DNA of 64,000 nucleotides from the NCBI GenBank assembly GCA_039720395.1, contig CM077827.1, positions 10,640,099 through 10,704,098 on the forward strand. Direction: 5' to 3'. Positions 1 through 64,000 of the stretch are shown here, piece after piece (the first letter of the stretch is position 1; each line of letters starts with the position of its first letter). Source of the stretch: Liquidambar formosana. Taxonomy: Eukaryota > Streptophyta > Magnoliopsida > Saxifragales > Altingiaceae. The position numbers and the translations under genes were made by a program. Under the pieces are notes generated by a model, which saw only the letters and a list, made by a program, of their open reading frames with translations, made no database searches and was not told the DNA's origin.

Positions 1-836
1 TTGCATATGCATAGAGATTTTTCATTTTTGCGACTAGTGAGTGATGAAGAGAGAGGAGAGAGAATATCTTGAGAGAAGAGAGAGAATATGTTAAGAGAAG
101 AGAGAGAATAAACAAATAAAAAAAAAACAAACAAAACATACCAATGAAAAAAATAACGATTTTTTTTTTTTTTTTGTCCCATTAACTTTGACTTTACCTA
201 AGGGTATTATTGGTAGTTAATGATAAGACAATTCCATTAAGGGTAAATTTGTCATTCCAGTTCACAAGTTGTGTTAACTATAATTGAGAGAATCTTTAAC
301 CTTGATTTACAGTTCTTGTTTGACTGCATGACCAATTTGCAATTCCCCCTTCATTTAATCAAAATGATTGGAAATATTATTTTTTTAATCAGCAGGTTGG
401 AAATATTACTCTATTTTCATGTTTTGTAATAGGTGAATGATGGGCAATGGATTTTATTTTTCATATACTCTTTGAAATAATATGGTTATCTCATGTAACA
501 TGTGAATGACTGGTTATCTTAAAGAAGAGGGATAAAATTGGAAAACTACATATAAATATTTTTTTAAATTCCATTCTCGTCACTGCCAAACACGGAGAAT
601 GAAATGGGTAGCCTTTTCCGCTCTGCACAGGGAATGGAATGGGCAGTCATTAGATCATTACAGATCAGATTCCACTTCAGTCTACTTCATGAATGGAATG
701 AGATTTCATTCCCCTATCAACGATTCCGGCCAAACAAACAGGGCAATATTTCAAAAGTCTCAAGAAGAGCTTTATGGATTCATAGGGTACTAAAAGAAAT
801 ATCAACAATCTAAGGAGTCCAATCTTTCAACTACTT
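1..836. other. Intronic sequence without a recognised gene
   Basis: This stretch lies on the 3' side of exon 2 of the minus-strand transporter gene, so it is read as intron 2. It starts with a GA-rich, A-rich low-complexity tract (about 45-175). Around 570-750 a short segment with GGAATG/CATTCC repeats in both orientations ends in a motif like those at hAT-type MITE ends. No boundaries or target duplication could be fixed, so it is not called as an element. Confidence 0.4.
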
Positions 837-1354
837 TGTTAAGTTTTCAACCTAAAAGTCTAAGCTATTAGGTAGAGGGCCCAAACAAGTATATGAAGCC
901 ATATTAAACTTAAGGAAAAATCTAAGGTAACAGACTGTCATTGCTAAAAAGCAATGACAGCCAAATCTTGACCACTTAAACCACAAAAAGTGGATTTTTT
1001 TAAAAAACCCTTAATATCTTTTGTGTGGCCATGATTTGACTGTCATTGCTTTTGATAGTCTGTCATGCTAGCAGGTTCTAAACTTAATACTCAATCAATG
1101 TGGGAATGTGGGACTTCCCAACACTCTCCCTCACGTGCAGGCCTAACAAGACAATAATGGGCTTATAACGTGGACAATAACGATGGGCTCACAAACGAAA
1201 TAGGCCCAAGAACAATAACAACAATAATGGGCTGTGATACCATGTGAAGTTTCCAACCTAAAAGCCTAAGCTATTAGGTAGAAGGCCCAAACAGATACAT
1301 GAAGACATACTAAACTTAATATTTAATCAATGTTGGATGTGGGACTTCCCAACA
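837..1354 (-). mobile_element. TRIM (terminal-repeat retrotransposon in miniature), minus strand
   Basis: Two direct repeats of about 112 bp (837-1123, interrupted, and 1243-1354) begin TGTTGGG and end CACA when read on the minus strand. Directly after the first minus-strand repeat is TGGTATCACAGCC (plus 1230-1242), close to the primer-binding site complementary to initiator tRNA-Met. Directly before the second is a purine tract, GTGAGGGAGAG (plus 1124-1134). The internal part is only about 119 bp and codes for nothing. The flanks TACTT (832-836) and CACTT (1355-1359) look like a 5-bp target duplication with one change. LTR, PBS, PPT and small size together define a TRIM. It differs from Cassandra, whose LTR contains a 5S-like region. 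Confidence 0.85.
914..1078. mobile_element. 165-bp MITE nested in the TRIM LTR
   Basis: The 837-1123 TRIM repeat is interrupted after TAAACTTAA. The same nine bases (905-913 and 1079-1087) flank the insert on both sides. Removing the insert and one copy of the 9-mer restores colinearity with the other TRIM repeat. A 9-bp duplication fits Mutator-like elements. The insert is internally palindromic, with ACAGACTGTCATTGC and GCAATGACAG motifs in both orientations. Its outer ends match each other only imperfectly, so the superfamily call is tentative. Confidence 0.7.
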
Positions 1355-1989
1355 CACTTGCTAATGGAGGGATCAAGGGATCAAGTATCATCATATAATA
1401 ACCAATAAGAATATTAAGTCAAAGAGTAGCAATCTCCATCTTTAATATTACCAATGAGTGAAGGACAGTGCAAAGGGTTATACTCTGCTTTCCAGTGCAG
1501 AAAATCATATTAACAGCCAAACGCTCCCCCAACGTTATGCAACAAAGGGAACATAGAAAGGCAGCTACTAGATCAAAAAAAACCGTGCTTGCATGCCTTC
1601 TTTGATTATACAAATCCCAGCAATCCTCTTCCTAATTCACATTTTGACAGGCCTCAAACATGAACCAAGAGAAAGTCTACTGCTAATGAAGTAACACATA
1701 ATCCCTGGGGCAACATGAATGTTATAATATCCCTCAAAAATCCATTATTTATGCTCCTGTTGTTTTGTACTTCAACCTTTTCATAATTAACTAAAAACAC
1801 ACCTATTCAAAAGAGGAAAAAAATTGAAAGTAATGGTTTTGTGTAACAAATAAATAAACTGGAAAACTACCAAGATAAAAAGTACTTATACTTTGCTACC
1901 GAAGAATGAACAGCATAAGGAATTAAACAGTAAACAAGTTAATCATTAAACAATACTTTAAATACAATAAATTTAATGGTAAGGTCTAC
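1355..1989. other. Intron 2 of the transporter gene, no feature recognised
   Basis: This is AT-rich unique-looking sequence just downstream (minus strand) of exon 2. Both strands were read for conserved transporter segments such as the TTLRRTT motif region expected in later exons, and none was found. Exon 3 is therefore probably outside the window. Confidence 0.4.
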
Positions 1990-2066
1990 CTGAAAGAGTG
2001 TGATGACATTTGCACATGGGAAGTTATAAGAAGAAAGAGCTGCTTTGTTGAACAACACCAAGAGTA
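1990..2066 (-). other. UGNT1-like: Exon 2 of the UGNT1-like gene
   Basis: It has 77 nt: the last two bases of the split Val codon plus 25 codons reading LLVLFNKAALSSYNFPCANV and then ITLFQ. The acceptor is TTTTGCAG and the donor CAG followed by GTAGAC. Exon-like conservation stops exactly at these sites on both sides. Confidence 0.85.
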
Positions 2067-5000
2067 CTGCAAAATGGAAGGCAAGCCATGGTTGTAAAAG
2101 ATGGAAAACAGAATAGAGCAGCCATACAAAATGCTATAAAAAAAAAAATGGTGAAAGTAACATCATTAAGAAAAACAGACACGAATCTTCATATAGGTTT
2201 AACTTTTCACGTGAAGTAGAACTGAATGATTAGGTTGCCCCAAAAACACATAATGCATTATGTATATTTGTCAACACCTATTTAACCTATTCAAGCATTT
2301 GTGAGAAAGGACTAAAATTTCTCCAATATTCGATATATTGGTCAATATTTCTCTAATTGGAGGTCACCAATATAAATCTAGGCGACAATATCCGTTGATA
2401 TGTCTATTGAACATAACCAAAGTAATTTCACAATATTCTTATTCTAATTGTTTATTGGAGTCTCTCTTTTTATTTTATTTTTTAATTAATTTATTTTTTT
2501 ATATCCCCAACAAGAATAAGATTTTATTAAAAAAACAAAAAGAATACAACTGAAGTAGGATAAGATGTCATCCTACAGAACAAAAAGAAAGCAACTAAAA
2601 GAAACAAACTGACTTCCAATCAAGCTTAATAGCAAACAAAGGTATCCCAACAAAAGCCTTAGCAACAGAAGCCCAAAAAGAGGTTATTGGAGTCTATTTC
2701 ATTACTTTCTATTCAAAATTTCAACGTTTTACTACTAGTCTTTGTCATTTCTCTAAATCGAAATCAAAATGTTTTATTCTTTTGATATTTCTCCGGTTTT
2801 GGACCCTTGATATCTCCGCCGATATCAAAATTTAAGTCCTTGTTTATAAGGATTTCAACATCTTACATTGTAGGCACACGGGGAAATAGCATGTGCAAGG
2901 CTACAACTAAATAAGCCTCAGAGGAAGTTTTCGATGTTGAAAATCTTCATGATCAGAAGATAATGGACCATATTATTTAAAATTTCTCACTTATGTTTCT
3001 TTCAAGGAAGGATGAAATCAAATGGCCCAAATTGTTTGATCCTAATATTCTTAGTTATCTCCTGTCTTGTAGAATTCTGAAGGCCAGTAAGACGCATAAG
3101 CAGAAATAATACGGTGTGTGCATGTGTATCCCAATTGTGTGAGGAGCTTTATACTAAGAGTGGGTCATTGAGTATATCATAGCGCACAGATAAATTGAGG
3201 TTTTCTTGAATTGATAAGGGATCAGTTATTATTACACGGTATTCTATCAAAGAAAAGTGAGAAGGGATTGTTGGCCGGGCATTGCCTAAAAATTTATGGA
3301 TCATGAACAAACTGCAATGGTGAAAGTAGATTGACATGGGAGTATGGGACCAAACTTTACATGGTGGATTACAGTTTACACTACTCACACAGTGGAGCTA
3401 GCTGGATCATCTGATGGGTTTCAGGAAACTAAGGGCCTGTTCGGTTGATGTTTCTGTAGAACAGTTTGAACTGATCTTGAAAAAAAAAGAAGTCACTGTT
3501 CATGAATGGGAACGTGTTTGGTGAGGCTATTCCCAAAAACTGTTATCTCCCAAATTGTTTCACAGATCCCTTCTTTTGGGAACAAGTGAACAACTTTTCG
3601 ATGTCCTCAGCTATTTCCGAGATGCATTCTGGAAAGACGGAGAACTTGTTCTCGTGATGGGATGATAAGTGCACGGTGCATTCATAAATAACATCTATGT
3701 AAACATATGAAACCTCACTTCTCATATGCACCACACATATCAAACCCATCACACTGCCTACACTGTCACGGAGACACCAGCACCACCTACGCCATCACCG
3801 TTGGAGACAAGTGTTAGGATTATGCCCTAGAGCCAATCATAGAGATGATTGTTTAGGGATTAGGAACAATCATTTGATTTCATTTATGTATGTCACATTT
3901 ATTATTGATTTAATAAAAGGGCTTATTCTATTATGTTTATATGCATCATTTATATTTACATAATATGTCCATGGAGTTAGAGTTGAGAATATGGAATTAC
4001 AAAGAGTTGTAATTTTGAGACTATAGATATATCTCTGTACTAAACTCCTTAAGCATTCCTAGTTGAAGGTTCACTATGATGGACAGTAATGAACCATAGG
4101 ACTAGCACTTGTTAGGTTGACTCTATAGGAGGATAGCTAGTCTCAAGCTATTTGTGTAGAGACACTACAACCAACAAGTGGGTGCCTATTATAAGAATAG
4201 GTACACTGAATGTGACCAAAGATTTGAGATAAACTGAATGGAGTTTTATCCTGCCTGTCAATCAGTTTCTCATTGTTATAGTGGTACAAGTAATCCTTAG
4301 ACCTGAGACGCCATAGTTGTCTTATGCATGTAGCTTTAGAAGTTTGATAACACTAAGTGCTAATCCTATTCAGGGGTTTGCAAAGGTGTTCATTGGCCCT
4401 ACTGCTATGTGTGTGAAGGCATGTAAGTGATCAACAAGGGATCCATCACTCTTAGGAAAAGAGAGAGAATGTCTCATATAGCATTCATAATATAACTCAT
4501 TAAATCCATGGCCATGGTAGGATGAATATGAAAAGAGTTTCATGAGTTCATCAATGAGTTGATATCTATGAATGAGTATAAAGTAATTGAACTAGGGAAT
4601 TGACAGACTTCCATGTCCTATTAGTTCAATTGGAGACATTGTGTTGAAGGAAGGATGCAATTGTAACCTATAAACTATAACAGAAGGGTTCTTTGTAAAT
4701 GACTATTCACCTCATTAAGGACCACACCATGAGCCATATGCTAGGTGTTACTCATGGTTAGTAGAAGCCCTAATTGATATAAGTGAGTTATAATCAATTA
4801 GGGAATTGGAAGGAGTTCCAATTAGACCCCAAATGGAAAGAGTTCCATTGTGCACATCTCGTGCTATTCCTACTACTTAATGATGTGAACCCAATGGGTC
4901 ACACACTGATCATGCAAGAAGGGCTTTAAAGTCTATGAGAGAAAAGGTTTTAGTGAATAAAGAATAGTTCTTTATAGGCCTATTTGTATTTGATACAAAT

Positions 5001-8000
5001 AATAGGGGTTAATGTGCAATTAAGTGTAATTACACATAACCCTATTAGGGTTTCTTCCCCATGGCCAGCCCCCTTTAGTGGGCTGCCTATATAAGTCACA
5101 CTTATGTGTGACATGGCATAACAGGCTTGCACAATAAACCCTAGCCGTCCAGCCCCTTGGAGGCTCTCTTCTCTCTCTCTCTCTTCTCCACCTCTAGCAA
5201 CAACAAGGAAGAAGAAAGAAAGGACTTGAAGCTCTAGCTAGGTGTGGATACCGTTGGAGGCAGCACACTTGGGCTGCTCATTCACCACTGTCCGCAATCA
5301 AAGCTTGGAGCAAAAAGGAGAAGACAAAAATTCTGTAAGTGTTCTAACCCTCTTTGTAGTTAGGGTTTGATTTTGTGTTATGCATAGTTAGATTCATGGG
5401 ATTGGGAATCGTAGGAAAAATTTTTTATATTCCGCACTTCTATTTTTCCCTCTTATTCGATTACCAACAACAAGGACATTGCCGATCTGAGCACTCCGGC
5501 ATGTTCAAAGTCATGGCCAGCAGGTTCGAAACCCATCGCCCATGATGGTCAAGACGGAAGCAGAGAAAGGGATAGAGAGAAGCTGTATATATATATAGAC
5601 TCTACAACACAGTGGGTTTACCACTGTATTCACAAATCTTGATTGGTATTTCTCCAAGTGGGTTCAATATGGAGCTGTTATCATCAAATCGAGTGCTGAT
5701 CTGACATCAATATGAGTAGATCTGCTATTTTTCCCAAACATATGACTGGTTTACACCCTGATTCTCTCCACTTCTGCTCTGTTCTCTCTCTGTTTCAGTG
5801 TTGGGAATTGGGGATCTTGGTTCTGAAGGGTTCAAACAACCAAACGGGTTTTCATTTTTTTCCCTCTGAAAACTGTTCTTGTTTTATGTTGCCAAACAAG
5901 TTTTCAGCATGAAGAATTCCTAGAAACAGTAATCTATTCTCATTTTTTAAAACAGGTTAAACAAAATTCACAAATCCCCAGCAGAACACACCCTAAATGA
6001 CCATAATTTCAATTACCAAGTCTTGTATTGAGTCATACTTGCAACGAGAGAATCTACAACACATAATTCATGGTAAGTACAACACTACTCAAGGAAGACA
6101 TTGACGCACCTATTGTGGCAAATTAATGTTGGAAAGGTCATCCTTGTTCTCAAGACAACAGAGGAAGTTGTTGGACAATTTCAAGGAAGCACACTCACCA
6201 AGCAGCAAGGAAAGCCTTAGCAGCCATGTCCTCAACAAATTACATAACCCCAATTCCTAAAAATGAGCTCAGATAGATCTTTCAAGGCAATATGCCAACT
6301 GGCCAATACAAATAGTCAATTACAATTGGATCTTGTATCCATGAGAAGCAACTGTTGATGAGAAGGATCATAATTTGTGGCTTGAGGATGAACAATTGGT
6401 TTATCACAGCAATTTAAGATTGAAAATGAGAGCTCATTATCTACTATGATGCCCATTATGCTAGTGTCTTGTGATCATCCCATGTGCTGATCAACTACTG
6501 AGTAAATGCTTTGCCTTGAGTCAGAAGCATTCTCTTGGTGTAGCAACAAACAATATCATCGATCAAATATAGTGGAGGTAGATAGATGGAGAATGGTGGC
6601 AGCCAAGAGAGGACATGATCAACACAGTCATCACAGGATCTACAACAGCCACTAGACTAATAAATTATTATGATTCAAAACCAAACAGCCGTGTGACTAC
6701 CACAAGCATTGACCTTGGAAAAAGGCGGTGGGGTTTGGACTGTTAGTAATACACCTTACAGCCAATAATAGAGATGATGCTTTAGGGATAAAGAACAATC
6801 ATAGGATTTCATTTATTGTATGTCACATTTATTATTATTCAATAATGGCTTATTCTATCATGTTTATTTCATTCTTTATATTTACATGATATGTGTATGG
6901 AGTTAGAGTTGAGAATATGAAATTACAATGAGTTGTGATTTTGAGACTATATATATCTCTGTACTAAACTCCTAAATCATTCCTAATTGAAGGTTCACTG
7001 TGATGGACAATAATGAACCATAAGACTAGCACATGTTAGGTTGGCTTTATAAGAGGATAGTTAGTCCTAAGTTATTTGTGTGTAGAAACTATAACCAACA
7101 TGTGGGTGCCTATTACATGAATAGGTACATTGAATGTGACCATAGAATATAAGATCAACTGAATGGAGTTTTAACTGTCTGTCAATCAGTTTCTCATAGT
7201 TGTCAGTGGTACAAGTAATCCTTAGACTTGAGACACCATAATTGTCTTGCACATATAGCGTTAGAAGTTTGATAACACTAAGTGTAGATTCGTATAGAGT
7301 TTACAAAGGTATTCATTGGCTCTATTGATATATGTATGAAGGCATGTGAGTGATCAATAAGGAATCCACACTCTCAGTAAAAAGGAGATAATGTTTCACA
7401 TAGCATTCATAATATAACTCATAAAGTCCATGGCCATGGTAGGATGATTATGGAAAGGAGTCTTCATAGTGCATTAATGAGTTGATATATATGAATGGGT
7501 ATAAAGTATTAAACTAAGGACTTGACAGACTATTAGTTTAATCAGAGAAATTGTATAGATGGAATGATGTAATTGTAACCTTAAGTTGTAACTGAAGGGT
7601 TTTTTGTTCGATATTTATTCACCTCATCGAGGACCACACCATGAGCCATTGCTAGATGCTACTCATGGTTAGTAAAAGCCCTAATTGATATAAATGAGTT
7701 ATAATCAATTAGGAAATTAGAAGGTGTTTCAATTAGACCCTTAATGGAAAGTGTTCCATTGTGCACACTTTGTGCTGTTCCTACTAGTCGATGATGTGAA
7801 CCCAATGGGTCACACATTGATTATGCAAAGAAGGATTTTAAAACTTTGAGAGAAAGGGCAAGATTGAATGAGAAAAGTTCTAGAGGCCTATACTTGTATT
7901 TGATATAAGTTAGAGGGGTTTAATTGCAATTATAGAAAGTTGCAAGTCGAAACCCTAGTTAGACTTCCCCTCTATGCCCGACCCTCCATAGTGGCTATAT

Positions 8001-8066
8001 AAGCCACACTAGCATGTGGCATGCACTAAGTGAATTCACTCTCTCTAACCCTAGCCGACCCTAGAG

Positions 8067-8108
<42 letters not shown>

Positions 8109-11100
8109 TCTTCTAGCATCAACAAGGATTGGTTAAGGGAAGCATGAAGGCTTTTGCTCAGGTGTGGATACCATTAGAGGCAGAACACTTGGGCTGTTCA
8201 AACCATTGCTCTCTGGATTCAAAGCTTGAAGGAAGGAAGAAGAAGAATACATAATCAACTGTAAGTATTCAAATCTTTCTTCTAGTTAGGGTTTCTAGTT
8301 TTGTATTGAAACACAATCAGATTCATGGGCTGCATGTAATTGATAGGAAATTTTTGTTATTCAAGTTATTCCGCATTCTTATTTCCTTCTAATTCCTTAC
8401 ATGGACCACACCTATGGATTAGTGCGTCTCTCTAACCCTTCTCTTACTGACACACTTTCTCCTCGCTCCACCAAGGGATATTTAAACTTCTCTTCTTTAT
8501 CTCTCAGAAAAAACTCCATTTCAAATCACTCCAACTTTTTAGATACTGAATGAGGCACAAAAAGCCAATTTCTTCTCACACCTTACCAACATATAATCAA
8601 AACCTATTGTCTTCTTTAAAAAGAAACCAAGAAAAGTATTCAACAAGAGAACTGTGGAAGTAAAAATCCGGACAAGCTATAGAGCCACCATTCGCGGAGG
8701 TTATTGGTAAGAGAATTGACTGCACGTGAAGATGGAGGTCTTAACATGCAGCTGAGATCTTAACAAACAAGATCGGAGCTAGTGGTTAAGTTGATCGGAG
8801 CTAGTTTGGCTCCTTAAGTTCAGGTCCAGCCCAACTCTCTACCTGACACGACCTTACCTAGGTTAGGATACTCTTCTCACAATAACATGCAAAATGTGAC
8901 TATAATAACAACTAGCTAACTAGAGTTGAATGGTAACAACCATCATCAGGCGGTTATTCTTAACCATGGTCAAGCAGTTAGATCTGACCATAGTTAGTTC
9001 TAAACCAACAATAGTCAGATAGTTATTCTTTCAACCATGGTCAAGAACTAACCAGAGTTATCACAACTCTATAAAAGGCTAGGAGAAGAATAGCATGAGG
9101 TAAGGTTGACCCCCCATAAGCTCTGTCTCTCCCCCTCTCTCTCTAGCTTTTTTCTCCTTCCATCTCTTGCTAGTCACTAACTTGATTGTCCGAGGGTCTC
9201 TAGTCAGACCAAGTTCGGCCACCCCTTGCCAGTGTTCTTTGTCTATCTCAAGTCCGCTCACCTCCATTTCTATTCTCAGTTCCAGTAACCAACATTAGCT
9301 CCAGTGTTGTTCTCAGTTCTTGGATCAAGTTCTTGTGACCAGCAACCATGGTGGTTCCTCTAGTAACGATCTCCCCTAGAGCTCCACCTTTAGATCAACT
9401 ACAACCACTAGCTCTACTCTTGTTTGTCAAGAGCTTAATTGCATCTCAATGCCTCCATCTTCACGCACCGTCAGTTCTCTTATCAGTGACCTCCACGAAC
9501 AATAACCCTATAGTTTGTCCGAATTTCTACCCGCACAAGAACTTTAATTAAATAACTTTTGGCCAAACATTCAGTGTGCATTTAGTTCATAGAATATGAG
9601 GTAGGATTTAGATTTGTAGCCCTCAAAGCTAATTCTTTGGTTTGGGGAACAAACAGTTATCTAGATTTGGAATTTCACCCCAAATCTAAAAATTAAATTT
9701 TAGTTATACAAAGGAGATTTGTACATCTTACAAGGAGAGATAGTATTTGCAAATCCCACTAAAGGAGAATCCAAGTGAAGATTGGGAAAGAAAAAGAAAA
9801 GAACAACAACAACAACAACTAAGAACACCATCGCCACTACAATTGTCACCACTATTGCCAACCTTGTTGCCACAGCCACCACCCACCTGTTACCACAGCT
9901 CACTGTCGCCACTACTTCCACCCACCATCACCGTCATTATATCACCATTCACAAAACATTCCTTCACCAACAACTGCTACTGTTGTCACTGGCCACCACC
10001 ACCATTATTATATCCTTATTTTTAACAAATTCCATCATTGCTGTTGCTGTCGCTATTGCCACCCACTATCACCATCGTTATTATATTTTTTATTTCAATA
10101 GAGTCCATCAGCATTACCACCACCATAATTGTTACCGTTGGTGCTGTCACTATCTTCTCCACCAACACCATCGCTAGTAATGCCACCACCATTAACCTAA
10201 TGCCACTTGCAATAAATTGTACTCGCCTCCGTCCCTACAAAGATGGGCCATTTTTGCTACTTTTTGTGTCCCAAAATGTTTGTCCATTTTGAAAAGTCAA
10301 ATCATAATTTTTTGAACTTTCCTATGCTACCCTTTATAATTTCAATAATTACTCTCAACACAAAAACCAATACCAAGTTAGTGAGGATATTTTTGGAAAG
10401 ATGGAGTCTAATAAATGACAAGTCAAGGTAATGATAGCTTTTCTTAAATTGCATATTTTGTCAAACTTGGCCTATGTTTGTGGAACAGAGGGAGTAGCTA
10501 TTACCACCTCCATAGGCACGCCTATGGTGTCACTTTCAACATCCATTCCGACCATCACTAACTTCAACTCCAACCTCTCATTACTAAAACTTCAATTTTA
10601 TTAAATTCAATTCCAAATCAAATAAGATATTAAATCCTAATAACTCATCCAAACAATGGGATTTAAATTCCTTAAGTCCATGATTCATAATTCTTCGGGA
10701 AATCCAAGGACCAAATCCAATTTCTTGATCTAAATGCCCCCTCAAACATTTCGAAGTTTAAATTTTTTTGAAAAGTAGGCCATTTTAATTTAAACTTCCT
10801 TTTTTTTTTTCCCATTATTTTTTCACATGTCAAAAAAAATAATTTTTTCTTCAACATGTGTCTTTTACAACAAAGATGAAAACCAAGACTTGATTAGTTT
10901 CATGTAAATATGTTTATTTTAAACTACTAATGATGATGAGATGAATTTAAACTTTTGAAATAAAAAACAAAATGAGAGAATCCAAGATCATCCCACCCTA
11001 GTAGATTCTAGAAAGTACATAAAACACAAGGGGTGAAACTTGGGATGGGTCAAACCGCAAACCGAACCAAACCAAACCGAATTGGCTGGTTTATTTTGGA

Positions 11101-12890
11101 GCTATACCAAGTTCAGTTCGATTCCAGTTCCAAAAACTGTAGAACCAACTAATTCTGTTCGGTTCTCGGTTCAGGAGTGATTTTGAATCGAACCAAGAAT
11201 GGAACTGATGAGAATCGATGTGTTAAATATATATTATTTTCATATATATTTTGGCACATTTTCTATTATAGTTGGTTAACCCTTTAAAAAAAAAAGAAAA
11301 GAAAAAAACACCTTTACTCTCACCCTTGTTACACCAAAAAGCGGGGTTGTTAGTTTGCACCTTCCATGCGTGTCTATTCATTCCAGTTGGCTGGAATTCT
11401 TGTCCATTTTTTTCAGAAGTGCCAAATCTCAAGCTGCTCAAACTTGTCCATTAGCTGATTTGCAATTGTTAGAAAAGAGCATATGGGGCATTTTTGTTAT
11501 GTTGTGGTGGCTAATTTTTGGTTGGTTTGAATTTTTGCCTTTACCATATTTTATTGTTAAATATTCTCTTGACAGATGTTGGATACACTATTAACCCATA
11601 GAGTAGATTGTTAACTATTTGAGACTACTTGTTTCAATGGCTGATTTTTCTGCCTGTAGCCTTATGTGCATGATGAATATGGTGTACATAGTATTGTGTC
11701 ACATTATTATGGCTACACTAGTTACTGGTTATATACTAGTAACGTCTTGTACATTGTGAAATAATTCAAGAGAATTCCAAATGGAGAAATAAATGTGATG
11801 AGTCCCTAAAATCTCTCCTCACCTAAGTTATTTTGTCAATGCCAAAGGGGTTCTCCTGACCTAAGTTATTAAACACCGTCAAACCTGAGAGCCGAAATTC
11901 AACCAACCCATTTTTTGTTCAGTTTGGTTCCAGGGTATGTTCGTTTCAATTATGGTTCCGAATTTTTCAGAACTGACCTAGGTCGGTTTGGTTCCACTTC
12001 AGCCTACAAACGAACAGAGTTGCACCCCTAATATTAAACACACACACACAAAGACACACATATACGAGGTGAGACCCAATATATGGTAGGTTCAAACCGG
12101 TCCAACACTCCATCATCATCTAAATGACATACCAATATATTTCACACACGTGATTTTAAGAACCCTAATTTGAAAATTGAACAGCATATTCCATTCTATA
12201 GGAAATCAACTCCTTTGGGATTTGGACGACTGAAGAAAAAGAAAAGTCATTTGGCCATGTGAATGATGCATACAAAAAATATATATATATATAAACTAAC
12301 TACTAAGGTTAATGAAATGAAATTTAAACATACACCGGTAGTTATTGCATAGACTCTTGATGTCAGAAACAAACAAATTGATCAAAACCCGTAATATTCT
12401 GTTTGGTTAACGAGAAACTGAGGAAAATCTTTCAAATGCTGTCTTATTTCGGTTTTATAAAATAGAAAAATTCAGCCAGACAAGGCGCCCTGAGGCCTGA
12501 ACACAATTGAAAGGAGGTTCTTATTCTCTCGGTTCCCGAACAACCAAAAAACGACAATAATAATAAAATTGAAAGCTTCGTTTTCTTCACTTTTTCCAAC
12601 ATTTTCTCAACAACCAAACGGAGCATAAGGAAATGAACAATCATAAAATTCAAAATCAAAAGAACATGATAAGATAGGAATTGAAAGGTAGGTTCCAATT
12701 AGAGTACAAGAAGAAGCATATATATATATATATAGTAATATAGATATAGATATATACCTGCGCAGGACATGTAAGAGATAGCAGCGTAGGCGCCTCTTTT
12801 GGTCATTGCGGATCCCTTGAAGAGTTTTTCATCGCCCCTTGAAGGATCGGATACAGGTAATACCAGATTCTTCGACGAACTCGACGCCAT
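1990..12890 (-). CDS. UGNT1-like: UDP-sugar transporter gene, UGNT1-like, 5' part (exons 1-2; 3' end missing)
   Basis: Partial gene, coding exons 12758-12890 and 1990-2066. The first 70 residues start MASSSSKNLV and include KLFKGSAMTKRGAYAAISYM, then FNKAALSSYNFPC and ITLFQ. This resembles the N-terminus of Arabidopsis-type UGNT1, a Golgi nucleotide-sugar transporter of the NST/drug-metabolite transporter family that imports UDP-GlcNAc/UDP-GalNAc. The segment after SYMSCA is the expected first membrane helix. The family is about 340 residues, so roughly four fifths of the protein lies beyond the window. Intron 1 is 10691 bp (2067-12757), with donor GTATAT and acceptor TTTTGCAG; the phase-1 split codon GTA (Val) is restored across it. 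Both exons are free of stops. The match is from memory of the family, so another member of the same clade is possible. Confidence 0.8.
2464..2683 (-). mobile_element. 5'-truncated LINE 3' end in intron 1
   Basis: A 12-bp direct repeat, TTATTGGAGTCT, flanks the insert at 2452-2463 and 2684-2695. On the minus strand the insert reads a short coding tail (FWASVAKAFVGIPLFAIKLD and a few residues to a stop), then an untranslated part with AATAAAATC and an A-rich tail ending at 2464. A long target duplication, an A-rich 3' end and 5' truncation are the marks of a LINE insertion. Confidence 0.75.
2696..3429. other. Intron 1 sequence, nothing recognised
   Basis: AT-rich sequence between the LINE fragment and the Harbinger-like element. 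Short direct repeats around GATATC/ATATTGG flank the LINE insertion on both sides (about 2325-2400 and 2780-2830), suggesting the LINE landed in an older repeat. No coding or RNA feature was seen. Confidence 0.3.
3433..5993. mobile_element. PIF/Harbinger-like non-autonomous element, split by a solo LTR
   Basis: The left end GGGCCTGTTCGG and the inverted right end GGGTGTGTTCTG form imperfect terminal inverted repeats. Both are flanked by TAA (3430-3432 and 5994-5996), the usual Harbinger target. Without the nested 1.66-kb LTR the element is about 0.9 kb and non-coding. The inverted repeat match is short, so the superfamily is probable rather than certain. Confidence 0.5.
3812..5469 (+). mobile_element. 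Solo LTR, family A, copy 1 (1658 bp)
   Basis: It begins TGTTAGGATTATGCCC and ends ACCAACA, flanked by the 5-bp duplication ACAAG (3807-3811 and 5470-5474). No internal retrotransposon domain is present, so the element was reduced to a solo LTR by LTR-LTR recombination. It contains a (CT)n tract (about 5166-5188). It aligns along its whole length with 6741-8401. The family is probably Copia or Gypsy; that cannot be told from the LTR alone. Confidence 0.85.
6741..8401 (+). mobile_element. Solo LTR, family A, copy 2 (1661 bp)
   Basis: It begins TGTTAGTAATACACC and ends CCTTACA, flanked by TGGAC (6736-6740 and 8402-8406). It is colinear with the solo LTR at 3812-5469 but clearly diverged, including a longer (CT)n tract (about 8071-8102). 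The different target duplications show two independent insertions rather than a tandem duplication. Confidence 0.85.
8407..9563. other. Intron 1 sequence with a promoter-like patch
   Basis: No gene is recognised. About 8930-9060 holds repeated AACCATGGTCAAG-type motifs. They are followed by TCTATAAAAGG (about 9069-9079), then a CT-rich stretch, an arrangement seen in plant LTR promoters. No LTR ends or target duplication were found. An open frame at 9348-9551 has no recognisable homology and is not called. Confidence 0.3.
9790..10195. repeat. Degenerate CAC/CAT/ATT trinucleotide tract
   Basis: Interspersed ACC, CAC, CAT and ATT triplets give apparent Thr/His-rich reading frames in more than one phase. 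These frames are by-products of the simple sequence; no codon-level conservation or domain is visible. Confidence 0.7.
10222..10494. mobile_element. Stowaway-like MITE (273 bp) nested in the hAT-like element
   Basis: The ends CTCGCCTCCGTCCCTACAAA and, inverted, CTCCCTCTGTTCCACAAA are flanked by TA on both sides (10220-10221 and 10495-10496), as in Tc1/mariner Stowaway elements. The interior aligns in inverted orientation with about 18165-18440, a second family member. Confidence 0.7.
11032..12030. mobile_element. Probable hAT-type MITE with long inverted ends
   Basis: The left end starts GGGGTGAAACTTGGG and the inverted right end starts GGGGTGCAACTCTG. Both ends then continue with AACCAAACCGA-type sequence over about 150 bp in opposite orientation. 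No target duplication was found, so the exact boundaries are open. It lies in intron 1 of the transporter gene. Confidence 0.5.
12031..12757. other. 5' end of intron 1 of the UGNT1-like gene
   Basis: No element or exon is recognised apart from short CA and TA microsatellites (about 12038-12064 and 12275-12292). A (TA)n/GATA tract (about 12719-12755) lies directly beside the exon 1 donor site. Confidence 0.4.
12758..12890 (-). other. UGNT1-like: Exon 1 of the UGNT1-like gene
   Basis: It has 133 coding nt: 44 codons plus the first base of a split Val codon. The start at 12890 was chosen because the family N-terminus begins MAS followed by a short soluble tail and KLFKGSAMT. An in-frame ATG further upstream (13034) would add an Arg/Glu repeat encoded by the GA microsatellite and is unlikely. 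The donor is CGCAG followed by GTATAT. Confidence 0.85.
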
Positions 12891-12905
12891 CGGAGATATC
12901 TCAGA

Positions 12906-12943
<38 letters not shown>

Positions 12944-13040
12944 GTGCTTCTCTCCCTCCATTGGCTATTTCGGACAAGTCAACGTAATACAACTCGAGTC
13001 CGGTGCTCCTCGCCGGGGGCGAGGAACTCGTCAAGGTGAG
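12891..13040 (-). promoter_or_regulatory. 5' UTR/promoter-proximal region of the UGNT1-like gene with GA repeat
   Basis: Upstream of the chosen start, the minus strand carries a (GA)n microsatellite (about 12908-12939) and then a GC-richer segment, which is typical of plant 5' UTRs. No convincing TATA box was seen. Two MITEs begin about 220 bp upstream of the start codon. Confidence 0.4.
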
Positions 13041-13109
13041 CTACAACTCAAACGGGGATTGGGCCGGGCCGATAGGTGGCCTTGTAGTCTTTGTGTTCAT
13101 TATGTTCAC

Positions 13110-13511
13110 GGGAACGGCTATTGTAACCCCCCATTCTTATCACCCCACCCCTCATCCTTTAGGTTTTTAAGATTTTATGTAAAATATAAGATGTTTTTTA
13201 TGAAAACTGTCGACGATGTCCACTAGAAAACATCATTTTGAACAACTTTGTAGAAGAAAGTTTTTCCTAAATCTATTGTTTAAATATACTTTTTAGTCAT
13301 TTATAGCCTTTATTTCATTTTTTTGCCAAAAAGTCTATCTAAACGATAGATTTTGGAAAAACTTTCTTCTGCAAAGTTGTTCAAAATGATGTTTTCTAGT
13401 GAACCAAGTGCTTGGTTTTTGTAAAAACCTTTTATATTTTTCATGAAATCTTAAAAACCAAAAGGAAAGGGGTGGGGTTATAAGCAATGGAGGGTTGCAA
13501 TAACCGTTCCC
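13110..13511. mobile_element. Foldback MULE-type MITE, copy 1
   Basis: It starts GGGAACGGCTATTG and ends CAATAACCGTTCCC, flanked by the 9-bp duplication TATGTTCAC (13101-13109 and 13512-13520). The two halves are inverted copies of each other over nearly the whole 402 bp, so a transcript could fold into one long hairpin. A 9-bp target points to a Mutator-derived MITE. It lies about 220 bp upstream of the transporter start codon. Confidence 0.85.
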
Positions 13512-13537
13512 TATGTTCACAAGTACAACTCCATGTT

Positions 13538-13903
13538 GGGAACGGCTATTGCAACCCCCATTTTTATAACCCCACCCTTTTTTTTTAGTTTTTAAAATTT
13601 CATGATCACTTGGTCCACTAGAAAACATCATTTTAAACAACTTTGCAGAACAAAGTTTTTCCAAAATCTATCGTTTAGGTAGACTTTTTGGCAAAAAATG
13701 AAATAAAGGCTATAAATAACTAAAAAGTATATTTAAATGATAGATTTAGGAAAAACTTTCTTTTACAAAGTTGTTCGAAATGATGCTTTCTAATGGATTT
13801 CACGGTCGGTTTTTATAAAAACCTTTTATATTTTGCATAAAAGCTTAAAAACCTAAAGGATGGAGGTGGGTGATAAGAATGGGGTGTTGCAATAGCCGTT
13901 CCC
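13538..13903. mobile_element. Foldback MULE-type MITE, copy 2
   Basis: Same family as 13110-13511, starting GGGAACGGCTATTG and ending CAATAGCCGTTCCC. The flanks CTCCATGTT (13529-13537) and CTCCGTGTT (13904-13912) are a 9-bp duplication with one change. The different target from copy 1 shows a separate insertion only 26 bp away. Confidence 0.85.
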
Positions 13904-14138
13904 CTCCGTGTTTTGAAAATTGGTCTGGGCCATAGTCCCTGTTTGAGATAGATCTTGAGCTTGTTTGACAGCCCACGCCCAAAATCATAAGTCTCCAAAA
14001 ATGATTTGGGTGCCTCCATTTGGCAATTGGCACCCCAAGACTGGATTTTTATCCTCTTCTTCTTCTTCTTCTTCCTTTTTTCTTTTTATATTTTACTTTT
14101 TTTAATTTTTAATTTTTAATTTTTTAATTATTTTAATT

Positions 14139-14290
14139 TATGGAAAAGTATAAAATGTTTTCATGAAAATTGACTATACTATTCACTAAAAAACATCATT
14201 TTCAACAATTATGTAGAAGAAAGCTTTTTCAAAATCTATCATTTAAGTGAATTTTTTAGTCATTTAATGAAATAGAGATTGTAAATGATG
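14139..14290. repeat. Half copy of the foldback MITE family
   Basis: This segment matches one arm of the two neighbouring foldback MITEs (AAACATCATTTT..AACAA..GTAGAAGAAAG and the following AATCTATC). It lacks both the terminal GGGAACGG end and the second arm. It is probably a truncated relic. Confidence 0.5.
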
Positions 14291-14299
14291 TAATATAGT

Positions 14300-16010
14300 G
14301 GATAAGGTGTCAAAGTGGTAACATACCACTTCCCTTTAACTTCTTCTAAGTTGTATTAACTAGCCTTTTCATGGATATATAAGAGATATATAAATGCATG
14401 CTGATGTAAGTAGGGAGGGGGAAATTTCATAGGTCCACTCATCGATACAACTGAATAGAAATAATGAAGTAACACATAAAACTGACAGACACACTACACT
14501 AGAAAACTTTTAGAAACATTGGAACTTGAACATTTTCATAAACTCATTTATGATTCTCCCTCTGTTCCTTAAAAATTGTCCTCACTTTCATTTTGGTTGT
14601 TCCAAAAGTTTTGTCCTAATCAAAAAATCAATCACTCAGCTTTAATTGATATCCCAAAATACCATTTTCGAAAGCTATAAATATCACAATAAAATTCAGC
14701 AATACCTTTAGCTATTGTACGTAAAATTAAAATATCATAACAAATAAATGCGTGTGAATGAATTAAATACACTTTCCTAAAGAAAAATATGTTTTTTCAC
14801 AGGGCACAGTCTTTAGAGGGGTGCACGTAAACGTAAAACAAAACCAAATCGTGATGTTTGTGCGCGGTACCCCAACTCCTCAGCAGCAAATTGACCTGTT
14901 CTGGCTGGTTGTGTGCAAGGAATTAAACGAACTAATGATGAAAGTGTTCTAATAATGAACTCATTCAAAGAACAATCGACTAGCTGATATGATCTAGCTC
15001 GCTCAAAACTCTTGATTCAACTAGTAAATCTAACAAAACTCCGAAGAGATCCATGAAATGGTAGACTTAGTTTCACCTGATGTACATTTCTCGACACACA
15101 GCACAAGGCATATGAAGCTCGTCGGTTGAGGAGGCATCATGGCCACCTTAGATGCTCATTTAATTTATCTGATCCATGCATGATGACAAACTTGTCGCAT
15201 TGAGAATCCATACCAGCAAGCCATCTCGATGCAAAAAAATAAAATAAAAATGTACTAATAGATGATCAGTGAGTACCCCTCCTCCCCCCACGTGTGTTCC
15301 ACACGTAATCACTTAGTATGGAGATTCAGGGACAGAATCCATCAATGTCCCAAACACAAAGAGATGGGTTAGAGTGCTGAGAGTGAGTGTGTCATATATC
15401 TTTGAGTGAAGGAGACATGAGAGTGCAAATCCCTTGAATAGAACTAGTATGGGTCTCAATCCAGTAAGAATTCTTCTTATCTTGAAGAGCCTTTAAAGAG
15501 CTGCTCTTGGTTGGGGATGCTTTGATACCTATATGGGGGACCTCTTTGGGAGATAAGAACATGCATGCTTTTTGACCACAAAATTAATTAAAGGCACCCC
15601 ACTTGCCTTCAATGGACCGGCGGCCTACCATTTTTTTCCAAAGGTGGCAATGACATAGCCCAAATTGGATCATAGTTGATTGGAGAGGATTATTAGCAAC
15701 TAGCAAAGGCTATTGTTATTTATTCTACTTGTCTAAAAGATGGCAATGCTATACAAACAAGTTTTTTAGTAATCCTATTTTCCTACTCCATGACTAGGAT
15801 ATTTTCTACAAAATCCCTGTCATTTTTCATCAACAAAATGACCAATCATGGCCACATTTATTCACTAGTGCTACCAATTAACGTAGTAAAAAGTTGAATT
15901 GAAGTATGAAAAAAGAAGAGTAGCATCTTCTCCTCCTAATAAAATTTAGATGGCCGGAACGATTCATTATGAACCCATCGGGTTGGTATATGTGGAGGTA
16001 AGTTTTAGTG
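14300..16010. other. Intergenic sequence, nothing certain
   Basis: No gene is recognised. About 14556-14600 resembles a Stowaway left end (CTCCCTCTGTTCC), but no matching right end was found. The rest has no repeats or open frames of note. It lies between the divergent transporter and Aux/IAA genes. Confidence 0.3.
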
Positions 16011-16019
16011 GGTGTTAAT

Positions 16020-16737
16020 TAGTAACGGGTGCTTGCGGGTTGAGTTGAATTAGATTTAGGGCTTACCCACAATCCACCTACGGACTATTGGGTGAATATA
16101 ATTCTCATCTAGTGCTTTTGCCCACATGATCGGGTGGTTTTAATCCACACACTACTTCAGATTGACGGGTGGGTTGTGGGTGGATTGGTGGATTATGCTT
16201 TAGTTGAGTCTTGCTTTATTTTTTTAAATTTGTCCATTCTATTTTGAACAAGTGAGCCTTTCAATCATATATAATTGTAGTATTTCAATTATATATATTA
16301 TTTTGGTAAAAGCATGTCACACAAGATAATAATTAACTTGGAAAAAATATAAAATTAAAAAAGCATAAAATTAGAAACAAAAAGATACAACCTCGAACAA
16401 TATACAAAAAATTGATTTAGTATGATTACATCTAATTATATGCTACTAAAGATCATAAATAATATGATCCAAAAGACTATTTATCACATTAATTATAAGG
16501 GAGCAGAAAAAGAAAAGAGAGTCAGTATATAATTTTATCAAGTATTGAAATACATGCGGGCGGGCGGGTTAAGGTTAGATTTTTTTTCCAGAACTGCCAA
16601 CTACCCACCAAACCACGAAAAAGTGAAATCTTAAACCATTACCCTCTCATCCCATCAGTTGAATCCACCCATACGTCATTGGGTGAGATCGGATTGGACG
16701 GATTTGTCGGATCATATGGGTCTATGAACACCCCTTA
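16020..16737. repeat. ~0.7-kb inverted-ended repeat, copy 1
   Basis: It aligns with 32288-32984 and 57136-57868. Shared landmarks are GGGTGGTTT..CCCACAC, GATTGACGGGTGGGTTG, ACAATATGC..AAAATTGATTTAG and the GGGTCTATGA end. Ends of the family read AGGGTGCTCATAG and its inverse. This copy is the most diverged. The shape suggests a non-autonomous DNA element; no clear target duplication was found. Confidence 0.5.
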
Positions 16738-16739
16738 AA

Positions 16740-18160
16740 AAAAAATTAGTAAAAGTTTGGAGTGAAATAAGGCCATACAATGTAAAATGATGAGTAACAT
16801 CTCGCCACTCCTACAGTTTTTTGTCCTCAATTTGGTGGCATGGTCATTGCAATGACAAATTATCAGTCTAACCGAGCTAAAAAAATTATTGCCTTACTCC
16901 ATGCAAACTCAATGCCATAATCAAACAAGTCTAGTTATCATGATGGTCCGTCGTCATGCAAAAGTTTTTGCATGTACTGATATTAAATAATAGATATGTG
17001 GCCACACATAACTAAAATTAATGTGGCCAAGTTATAGTTATGTCTAAATATTAATTTATCATCACTTTTACAATAATGTGTTGTCATGTAAACATTTTTC
17101 TAGTTATTTTGAAAATAAATGGGTTTGGTGGGTTGAATATTGCCATCCCTAGCTTAATTAATTAATCCTCCATGGTTTGAAACTAGCTTGTAAAGAATGA
17201 CTAGTGGCCAGTGACAACAACCACTCAATCTCTACCCCATGTGGGTGCATGCCTAAGTGGTGGAGCTTCCTCTACAATTATTCTCCTTTCCACTTGGGTG
17301 TGTAAACCTAAGTTTGATTCGACTCCCTGTATGTACTTGATGAACTCTACAACTCGACATTGTCCAAATGGAGTCAGGATTCCAAGCCCCTGAGCTGGAA
17401 ATGAGTGTGAATTTACAGGGTGCCAGCCAAGGAGACAGTAAATCATATATATATATATATATTGGTCCTATTCATATGGGTGTTTCCACCACAGGGGCGG
17501 GATCCAGCCAGGATGGATGGGACCAATCAGAGTCAAAACATTGATGGCTGGTTTGAATATGTGTCGAACCACACCAACCCCTGCTGGCTAATTTCAGGAC
17601 TAACATGTCGCTGCGCGTGCTGCGTTGTCACGTGAACTACACAAGCATGCTCCAAACCAATATTTCAGCACTGACTCCATGGAATAATATTGTAACCCTA
17701 CACTTACTATATATTTGTGACATCTCAAAACATGCACCAAGCGTATAATACGTTGTTGGTTCCTTTGTCTAGGATCATTCCCCTTCCTTTTTCTCTCTCT
17801 TTGATTATTGGGCCTTGAAGTGTGGAACTCAAAGTCCGGCAAAAAGAATCATCATTATTATAATCAAGAAAATCAAGGGTGTTTAGAATCGAAATTATTG
17901 CAAGGAAGAAGATCAAAATTGTTTTTGTCCCATGATTTTTTTTTTTTTTTTTGGGGGGTTTGTCAATCATGGAGTGGGTGCATCATGATACGTTTGACGC
18001 CGGTCGACCGACATGTTAGGCAGGTTGGAAGATAAATTACTCGACCATGAATGCCAATTATTATTATTATATTAAAACAGTACTTGGTTAAACTTTTTTG
18101 TTTTTATTTTAAGTAAAGGTTAGGTTCCCCTCACGGCCCACCCCACATTACTACTAAGAA
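16740..18160. other. Intergenic sequence upstream of the Aux/IAA gene
   Basis: No gene is recognised. A (TA)n microsatellite lies at about 17446-17462 and homopolymer T/G runs at about 17937-17958. CACGTG (G-box core) occurs at about 17629-17634, roughly 2.1 kb upstream of the Aux/IAA start, too far to be called functional. Confidence 0.3.
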
Positions 18161-18164
18161 ATCT

Positions 18165-18440
18165 TTTTCCTCTGCTCGATTCCACAAAGATAAATTAAGT
18201 TTGATAAAACACATAATTTAAGAAAAATTATAATTATAGTGACTTGTCATTTTTTAATTTTCATATTTCCAAAAATACCCTCTTTTAATTGATATTGAGT
18301 TTTGTGTTAAAAGTAATTATTGAAATAACATAGGATAATATATATGAAAATATGAAAAAATTTATGATTTTATTTTTCAAAGTGAACAAGTATTTTGTAA
18401 CAAAAAATATAACAAAAATGATCTACTTTTGTGGGATAGA
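18165..18440. mobile_element. Stowaway-like MITE, second family member
   Basis: It is inverted relative to 10222-10494 and similar to it: the segments TTGTGTTAAAAGTAATTATTG and TGGGATAGAAAAAG correspond to parts of that MITE. Its ends (GATTCCACAAAGAT and, inverted, TATCCCACAAAAGT) form imperfect inverted repeats. Exact boundaries are uncertain. Confidence 0.5.
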
Positions 18441-18479
18441 AAAAGTGTTAAATTAAAGAACTAAAAAATTGTTTTTATT

Positions 18480-18640
18480 AAGCACTTGGGATTGCCCATA
18501 TGGGATTAGTTGAACAATTAGGCTCTAGGTTCGACCTAGTGTGCTCGCAAAGGTTTTCGTTTCAACTCTATTTGTAGTAATTATTACCTTTGTGGATATA
18601 AAGTATTTCACACTGGACCGTTAGAAAAAATTAATTTAAG
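18480..18640 (+). repeat. Possible SINE-like sequence
   Basis: A GGTTCGACC motif (about 18529-18537) resembles an RNA polymerase III B box. It is preceded by GGATTAGTTGAAC, which could be a weak A box. Spacing is a little short and no target duplication or A-tail is clear, so this is a weak call. Confidence 0.2.
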
Positions 18641-19434
18641 TTGGAATCTCAACAGAAGTGAGTAAAGCTTGAGATATTTGAAACTTTAAAAATAAAAAAA
18701 TAAAAAAAATAAAGAAGAGAGAGAGCTTGGGGTTATTAATGGCAAGGTAGTTTATAATAATTCTGTACCATGTAGGAGAGTTAAGTCTATTTTAGTTTAA
18801 ACATGTTCACATAATAATGATCTGTGACTATTTCTGAATGATGTGTTAGGTGTTATTATTTCTGCATCTATACTGAAAGGATTAAATCACCATCCAAGAA
18901 TTTCAAACATAAATGTAATAAGTAGCCAAGCCTGGTGATCTAACTTATCAGCTTAAATTTTTGACAAATCAAACAGTTCAATTCTTAGTAGACAGTAATT
19001 AAAAGGGAAAATGATCCTACTCCCGTTTCGGCTCATTTGATTGGCTAGTACAGTTTTAACTGCAAGACTAGCAATCTAGCACTAGTACTCCACCATGGTG
19101 TACGTTTTTATCAACATCCTATGATGGCCTTGATAATTACGTTGATATTTTTTTTTTAGTAGGATTAGCACTGAGCAGTATTTTCAACTCCATGAGAAAT
19201 CCAAGCTTCAAACTGATTTTTTAATTTATATTTCTCAAGTGGCCCCTAAAAGGTTAGGGAGTGAACCAGCCTGGTCCACCATCCACTGCCCGAAATTCCC
19301 AAACAGGCCTAACTGATCTTCTAACTAATACTAAAATTGAGCAATTTTGGTTAGTCAATTACTATCTTAATTAAACACGGAACCATTAGTCAGAGAGAGA
19401 AGGCCGGTGTTTGGTGGAGTGTGTGGGGCCACAA

Positions 19435-19440
19435 GAGACA
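19435..19440 (+). promoter_or_regulatory. Possible auxin response element upstream of the Aux/IAA gene
   Basis: GAGACA is the inverse of the ARF-binding motif TGTCTC. It lies about 165 bp upstream of the TATA box and 281 bp upstream of the start codon. Many Aux/IAA genes are auxin-induced through such sites, but a single six-base match also occurs by chance. Confidence 0.35.
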
Positions 19441-19600
19441 AGAGGCTTGAGAATTAAGAGAGGCTGGCCTAAGCGGTCCTGCCACGGTGGTGCACTCTTT
19501 CCTCATCTGTCCGAATCATTGCTTCACTTTTTGCCGACCCAACTTCCACTCTGTCCCAAACTTCCTCTCTCTCACAAGACAATGCCCAGTTTCATTCTCG

Positions 19601-19613
19601 CATATATATATAA
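19601..19613 (+). promoter_or_regulatory. TATA box of the Aux/IAA gene
   Basis: CATATATATATAA lies about 110 bp upstream of the ATG, leaving room for a 5' UTR of roughly 75-85 nt. No competing TATA box is nearer to the start codon. Confidence 0.55.
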
Positions 19614-19720
19614 CATGAAAGCACCATCCACTTTCAGCGATATCCCTTGCTTTTCATCTTATATATTCCATATATTCTACTAGTTGAACCTAGCTAGCTT
19701 GTTTCTGCTTGGTATAGGGT

Positions 19721-22700
19721 ATGGAGCTTCACTTGGGTCTTGCACTTCCAACTGATCACACTCCTCTCAAAGGGTTCGACCTCAACAATCATGGGTTTGA
19801 CCCAAAAGAGGCGGTGGGTTTGGAACCATGGAGCCACGGTTGCTGTTTGGAAAGCAAAGACGACTACGTTAAAAACAAGCGTAGTTTCGACGCGGCGTTT
19901 GAGAAGATTGGAGATACAAAGCAAACATTGCCTTTGTTCGTGTGGAATGGCCAGCCAGATGAGGAAGATGATCCCACGGGACAAAACAAGGAAACCTCTT
20001 ACAACATTAACAAGTGAGTTGGGAATATGATATGGCTAATCAATTGTCTCTATCCATGGGTGTGTGTATATGATAACGATCACGTAAGCACGTATGTGCT
20101 GATAAACATTCTCAAAAAAGTATTTTCATGTAAACTTATATGGTCACCCTAAACTAAAGAATTACTTCTCTAAGTGATAGAACTGAAAATTTTCATTTTA
20201 GTGTCATGTGCGGACACGTGCTAAAATGAAGGTGGTCATTTGACTTCACTTTGGTGCACCAATTTTACGATGGCCGGGTTCGGATATTTCATAGGATTCC
20301 AAAGTGTTTTATCTAATTTTCGTATTAGTAATGTTAATTCTGTTTTTGGTGTTTTAGCTTAGTTTCTGGGTTCTAATAGTTGAGTCTTTCCTCAGCCTTT
20401 TGTTGAGGATGGACATTCTTGTTGGCGTTGTATTTTGGTAATTGATAGTTTTAGTCTTTTGTTGGGTGCTGAAGGCTAGTGTATCTGAGGTAGAACATTG
20501 ATCTCATAATCATATGTTCAATATTAATAAAATTTTTAATTTGCTTTGCTAATCAAAGAAAAAACAGTTTTTGTAAACAATTTGGAGTGTTTTTTATTTT
20601 TTGACAATACACTAAAAGGTTTTTTAAATGTTTTCGGAGCAGAGAATTTTCCAAGTAATCCTTAATTATTTTTTATTCAAAGGATAAAATCTCATAGATC
20701 AACAAATCAAGCGTACAAAAAATAGCTAAATTTGATGATCGTATCATTTTTATTTTTCATATTAGAAAAAATTTATTTGTAAAAACTTTTCAAAAATATT
20801 TTGTAAAAATTGTTCAGCGTCCAATAGGCAACTTGGACAGTTTACCTGATGCCCCAATAAAGGAAAGACCTTAATAGAGAAAAAGCCCCATTAGTTTTAA
20901 ACATGGGTCCCACTAGCCACTTTTTTGCCATTTTTTTGGGGAATTTTGGATTGGTCAAGCTATGAGAAATAATTGCAGTTCAGTGTTTTTTCTACTAACT
21001 TCCTAATAAATAACTACTAACTTCCAAAAATTGACTACTCACTCCATGAAGAGACTATTAACTGTAATTATTTTCTCATAACCCGACCAATCTAAAATTC
21101 CCTATTTTTTTGTATATATTGTTTGACGAGTGTTTTTAAATTAGAGACAATCCATGATAGGATACGGGCATACCGTCCTATCAAAGTTGATGGGACAATG
21201 CCATTTTATGTACAAATAATAAGATTATATCCTAATCAAGACCATTGAAGGTCTAACCACTTCTAGTTTCACGGCAATCAATTGGGCAAAACATTATTAC
21301 TCCCTATATCTTTACTTCATTAAATGAACAATATAGTTATGTGTTAGATGGAGCAAATAAAAATTAAGTTTATCCTTTAAATGAAGAGACTTTTTAATCC
21401 AAAAATTTTCTTTGCTGCTAGTTCAGTAAGACATTCACAAAAAATTGAAAAGCCTGAATGTTAAATTAATTAATACAACCTTGTAATTTGGAAAGGAACA
21501 CATCTAACTTTTATAGATAATAGGGGGATTATAGTCTCGTCCAGAAACTATATATAGGGTATTTGTCCTTCAGTACAAAATAACAATAATTTTTTTATTT
21601 AAAAAAAAAAATATCCTAGCTACCTCTTGCAGTTGAATTGGTACATTTCGTTCTCTTTAAAGGATGAAATTGAAGGTTTGAATATCGGCCCTTTTTTCTT
21701 AAAAATTGATTAGGGAACTTTTCCTATGAGGTAGTGTGTTAGATTGTATGGGAAAAAATATTTATTGATAATTGATTTAAATGCTAGGAATGATGGAGAA
21801 GGAAATCATGTTGTGGGATGGCCACCCATTAAATCATGGAGGAGGAAGCTTCTCCATCAGCATCAAGGTGGTCAAACAGAAAATATTCCGATGGTCGCTA
21901 AGAATGAAAGAGGTGGATCAAACGCCATGTACGTGAAGGTGAAGATGGAGGGGGTGGCAATAGGAAGGAAGATTGATCTAAGGCTTTATCACTCATATAA
22001 GATGCTTACAAACACCTTGATCAGCATGTTTATTAAACGTAAGTGACTGTACTGCATATTCTCTATGAAATCCCCAAACAAGGCTTAATAGGTTTGGTTT
22101 CGTTCTGTTTTGGGTTTGTCCATGTGCAGACCAGAAAGGTGACAAAGATGGCACACATTATACACTCGCTTATCAAGACAAAGAAGGAGATTGGTTGCTT
22201 GCAGGAGATGTTCCTTGGCAGTACGTATATTCTCACTCTTTTCTATCACAGGCTTGATTGGTAGATCAATTTACACTCATTGTAAGAATTCATATGACAT
22301 CAGTTGAACCATTCATTTAGGGCCAGCCGGCCTTGATATGAGACGAGTCAGAAATCACCTAGGGTCCCCAGGTTTTTTTTACCAAAAATGAGGGTTCTAA
22401 ATTAGTTGTTACCCTTGGAGTACTTCCCCCCCCCCCCCAAAAAAAACACATTTATTTGAGAGGGACTAACAACAGGGGACTAACAACAGCTACGAGCGAA
22501 TAATTATATATCTATAAAAATGATTACTAATTTCGTAGTAGATAACTACAAACTTAACTAAGAATGACCACTAATTTGTATTGAGATGTAATTATTAGCA
22601 TGTAGCTGGACCAATCTGTATTTCCCCCTTTATTTTAATACTTAGATTAGTAAGGGCTCCAACCCAAGTCTAATTAAGGGCCCAAGTAGTTTCCAACCCA

Positions 22701-23253
22701 AGTCCATATAATGATACTTTGCTGCAGTTGGTTTATTTTATTTATGATATTATAGGTTTAGAATTTTTTTTTTCCTTTTTTTTTTCTTTTCTTTTCTTTT
22801 TTTTTTTTGTTTCTTTCTTGCATATGTGCATTTTGCTAAATTAGGAAGGAAGAATATTAGATTTTTTATTTTATTTTTTTTTATTTTTAAAGTTCTTATA
22901 TTTTTGGGTATAAATTTTGTTGTGCACGTGAATATATATAGAGGGTTTATTTTAGGAGTTCGCTTAGGGCCCTAAAAAACTCAGGACTAACTCTACATTC
23001 ATTTTAAAGCAAAGTGGTGTTTATTATTCATAAAATTCAAAAGTTTTAGACCTTTTGTAAAAGCCTTTTGTTTGTAAATTTGGCCTTCATCAATCCTACT
23101 TTTGACGATGTAGGATTTTTTCACAAAAAAAGGAAAAAAAAAAAAAAAAGAAGGTAAAATGATGTGTGATCTAACACAATGTGGAAATGCTAATTTTGCA
23201 GATCTTTCATCAAGTCTGTGCAGCGTCTAGAGGTACTAAAGACTGGCGGTTGA
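19721..23253 (+). CDS. IAA29: Aux/IAA auxin-response repressor, IAA29-like, four exons, complete
   Basis: Exons 19721-20013, 21788-22038, 22130-22220 and 23202-23253 join in frame into 228 residues. Domain I (residues 2-9, ELHLGLALP) holds the LxLxL EAR motif that recruits TOPLESS co-repressors. Domain II has the VVGWPPIKSW degron bound by TIR1/AFB with auxin. Domain III (MYVKVKMEGVAIGRKIDLRL) and domain IV (YQDKEGDWLLAGDVPW) form the PB1 fold for pairing with ARF factors. The C-terminus ends QRLEVLKTGG. All introns are GT-AG (donors GTGAGT, GTAAGT, GTACGT). The FDLN and NEEDD-like N-terminal region and the spacing recall IAA29. The protein acts in the nucleus to repress auxin genes. No frameshift or stop was seen, so it is probably functional. 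Confidence 0.9.
20290..20575 (+). mobile_element. LINE 3'-end-like fragment in IAA29 intron 1
   Basis: A G/T-rich segment ends with AATATTAATAAAATTTTTAA, typical of plant LINE 3' ends, followed by sequence without a clear A-tail. No target duplication was identified. It lies in the 1774-bp intron 1. Confidence 0.35.
20938..21102. mobile_element. 165-bp foldback MITE in IAA29 intron 1
   Basis: The left 43 bases starting GGGGAATTTTGGATTGGTC match the inverted right end AGGGAATTTTAGATTGGTC with few differences, making a hairpin with a short AT-rich loop. A related, less complete copy lies near 22470-22630 inside the hAT-like element of intron 3. Confidence 0.6.
22318..22995. mobile_element. hAT-type non-autonomous element in IAA29 intron 3
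   Basis: It is flanked by the 8-bp duplication CATTCATT (22310-22317 and 22996-23003). The ends are TAGGGCCAGCCGG and, inverted, TAGAGTTAGTCCTGAG. The inverted right end then continues with AGGGCCCTAAGCGAACTCC, matching the transposase-bearing element at 45584-47012, its likely family. A nested MITE relic and long T and C homopolymers fill the interior. The same insertion occurs in the broken copy at 61762-63025, so it predates that duplication. Confidence 0.8.
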
Positions 23254-23441
23254 ATCAGTTGCTAGGGTTGCAGATCACTACGTTGATCCGTCTTATTATA
23301 TGCTACTTTAGCACAAAAAATAAAATAATATAAGGATACTATAGCTCGCTCGCTTGAATAATTAAGCACATGATTGTGAAAGATGAGTGAATTGAAGTGT
23401 GGACTATGGAGTAGAGCATATATAAGATTAGCTTTCTTTAT

Positions 23442-23447
23442 TAATAA
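23442..23447 (+). terminator. Candidate poly(A) signal of the Aux/IAA gene
   Basis: AATAAA lies 189 bp after the stop codon in an AT-rich 3' flank. An earlier AATAAAATAATA run (about 23319-23331) is an alternative. Confidence 0.35.
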
Positions 23448-23599
23448 AAAAGGTGGAGAAGAGTATTATTAGATTGTTAATTATCTTTCTAGACTAGTAA
23501 TTAATGGATGTAATTTAAGTAACTATATCTTAATCAAATTAGCTTCTATTGTTTAAGAAAGATGGCATATGTCATTGATAACTTTCAACAATGGCAAAT

Positions 23600-23945
23600 A
23601 TCTCAGCTAGGGTTTTCCCATTCCTTGGAACTTAATTAACCGAGGATAACCTCATATGGGGTAACCTTCCTAATGGCATTTTACGGCCAAATTCGCCTAT
23701 GAGATGTATCTTAAGAATGATTCCCAAAGAGATAACGAAAGGAGCTGAAATTGAGTGTGGAGAAATTAAAGGCCTGAATAAATTGAAATACTTTCTGTGG
23801 TTAACTGCGCACAACCATTTGATGAGTAATCAGTACGTTGAGATTCATTAGGCAAATGACTGACTCCCCAATATGTCAGAGAAGTAACCTTTGTGAGGAA
23901 GATGTTCTACATGTTGTGAGAGATTCTCCTAAAGTTAGGGCTGTT
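23600..23945 (+). pseudogene. LINE reverse-transcriptase C-terminal relic (zf-RVT region)
   Basis: Two frames read LKYFLWLTAHNHLMSNQ and then MTDSPICQRSNLCEEDVLHV followed by VRDSPKVRAVF. This is the Cys/His region found after the polymerase domain of plant LINE-type pol proteins. A stop and a frameshift separate the two parts. The segment begins just after the Aux/IAA 3' flank and is cut by the minus-strand LINE at about 23946. Confidence 0.65.
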
Positions 23946-24341
23946 TTTTCTTCTTTTTTTTAATTCGCAAAAATTAATTTTATTAAGATGGAAACACTAC
24001 CCATACACCAAGAAAAACCCCCAGAATACACCAAAAACCAAAAAAAAAAAAAGAAAAAAAAAAACAGAAGAAGATAAAAGGAAAAAAAGAAACCCTACTA
24101 AGGACGCACCCCTCATACCCAACACAAACATTCAAAAGAAAACACCTAAAACAAAACTACTAAAACCAATAAAAAGCACCCAAAAAGCAAACACATAAGA
24201 GCTCCACTAGATCAATTAAGGTCAAACCACCAACCTCAAACAGAAGATGCAACCCCCAAAAAATCTATGGCAATCTAAACTCCAATTGCTATACCTGGAC
24301 ACAAATTCAACTCAAACCAAACCAAACAAAACATCAACACC

Positions 24342-25058
24342 TTAATCACCCTTTCTTCTTGAATATTTCCTTTTACGGCGTTGTTTTAATTTCATAACTA
24401 ACTTAGCTAGGGTATCCTCTTCTCTCAACCCTTCAAAGAAACTATCCCAATTTGATGAGAATTTTGAATCCTTACTGACAAGTCTGCTAGCTGATTTATT
24501 ACCCTTTGTAGATCCAGAAATTACTCTTGACTGAAAACCCGATTGAGCAATGCCATCACCCAACCCTGATTTGTTTAAATCCGATCCACTGCAACTTAGC
24601 TCAATTGAAGCTGGACCAATCAAAACACCATGGGCTTCAACCATACCATTCGATCTTCTTTTATTTTCCTCAACTACTCATTCATCACCAAAATCTTCCC
24701 TGATGCTTGGATCCATTTTAGTCACAACAGTTATACACTTATCCATAGATTCATTCAAATCTCCACTTAAAGGAATAGGCATTGGATTTGAACTAGGACA
24801 TCCCCACTAACCACAACCTCCACTACATCCCTTAGAGATTCCAAGACATCCTCCACATTGGTAGCAACCCTAAGTAATCAATTGGTCTGCTATCAGCTTT
24901 AGAAAACATAACTGAGCTAAACCCCTAGCATTCCCATGCTGCTGGTTGGATAAATCAAATCTAATTCCCACATCTTGTTTGATATTAACAAAAAATGAGA
25001 CATTATCCACCACAACCACCATTTCTCTGAAAATACTATCATAATCATTGGTTGAGAT
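24342..25058 (-). pseudogene. LINE ORF1 C-terminal part, continued after the Copia insertion
   Basis: Skipping the Copia element and one target duplication, the minus strand reads RVLISTNDYDSIF through the junction, in frame. It then reads VSFFVNIKQDVGIRFDLSNQ. This is the expected order for a LINE ORF1 C-terminus. A basic tail (KLKQRRKRKYSRRKGD) ends at 24342. A frame break exists between the two parts. Confidence 0.55.
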
Positions 25059-25478
25059 TGAAGAAGTTCATTGTGACAAACATGAGATACGGTGTACATT
25101 ACTACATCATATTATTTACTTTAGGATTATAACTTCCAGGAGAGAAAATCCTAATTTCCCATGTAGGAGATATGTTAGGGTGTATGATGGTTCATTGTAA
25201 AGAATGAACCATCACACCCCATTGGTGAATGAATAGGTATGACTATTGAGAAGAGGTTATAAGTCATCATAGGTGTCTAATGACTATTGAGATCATCTCA
25301 ATGGTCACAATTGATGCCTTTTGGGTGTCTATAAATACACCCTACAACAACCCTTCTCTTATTCATTATAAAACAAAACAGTACGTATGTATTCTCTCCT
25401 TCCCAAACTCTTACATGTGATAAATAGTCTAACGACAGTAGGGAAATCCTTCATTGTTCTACCTTACAGAATCCATCA
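25059..25478 (+). repeat. Copia 5' LTR
   Basis: 420 bp with TATAAATA (25330-25337) as the likely promoter TATA box. The U3 part holds a perfect 12-bp inverted repeat around a six-base loop (25185-25214) and a 17-bp palindrome (25286-25302). Confidence 0.9.
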
Positions 25479-25493
25479 GTGGTATCAGAGCCA

Positions 25494-26176
25494 GGTTCCG
25501 ATCCTGGCAAGATGATTTAAGTGCATCCATCTTAAATCATATGCAAGATGATTTAATTCCTCTCTATGAGGATTTTAAGTCTGCAAAAGAAATCATGAAT
25601 GCTCTTGAGGATAAATATGGACCAAAATCCGATACTTATATACAATTATTATTAGATAAGTATACAGGACTTCAAATGTCCGAAAATGATAGTGCAGGGG
25701 ATCATGTGCTAAAGATGGAAATCATAGCAAAAGATCTATCTATCGCTGGGCATTCAATTTCTGACCAAATGCAAGTATCCACTATTCTTAATAATCTTCC
25801 AAAATCATGGGACCATGTAGTGACTTCAAAAACTTATGGATAAGAAAAATTGTCCATGAACACATTACCTGCACTATTGGCCCTTGAAGAGGAAAGAATT
25901 AATAGAAGAAAGAAAGAAAAATGACGTGGAAACTTGTTATTAGCAGAGGAAACCTCAAAACAACAATCAAAGAAAAATTCTTGGAAACTAAGAGGCAAGC
26001 AATCAAATTTCAAAGTGTCCAAGTCAAAGAAAGATAAAACTTGCTTTAATTGTGGTAAGAAGGGTCATTTCCAAATCGATTGTCGAAGACCAAAGAAAAA
26101 GAAAGTCAATGATAAAAAAGAGATGGTCATGACAGTCTCCGAAGCAATGGTAACACAAGAGGCGGAAGATCATTAG
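25494..26176 (+). pseudogene. Copia gag relic
   Basis: The reading starts WQDDLSASILNHM, continues into the UBN2-type gag core (LEDKYGPKSDTYIQLLLDKY), and ends with the zinc knuckle CFNCGKKGHFQIDC (about 26041-26082). The normal N-terminal part is absent. Stops occur near 25841 and 25924. Confidence 0.8.
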
Positions 26177-27120
26177 TGGATCGATTCAGGAGCTACAAGG
26201 CATGTTACAAAGAACAGAAATATCTTCACAACTTACAAAGAGAAGGCACAAGGAGAGTACCGACTCTACATGGGAAACTGATACATATGTAGATGTACTA
26301 GGCGAACGTAATTGTAAAATTTATTATAAAGGGTCTAATTTAATACTTCAAAATGTATTGTATTCTCCGAATATTCGGAGAAATCTAATTTCTGTGTCTG
26401 TACTTGAAAAAAAGGGGTTTAAGGTTCGATTTAAATCTGGTCATGTAACTATTGGAAAGGATGGACGTATCCTTCTAAAAGGTGTAAGAATTAATGATAT
26501 GTATTCAATAAAGGATATTCCATTTTTCGATTATATTTATATCTCTACTATAAATAATGATTCTTATTTGTGGCATTTAAGATTAGGACACATAAATAAA
26601 GCAAAAATGGCAAGAATGTGCCATATGGGATTACTACCTAAAATAAATCCGATTGAATATGATACATGTGAACCATGTATCAAAGGTAAACTAACTAAGA
26701 AACCTTTTTCTAAAAGTTGGAAATCATCGGATTTACTTGACGTAGTACACTCAGACATATGTGGACCTTTAAGAACAAAAACACATAGAGGAATGGAATA
26801 CTTTATAACATTTACTGATGATTATTCAAAGTATGGGTATATCTATTTAATAAAATATAAGTCAGATGCTATTGACAAATTTAAAGAATTTAAAATAGAA
26901 GTAAAAACCCAATTAGGTAGACCTATAAAAGCTTTGAATAATGATAGATGAGGGGAATATGAAGCTTTTAATGAATTCTGCAAAAACTGTGGGATAAGGC
27001 ATATTTACACTATGCCATATACCCCAGAACAAAATGGAGTTGCAGAAAGAAGAAATAGAACTCTAATGGATATGACAAGATCCATGATGGCATATGCTGA
27101 TTTATCCCTTACATTTTTGG
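26176..27120 (+). pseudogene. Copia protease and integrase relic
   Basis: WIDSGATRHV (about 26177-26206) is the aspartic protease motif, here with Asp intact. The integrase His/Cys region reads LWHLRLGHINKAKM and CEPCIKGK. The catalytic region has DICGP, then NNDR followed by a stop, then NGVAERRN, giving the D, D and E positions. The stop after NNDR and further frameshifts inactivate it. Confidence 0.85.
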
Positions 27121-28990
27121 GGTGAAGCCCTATCTACTGCAGCATATATTCTAAATAGAGTTAAAACAAAAGCTAAACCCTTTACACCTTACGAGTTATG
27201 GACTGGTCAAAAACCTGACATTTCAAACTTAAGAGTTTGGGGATGTAAGGCACATGTGTTGATACCAAAAGCTCTTAGAAATAAATTAAGTAATAAGACA
27301 TGGGAATGTCGATTTATCCTGACAATGGTAGTGGATATCGGTTTTTCCATTTAGAAAAGGGATTAATTGAAAGTAGGGATGCTCATTTTATGGAAACCAC
27401 TAACATGGTGACACCTTTGGAAAATATAAAACTCTTAGATGAAGATCAAGAGATGCCTACTTTATAAGAAAATTTCCTTATTGATCAAGAAATGATTAAT
27501 AGTGAGGAAATTAATGAACCTTCTTCAAATGTTCAGAATAGTGCGAGGAAAAGACCAAGGGAACCATTTGTAAAATTGATAGATCATTATGTCTTTAGTA
27601 TAGAAGATATAGAAGATCTAATTGAAGATCCTAAAAGTTTCTTCGAAGCCATGAAAATGGATGATAGCAAGGAATGGCACAAGGCTATGAAAGAGGAACT
27701 AAACTCTATAGAAAACAATAGAGTATGAGAACTTGTTGATCTACCAAAGGGTAGAAAATCAATTGGATGCAAGTGGGTTTCTCAAAACGAAATTAAAAGC
27801 AGATGAAACTTTGGATAAATATAAAGCAAGATTAGTGGTAAAGGGTTACACACAACAACTCGGTATAGACTTTGTGGATACATATTCACCTGTAGGCAAG
27901 ATTTACATCCATTAGAATTCTCATGTCAATTGTGGCTAGATTAGATCTAGAGCTACATCAGATGGATGTCAAAACCGCATCCTCAATGGGGAATTAAAGG
28001 AAGACATCTATATGAATCAACTTGAAGATTTTCAAATTGAGGGACATGAGAATAAAGTCTATAAACTAAAAAGATCTTTATATGGACTCAAACAATCTCC
28101 AAGACAATGGTACTTGAAGTTCCACCAAGCTATCCTTGGATTAGGATATGAGATGAGTTCACTAGATCACTGTGTATATATATTAAAGTCAAAGAAAAGT
28201 TAGCAATATTATCATTATATGTTGATGATATATTACTAGCAGGAAATGATATGGATAAGATAAACAAAACAAAGAAATACCTAGGATCTAGATTTGAAAT
28301 GAAAGATATGGGAGAAGCTTCCTATGTATTAGGAATTAAACTTTCTAGAGATAGGAAGTTAAGATTATTATATCTAGATCAAGAAAAATATCTAGAAAAG
28401 GTACTTAAAAGGTTTAACATAGAAAATTGTAAACTAATAAGTACACTGTTTGCAAAGGCTTAAGCCTAAGCAAGTCTATGTGTCCACAAAATGAGGAAGA
28501 ACAAAAAGATATGATACAAGTCCCCTATGCCCAGGCTGTGGGCAGTCTTATGTATGCTATGACAAGCACAAGGCCTGACATACGTCATGTGGTTGGATTG
28601 GTAAGCAGATATCAATCCAATCCAGGAAAGGCACATTGGCAAGCAGTAAAGAGGATATTTAGATATTTACAAGGAACTAAAGGTATGAAACTTTGTTTCG
28701 GTTTAAAAGATCTAGAGATTGTAGGCTACAGTGATAGCAGATTTTGCTGGTGATGTAGATGATAGAAAGTCTACTAGTGGCTACATATTTATGGTAGGTG
28801 GAACCGCTGTTTCTTGGTTAAGTAAGAAATAATATTGTGTTGCAAAATTCACTATGGAATCTGAATACATAGCATGTAGCATAGTAGCGAGTACTGCAGT
28901 TTGGATAAAGCGCTTTATAGATAATTTAAAATTAGGTATACCAAATAGGCTAGTCAATGTGTATTGTGACAATTAGTCTGCCATTCGTTT
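27121..28990 (+). pseudogene. Copia reverse transcriptase and RNase H relic
   Basis: WHKAMKEELNSIENNRV opens the RT domain, then KLKRSLYGLKQSPRQWY, then the YVDDILLAGND catalytic motif (about 28218-28250). RNase H starts with GSLMYAMTSTRPDI, followed by the GYSDSRF motif. Numerous stops and frameshifts interrupt the reading. Confidence 0.85.
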
Positions 28991-29824
28991 TGATAAAAAG
29001 TGGAGCAAATAGCTCAAAAGGAAAACATATTAACGTAAGCTACCACTATATACAAGATATAGTGGAGAGGGGAGAAATCAAAATCGAATATATACCCTCT
29101 GAAAGGATGATGGCTGATCCCATGACCAAGGGATTATCTCTAGAAAAGTTCAAAGAGCATGTGGCTACAATAGGATTAAGAAACACCTAGGTGTTGTAGC
29201 AAAGTATGCAGTATAGTGCATCATTGGATAGATCTCGGGGATGCTTGAGAAGAACAAGATGATGCGACTCTATCTATTTATGGGGAAAAATATTGGTCAA
29301 AGATAAGATAGAGGACACTAGCGAGGTAACGAGGTTATGATAAGAATGATTGAGGATATAAAGTTCACAATAAGCACCCAATTGATTTTGCATAACACTT
29401 AGGCGCATAGTGTTAACGTCGTTGATAAACTGTATCAAGGAAAACCTTTGCGATGACCTAGAAGGAAGTACTTGATCTAAAATTCAAGCGTAGGTCAACA
29501 CTATTTGTATTTGACTGAAGTCGCCAATAGTAACTGGGGTGGTGAACTATGGTTCCTGTTACAGGTATATTGGTGCAATTCACTTGAAATAGAGTGAATA
29601 GAAGTCATCTATAACAAATCAAGAAATTAATATATTGGGAAATAGACGCGGTCAGAAAAGAATGGTAAAAGCGCGCACTTATGGTTATAGTATCATCTGA
29701 CGCCTGATCTGAGGAAAATTCAGATGAGAGTTAGTACTCAATTGAAGAATTCTGGAGGATATTCAACCGTGGTAACTAACTAGAGGAAGTTATCATGTTA
29801 TCTTATATTTGTCAAGTGGGAGAT
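28991..29824 (+). other. Copia pol end and untranslated region before the 3' LTR
   Basis: Pol ends in KHINVSYHYIQDIVERGEIK and the segment SERMMADPMTKGL, stopping at 29190. The next 630 bp are non-coding and end in the polypurine tract at about 29813-29824. Confidence 0.7.
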
Positions 29825-30243
29825 TGAAGAATTTCATTGTGAAAAATATGAGATACGATGTACATCACTACACCGTATTATTTCCTTTAAGATTATAACT
29901 TCCAGGAGAGAGAATCCCAATTTCCCTTGTAGGAGATATATTAGGGTGTATGATGGTTCATTGTAAAGAATGAACCATCACACCCCATTGGTGAATGAAT
30001 AGGTATGACTATTAAGAAGAGGTCATAAGTCATCATAGATGTCTAATACCATTGAGATCATCTCAATGGTCACAATTGATGCCTTTTGGGTGTCTATAAA
30101 TACACTATACAACAACCCTTCTCTTATTCATCATAAAACCAAACAGTACGTATGTATTCTCTCCTTCCCAAACTCCTACATGTGATAAATAGTCTAATGA
30201 CAGTAGGGAAATCCTTCATTATTCTACCTTACAGAATCCATCA
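29825..30243 (+). repeat. Copia 3' LTR
   Basis: 419 bp, about 94% identical to the 5' LTR by eye. It retains the 30-bp inverted repeat (29951-29980) without change. Confidence 0.9.
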
Positions 30244-30861
30244 GAGATTAACACACTCCCCCTATTAAGCACCCTTCTATCCACTGTATCTCTATCCATT
30301 GATAAAATTGACCCAAACTTTTATGCAATACCTCGAAAGTTAGTAACATTCCAAGCATTGAGAAAAAGACCCTCCACACTAAGCTACACAAGTCTCTCTT
30401 AATGCTCCAAGCCAGGTTTCTAATCATTTAGTTCCTTGAACCAAACAGATAACCAAGGAGATCCATTCTCCAAATATCTCTTCTTAATATCAGTAGAATC
30501 AAACTCCAACAAAACTTTCATACCACCCATATGTCTAACTATAATGTCAGTAACTCCAACACTAATAAAAGCATCCTCCAACCCTACATTGTAGTCCATC
30601 CATTACACTTTTCTAACCACACAATTCTTAAGCCATTTCCTATCCACTTATGTAGCTGTTTATGTCTTAAAGTCATTGATATTCCTAACTATAAACACCT
30701 TATTTTCATTCTTAAGTTTCTTTGTCTCTATCTTGCCACCTTTGATAGCATCCACAAAAGATTTAGGATAATGAGCTTCTTTTCTAGTTGCAACTGCTTG
30801 TATTGTACCCTTAGGAGCCCAAACTGTAGATATCTCATTACCCTTATCGTACCTCTTGAGC

Positions 30862-31119
30862 TCAAGACCAGCACCATTGAAATCCTTTCTTTTTCCCCCA
30901 ACTAAACTGGGCTAATCTTATATGAAGAACAGAATCAAAACACCTAGCCCCATTCAAACTCGCAATAGCTCTGTTGGCATCCTCCATTGAATCGAAACTG
31001 ACAAACCCAAACTTGGTCTGGGTTCTTGATCTTCTTTTACTAGGAATGAAGGCATCCTTTACAGTTCCAAACTTGGAAAAATAACTTTTTAACCAATGAT
31101 GATCCAAATTTTCTAGCAA
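30862..31119 (-). pseudogene. LINE ORF1 N-terminal part with RNA-recognition motif
   Basis: 85 residues read WLKSYFSKFGTVKDAFIPSK, then TQTKFGFVSFDSMEDANRAI and SLNGARCF. The aromatic RNP1-like patch FGFVSF and the FSKFG turn are those of an RRM, used in plant LINE ORF1 proteins for RNA binding. The frame opens at Met-31119 and is disrupted after about residue 85. Further ORF1-like sequence continues at 30244-30860 with frameshifts. Confidence 0.65.
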
Positions 31120-31703
31120 TCTATCAATGAAAATAGTAATCAGCTCCTCTTATTTCTTCCTCATTTCCATCATTTCCACCCAAAAACCCACTAACTCCCT
31201 CATATAAAATCAGCAATAATACTAGGAATTCTAACCCTTAAAGCCAAATCAACATCCCCAAAAAACTAGTCGTCAATTGGCTCACATTATGTCTGTTACA
31301 ACAGAAGATGATTGGAGCCCTATATCCTTTGACGAAGTGAACCCAGACCATAGAAACTCCCAAAGCGAAGCCTTAGAAGAAACTTAAACCTGAAACCCAA
31401 GAAAAGAGACAAACGACCCCTTCGAGGATATGAGAATGGAGAAGATAAATTGTGGAAACAAAGAGAAGAGAGAAATAGAGCGTACAGTAGAGATTTAGAG
31501 CCAACCATTAAGACAAAGAGGGAGAATACGATGGAAGAGATTGGGAAAGATAAAACATGGCAATGGCAAGAGGACGGGTTATGGCAGAAGAGGAAGAATG
31601 ATGGCAAAGGAGACAGAGGAAGGGGTTGAGATACGGCAGAGAAAATAGAAAAATGAGAAAAGTTATGACGGTGGAGCAAGAGGAAGGAGAAGGGTCACGA
31701 TGG

Positions 31704-31865
31704 AAGAGGAAGAAAAATGGTAGTGGAGACAAAGGAAGGAGAAGAGACATGGTGGAGGAAACAAAAGAAGGGGAAAAGACATGGCACTGTCAAGAAGAAA
31801 AACCTCATCATCATGCCAATGTGTGATCTTTTACATTTCCCCCTCTCCTATCTTACCTATAGCCC

Positions 31866-31897
<32 letters not shown>

Positions 31898-33420
31898 TTC
31901 AGGTCCCTATCCTACTTGACTCAATTCAAGAAGCGTTGGAAAGATCTTCACGGGCTCTTAAATTTGATTGTGATTGCCTAGTGATTATGGCTTGCATTTT
32001 AACACGAATTTTAAGGAAAGTTTGAATTGTCTAATTTTTAAGTGAAATTTCAAATATAAATATCTTGTAATCTGGGACTCTAATTGATGCAATTCTTGTG
32101 ATCCTAAGAAGATCTAGGTGAGCTTTTTAATTTGATAGAGAGATTAATTAGTCATCGCAACTTATTCTTGACACAAATTTTGGGGTAGATTGTACCGATC
32201 CAATTTAGTGTGGAACTTTAACTGAGAATATCTTGTGAGTCAGGACTCGGATTGAGGTGCGGTCGGAGGCTATAATCTACTCTTTAGCCTTTAAGGGTGC
32301 TCATAGGTAGGGTCAGATCGGATTTAGGGCTCACCTATAATCCTTCCACAGACTATTGGGTAAACACAATTCTCATCCACTTCCGCCCACATGATTGGGT
32401 GGTTTCAACCCACACACCACGTTAGATTGATGGGTGGGTTGTTGGTCGATTGGCGGATTAGGCTTTAGTTGGGCCTTGCTTTATTTTTAAAAAATTTTTC
32501 CATACTATTTTTATCCATTAAGCCTTTTAATTATATATAATGGTAGCATTTCAATTATATATACTATTTTTGTCACACAAAATAATAATTAACTTGGAAA
32601 AAAATATAAAATTAAACAAGCATAAAATTAGAAACAAAAAGATATAAGCCTGTACAATATGCAAAAAATTGATTTAGTATGATTACACCCAATTATATAC
32701 GGCTAAAAATCATGAACAATATGATATAAAAGACTATTTGTTACATTAATTGTAAGGGAGCAGAAAAAGAGTATTGAAACATATGCTGGCGGATGGGTTA
32801 AGGTCAGATTTTTTATTATTTATTTATTTATTTTATCAAAATCGCCAACCACACATGAAATTGTGAAAAAATAATATTCTAAACCATTACCCATTTACCC
32901 TATCGGTTGAATCCGCCCATATGTCATCGGTTGGGGTCAAATTGGTTAGATTTGTTGGGTCATGTGGGTCTATGAGCACCCTGTAACACCCGTCCATTTA
33001 AATTAGTATAATTGCATCATTAATTGATGATTTGTCGATTTATAACTCGCATGTGCATAACACGTGAAATTTATGATGCATGACGTGTAGTTTATTGTCA
33101 CTTTGCATCATATGCATGTTAGAATGAGCATGGATGGCGTTTGTACACTTTTTCTTTCGTTATTGGGCTTTTCCAAGCCAATCAATCGCTCTAGGAGGCC
33201 GATCGATTGGAGGGTAGCGGGAAACGCTAGTTTGGGTTCTGCTAAAGCTAATCGATCGACCCTTAGAGCCCGATCGATCGGGCATGGCAGAATCTGGAAA
33301 TTTTTTTTAAAGTGTCAAATGATGCATGTACCCTTGGGTTCACTTATAACCCTTCAAACTTGACCCTATGAGACTAGATCTGGTTTTTTACATGTATGAG
33401 AGCTAGAGAGAGAAGGAGAG
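31704..33420. repeat. Duplicated 1.7-kb block, copy 1
   Basis: It is colinear with 56573-58316. It spans the purine-rich 5' part of the LINE region, an (A)n tract of over 30 bases here (31865-31894) but only 8 in the other copy, unidentified sequence, the 0.7-kb inverted-ended repeat, and the first 430 bp of an LTR-like sequence. It was copied as one unit. Confidence 0.75.
32288..32984. repeat. ~0.7-kb inverted-ended repeat, copy 2
   Basis: It starts AGGGTGCTCATAGG and ends CTATGAGCACCC. It is similar to 16020-16737 and nearly identical in layout to 57136-57868. Confidence 0.65.
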
Positions 33421-35117
33421 AGAGAGGAGAGAGAAAGTGGGTTTGGAGGAGAGAGAAAGGCTTGTTTGGAGAGAAAAACACATTTTTGGCTTGCATATGT
33501 GGGATTTGAGCTCTCTCATCTCATTTTAACACTTGGGATTGCATTCTAGGGTTGGATTTTGACTTCTACACGTGCTTGGTGAAGTTTGGAGCTTGTTTTT
33601 GCATTCAAGGCTTGGATTCATCCCTTCTAACACATTTTCTCTACGTTTTGCACATCATACTTGAAGTAGGTGTAATTTTCATGGGATTTTACCTTATGGA
33701 TGATAATGGGTTAGGATGTAAGCCCATATATGTTGTATAAAATGAATATTTGTGTTATTTATGATTTTTACATGATTATTGGGTGTATTATCATATATAT
33801 TTTGTAATGCATGAACTGAGGGGGTCTAGTTTACATAACCCTATATTTAGGAATGTTACATTTGGAAGTATATGGGTTGATATACTTGTTATATTTGAGT
33901 TTATTTTGAATATATATGCTATGTAAATTGTTGTTGGTCTATATTTTACATGTTTTACATAGCTCAACATGTTATATAATTATGAAATAATTATATATTG
34001 TTGATTTCTGGAATTGTTGACGTGCATATGGATTTATATGCTTTTTCATGGCATTTATTGGCATAAAATGCATGAAATGGATTTAATTAAATACTTGGTA
34101 AAAGTATTAAAAGGAGTCATTGGGTATGGATTATTTGCGGTCAAGGAACTAAGCTGTGTTCTCTATTCCTTTGGTCCTAGGTTGCTTGCGGTCCTAAGAA
34201 ATGATGTGTTGCTGTGCTCCCGAATTAAGACGACTTACAGACCCAGGTGGGGATGACAATTGTGTCATTCTCTTAGAGGTTGGGTTTAAATCCTCCGTTT
34301 CCGCACGAAGACTCCTGCAGGAGTGGTTGGTAATTATGGAAATAATTAAATGGACATGAGTCACATATCATTCATGGCATGTATGGATTTTATTATGTTT
34401 AAGCATGATTTATTTTGGTTACATTATCATGCTTTGATTATTTTCATATAAAAATTATATCTACTGAGTTTTATACTCACTCCTATATTTTATAAACCCT
34501 TTTCATATGATTTCATAGTTGCGGAGATCTCGCCTTGAGGTGTTCGTTTATGACTAGACTTAGCTAATTGTCAGATCATTTTGGAATATTATTATGATCT
34601 TGAACAATTTTAATATCATGGTTATGTATTAATTAAATACTTTGTATTCGGCTAATGGGAATTAAATATGTAATAACTTATGGTTTGTAATATTTTAATT
34701 ACTGTAGGTCTCTTTATATGGTTTATTTAGCATGTGATGATACCAATGATGGATGACAGGGAATTTTTATGATTATTTTAAACAGGTTCTATCATGGTAT
34801 GTCCCATTTACGCATGGGTCATACTGAAATTTTTATTGATATAACAGTTTTCTAACATGTGTCATCCATGTGTTTTTTAAAAATTTTTCTTTAATTAAAT
34901 TGGTTTTATTATAATTGATCACGGCTTATATATTTGGGTCATGGCACACCCTTACTATTGATGCATTCTTTGAGTTAACCTGAGACGTTGAATTTTTTAC
35001 AAAGTTGACCGGGGTTGACTTTTTGCACATTTATCGAGGCATGAGAGTCCCACTTGCAAATAACCTTGCTTTTATGTGAAATTCCAACCAGTGATTTTTC
35101 TCAATAAAAATGAGGTG
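32986..35117 (+). mobile_element. LTR-like sequence, probably a Gypsy LTR relic
   Basis: It starts TGTAACACCCG, a common start of plant Gypsy LTRs. It continues with paired GATCGATCG motifs (about 33180-33285), a GA-rich tract, a segment reading TACTGAGTTTTATACTCACT (about 34461-34480), and GTTGCGGAGATC. It may end with GGTGTCTACA (35108-35117). No target duplication was found and no internal coding region is present, so it could be one LTR or two joined pieces. Confidence 0.45.
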
Positions 35118-35750
35118 TCTACACAAGACTTATATACTTATTAATTTTTAGTTATCTTTTTAGCCAAACTCCTCATCGTTCTAAGCAAATGTACAAAAAA
35201 AAAAAAAAAAGAAAAAAGAAAAAGGAAAAAAAAAGGAAGACTATTATTTAATGTGGGATTGATTTTTTAACAATATTTTATGAAAATTTAAATAAAACAA
35301 TATCAAAATAGTGATTAATAGTACTATATTAAATGAAATAATCCCGAATTTTTTTATTAGGAATTCATATTATACCTATAATGCTCGTATCCATATTTTT
35401 TCTATTTCCATCTTTTTATAGTATTTTTATCACCAAAAAAAAAAAAAAAACCATATTTTACTAACTATGGCTCGATATGTCCAAACCCACTTATTCATCT
35501 TTATAAGCATTGCCCTCAAGATAATACACTCATCAAAATAGAATACCTACCTTAATGATAATAGAGAGAAGTAAGCTTCTCGAGAAACGTCTTGATATCT
35601 AAACATTAAAAAAAAAAAAAAAAAAGAGAGAAAGAGAGAGAGAGAAAATCAGTCCATTGGTTCCAACTTGCATGAAGCCATGTGTCACTCCATTTTAGAC
35701 TTCTATCATTTATACCATGATCCCACTTGATTTCCAGAAATTATGAAGAG
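35118..35750. other. AT-rich spacer with A-homopolymers
   Basis: Only poly(A)/purine runs (about 35196-35240, 35435-35450, 35606-35646) stand out; no gene or element end was recognised. It ends at the target duplication of the Gypsy-type element. Confidence 0.4.
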
Positions 35751-35755
35751 CCAAG

Positions 35756-37548
35756 TCTAGACACCCCATTTTGTACCGGTTGTCATCTTAAGTCCCGTGG
35801 TCCTGATGATGAGGTTTATTATTCGTCTTGACAAAATGCGAAGTGATCCCAAACGAGCCAATGAAGTCACAGCAGAAATTCTAAGTTTGTAGCCAATTTT
35901 CATTCAGCCCTGCTGTGTACGCACCTGTAGTGGGTGCGGACACATTCCTGCGTATACAACCATTTGGGATGCATACGCACCCTCCCTTTTTATGGAAACT
36001 CCAGATTTAGTTGTTCTTTCTCCTTAAGACTTCTAATTGAAAAGAAAAATCCTATTTTGAATGCAATTGCAGTTAGCAACTCGGGAAGGACTCCCAAAAC
36101 CCTAAGGATCTTTATATATACACCATTATAATTATGAAAGAAGGACTAGAACTCTAATCCAAGGAGCCACCATACACTTCATAAAAAACCCTAAACTGAG
36201 GATTCATGCTGTGATTTTGGAGGCTTGCAAGGAGGAACTAAGCGAATTTGAAGACGCGTAAACCTGAGGGTAACTTTCCTAACAATTTCTATTCAGTTTC
36301 ATAGGTTATGGTTATGCATAATTGAAGTAATATTGGTATAATCACATGCATGTTGGTTGATGTGCATTATTTATTTATTATGCATGATTTAGAAGAGTAG
36401 GGTTGTTAGAGAGTGAAATTCGTAATAATTCAGCAGCAGTTTTCTAAAATTAGCGATCGTATTTTAATCCAAACGTTTGACTCTGTAGTTGGAATTGGGC
36501 GAAATTGGTCTTGTTAGAAAGATAATTCAATTCTCTACAACTGTGTATTTCACGAGATTTGTCCAATTCCAACGTTTTCATACTCAAAAACGCGATTGAA
36601 GTTTCTGCTGTTGCAAAGTGATGAAAATCACTTTTCTTTATCTTTTTATCTTTTCTTTATTTTATCTCATTATGCATGATTATGGGTGAAATATGATGAT
36701 AGAATGCATTCTTAGGATGAATAAGTTTTGTAATCATTGTATATCATGTCATAATAGTGGAGTAGGTTAAATCTGAATAGGACTGACTAACTACCCGTTA
36801 GTTATTATCAATTAATGATATTAATATTGATATGTTAGGCAAATATTCATTCCCCTGATTTCGTAGTAATGCTATTTGTTCGTAGTATTCTAGATATTTA
36901 GTATTAGGGTTAGTTTGCATTGTTTTCTATTTTCTGGATTTTGGGATATGCCTACGGGTTGCGTACGCACCATCCATGGTTGCATACGTACGCACCCCCA
37001 TTAAGGCAGACAGTTTTGTTCTCTCTAGGGTTTTTTGCATGATAGTATTTAGGGATTTTTATTTCTTAATTATTATTGTTTAGAATGCATGTGAGTTACT
37101 GCAGCGGGACTAATAGAAGTGCAGGTATCTGAATGAAAGGTGCGTACGCAACTAGCATAGATGCGTCGCACCATGCTAATTGCACGTAGAATACTTGTCC
37201 CCTATTTTTCAGTTTTATTTATGTAATTTTTTACTGTTCACTCTGCATATCTCATTCATTTTCGTATGATATAAATTATTGCATGTTTTAGGGTTGATTT
37301 TGATTGAATGACAATTTAATTATAGCCAATAGTTATGTGTGGGGGCCGGTTTCAACGGGGCATTGTTGGTGCCTAACACCTTCCCGATGATGTACCCTAG
37401 CTCCGAACCTGAATCTCTGGTTATGACGAGCTAGACCCTGCTAGGGTTCACTCATTCCCAATATTGGGTGGCGACTCCTCTCCGTGTTAGTCCTCTGAGG
37501 CTAATGCGTATTCTCGAGCTATGTGGTATTTAGGGCGTGGTGCTCACA
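35756..37548 (+). repeat. Gypsy-type 5' LTR (1793 bp)
   Basis: It starts TCTAGACACCCC (second base changed from the expected TG) and ends GTGCTCACA. A TATA box, TTTATATATACAC, lies at about 36110-36122. Near its 3' end GGTGGCGACTCC (about 37468-37479) resembles the first ten bases of the element's own PBS. Confidence 0.85.
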
Positions 37549-38772
37549 GTGGCAACTCCACTGGGGATAAAGAGCTAGACTCCGTAGTAACTATTGGCCT
37601 TAATTAATTTGGAAATTTGATTAACAGAAACTAAATTGCACACACGCGCACAAGGACCTTATTTACCCTCGATGATAGTCCAATGAGAGACCCGGGCCCC
37701 ACTCGCGCCTATGGTCTACTCAAGTTGGCATCATCAACTCAGAGCCTGTGCCACTAACCTGTGATAAACTAGTGAGTACATTAACGGGCCACTCATTGAG
37801 TGCGCTAGTTTGGGTAACCCTTGAAGGAGAAGTAACCCTAATTGACCGACCACACTAAATTACCCCTGATGCCTTTGCATAGCTCTGTTTGAATGTGTGT
37901 CACTTTGCATGTCATGCTGCATTTGCATATTAGGCCCATAATGTTTGGACTTAGGGGCAAGGCCCATCATTGTCTATTCTCTTTTTCAAGTCTAGGCCCA
38001 ATTGAGAGGTGAGGTGTGTGATTTTGTAACTGGGTCCAAGCCAAAAAGAAAAATCCAAAAATAAATAAAAAATAAATAAAAAAAAATCAAAAAGAAAATA
38101 TGGGCTTGGATCAAAATGAGAGTGGAAGAATGTGTGAATATTGTAATGGGCTTAGATGTGAAAAACAAATAGACTTTGGTTGGTTGAACCCAGTGTGGTA
38201 CCCTTGGCTTCATGTGTCCTTAATGTGATTCTATGTTGGGCTTTCTCTTAGGGTTTTAGGTCCATTACCATTTCTCTTTTTTTTCTAGGGGCATCTCATT
38301 CATTAGAGTCTTTCAGTTTAGGGGTATGAGGGTTAGTTGAGTCTTCTTTCTCTATGTGTGGTCTTGTTGTTGGTCCATTTTGGGTGCATTAGGCCCATTC
38401 ATTCTAAGGTTTACATCTTTTTTTTTAGTGTTGCATGTTGTCACCATGTCTCTTGTCTAGGTTTTTAGTTAGGAGTCTATGTCCACTTCTTTTTTTTTCC
38501 TTTTAGGTCTTTGAGTCTTGGTCTAAGTGTGTCTAGGTTCCTTTTTTGGTTCAATTGTCTAGTCTTTGATGGTCTTTATTCTAGAGGCATGTTTGGATAA
38601 AAATTGATGTGAAATGATTATTGATAATCATGGTAAATGACTTTTTATAAGGATAAACATATTCTTTGTAGGGATAACCAATCATTGCTTCTAAAGAGAA
38701 TCCTGCACAACCAACTTGGATTCGTAATTCATCTGGGAGCTTAGAAAAAGTAGGAGTTACCCAAAATTCAAA

Positions 38773-39666
38773 ATGCCTAAGATGGATGTGTTTGATGGGA
38801 CTGGTAATCCTCACAATAATTTGAAGCAGTACATTCTGGCGATGAAACCTATAGGGCTTTCTGAAGAGCAGATTGTGCATTATTTCCCAAGAACCCTTAA
38901 TGGTGATGCTATGAATTGGTACCTTTCCTTAGACATTGCAAAGACCCGAGATTAGAAGGAGCTGGCTATGGAGTTTGTACACCATTACAACTACAATGTC
39001 CAACTCGATGTAACTCTGCGAGATTTGGAGACTACAAAGCAGAAGAGTAATGAGACATCCTCTGAGTTCTTAACAAGGTGGAGGGCTAAAGCTGTTAAAA
39101 TGCCCAATCGTCCAACTGAGTAGGATCAGGTGCGCATGATTGTGAAGAACTTTCTACCGGCTTTTGGAAGACCATTAATGCCCATCCCATTGAGGACCTT
39201 TGAGGACTTGTACAATGCTGGTATACAAGTAGAGGATGGCATGGATAGTAGGTTAATTGATAAGAATGATGGGAAGGCATATATGGATTTGGCAGCTCGA
39301 GTGCAAGTAATGGCAACAAAACTAATGAGGTTAATGCGGTTAATCCTCGTAGTGGACCTAGGAAATTCTCTTCACTTGGTGTGTTTCTATCTACAGCCCT
39401 TCGAAATTTAGTGAGAAGAGGAAAGATGAAGCCGTTGGATCCTACTCCTATCAACAAATCGGCACCGAACTACAATGAGAATGAGTATTGTGATTTTCAC
39501 AGAGTAATGGTCATCATACTGATAGGTGCGGTCGTCTTCGCCACACCATTCAGGACATGATTGATTCAGGGAAACTTCCTAAGCCAGGGGCACCAAATAC
39601 AGTGGCAAATCTGCTCCCAGACTACCACGCCACGCCACCTCCAAATACAAATGGGACGCAGTGGAT
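38773..39666 (+). pseudogene. Gypsy-type gag relic
   Basis: The reading MPKMDVFDGTGNPHNNLKQY, then LNGDAMNWYLSLD and TLRDLETTKQKSNETSSEFL, is the core of the Retrotrans_gag domain that packages element RNA. Two in-phase TAG stops (38953-38955 and 39121-39123) break an otherwise preserved frame up to about 39411. After a shift the sequence CDFHRVMGHHTDRCGRLRHT gives a zinc-knuckle-like C-H-H-C end, followed by QDMIDSGKLPKPG. Confidence 0.8.
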
Positions 39667-40104
39667 TTAAAAGTAGAGGATTGTTTGGTTTCTTTTAGTT
39701 TCCATGGTTTTAAGGCATTATTTGAATAATTGGTTATTTTGGTTATTTATGGTTTGGAACAATTATTTTGGGGTTAATTATTTTGGTATGATTGTTTCTT
39801 TTGGTCATTAATGAATGGTTTGCATTAATTTATTACTTGCTTTCTCAAGGTTTTGATATAGTTTGCTTTTCTAGTACATGAGTTAATATACTTGCCCTTT
39901 TAATGCTTGAATTGCGAACAATGGAAATCAAAATGAAGAGAGGCCATCATTTCTGCTATCCTTCAAAAGAAAAGAAAAAATCCCTTATTATCCCCTTTGA
40001 GCCTAAATAATTTCTTTTTTGATACCCTTGTCAAGGATTACCCCTTACACTAGGGGCAGATTTTAAATAGATGTTTGTTTGAAAGAAGTGGTGGTGTATA
40101 AACC

Positions 40105-40225
40105 ATTGGAAAAAAAAAAAAAAAAAAAAAGAGATGAAAAGAAAAGGAAATAAAAAAGAAAGAAAGAAAAAAAAAAAAAAAAGAAAGAAAGAAGAAGGAA
40201 AGAAGAAAAAGAAAGAAAAGATGCA
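40105..40225 (+). repeat. Purine (GA/A) tract in the Gypsy-type interior
   Basis: About 120 nt made almost only of A and G. It gives a Phe-rich frame on the other strand, which is not a gene. It separates the gag relic from the hairpin array region. Confidence 0.7.
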
Positions 40226-40429
40226 AAACTGAAATAGTAAATGAAGTGCCAAGTTGGAAAGTGAAATGAGCAGTGTCAAAATAATCCTTGATAGATAGGA
40301 ACCCATTGAAGTTAAATTTGAGCCTTTAATATCCTTTCTTTCATGAGCCTAGAACCTTGAGCCTACATTACAGTCCAAATAAAAGTCCTCTCTAATTGAG
40401 TAAAGTTGTTCAAATATATATGAATGAAT

Positions 40430-40472
40430 GAACTACGTAAGGCTTGATCCCTTTTTGGGTACGTAGGCAACC
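40430..40472 (+). promoter_or_regulatory. Conserved GAACTACGT...GTACGTAGGCAACC motif, copy 1
   Basis: The blocks GAACTACGTAAGGCTTGATCC and GGGTACGTAGGCAACC recur at 41998-42037 in the same element and, inverted, at 59463-59517 and 63422-63463 in other LTR sequences. The function is unknown. Confidence 0.6.
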
Positions 40473-41091
40473 TTTAGAGGTACAGCCACATCATTATTCA
40501 TGTAAGGGGCATGTGCAAAAGACTCATGTGTTAGTAAGTTGAACCATTGATAATTCAAACAGAAAGATTAGCACTTTATTAATGTTTACCATGTTATGAA
40601 GAAGGTTTCAAGCAGTTTAATGCCACTGAGAAGATATGATGGTGAAAATAATCTTTTGGAGATGCTGATGGAGTCGTTGATGGGTGAATATTACACTGGT
40701 TTGAATTTGATGAAGAATAAGAAGAAGAAGGCTCGCTAGGTTGAAAACCCGAAAGGGCGGTCCTAAGCAAAAGTTAGGGTATGAGGAAAATGAAAATATG
40801 AAAAATAATAAAAAATAATAAAAAATAAAATGAAGAAAATGATGAAGGAAGAATTTCAAGCAAGGGGCAAGGTGAACCTTATGAGGGATGTGTCCCAAAA
40901 TAAAAAGAACATTTCAATGATTATCCGTAGTTGGTCTTATGAATCAATTTCCTCCTTAGTGTGTCTTAAGAGTCTTCTCATCTAAGGGCTTTTTTGTTTT
41001 ATAAGTCATTCTTTTGTTGTCCATCCCTTAGACTAGGGTCTGTTGTTGAGGGGTTTGCCTTCATATATCTAAGAGTAACTTCATATTTGTG

Positions 41092-41926
41092 TGCTTCCCC
41101 CAAGGAAAGGGATGAAGTTAGTTTGCTTGTGCATTCTCAGGGAAAGGAATGGCATTTCTTTTTTATCCACAGAGACAAGGATAAAATTTCTATATTTGTT
41201 TATGATCCACAGGGACAAGGATTATGCTTTTATCCACAGGGATAAGGATAAAATTTCTATGTTTGTTTGCGATCCACAGGGACAGGGATCATGTTTTTAT
41301 CCACAGGGACAAGGATAAAATTTTTATGCTTGTTTATGATCCACAGGGACAGGGATCGTGTTTTTATCCACAAGAATAGGGATAAAATTTTTATGTTTGT
41401 TTATGATCCACAGGGACAGGGATCATGCTTTCTATGTTTGTTTATGACCCACAGGAAAAGGGGTCTTCTCTATTTGCTTGTGACCCATAAGAAAAGGGGT
41501 CTTCTCTTGTTTGCTTGTGACCCACGGGAAAAGGGGTCTTCTCTATATTTATTTGTGACCCACAGGAAAAGGGGTCTTCTTTATGTTTGCTTGTGATCCA
41601 CAGGGAAATGGATCTTCTATTTTTGTGACTCAAAGGAAAAGGGGTCTTCTTTATGTTTGCTTGTGATCCACAGGGAAATGGATCTTCTATTTTTGTGACT
41701 CAAAGGAAAAGCGGTCTTCTATGTTTGCGATCCACAGGGAAAGGGATCTTCTATATTTGTGATCCACAAGAAAAGGGATCTTCTATGTTTACTTGTAATT
41801 CACAGGGAAAGGGATTATACCTTTATCCACAGGGAAATGGATAAAGTTTCTATCATTAGTGTTTTCTTATTCATTCCCTGGGAAAGGAATGAAGCTTCTT
41901 GTTTATTCCCCAGGAAAGGAATAAAA
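41092..41926 (+). repeat. Array of about 24 short covarying inverted repeats (mini-hairpins)
   Basis: Units repeat every 30-45 bases. Each has left arm, loop close to ACAGGGACAA or ACAGGAAAAG, and a matching right arm. Arms change together: TTTTATCC/GGATAAAA (41161, 41228, 41295, 41362), ATGATCC/GGATCAT (41403), GACCC/GGGTC (41446 and three more), CTTTATCC/GGATAAAG (41821), TTCATTCC/GGAATGAA (41870), TTTATTCC/GGAATAAA (41902). A few pairs need G-U, such as GACTC/GGGTC. T-rich spacers (TTCTATGTTTGCTTGT-like) lie between. It sits between gag and the polypurine tract. Tandem repeats are known in the 3' untranslated part of Tat-type elements; the preserved pairing is what stands out. Confidence 0.85.
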
Positions 41927-41997
41927 TTTCCATATTAATCTTTTTTAGTTGGTAGTTTCGAGAAATTACCTACTGAGTGCCCTCATTATTTTTCATG

Positions 41998-42037
41998 AAC
42001 TACGTTAGGTTTGATCTTTGAGGAGTATGTAGGTAGT
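41998..42037 (+). promoter_or_regulatory. Conserved GAACTACGT...GTAGG motif, copy 2
   Basis: Diverged copy of the motif at 40430 (GAACTACGTTAGGTTTGATC followed by TATGTAGGTAGTC), directly after the hairpin array and about 130 bp before the 3' LTR. Confidence 0.55.
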
Positions 42038-42169
42038 CAACTGAGTCTGGCATGACCTTATTGCATGCGCGTGTGTGTGGACTTTAAGATGCCAACCGGT
42101 AAATGGTTCGTCTCTTCAAGCTTTTGACTTTCGTATTGCAATGCAAAACTTAGTCAAAAGAGGGGTAAC

Positions 42170-43944
42170 TGTAGACACCCCATTTTGTATTGGTTGTCAT
42201 CTTAAGTCTTGTGGTCCTGATGATGAGGTTTATTATTCGTCTTGACAAAATGCGAAGTGATCCCAAATGAGCCAATGAAGTCACAGCAGAAATTCTAAGT
42301 TTGTAGCCAATTTTCATTTAGCCCTACTGCGTACGCATCTGTAGTGGGTACGGACGCATTCCTGCGTACGCAACCACTAGGGATGCGTACGCACCCTCCC
42401 TTTTTATGGAAACTCCAGATTTAGTAGTTCTTTCTCCCTAAGACTTCTAATTGAAAAGAATAATCCTATTTTGAATGCAATTGTAGTTAGCAACTCGGGA
42501 ATGACTCCCAAACCCTAAGGATCTCTATATATACACCATTATAATTCTGAAAGAAGGACCAAAACTCTAATCCAAGGAGCCACCATAAACTTCACAAAAA
42601 ACCCTAAACTGAGGATTCATGTTGTGATTTTGGAGGCTTGCAAGGAGGAACTAAGCGGATTTGAAAACGCGTAAACCTGAGGATAACTTTCCTAACAATT
42701 TCTATTCAGTTTCATAGGTTATGGTTATGCATAATTGAAGTAATATTGGTATAATCACATGCATGTTGGTTGATGTGCATTATTTATTTATTAATGCATG
42801 ATTTAGAAAAGTAGGGTTGTTAAAGAATGAAATTTGTAATAATTCAGCAGCAGTTTTCTAAAATCAACGATCGTATTTTAATCCTAACTTTTGACTCCGT
42901 AGTCGGAATTGGATGAAATTGGTCTTGTTAGAAAGATAATTCAATTCTCTACAACTGTGTATTTCACAAGATTTGTCCAATTCCAACGTTTTCATACTCG
43001 AAAAACGCGATTGAAGTTTCTACTTTTGCAAAGTGACGAAAATCACTTTTCTGTATCTTTTTCTCTTTTCTTTATTTTATCTCATTATGCAGTGATTATG
43101 GGTGAAATATGATGATAGAATGCATTCTTAGGATGAATAAGTTTTGTAATCATTGTATATCATGTCATAATAGTAGAGTAGGTTAAATCTGAATAGGACT
43201 GACTAACTGCCTGTTAGTTATTATCAATTAATGATATTAATATTGATATGTTAGACAAATATTCATTCCCCTGATTTCGTAGTAATGCTATTTGTTCGTA
43301 GTATTCTAGATATTTAGTTTTAGGGTTAGTTTGCATTGTTTTCTGTTTTCTGAATTTTGGGATATGCCTATGGGTTGCGTACGCACCCCTATTAAGGCAG
43401 ACAGTTTTGTTCTCTCTAGGGTTTTTTGCATGATAGTATTTAGGGATTTTTATTTCTTAATTATTATTGTTTAGAATGCATGTGAGTTACTATAACGGGA
43501 CTAACAGAAGTGTAGGTATCTGAATGAAAGGTGCGTACGCAACTGGCATAGATGCGTACAGCACCATGCTAATTGCAGGTAGAATACTTGTCCCCTATTT
43601 TTCAATTTTGTTTATGCAATTTTTGACTGTTCACTCTGCATATCTCATTCATTTTCGTATGATATAAATTATTGCATGTTTTAGGGTTGATTTTGATTGA
43701 ATGACAATTTAATTATAGCCAATAGTTATGTGTGGGGGCCGGTTTCGACTGGGCATTGTCAGGGTGCCTAACACCTTCCCGATGATGTACCCTAGCTCCA
43801 AACCCGAATCACTAGTTATGACGAGCTAGACCCTGCTAGGGTTCACTCGTTCCCGATATTGGGTGGCGACTCCTCTCCGTGTTAGTCCTCTGAGGCTAAT
43901 GCGTATTCTCGAGTTATTTAGGTATTTAGGGCGTGGTGCTCACA
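42170..43944 (+). repeat. Gypsy-type 3' LTR (1775 bp)
   Basis: It starts TGTAGACACCCC and ends GTGCTCACA, with TATA box CTATATATAC at about 42524-42533. It is highly similar to the 5' LTR throughout. A short deletion near 43385 removes part of a repeated GTACGCAC segment. Confidence 0.85.
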
Positions 43945-43949
43945 CCAAG

Positions 43950-44380
43950 CATTCCAATTACCTTTTAACCAGTTGTATCCATTGTGCTTAATTTTTGTTT
44001 TGCTTTTTTTCCTTCTCATCAATCTCTCTGTCTAAATCCGAATAACTAAGGTAAATTACATTGTTGTTTTTGTTTATGCTTTCATTGTTTTCCTGTACTA
44101 TTTGCTTTCATTTGTTTTGTTTTATTTCCATACGTTTCCAAGAATTCTTTTTATGTAAATTTCCTTAAATATAATCTCTGTCAATTCTTGAATTTTTTTT
44201 TTTTTTTTGAAAGAAAGACTTTTGCTTTCGTTTTCTAGTTCATTTTGTTCTTTGATTTCTTAATTTGTGTTTTTTGATTGTGGGATTCAGTCTTCAAGGC
44301 TTCTGAAATATAAATTGTACTAGAAATGGGTTCTAGGGAAGAAAGAGTTCACTTTCTTGATGCTGTAGTTTGTCTGTGAA
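43950..44380. other. Spacer between the Gypsy-type element and the TOPLESS-like relic
   Basis: T-rich sequence with a homopolymer T run (about 44193-44208); no gene or element end was recognised. Confidence 0.3.
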
Positions 44381-44384
44381 TTTT

Positions 44385-44760
44385 AGGGAGATTGTGATAA
44401 GTGGTGAATGGGAAAAAGGCAGAGGAGTATCTCTGAGCATTCACAATGGCACGTGATAATCAACTCTCAAAAGTGATGTTCTTTTTAGTGAGAGGGAGAG
44501 ATGACATTGACCATTAAACAGGTATTCACATATAGTTGATAGAATTTAATTTCTTTCTTATGATTACCCCCTTTTTTTTTTTTTTTTATATAGTTGATGA
44601 ATTAGACTGCGTTTTTTTTTAATTGATAAATTTGTTTATCCTCTGTTTTGGTTGTTAAGACAATAAATATTCTTAATTAGTTAAATATAGGGTAAATAAA
44701 TATTTAAAATTTAAAATTTAAAATAAGGATGTAATGGTTAAACAATTGTTTTTTTCTTTT
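44385..44760 (+). pseudogene. TOPLESS-like CTLH exon relic with adjacent TIR fragment
   Basis: 44396-44515 reads GKKAEEYL, a stop, then AFTMARDNQLSKVMFFLVRG. This corresponds to GEWDEVEKYLSGFTKVDDNR.. in TOPLESS proteins and to 49576-49720 here. About 44655-44755 then matches the inner part of the terminal inverted repeat at 50712-50800. It is probably a deleted second copy of the Pack-MULE-like element at 47962-51185. Confidence 0.5.
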
Positions 44761-45583
44761 TTAAGATACAGACTTTTATAGATAGTATAGATATAGATAG
44801 ATAGAAATTTCTTATTCTTGGATTAAAAAATTACATTTATTTTTATTTTGTTGGTTTCTTGGTTTGGTTGGTCACTGATTTCAACCGTTTCTGATGAAGG
44901 CTCGAGCAAGAGTCAAAGATATTCTTCACAAGTCTCCACTACTATGCATGTCTCTTAGCCAATTTCTTATTCCTACTATGACTCCCAGCCATGGAAATTA
45001 TTTTGAACTATTGTGTTAAGCATCCATTATAATGACTTAAATCAACAAAAAGTAACAAATAACTGGATTTCCATGTTCTATATATATGAGAATTTATTAA
45101 TTTTCATATATATTTTATTGTTTGAGAAAAGGTTGTTAGTCTCTTAAAATTGCAAACGTATTATTAAAAAAAATTATTTAAAAGGCATATTCTTTATGCA
45201 AAATGATATAGAGGCCTAATGAGTAGGCCTAACGAGTTGGCCTACATCCATATAAGGAATTTTCTTATAAGTAGTTATCCCCACATCCCACGATTCTATG
45301 GATTCGTATCAATATAAATTACATAATTTGCTGAAATTCAAACTTTTTTCCTATTATTGTAGACGTCTCTTTCTTCCACAACCAGCCATTTATGCGTTTT
45401 ATTCCCATTATTGTAGCCCTTTCACCTTCTTCCACAAACCAGCCATTTCTGTGTTTATTTCTAAGCCAATCAAGTATGTGTGTAATGTTATGCTTTGCAG
45501 GGATTCAACTAGTTTGTTTATCATCATTTTTTCATGGTCATGATATGCTCTTTTTCGTTTGAATATTGATTAATAATACTGAC
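44761..45583. other. Spacer, nothing certain
   Basis: AT-rich with a GATA/TAGA tract (about 44783-44803). An open frame at 45298-45543 has no recognisable similarity and poor coding character. Confidence 0.3.
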
Positions 45584-45955
45584 CAGGGCTGGTCTTGAGT
45601 TTTTGAGGCCCTAGGCGAACTCCTAAAATAGGGACCTTTATACATATTCATACGCACAACAAAATTTATACGCAACAATTTTTTTTCCCTAATGCACACA
45701 AAATTTGGCTAAATATATGAGTACTAAAATTTGCTTATATAAATTAGATAAAAAATAAATCTTTATAAGCAGGGCCGGTCCTGAGTTTTTTGAGGCCTAG
45801 GCGAACTCCTAAAATAGGGCCCTTTATACATATTCACATGCACAACAAAATTTATACACAACAATTTTTTTTCCCTAATACACACAAAATTTGGCTAAAT
45901 ATATGAGTACTAAAATTTGCTTATATAAATTAGATAAAAAATAAATCTTTATAAG
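45584..45955. repeat. Tandem duplication of the hAT left end (2 x 186 bp)
   Basis: 45584-45769 and 45770-45955 are nearly identical, each starting CAGGGCYGG and ending TCTTTATAAG. Confidence 0.85.
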
Positions 45956-46087
45956 AACTATAAATAAATAAACTATGATCTTCTTCCTTTATAATTTAGA
46001 AAAAAATCACATATACAAGAAGAAGAAGAAAACAACAAAATTTAAAACTATAATACCAAAAAGAAATGAACCAACTATAGTAAAGTA

Positions 46088-46456
46088 TCACTTAAATATT
46101 ACTCTTCTCGCATTTTTAGCTGCAAAATCACTTATTAAGTTAGCATAATCAAACTTTTTTACCATATCATGTTCAATGGATAATATAACTAATCCGGTCA
46201 ATCTTTCCTGTGACATAGTGGAACGAAGGTAAGATTTGATCAACTTCAACTTTGAAAAACTTATTTTTGCAAATGTAACTGTAACTAGTATGATCAACAA
46301 TATTCTATAAGCAATCCAAGTATTTGGGAAATAATTGTTCATTTCTTTTAAATAAGTCAGTACTTCAATTGGCCTTTTTAGATCTGCTCGTAAAACTTTT
46401 TTTAAGACTTTAAATTCTAAAAATAAATCTCCCCCTATAATATCATAGTGCCCCAT
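46088..46456 (-). pseudogene. hAT transposase, C-terminal dimerisation region (truncated)
   Basis: 122 residues. The part NYFPNTWIAYRILLIILVTV, then FSKLKLIKSYLRSTMSQERL and ILSIEHD, is the hAT family dimerisation motif, where the usual form is ...ASAERSFSKLKLIK. The catalytic core and DNA-binding zinc finger are absent upstream within the element, so it cannot be an active transposase. The reading begins at an internal Met. Confidence 0.8.
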
Positions 46457-47021
46457 ATGTGTGTGTGTATATATATATATATATAGGAAAGAAAAAGTAT
46501 AGAAATTAATTAATTAAAGAGAGAATGGTTTGGAGATTTGGTGTACATGACTTTTTTGTCTGAGAGGTAATCAAATACTTTTAATCTTCCAAATAGAATT
46601 CTGATCTGATCTAATTAGGATGGAGGCTGTGAGAGGTTGAGAGCATTAAAAGAGGAAGAGAGGAAGAGGTTGGAGCTTGGAGGCTCGAGGTAAACTGACT
46701 ATAGGCGTTAGATTTGATCAGGATTTAGGGTTAAATGTTTTTTTTTTTTTTTTTTGGTTTTAGGCTTGAGTTGAGTAGATTATTTGGCTATTTAGGTTAT
46801 TGCATTTGGACTTGGCTTAGAAACTTAGGAATTATTTGGGGCCCTTAAACTTGGATAGGGCCTTTTCTCATCTAGTTAATAAAAAAAATGTTTTTTTTTT
46901 TTTTTTGGACTTATTACAAAGGTAACAACTAAGTTGGAGGTCCTTTATTTTTTGTCAAAATTTTGGGGCCTTAGGCAGTTGCCTGAGTGGCCTGACCTCA
47001 GGGCCAGCCTTGAATACGATA

Positions 47022-47300
47022 TAGATGCAATGTTGTTCAATTTTGAGAATAAGTTATCAAGTGACATAAAATGATATCAAGTTACTATGAAATTATTATG
47101 AACAAGTTATTATATAGATGCATGTTGTTCAATTATGAGAATAAGTTATCAAGTGGTATAAAATGATATCAAGTTACTATGAAATTGTTACGAACAAGTT
47201 ATTATATAGATGCATGTTGTTCAATTCTGAGAATAAGTTATTAAGTGACATAAAATAATATCAAGTTACTATAAATGACTATGTGATATCAAGTTATTAT
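47022..47300. repeat. ~92-bp tandem repeat, about 3 units
   Basis: TAGATGCATGTTGTTCAATT recurs at 47022, 47115 and 47207, followed in each unit by GAGAATAAGTTATCAAGTG and GATATCAAGTTACTATG. It starts only 10 bp beyond the hAT right end. Confidence 0.8.
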
Positions 47301-47961
47301 ACAACTTTAATTGAAGTTATTTAAATTAAGTTATTTTTCATTCACACTATGAAGGTGCTAACTGATTCCTAATGTCTTTTTCCCTGAAATAGAGAAGAAA
47401 CTTAACTTAATAAAACAGAGGAGAAACAAGAGAAAGAGGGACTCTCTGTTTTGGGAGGAGAATCAAGAGACCCTCTGGGTCTCTTAATAACTTGTGTTTG
47501 ATAACTTGTGTTTGATGGAGGAGAAACCAATGAACCAGAGAGAGAGGGGGAATCTGCAAATGATCATTTTCCCATGGAAGGTAATTTGTTTGAGGAAGGA
47601 AGAGACGTTTGGTTCGTGATTTTTGTGGTAAAAAATGATAAGGGGTTATTCAGTGATTGTAGGGGCAGATTTTGGGAGATTTAGGGGTTTTAGCTTATCT
47701 TTCCTTTTTTTTAAGAGACCAATAGAAAAACGCCACATTAGTAGGTCAATCTAGTAGGTCTATAGAGTAGTCTCATATAGAAGGACTCATTTTTTATATA
47801 ACAATCTTTAAATAAAAAAAAAATATTTAAAAGGTTTTTTTTTTTTTTTTTTTTTTTTTGGTTTTGGTTGAGATTTATGTAGGAATCTTGTAGGGCTTTT
47901 CATGCTACTTTAAGTTTTGATGATCCAACGAATTCTTTATTTTATATTTATTTACAAATCA
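47301..47961. other. Spacer before the Pack-MULE-like element
   Basis: No gene is recognised; a T-homopolymer (about 47837-47860) is followed by a degenerate copy of the TIR outer end (GTAGGAATCTTGTAGGGC). Confidence 0.3.
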
Positions 47962-48440
47962 AATAATCTAATGACTGAAAAAGGTCTTACAAGATCTCTA
48001 CAGAGGAAAAAAAAAACCTAAAAATAATTCATTTTCAAATAAAATGAGAGAAGGATATTTCAAAAGATACAAAAGATATACTACCTGAAATATATCATTT
48101 TCTAGATCTTTCTCATTTTCCAACTTTTGTAATAAATATATTCCCTTGCTGTCTTCTCTCTCAAGATTTCTCTTATGCCTTCCCTCCTTTATCCCGTAGT
48201 TCTCTCTCTAGATCTTTCCAATCACACCTCCATTCTTGATAAACTCTAGAAGCTTCAAAATTTGGTGCAAAACCAACTTCTAGAGTCGGCAACCAATAGC
48301 TATAAAAGGGGAAGTTGGGCTCCCATTTTGTGCATGAAGTGTGTAGCCTCAAGTTTTGATTGACCATTGCACCCTTATTTTAAATTTTAAATACTTATTT
48401 ATCCTTCATATTTAACCAATTAAGAATGTTTATTTTCCAG
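47962..48440. repeat. Left terminal inverted repeat
   Basis: 479 bp. It includes TCTAGAGTCGG and CACCTCCATTCTTGATAAAC, found inverted in the right repeat. Confidence 0.8.
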
Positions 48441-49009
48441 CAAAAAAGAAGTAAAAAAAGAAGAGAAAAAAGACAATGACATCTAATAAAAGGGTGTGTA
48501 ATGACGAAACAAGAACTATAGTATATCAAACTACCTTTTTTGATTTTGCAATTTTGAAGTATTTTCATTGCTTTTATAAACTGAATTCACAATATTGCTT
48601 CTTTTGAAAAAAAAAAGAAAAAAAGAAAAAGAAAAAAAAAGGTACTTCCAAAATGCTAATCCCAAATAAAACAGCAAGAAGAAAATCGAACATACATATG
48701 AATAGTTCAGTCCACTATAAAAACAGAGTTGGTGAAGAATTCAGATTTGTGAAATAGTGATTGGGGAAGATGAAGTGGGAAGATTAGAGAATTGTTGTTT
48801 CCCTCTTTCCTCTTGTCTAATTTTCTCTGCAAAAACATAGGATTTGTGTGGTTTTTTTTCCTCCCCCTCTTAAATGTGTTTGGGTGTAATTATGTGCAAT
48901 AGTCTTTGAGAGGATTATTTCCAAGATGCTAATGAAAAACGTGCTTCAAGGAATTTGAGGTATGAACAAAATGTTTTAGTTATCCACTACATAATTTTAT
49001 TTTAAATTT

Positions 49010-49180
49010 TCAGACTTTAATGATGATTCTACTTGCAAGATCAATTTGCAAGATGAGCTCACAGCAATGGTAAAGAAGAATCCTATGTTTTAAGATACAC
49101 TTATGTTTCCCGATATAGATCAATTAAGACTCTGGCGACTGACACATGATCTCACTAATCTCAATCTAGAACTAAAATAA
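49010..49180 (+). pseudogene. TOPLESS-like fragment 1 (CRA region)
   Basis: After an AG acceptor at 49013 the frame reads INLQDELTAMVKKNPMF, a stop, then DTLMFPDIDQLRLWRLTHDL. In TOPLESS this part reads about ...LVELKKLIEANPLFRDKL.FP.LK.SRLR.LINQSLN. It duplicates the position of the fragment at 50152-50290, so two partial copies lie in tandem. Confidence 0.55.
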
Positions 49181-49339
49181 AGAATTACCAAACTATATCA
49201 GTTTCCATTCTTTATTTTATTTTTATTTCATTGAATATACAGATGAGTTCTATTAATATGCTTTCAATGATTGAAGTTTGTAATCTTAATTTGATCTTTT
49301 GTGTTTTCTTGTTTTGGACTCATTTTTTTAAAGATTCTT

Positions 49340-50515
49340 TCTTTACTACCATTGTTTCGCTAAAGAGAGAAATTATATTCATAATACTTCAATTTCTTTA
49401 TGAAGAAAAACTAGAGAAGAGACTTTATGAGTATGTTACTTTTTAAAATTCTTTAAATCTTTGGCTTTCTTCAATTGTCCTCTGATTGATTTCAATTTTT
49501 TTCCCCTCATGAAGATTGAAGAAAGAATAACAAATCTTCTTCAGTAGGGTGTATTTTGAGCAGTGTTTATTCTAGGGTGAATGGGATAACTTAGAGACGT
49601 ACTTCTCAACATTCACAAAAGTTGATGATAATCAGTTCTCAGCGGCGATATTCTCTCTGATACAAAAGCAGAAATTCTTTAAAGCCTTGGAAATGTTGGT
49701 TCTAGATTCAGTTTTAGAGCAGCTGTATATTGATAATTTCTCTTTACATTCTACTTGGTTCTTGAGAGACCAAAGAAAAAGAAAAGATTTAGAATACATT
49801 TTTATTCGTTATTCTTCTTCCCAACATAAGGGAAAAATCAATCAACTCAGCCAGCCTTGTAAAATTACATGTATTAGATGAGTTTAATTACTTGAGGACC
49901 AAAACCCAGATAGAGAAATGAAAGTGTGATTGTTTTTCCTACAATAAAAGCACTGAATTTTTATTTATTTATTTATTTTTATTTTTTTTACAATGGTTTG
50001 AAAGTCTTCAAGGATTTTGAGGATTACCGTAATGCCATCCACGAACTTGTAGATCTCATTCTTCCGAATAACTGTATTTTTAAATAATAAAAAAATATTA
50101 TTGGTAAATTTTTGTAATTAGTTATATATTCGTATACTCAAAATTTTCAGAATCTAAAGAAGATTTTACCTATAGGTTGAGCGAGTTTGTACCTGATACT
50201 GTTGATACAAAGTATGCAAGGGCCAATTTGATTGCTACTATTAAAAGCCTAGTTATGGGAAATCCTAGTTTGCAAGGTAAACTCAAGTTTCCTTGTAGGG
50301 AAACAAGAGAATAATTAGAACTAATCAAACACAACTAAGCCAAATGAGAGACCTTGTTATTGTTTTATATGCCATTCAAATGGTTGATGGAATTGCAGTG
50401 TATGTTGCAATTTGTAATCAATAGAGAAAGATGCCATTGAGAAATTGAAAGAGATCAAAGAACCATCAGAATGCAGCACACTAGTGCTCCCTGATGATTT
50501 ATTAGCTGGAAGGGT
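49340..50515 (+). pseudogene. TOPLESS-like fragment 2 (LisH, CTLH, CRA and WD40-linker pieces)
   Basis: Pieces in order: LKREIIFIILQFLYEEKLEK (about 49360-49425; TOPLESS SRELVFLILQFLDEEKFKE); GEWDNLETYFSTFTKVDDNQ and FSAAIFSLIQKQKFFKALE (49576-49695); LKVFKDFEDYRNAIHELVDL (about 49997-50060); YARANLIATIKSLVMGNPSL and QGKLKFP (about 50210-50300); and IEKLKEIKEPSECSTLVLPD (about 50436-50500), matching the ..LTEI.EPSQCRSLRLP.. segment before the second WD40 part. TOPLESS co-repressors bind EAR motifs with this N-terminal domain. Stops, missing exons and lost splice sites make it non-functional as a full protein. This is homology by eye; another CTLH-family gene is less likely. Confidence 0.65.
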
Positions 50516-50711
50516 ATGGGTCTATTGTGATAAATTATCAAATGCACAAATATTTTCTATGTAAATTTCTTTAGCAAGTCACAGTTGTTGAGTCGAGATA
50601 ATTGTTTTAATGCGAGACGAATCTCAATATTTGTTTTCACTTTTGATTTGATGAAACCATGAGGTCAAGCATTTTATTGGATGTCATCATCTTTTCTTCT
50701 CTCTTTTTTTC

Positions 50712-51185
50712 CTGGAAAATAAACATTCTTATTTGGTTAAATATGAAGGGTAAATAACTCTTTAAATTTTAAAATAAGGGTGTAATGGTCAATCAAAACC
50801 TAAGGCTACACACTTTATGCACAAAATGGGAGCCCATCTTCCCCTCTTATAGTTGTTGGTTACCGACTCTAGAAGTTGGTTCTCCACCCAATTTTGAAGC
50901 TTCTAGAGTTTATCAAGAATGGAGGTGTGATTAGGAAAGATCTAGAGAGAGATTCTGGCATGAAGGAGAGAAGGCAGAAGAGAAATCTTGAGAGAGAAGA
51001 CAGCAAGGGAATATATTTACTACAAAAGATGGAAAATGAGAAAGATCTAGAAAATAATATATTTTGGTAGTATATCTTTTGTATCTTTTGAAATATTTTT
51101 CTCTCATTTTATTTGAAAATGAATTATTTTTAGGTTTTTTTCTCTGTAGAGATCTTGTAAGATCTTTTTTAGTCATTAGATTATT
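50712..51185. repeat. Right terminal inverted repeat
   Basis: 474 bp, the inverse of 47962-48440 with scattered substitutions and small indels. Confidence 0.8.
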
Positions 51186-53165
51186 GGTTGTTTGGGCTCT
51201 AATCCAAATAGATGGACCTAGGCAGTAATAGGTCCCTTTACTAAAACACTTCTAGCCATGGGTACACTCTATCAGTAGGATGACCAAATTGCCCCTCTAA
51301 TATATCAAATATCAACCAAAAAAATCCAACAAGTCATTCCTGTCAAACACAGGATGATGTTAAAGCACAGAAATCTCATTAAGATCCCCCTGCAAAATCT
51401 TGATTGATTCACCATGTGAATCTGTAATTGTATATTTCAAAATAAACGAGAACTCCCACGCTCACATTGATTTTGCAATTTCATCGAAAGTGAGAATAGT
51501 TAAGGTCGAGAAGCACCGTCGTGTAGCTGTTCGAGTTTTGTTTCGAAAGTGGTTCGTCTCACAATAACAACCCGAGATGATGGCTCAAAAAGCGTAAAAT
51601 TTCACCTTTCTCTTGTGGTTGTGTTTGTGGATTAACAATTTTGATTGATTTGTTTTCAAAGGGCAATAAAGACTTTCTTCCGTGTAACTAAATCTAGGGT
51701 TTTTTTCTTTAATTGATGTGATGGATCGTGGGTTTGTAATGGATGAAGGGTTCAGATAGAAAATTTATTTTTAAAATCAGAATGATTCATAGTCTCATGT
51801 ATTTAGGTCGAAAATTTACTTTCAAAATTGGGGATTTTAACATTATAAGGGTGGGTTAAGAGCTTGAATGGAAAATTAGTTACTTAGGAATTTGTTACAT
51901 GCAACTAGTTCTGAAAGGGTGCTTATAAAAGTAGGTGATGGCACATCGAAACATCGCATGTACTGTAAGTTGAAAATTTACATTAAAATTCGGCGGTTTG
52001 GCATTATATATGTGGATTAAGAAATTGAATCTCTGAAAACTAGTTATTTGGGACTTAGTTATGTGCAGTAAAGTTTGCAGTTACACTTACAAATCAGTTT
52101 ATGTACCTGTAGGAATATATATTTTTCTCTATTTTTGGTTAATACATATTTGTTAAATGTATGTGATTGCTATGCGGTGTTGCCACGTATAACTATTTGT
52201 TTGTTTTGTATGTGATTGAGAAAAATTATGTGTTACTATGTGTTTATAGCAATGTAACTTATGATAACCATAATTTGTGGACTTTCATGTAACTAAATAT
52301 CATTACATGTACTTATGTATGAGATGTGATTCTAAAAGGGGGTTCATAGTAACTATTTGTTTATTTTATATGTGATTGAAAAAAGGTTACATGTTATTTT
52401 GTGTTTATAGCAATGTAACTGTGATAACCATAATTTGTGGCTTTTATGTAACTAAATATCATTACATGTACCAGGGGGTTATATATGAGATGTGATTCTA
52501 AAATGGGGTTCATGTAACTTATTATTAAAGAATGAAACTATGTATATTTGATTGTCTTATCAGTGACTTGTGACTGATATATGTGCAACAATGAATGGAA
52601 CTAGTTATGCTTAACAATTGTGAAGGGATGTATATGATTATAGTTAGTAGAATGTAATTATGAAATTATTATCCGTTTTAATTGTTTAAACTTATGGCAT
52701 GACATGCTGTTTGTAATTTAAAAATGTCATGTCCCTATGTGTTTGTAGGCATGCCACTATGATCGTGGATGAAATGTGAATTTAAAAAGGGGTGCATGTA
52801 ACTAATTAATAGTGAATAAAAATATGTACGCATAATCGTTTTAATAGTGAATTGAAAAGATGTATGTGATTGTAGTTAATGACTTGTAACTATTAATATC
52901 CAATCGGTGAATGGAACTGGTTGTGCCTAACAATATTGAAGAGATGTATGTGATTATAATTAGTGAGATGTAATTGTCAAATTATTTTCCTTCTTAATTG
53001 TTTACAAACATGCCATGACATGGTATTTAATTGTACTTTAATAGTTACATGCTAGTTAGATAGTGACTTGACAGATTTATTTGTCATTTTAATATATACA
53101 TATGTAGCCTATATATGAGTTAGTGAGTTCGGTTGGTAACTTGATGTATGTTATGATATTTGTAG
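51186..53165. other. Sequence upstream of the decayed transposon-type gene
   Basis: No reading frame is recognised except short fragments. ATG-rich, GT/AT-rich sequence with internal near-repeats (GTATGTGATTG, CATGTAACT) dominates, including one clear tandem duplication. Confidence 0.3.
52191..52510. repeat. 160-bp tandem duplication
   Basis: AACTATTTGTTTRTTTTRTATGTGATTG starts both units (52191 and 52351). Both units also share TTTATAGCAATGTAACT, GATAACCATAATTTGTGG and ATGAGATGTGATTCTAAAA. Confidence 0.8.
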
Positions 53166-53169
53166 GTAA

Positions 53170-55920
53170 GTGTCTAATTTTTTTTTTTTGGCATAGAGAT
53201 TGCAAGAAAAAGCCCGTATACACGAAGTTAGCAAAGTGAAAGAAGCGTCGTCATCTGAGAAGAAAATAATCAAAAAAGAAAAGGAGTTGGTGACAGCATA
53301 GCGGAATCGTGGAGGTCACAAAATTCAATTTAGGTCAAATTTGTATGCGATAGGTATGCTGATTAGCAAGTTGAAGTTGCGAAGAGCCACATTATAGAGT
53401 CGAAGAAAACACCCTGTTGGTGTATTTTTATGCTTTTATATCGAATAAGTTGTAATCTATGGCCACCAAAAAAAAAAAAAAAAAGTAGTGATGATAATGT
53501 CATTAAGGTGTTGTGATGTTTCGATGTAAGAACTAAAAAGTTTTGATTGGGGGAAAGCACGTACAATTCGTAAGCAATGATATTTCTTTGATATTTGGTA
53601 TTCCAGTTGGCCAAGAGCACATAAGTTTTAATCCAACAAAGAATCCAATGACTCTTTTTGTTTTGAGAAAATTTCGAAATAAAGATAAAATAGCCAGACT
53701 AATGATTGAAAAATAAGTAATGAAAACTGACAGAGGCAATAGAGCGGTTGATTTTGAGGACTTGGCCAAGCTTTAGATGTTGCTTTTGTGTGTTACTCCT
53801 TTTTTTTTTTTTTTTTTCCTATAGGGTCACACTATTGGGTGGAGCATCCTCAAGTCCGTTGAAGACTTGGATAGGGTAAAGGAATATAAATGGCTTGAAA
53901 CGATACAGATAACACTGATGTCATTCATTGAGCAAAACATTAATAGCTTTGAGGACGTGACGGGTTGTGTAATGACATTACTGGTATGTATTGCACTTGT
54001 TTAATGTTTTGATTGTATTTATTTGTTTATGGTGTTGACAATTTATATTTGTTCATATAATGTTAAAGTATTGGCTATGTGAACACTTAATGATAATAGA
54101 AGGTGATGGAAAGTACATATGTCCAAGGTTCGTCAAATGGCATTTTAGGAAACTTTCCATGGCTTTGAAGGATAAAGTCATACGATTAACACCAACAGAT
54201 GAGGTTAGTATTCATACATATAATTAATTGATAAAGGTTGAATAATAACATAATAAATATTACAAGTGTGACTTTTTAAGTATTTTGGTTATATTTTTGA
54301 AACTGTTACTGTGGACATTTGAATATTTTTTTCCCCAATTAATACTATTTATATGCAAGCAACTGTTCAAGAGTGAGGAAGTGTAATACGTTTTCATGGA
54401 TTTTGTTTGTATGATTTTTTAAGAGGAAACAATTTGATACGTTTGCAAGTAAATGAGGGTGGGCTTGAGATGAATGAAATAGAAGTAGAATTGATTGGGA
54501 TTAATGGCACAAATTGTGTCAACCTAGGAGATAATGAATTAAGTGCAGAAGGAACAAACAACAGGATTGGTAGCAGCATGAATTGTGATGATTTTATGAA
54601 GAAAAAAATGATGAAGAAAATGTAGACGACGTAGTTGAACCTCAAGAATATAGCAGTTAAAAGTTTCATTAAGTGAGGGGAGAAAGGTGTTGTGAGCATT
54701 CGGACGAGGATTTGGGAATTTTCTCATTGAAACTGAATTTAGGGTGATGATGAGGAGTATGGAGAAGACATTGAGGGTGAGAAACACTATAAAATAGGGC
54801 CTAAATTTGGGGTTAGTGATGAATCAGGTGGCAAGCAACAAGGATTTGAAGATCTGGGCAGGGAAAAACAAGTGAAAGATGTAAGTGTAACTGTGTGAGA
54901 ACGTTACAGTGAACACTCTTTTGCTTTTTGTGTAAAACTATTGCACATGATTGTTATGAGGGGTATTTTTTTTTCTTAAGGAAAAAAAACATAAACAACA
55001 TGCAAAATGTTTTCTTTTATTTTTAAGTTAATTTATTGTAGATACTATTGATGCTTATATAAGTAATGCCTATTCTTAATGATGTAACTACAATGAGAAT
55101 GGGGTAACTGATTTATTTAGTGGATGAACACTGACATAAGTGCTTGGTAGTTGAATGTTAAATTGTTCAATTTGTTCTTTTAGTTACATGATATTATTAG
55201 TTTTGCAAGAGTATAATGTAGTAATTTGTGCATTCGGACATTACAACATATTTTGTAATTGTTTCTTTAAATTTCTATATGAATATAACTAATTAAGATA
55301 CTTAAAATGTAACTTTTTCATGTAGGGGCTAAAGAAGGAGATCAATGATGAGTGCGATATGAAGGACATGGATATTTTTCGAGCCCAAATTAAGGAAAAT
55401 GTGAGAGCTGAATACGAAGATAGGATTTATAGTTTGAAGATGACCGTTGGTGTGTTGCAAAAAAATTGTGGTAAAAAGACCAAGAAATTCTCGATCTACA
55501 TGCCGAAATTGGGATGCAAGAGGAGGAAATTATATTGCACAAAATTCGTTAGGTGACCTAGCATTTTAGGGATGGAGTGCCTGAGGTGATGTACTTTGGT
55601 GCGATAAAACATGAAATACAAGGAAAAGAAGGGCATGCCGACTTGTCACTGTTGAGAAGAAAGGTGATTAAGTTGGAGGCACAGAATAGTTTCCTTGTAA
55701 AAAAAAAGGTTGAAATCTCAAACTTGAGTGTTGAGATTAATTGCAGGATAGAGAAACAAATTGAGAAAAGTGCTTGTGATTGAAAGCTTGAAGGTAGTGA
55801 TGCAAGCAGTTGAACAAAAAATATGCTAAAATAAAGGCTCTAAAGGCAGCTAATGGGGATCTGTGTGAATAGCTTCAATAGTTGGATGTGTATAGGACAT
55901 CGTCTAGAAAAAAAATGGAG
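53170..55920 (+). pseudogene. Decayed intron-containing gene, DUF1985/Ulp1-type transposon-associated protein (tentative)
   Basis: Exon-like pieces: 53330-53420 (AIGMLISKLKLRRATL); 53581-53790 (ISLIFGIPVGQEHISF, then TLFVLRKFRNKDKIARLMIE, with two stops); 53826-53983 (GHTIGWSILKSVEDLDRVKE, YKWLETIQITLMSFIEQNIN, VTGCVMTLL), followed by a GTATGT donor; 54069-54204 (YWLCEHLMIIEGDGKYICPR, FVKWHFRKLSMALKDKVIRL), followed by GTTAGT; then an acidic region (about 54740-54880) and a charged coiled coil (55327-55780). The pattern recalls plant proteins with a mobile-element DUF1985-like domain, often linked to Ulp1 proteases in MULEs. No protease part is seen. It is cut at 56222 by the IAA29 fragment. 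Confidence 0.4.
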
Positions 55921-56221
55921 AAAATGATGGGGGCTGTTTGCATGATAAAGTGTCAGCCGAGAGGCCGTGCGAGAATGTTGAACGGTTAATGATTACTCGA
56001 ATGAAAGCGAGGAATAGAACTGAAAAAAGGATGAAAGATTTCACATATGAAAAGAAAAGGTAGCCAACAAAAGTTGTTAAGATAAAAAAAAAGATGGTAC
56101 TTTGGTTGATTAAAAGCAACCTTACAAAAGAAGTTGGAAAGGAAAGGAAAAGTGTGAGGACTCTGATTTTGCAGAATCTGACAAGGAGCAACTTAATGCA
56201 CCAAAAATTGAACATGTCCTG

Positions 56222-56575
56222 ATTGAGTTAGGGGACTCTTCCTATGAGGTAGGGTGTTAGATTGTATGGGAAAAAATAATTGATTTAAATGCTAGGAATG
56301 ATGGAGAAGGAAATCACGTTGTGGGATGGCCGCCCATTAAATCATGGAGGAGGAAGCTTCTCCATCGGCATCAAAGTGGTTAAATAGAAAATACTCATGG
56401 TAGCTAAGAATGAAAGAGGTGGATCAAACGCCATGTACATGAAGGTGAAGATGGAAGGGGTGGCAATTGGAAGGAAAGATTGATCTAAAGCTTTATCACT
56501 CATATCAGATGTTTACAAACACCTTGATCAGCATGTTCATTAAACGTAAGTGATTGTACTGCATATTCTCTATGA
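56222..56575 (+). pseudogene. IAA29 fragment: end of intron 1, exon 2, start of intron 2
   Basis: The exon 2 equivalent is 56296-56545, with the acceptor (ATGCTAG) and donor (GTAAGT) sites both kept. HVVGWPPIKSWRRKLL is intact, but a stop follows (GGTGGTTAAATAG), and indels shift domain III. Similarity to the gene at 21720-22075 ends abruptly at both sides, on the right exactly where the duplicated 1.7-kb block starts. Confidence 0.85.
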
Positions 56576-58316
56576 GGAAGAAAAATGGTAGTGGAGACAG
56601 AGGAAGGAGAAGAGACATGGCGAAGGAAACAGAAGAAGGGGAAAAGACATGGCATTGTCAAGACAAAAAACCTCATCATCATGCTAATATGTGATCTTTT
56701 ACATTTCTCTTCTCCCATCTTATCCATAGCCCAAAAAAAAGAAGTTCAAGTCCTCATCCTGATTGACTCAATTCAAGAAGCGTTGGAAAGATCTTCATGG
56801 GCTCTTTAATTTGACTATGATTACCTGATGATTATGGCTTGAGTTTTAACGTGAATTTTAAGGAAAATCTGAATTGTCTAATTTTCAAGTGAAATTTCAA
56901 ATATAAATATCTTGTAATCTGGGACTCTAATTGATGCAATTCTGGTGATCCTAAGAAGATCTAGGCGAGCTTTTTAATTTAACAGAGAGATTGATCGGTC
57001 ATCATTGCTTATTCTTTACACGAATTTTGGGGTAAACTATACCAGTCCAATTTAGTGTGGAACTTTGACTGAGAATATCTTGTGAGTCGGGACTTGGATT
57101 AAGGAGCGGTCAGGAGGTTACAATCTACTCTTTAGCCTTTAAGGGTGCTCGTAGGTAGGGTCAGATTGAATTTGGGGCTCACCCACAATCCACTTACAGA
57201 CTATCGGGATAAACACAATTCTCATCCATCTCCGCCCACATGGTTGGGTGGTTTCAACCCACACACCACGTTAGATTGATGGGTGGGTTGCAAGTCGATT
57301 GGCGGATTAGGCTTTAGTTAGGCCTTGCTTTATTTTTAAAAAAATTGTCCACACTATTTTTATCCATTAAGCCTTTTAGTCATATATAATGGTAGCATTT
57401 CAATTATATATACTGTTTTTGTCACACAAAATAATAATTAACTTGGAAAAAAATATAAAATTAAATAAGCATAAAATTAGAAATAGAAAGATATAAGCGT
57501 GAACAATATGCAAAAAACTGATTTAGTATGATTACACCCAATTATATACAGCTAAACATCATGAACAATATGATCTAAAAGACTATTTGTCACACTAATT
57601 GCAAGGAAGCAGAAAAAAGAAGAGAGTCAGTTTCTAATCCTATTAAGTATTGAAACATATGCTGGCGGATGGGTTAAGGTCAGATTTTTATTTATTTTTA
57701 TTTTATTTAATTTTATTTTTTCAAAATCGCTAATTGCCTATGAAATTGCAAAAAAATAAAATTCTAAACCATTACCCGCCCACCCTATCGGTTGAATCTG
57801 CCTGTATGTCATCGGATGGGGTCAGATTAAGTAGATTTGTCGGGTCATGCGGGTCTAGGAGCACCCTGTAACACACGTCCATTTAAATTAGTATAATTGC
57901 ATCATTAATTGATGATTTGTCAATTTATAACTCGCATATGCATAACACGTGAGATTTATGATGTTATTTATGATGCATAACATGTAGTTTATTGTCACTT
58001 TGCATCATATGCATGTTAGAATGAGCATGGATTGCGTTCGTACATTTTTTCATTTGTTATTGGGCTTTTCCAGGCTAATCTATCACTCTATGAGGCCGAT
58101 CGATCGGAAGGTAGTGGGAAATGCTAGTTTGGGTTCTACCAAAATCGATCGATTGGCCCTTAAACCCCGATCGATCTGGCATGGCAAAATCTGGAATTTT
58201 TTTTTAATGCGTCAAATGACGCATGTACCCCTAGGTTCATTTATAACCCTTCAAACTCGACCCTATGAGACTAGATCTGGTCTTTAACATGCATGAGAGC
58301 TAGAGAGAGAAGGAGT
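56573..58316. repeat. Duplicated 1.7-kb block, copy 2
   Basis: Colinear with 31704-33420 and joined on both sides to pieces of the IAA29 gene copy. The poly(A) tract of copy 1 is only 8 bases here. Confidence 0.75.
57136..57868. repeat. ~0.7-kb inverted-ended repeat, copy 3
   Basis: Carried within the duplicated block; compare 32288-32984. The left end is AGGGTGCTCGTAGG and the right end CTAGGAGCACCC. Confidence 0.6.
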
Positions 58317-59230
58317 GAGAATAGAGTTATGTGTTAAAGCAAATAAAAATTAAGTTTATCTTTTAAATGAAGAGACTTTTTAATCTAAAAATTTTCTTTG
58401 CTGCTAGTTCAATAAGACATTCACAAAAATTGAAAAGCCTGAATGTTAAATTAATTAATATAACCTTGTAATTTGGAAAGGAACACACCTAACTTTTATT
58501 GATAGTAAGGGGATTATAATCTTGTCCAGCAACTATATATAGAGTATTTGTCCTTCAATACAAAATAATAATAATTTTTTTATAATAAAAAAAAAAAAAT
58601 CCTAGCTTCCCCTTGCAGTTGAATTGGTATATTTCCTTCTCTTTAAAGGATGAAATTGAAGGTTTGAATATTGACCCTTTTTTCTTAAAAATTGAGTTAA
58701 GGGACTTTTCCTATGAGGTAGGTGTGAACCACGGGTTTCGATCCGGAGAAGTAGGAAGGAAAGAGAACCCTTCTTTTAAAAAGACTTGTAGAGATTTAAA
58801 TTAATAAAAATCTGGTTTCTTAAAAGGTTCACAAAAACAAAACAAACAAGGAGTCGCCACCTCATTTTTAGGAAATGAGGAAAACCATAAAAACAGTTTT
58901 TAAAGAAAACCTTTGAAAACAAACCACATGACTCCGATCAAGGAAAAGCAGGTCCATCAAAACAAGAGAGGATTCGGAGACTAAGTTACGATGTGGGAAG
59001 GTTCTAGGAAACATCCTATAGGCACCCACATCGCCCCAAAATGGGTCTCTGAATTTATATGGGCTATTTCAATCACTTCCTAATTAGTCACCATGCATAT
59101 GCAAAGAATCATCCATAAACCAATCGCATTCATCCATGAACATCCATGAAGCAATAAACATCCATAAAGCATGTAAATATCCATGAACAAGTATGAGAGA
59201 TATGGAAAGCAAGTAAGAGATAGAGAGAAT

Positions 59231-59380
59231 GAGCAAACAAGTCCATCCTATCCACTAGCAAATATGTGATGGATAAATGAGCAAGCAAACAAATCCATCC
59301 TATCCACTAACAAATATGTGATAGAAAAATGTATAAGCATGGGTCCATCCTATTCCTCTAGCATATATGTGATGGACAAA
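59231..59380. repeat. Three ~50-bp repeats with paired CCATC/GATGG arms
   Basis: TCCATCCTATCCACTAGCAA and then ATATGTGATGGA recur three times. The arms TCCATC and GATGGA can pair in units 1 and 3; unit 2 has GATAGA. They lie inside the solo LTR. Confidence 0.6.
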
Positions 59381-59462
59381 TGGGTAGAAAGAAAGAAAAA
59401 AAAAAAAAAAAAAAAGAAAACCTAGGATACTTAGTATCCTAGGGCGGACTTGAACATCAAAT

Positions 59463-59517
59463 GAGCGCCTACGTACCTTACATACAAAGATGTAAGGATC
59501 AAAGTCCACGTAGTTCG
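59463..59517 (-). promoter_or_regulatory. Conserved GAACTACGT...GTACGTAGGC motif, inverted copy
   Basis: On the minus strand: CGAACTACGTGGACTTTGATC, a spacer, then GGTACGTAGGCGC. It matches 40430-40472 outside the spacer. Confidence 0.6.
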
Positions 59518-61761
59518 ATTGAGAAGGGGTTACTCCCTTTACAATGAACTATAACCCTAAGTTTCCATTAAAAGAAAAGAAGAGTTTTAAAAAGAAGAGT
59601 TTCCAAAAAAGGAATTTGAGAAAAGATAGAATTTGAAAAGAGATAGAAGTCTTATCCAAAAGAAGTTTGAGAAAAGTAGAATTCTAAAAGAGATAGAACT
59701 CTAATTAAAACAGAATTTTAAGAGAGTTGGAAACTTACGACTTCTAATCCAAAGTAAAGACAATAACCCAAGGGGGGAGAAGAGAACAACTCACACAATA
59801 CTCACCATGAACCACTTACCATATGCAAATTATCCCGAAACATCGAGAAAACACCAATTAATCACCCTATGTATTTTATAGGGCAATTATTAAGCTCAAA
59901 CCAACCATATTCATGCTCAAATAATCACTAGGAGGCCTAATTCAAATCTGGACAGAATACTAAACATGCATATAATGACCTAAAACTCATGCAAATAACA
60001 AAAATCAAAAGAAAAACACAATCCTAATATGCTCCTATATGCTCCTATATGTTCTAAACACCCTAACATGCACAAAACTATCAAAAACATGCTAAATAGG
60101 CATTACCATGATGAAAATATCATATGACAATCCTAAACATGAAAAGAAAATCTAACATGATGCCTTAGGTAAGTATTTTATGTAAGAATGTGAAATAATC
60201 ATCCTTACGGCGAGCTTTCTTAAGTAAAACTATTCGGAGATAATTTTACGTAGAAATCACTCCGTATGAATGGTTTTTTCACATATCCTACGTAAAATAT
60301 ATACCTCAGAATGCAAAGAAACTCACAACGCACTTAAACACACTCCAGAAAGCACTCATGCACAACCTCACCCTCTAAGGACGATAATTATCCTTGAAAA
60401 GGATAATCATCCATACACCTATGAAGATGAGGCTTACACAGCAAGTGTCCTATACAAAAGATGCTTAAAATCATGCATATAATTGAACCATGAAGAGAAA
60501 AAGGCCTAAACACATCAACTGATTTTTTTAATGCAAAAGTACCTCTATCCTAAAAAATTTTGGAATTCTAACTCGGTTTGGACTCCGAACTTCAAACGGA
60601 CACAAATTCTTCATTTTAACTCCGATTTGAGTGATTCAAAAGCCAAAATTTCAAGGATTCAATGTAGAATAAGCCTAGAATATTCTTGAACCAAGAATCC
60701 CTAACCACAGTCAGGTGGATGGGTTTTCATGAGGCGATTACCCGAAAAAAGGTCAATTAAGCATAGGGTAATGTGGTGAACCAATCCCAAACCTATCAAT
60801 AAAATAAATTGGCACTTTAATTAGACTCATTTCATCATTCTAACGTCAATGGGACACTCCGGAACAAATTTGGAAGTCAATTGGAAGGTATACGAAGTAA
60901 AAGACGAAATTGCCCTTCAAGTTGCAAAAGTTCTAATTAGCTATCCAAACCTATCTGAAATTGAACCAAATTTGACACACATATCTAAAATGACCCTAGA
61001 AACTAAATGCAAGTGATGGGAGTCACAAAAGAGACAAAAATATGCATGCACTGATGACCTATTCTCCTAAGGCTTAAAAGGGCAAAATTGTCCTTTAAGG
61101 CTTAGGGACTCCTAAATGCTTCTAAACCTGACCAAATGCTATCATGAACTTATGGGGATGAAAATGGGGTGTCTACAGTAGGGTGTTAGATTATATGGGA
61201 AAAAAATATTTATTGATAATTGATTTAAATGCTAGGAATGATGGAGAAGGAAATCATGTTGTGGCATGGCCGCCCATTAAATCATGGAGGAAGAAGCTTC
61301 TCCAACAGCATCAAGGTGGTCAAATAGAAAATATTCAGATGGTAGCTAAGAATGAAGAGGTAGATCAAACGCCATGTATGTGAAGGTGAAGATGGAAGGG
61401 GTGGCAATAGGAAGGAAGATTGATCTAATGCTTTATCACTCATATCAAATGCTTACAAACACCTTGATCAGCATGTTCATTAAATATGAGTGACTGTACT
61501 GCATATTCTCTATCAAATCCCCAAACAAGGCTTAATAGGTTCAGTTTCGTTCTGTTTTGGGTTTGTCCATGTGTAGACCAGAAAGGTAATAAAGATGGCA
61601 CACATTATACACTCACTTATCAAGATAAAGAAGGAGATTTGTTGCTTGCAGGAGATGTTCCATGGCAGTACGTATTTTCTCTCCTTTTTATCACAAGCTT
61701 GATTGGTAGATCAATTTACACTCATTGTAAGATTTATGTGACATCATTTAAACCATTCATT

Positions 61762-62149
61762 TAGGGTCAGCCTTGATCTGAGACGAGTCAGCAATCACCT
61801 AGGGTCCCTAGTTTTTTTACCAAAAATGAGGGTCCCAATTTTATTTTCTTAATCAACAAAAGAAAATCAATTTTATTAATCAAAACACAAACTAGTAGAT
61901 AATTATGAGCGAATCATTATATATCTATACAAATGTTTACTAACTTAACTAAGAATGACCACTAATTTGTATTGATATGTAATTATTAGCCCATAGCTAG
62001 ACCAATCTGTAATTCTCCTTTTATTTTAATACTTAGTAAAGCTAGGCTCCAACCCAAGTCCAAGGCCCCAAGTTGTTCCCAACCCAAGTCCATATAATGA
62101 TACTTAATTTGTTGTAGTTAGTTTATTTTATTTTTGGTATTATAGGTTT

Positions 62150-62189
<40 letters not shown>

Positions 62190-63025
62190 ATATGGACATT
62201 GCATAGGTTATAGATGAGAATGTGAAATCACCACATTGTGTTTTGGTGATATTTGATTCTACGCTAAATATTATAATAATGCAATTTTAAGTAATGCCAA
62301 GTGTCCAAAAATATGTGCTGTAATTTACTCTCTAATAGAAATTGCAGTCCAATTTCAAATAGTATTGTATTACACTTATTACTACCCAAGAGACATGGTA
62401 TAAAATGAGCAAATTTTGGGGCATTTTTGTCTGTTAATTAGACTTTCCTTATATAATGTTCAAAATGCATTCTAAAGACTATATTTTGGGGTATTTTCAT
62501 CATTAAATTTGACTTTATGATTAACCATTCCATGCATTACCATCTTCAATAAGGGCAATCCTGGCATTTTTTAAAGTTTTTTGCATGACATCAGCAATTT
62601 CTGTTAGTTAACTAACAGTCAATGGATGGAGGGGAGGTCTATGTGATTTTCATCAAACCTCAGGAGAGGTGAGTGTCATTTTTGAAACCTCAGGAGAGGT
62701 CTGTGTCATTTTTCAAAACCTCAAGAGATGTCAATGTAATTTTCCCTTATTTTTATTTTTTATTTTGGGGTTTCCTTCTTACATATGCGCATTTGCTAAA
62801 TTAGGAAGTATATAAGAAATCTGATTTTTTTTTTTAGTTCTTATAATTATTTATTGTGATCTTAATTTATATAAGCAAATTTTAGTAATCATATATGGAA
62901 GCAAATTTTATGTGTATTAGGAAAAAAAAATTGTTGGGTATAAATTTTGTTGTGCATGTGAAAATACATAGAGGGTCTATTTTTGGAATTCGCTTAAGGC
63001 CCTAAAAAAATCAGGACCAACTCTA
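61762..63025. mobile_element. hAT-type non-autonomous element in the IAA29 pseudogene
   Basis: The same insertion as 22318-22995: TAGGGTCAGCC at the left, ACCAACTCTA at the right, flanks CATTCATT (61754-61761) and a decayed CATTATTT (63026-63033). It is longer because of an extra insert of about 570 bp after a T run (about 62190-62755). Confidence 0.75.
62190..62755. mobile_element. Insert of unknown class within the hAT-type element
   Basis: It is absent from the corresponding place in 22318-22995. The last 90 bp hold three units of a ~29-bp repeat (AAACCTCAGGAGAGGTCTGTG-like; about 62650-62742). Clear inverted ends or a duplication were not seen. Confidence 0.5.
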
Positions 63026-63057
63026 CATTATTTTCAAAGCAATGAGTAGTTGGTTAC

Positions 63058-64000
63058 TGTGGATGCCAAAAATCAACTCTGGGGAATCGAGTTTCGTTCC
63101 ACTGTTAAAAGGGTTTCAAAAAGCAAAGAGTTTTGCCACCTCATTTTTAGGGTACAATGAAACCACTAAAAGATTTGTTTTATAAAAAAAAGTTTGACTC
63201 CATTAATGGAAAATAGGCAAGTCTTGAACCAAAAACAAGGATTCGAGGGCTAGATTACGAAATGGGAAGGTTCGAGCCACGGCCCGTAGGCACCCATTTT
63301 GCTCGATAAATCGATCTCATTTATTGATTAGGCTTAATTAATTTCAACCATGCAATAACTAAAAATTATGAAAATTGAAAGATAAAAACTAAGCTAAGTT
63401 GGACTTGGGCTCAAGTGAGCGGCCTACATACTTCTGACGAAGATCAAAGTCCATGTAGTTCGAACAACCATGTTGGAGGGAAGAGTTTCACTCATCGTAG
63501 AACTCTGTTAGAATCCAATCCATAATCAAACACTTGCTTTTGAAAAACAACTCACTTTGAAAGAAACAACTTTAGTTTGAAAAGCTTGTTTGATTTAGGA
63601 TCAAAACCCTAATATAATCTTATGAATAATAAAACTCATGAGAGCATGCATCATCACATAAACAACTACATCATGGCAATGGAGTTTAGGGATTATACCT
63701 GACAGAACTGAGGCAGAGTTCTGTTTGCAACCTCAGGGTTTTGAAGTTGAAAATGAGCAAAGATTTGACACTTTCAAGCTTTTATGATGGCCTACAGAGG
63801 TGGGAGTCGCAAGTCGGGCAGAGCTTCTGCGTCTTCAAGCTCTAGAATGGGTCACAAGCTAGAAGGTACTAATAGGAATGTTCTCCACTAATTATTGAGC
63901 CCAAACTCTTCTTAGAATGAGTCTCAAGTGAAGGGATACTAATAAGAATGTTCACTCCACACTTAAGAACTCAAGCTTTTCATTTGCTTAGGAATACTCT
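63058..64000 (-). mobile_element. LTR-like sequence, Gypsy-type, cut by the window end
   Basis: Similarity to intron 3 of the intact IAA29 gene stops at about 63057, where TGTGGATGCC begins. On the minus strand the sequence ends GGCATCCACA and contains the GAACTACATGG..GTATGTAGGCC motif (63422-63463). It also has a TTTTGCCACCTCATTTTTAG segment like the one in the solo LTR at 58723. The other end is outside the window. Confidence 0.5.

Follow-up and report, generated by a model that had tools for sequence, protein, structure and literature searches.

Tandem mini-hairpins with a conserved loop ahead of the 3′ LTR of a plant gypsy-like retrotransposon: a candidate sense-RNA element

The window, a stretch of 64,000 nucleotides that is part of a 718-Mb plant assembly, contains an LTR element of 8.2 kb (35756-43944) in which a tandem array of hairpins sits between gag and the 3′ LTR. 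The hairpins recur across subfamilies with divergent LTRs, their loop is conserved and, in four terminal hairpins (T1-T4), changes keep pairing on the sense strand more often than expected. We tentatively interpret the array as a selected cis element acting as sense RNA, most likely a multivalent signal for Gag binding and packaging, the Gag step being one that we infer.

In the mechanism that we propose, the genomic RNA of a presumably gag-only, non-autonomous Ty3/gypsy-like LTR retrotransposon would contain the array in its 3′ untranslated part, as an RNA element acting in cis. Each unit presents a purine-rich loop that is conserved (ACAGGGAMAR) and carried by a short stem, whose sequence would be free to vary as long as pairing in the sense RNA, G-U included, holds. 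The array RNA would be transcribed, and its many weak hairpins may jointly offer the element's own Gag a multivalent landing site and so favour the packaging of the element RNA into particles with a polymerase supplied by another element. The tandem form probably arises and varies through strand transfer in reverse transcription.

The host element and its hairpin array

The features of the element, all on the forward strand, are the following:

35756-37548, +: 5′ LTR, TCTAGACACC...TGCTCACA (1799 columns aligned with the 3′ LTR by self-BLAST, 93.7% identical)
37550-37567, +: candidate primer-binding site TGGCAACTCCACTGGGGA, placed directly 3′ of the 5′ LTR, by position only
38728-39557, +: broken gag region, in the pieces 38728-38952, 39124-39408 and 39270-39557
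41093-41926, +: array of 24 mini-hairpin units (sequence reading, hairpin enumeration and shuffles)
41947-41974, +: longer single hairpin AGTTGGTAGTTTCGAGAAATTACCTACT downstream of the array, 28 nt, imperfect
42156-42165, +: polypurine tract AAAAGAGGGG, immediately 5′ of the 3′ LTR
42170-43944, +: 3′ LTR, TGTAGACACC...TGCTCACA (self-BLAST)

The element is an LTR retrotransposon, with an LTR pair, a target-site duplication of 5 bp (CCAAG, at 35751-35755 on the left and 43945-43949 on the right), a purine tract and a primer-binding site assigned by position alone. The first piece of its gag matches Ty3_capsid with an E-value of 0.077, below the cut-off, the two other pieces gave no domain match, and the region shares 83-88% DNA identity with five loci in which the frame is uninterrupted over 457 aa. 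The earlier description of the element as Gypsy-type is borne out in that it is an LTR element and its gag is gypsy-like. Stop-to-stop frames between the LTRs reach at most 124 aa, the length of the longest antisense frame; pol was not found in the element, and gag lies about 2.6 kb from the 3′ LTR. A-rich tracts are present at 35195-35234 and at 40110-40219, the latter between gag and the array.

Each unit of the array consists of an arm, a 10-nt loop of the ACAGGGAMAR type and a complementary arm. Enumeration returned 19 non-overlapping hairpins with at least 5 Watson-Crick pairs and a loop of exactly 10 nt, where 300 dinucleotide shuffles gave 1.44 on average. When arms of at least 6 and loops of 6-13 were required, 10 hairpins were counted, whereas 300 shuffles averaged 1.75 and never exceeded 6. 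The first-pass annotation, made from the sequence alone, had reported a tandem array of about 24 mini-hairpins with a conserved loop, and this description is confirmed (24 units, 19 hairpins against 1.4 in shuffles); the arm pairs that it quoted are also present, including GACTC/GGGTC and AATTC/GGATT, which use G-U pairs. In the common register the first unit (41091-41118) is unpaired, the GAYCC units form only 5 pairs, and single units are weak, with a mean of -6.2 kcal/mol. The loop carries A at column 7 in 69/69 units seen at least twice, and G at column 5 and A at column 9 in 68/69; inverted loops were absent, against 789 sense loop matches. Two layouts occur: in type A, two hairpins alternate every 27 and 40 bp, and in type B a single hairpin with a 5-bp stem recurs mostly every 32-38 bp. 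The window array shows the 27/40-bp alternation on its left, up to about 41430, and mostly the 32-38-bp spacing on its right.

The longer hairpin downstream of the array is shared by 38 of 40 loci; of the two others, one has no match and one has a match with 6 mismatches that was left uncounted. One of its inner pairs is A-T in most copies, G-C in some and G-T or A-C in a few, the G-C or A-T state differing between subfamilies, and this hairpin supports the view of a structured 3′ region. A scan for clusters of at least four hairpins with equal loops, covering 204 kb made up of the window and fourteen 10-kb stretches chosen for holding the array, returned this array and three other clusters, at 7754-7976 of the window, in L048 (loop of 3) and in L054 (loop of 12). 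Elsewhere in the window, a 30-bp tandem repeat at 62630-62743, whose units contain ACCTC-AGGA-GAGGT inverted repeats, lies near a minus-strand LTR-like start (TGTAGACACCCC) at 61177 and is possibly a second, unrelated mini-hairpin array.

Related copies and their gag frame

The array was looked for in related elements, as the annotation had proposed, and it is a recurrent feature: the DNA search gave 64 matches grouped into 40 places, the window copy (L001) included, so that the array recurs in 39 further loci, and it also appears in 10 of the 13 copies that were selected on gag alone. All 40 places were analysed, and 821 of their 943 candidate units were kept. Of 9084 candidates from a gag search, 93 were scored. 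Seven of ten divergent copies (84-90% aa identity), chosen by gag alone, carry the array within the 1.9 kb covered, and so do, within 1.2 kb covered, 3/3 further copies (91-94%). The unit number varies from 13 to 38 called units across 13 loci. The internal sequence of array-bearing stretches is about 78-92% shared, and in many of them the LTR match to the window consists only of pieces of about 60-280 bp. L048, L050-L053, L055, L060 and L061 contain the same internal region, and their LTRs match the window LTR in short pieces that lie mostly near the 3′ end of the latter; the LTRs of these subfamilies seem to be exchanged as modules. In the L034/L053 element, self-BLAST also revealed tandem and palindromic repeats of about 80 bp in the LTRs.

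The uninterrupted 457-aa gag frame lies upstream of the array in 5 of 14 related 10-kb stretches (L048, L053, L055, L060 and L061), and a pol-sized frame was found beside it in 0/5. It is the sole frame of at least 180 aa in four of the five; in L053 one other such frame is located outside the LTRs, which are 98.2% identical, and in the part scanned between these LTRs no frame of at least 180 aa besides gag was found. A domain scan of the frame from one of the five loci matched PF03732 Retrotrans_gag (E 4.9e-8), and the protein is similar to Arc capsid structures; these matches do not fix its assignment to the Tat/Retand lineage of Ty3/gypsy. In its C-terminal part, CDFHQSHGHHTDKC reads directly as a zinc-knuckle-like CX2HX4HX4C motif. 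Against the protein database, the 457-aa frame retrieved 15 proteins, two of them from Quercus suber at 58-59% identity, and the window gag piece had no matches; in viral contigs, no related loci were detected by the gag piece, the gag alignment or the unit pattern. At G000:C4:9458619-9473033, with L053, L033 and L034 nearby, three identical 457-aa gag frames follow each other at intervals of about 6.5 kb, all oriented alike, with array copies also near them, an arrangement that resembles a head-to-tail tandem of elements.

Pairing within and between arrays

Within the window array, the alignment of 24 units (23 distinct, 184 stem cells) shows that 84.2% of the stem cells pair, with a covariation score of 0.475 against 0.213 ± 0.029 in shuffles (0/500) and 0.146-0.226 with slid partners. 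Cells altered on both sides amount to 27 against 10.1 in shuffles (0/500), and neither the number of pairs altered on their two sides (5 against 4.8; 321/500) nor that of further pair types (13 against 12.3; 227/500) is in excess. Tree-aware nulls are exceeded by the aggregate covariation of the window array (0/300 twice) and by that of recurrent units (0/150 and 1/150); within one array, covariation is real in aggregate. The check with R-scape or RNAalifold that had been suggested succeeds in part: the aggregate signal holds (0/300) and RNAalifold recovers the same five inner pairs, three of which show compensation, but no single pair of the window array is significant in an R-scape-like test, the best E-value per pair being 0.49-0.94. 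Selection on structure, the conclusion of the argument that minisatellite drift would break pairing, is supported, but not by that argument: arms 10 nt apart are copied together, so that the compensations within one array come down to a few independent class-level events. The class-level differences include transversional pairs at pair 5. The association between T-A and C-G at pair 3 of GAYCC units (p 5e-21) was discounted, linkage being a sufficient explanation, and so was the G-U over A-C excess of the type-A TATGATCC class, which its copies have by common descent.

Constraint on interior units was tested in three ways, and variants inside the array look neutral. Private variants keep pairing in 90 cases and disrupt it in 84; those common to at least three loci divide into 11 keeping and 5 disrupting (p 0.30), those common to two loci into 5 and 11, and four further comparisons gave p-values of 0.41, 0.64, 0.14 and 0.79. 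One contrast (pair-keeping variants 12 shared and 0 private, disrupting ones 16 and 13; p 0.0075) was dropped, since a count of all possible transitions did not uphold it.

The 3′ end of type-B arrays is orthologous in 18 elements, and a test on its four hairpins avoids paralogy:

41794-41819, +: T1 (TGTAATTC / ACAGGGAAAG / GGATTATA); in 18 elements 11 changes keep and 0 disrupt pairing
41821-41846, +: T2 (CTTTATCC / ACAGGGAAAT / GGATAAAG); in 18 elements 5 keep and 5 disrupt
41870-41893, +: T3 (TTCATTC / CCTGGGAAAG / GAATGAA); in 18 elements 8 keep and 3 disrupt
41902-41925, +: T4 (TTTATTC / CCCAGGAAAG / GAATAAA); in 18 elements 2 keep and 1 disrupts

Fifty loci were examined, of which 18 were used; 25 type-A loci are without T1-T3 (judged by eye), and L039, L045, L066, L067, L070 and L071 (no anchor) as well as L044 (extra unit) were left out. 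The tree was built from unpaired columns only, the null was matched to tree and spectrum, and stem columns were defined on the window copy. From paired states, 35 changes were counted, of which 26 keep and 9 disrupt pairing, whereas the null keep fraction is 0.44 ± 0.08 and 1/400 simulations is as extreme; in a repeat run the null was 45%, with 0/300. The excess persists when the window copy is left out (1/300) and when only the inner six pairs are counted (1/300). Unpaired tip cells are 12/539 against 29.6 ± 6.1 expected (1/400; repeat run 1/300). Most of the signal is carried by T1; T3, whose pair 2 is T-A, T-G or C-G depending on the element, is borderline (9/150), and T2 (49/150) and T4 (43/150) are not significant alone. 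Pairing is thus kept beyond a phylogeny-aware null in T1-T4, as in a conserved RNA secondary structure. The claim of selection on structure is supported for these hairpins (26/35 against 44-45%) and not for the interior units; similarly, independent drift of the arms, which the annotation had named as contrary evidence, matches the interior units, in which no pairing preference is significant, and not the orthologous terminal hairpins.

Strand and alternative explanations

When A-C is counted instead of G-U, the rule proper to antisense pairing, the keep fraction is unremarkable (276/300), and changes from Watson-Crick pairs lead to G-U in 13 cases and to A-C in 4 (two-sided p 0.049); unpaired sites show no strand asymmetry (28 C>T changes at 23 C sites, 31 G>A changes at 29 G sites). 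Under the antisense rule, unpaired tip cells again fall below their null (56/539 against 78.5; 2/300), and they do so also when only Watson-Crick pairs are counted (60 against 94.3; 0/300). This count favours pairing and is silent on the strand, so the strand claim relies on the keep fraction and on the 13:4 ratio. Predicted folding leans the other way: the whole sense array folds no better than shuffles (z -0.34, 20 shuffles), whereas the antisense array does (z -3.78, 20 shuffles), and the in-context hairpin probability of the window copy is 0.28 in sense against 0.53 in antisense, with sense lower in 13/13 loci. Exchange of 3′ arms among units lowers the predicted probability on both strands in all 13 loci tested (of 40). 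These folding results, together with the tip cells, would fit hairpins that act in an antisense transcript, as a source of small RNAs, or in minus-strand cDNA during reverse transcription; given that the changes show no preference for antisense pairing and that G-U exceeds A-C, we consider this very improbable. Production of small RNAs, as the annotation had suggested, finds no support: with Rfam 15 over 35700-44000 nothing exceeded the gathering threshold, and of two sub-threshold matches one is a weak minus-strand match to a microRNA family (22.9 against a gathering score of 82). The hairpins are, moreover, far too short for usual dicing. The preference for sense pairing and the tolerated G-U point to RNA, and argue against cruciform DNA and against a simple correction by template switching, which would leave perfect arms.

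Short template switches between arms, in DNA replication or reverse transcription, could nevertheless keep the hairpins perfect without any function by copying one arm from the other, a mutational bookkeeping that we regard as unlikely. Template switching is able to create and maintain hairpins, according to the available text of PMC8794818, and two double changes from one Watson-Crick pair to another on single branches, above the null (2/300), as well as the transversional pairs at pair 5, are in its favour; but 13 changes stop at G-U where perfect arms are predicted, the 13 to 4 ratio does not suit a strand-neutral process, and no loop inversion accompanies the 789 sense loops, inverted spacers being one outcome of template switching in the available text of PMC8604942, though not an outcome of every form of it. 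A passive minisatellite, in which a hairpin unit is amplified by unequal exchange or strand transfer and its arms are co-copied under no selection on structure, appears to us similarly unlikely: the turnover of arrays between two layouts, the neutral look of interior variants and the lack of significance per pair in a single array agree with it, whereas the pairing kept in T1-T4 beyond a spectrum-matched null and the aggregate covariation above tree-aware nulls do not. That the hairpins serve reverse transcription itself, through enzyme pausing and strand transfer, as a self-expanding feature, would account for the different unit numbers of the copies but leaves the conserved loop sequence unexplained, and seems to us improbable. 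A descent of the units from the primer-binding site was dropped because about 10% of 1142 window stretches reach its local alignment scores.

The preferred reading, a selected sense-RNA element bound by Gag, draws on two further features: a conserved loop on interchangeable stems is what selection by a loop-reading protein is expected to produce, and Gag, with its zinc-knuckle-like C-terminal motif, is the only long frame found in these elements. More speculatively, and with rather low confidence, in gag-only plant retrotransposons the roughly 24 like-loop hairpins, with their interchangeable stems, might constitute an RNA code that Gag reads by avidity and thereby captures element RNA, with hairpin copy number as the evolving quantity; if true, this would explain the tandem arrays that precede the 3′ LTR in plant elements. 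Evidence of selection on RNA structure for one such array would recast what is presumed to be a by-product as a cis signal that can be tested, and would open a way to study how the RNA of gag-only, non-autonomous elements enters particles.

Comparison with known systems

Tat/Ogre and Retand elements are known to carry tandem repeats ahead of the 3′ LTR (available text of PMC7004042, PMC11963269 and PMC6317226). The array at 41093-41926, with the 3′ LTR starting at 42170, is a 3′ tandem repeat of the Tat/Ogre type and, as in the hypervariable 3′UTR described in the available text of PMC7004042, it lies between the last ORF and the 3′ LTR and varies in unit and number; what sets it apart from the repeats described there is that its units form hairpins whose arms covary and whose loop is conserved. 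Neither "hairpin" nor "secondary structure" occurs in the main text of PMC7004042, "hairpin" is absent from that of PMC6317226, and "hairpin", "stem-loop" and "secondary structure" have 0 occurrences in PMC11963269. About half of Retand elements likewise carry tandem arrays before the 3′ LTR, and some are non-autonomous (PMC11963269, available text), but their region between pol and the 3′ LTR measures 2.9-6.6 kb and contains antisense ORFs, with TRP28 in 97% of clusters (same text). In the window copy no pol was found, antisense frames reach at most 124 aa and gag is about 2.6 kb from the 3′ LTR, so that, judged by frame length, the antisense TRP28 ORF and the region typical of Retand are not present.

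TR-GAG elements (PMC8704663, available text) offer another likeness, having two LTRs, a single gag ORF and proteins provided by another element; they differ in that the active TR-GAG of Arabidopsis resembles ATCOPIA63 members and in that a hairpin array is not mentioned in that text. The L053 element has the TR-GAG organization, and in the window copy gag is broken.

Retroviral packaging stem-loops are bound by nucleocapsid and present purine-rich, G-containing loops on short stems, in viruses whose Gag has a zinc knuckle. The array may be analogous to them in its purine-rich G-containing loops, its short stems and the zinc-knuckle-like motif of Gag; unlike them, it lies 3′ of gag and counts about 24 tandem repeats, and its binding is putative.

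The annotation had also held that an array of compensated hairpins was undescribed, and this agrees with our search of titles and abstract openings in the open-licence literature, in which covarying hairpin arrays in plant LTR elements were not found. Since the position is known from Tat/Ogre and Retand and covarying hairpins are undescribed in the literature searched, the array is a variation on known 3′ tandem repeats: its hairpin form is new, and its placement is that of the 3′ tandem repeat of plant Tat/Retand elements.
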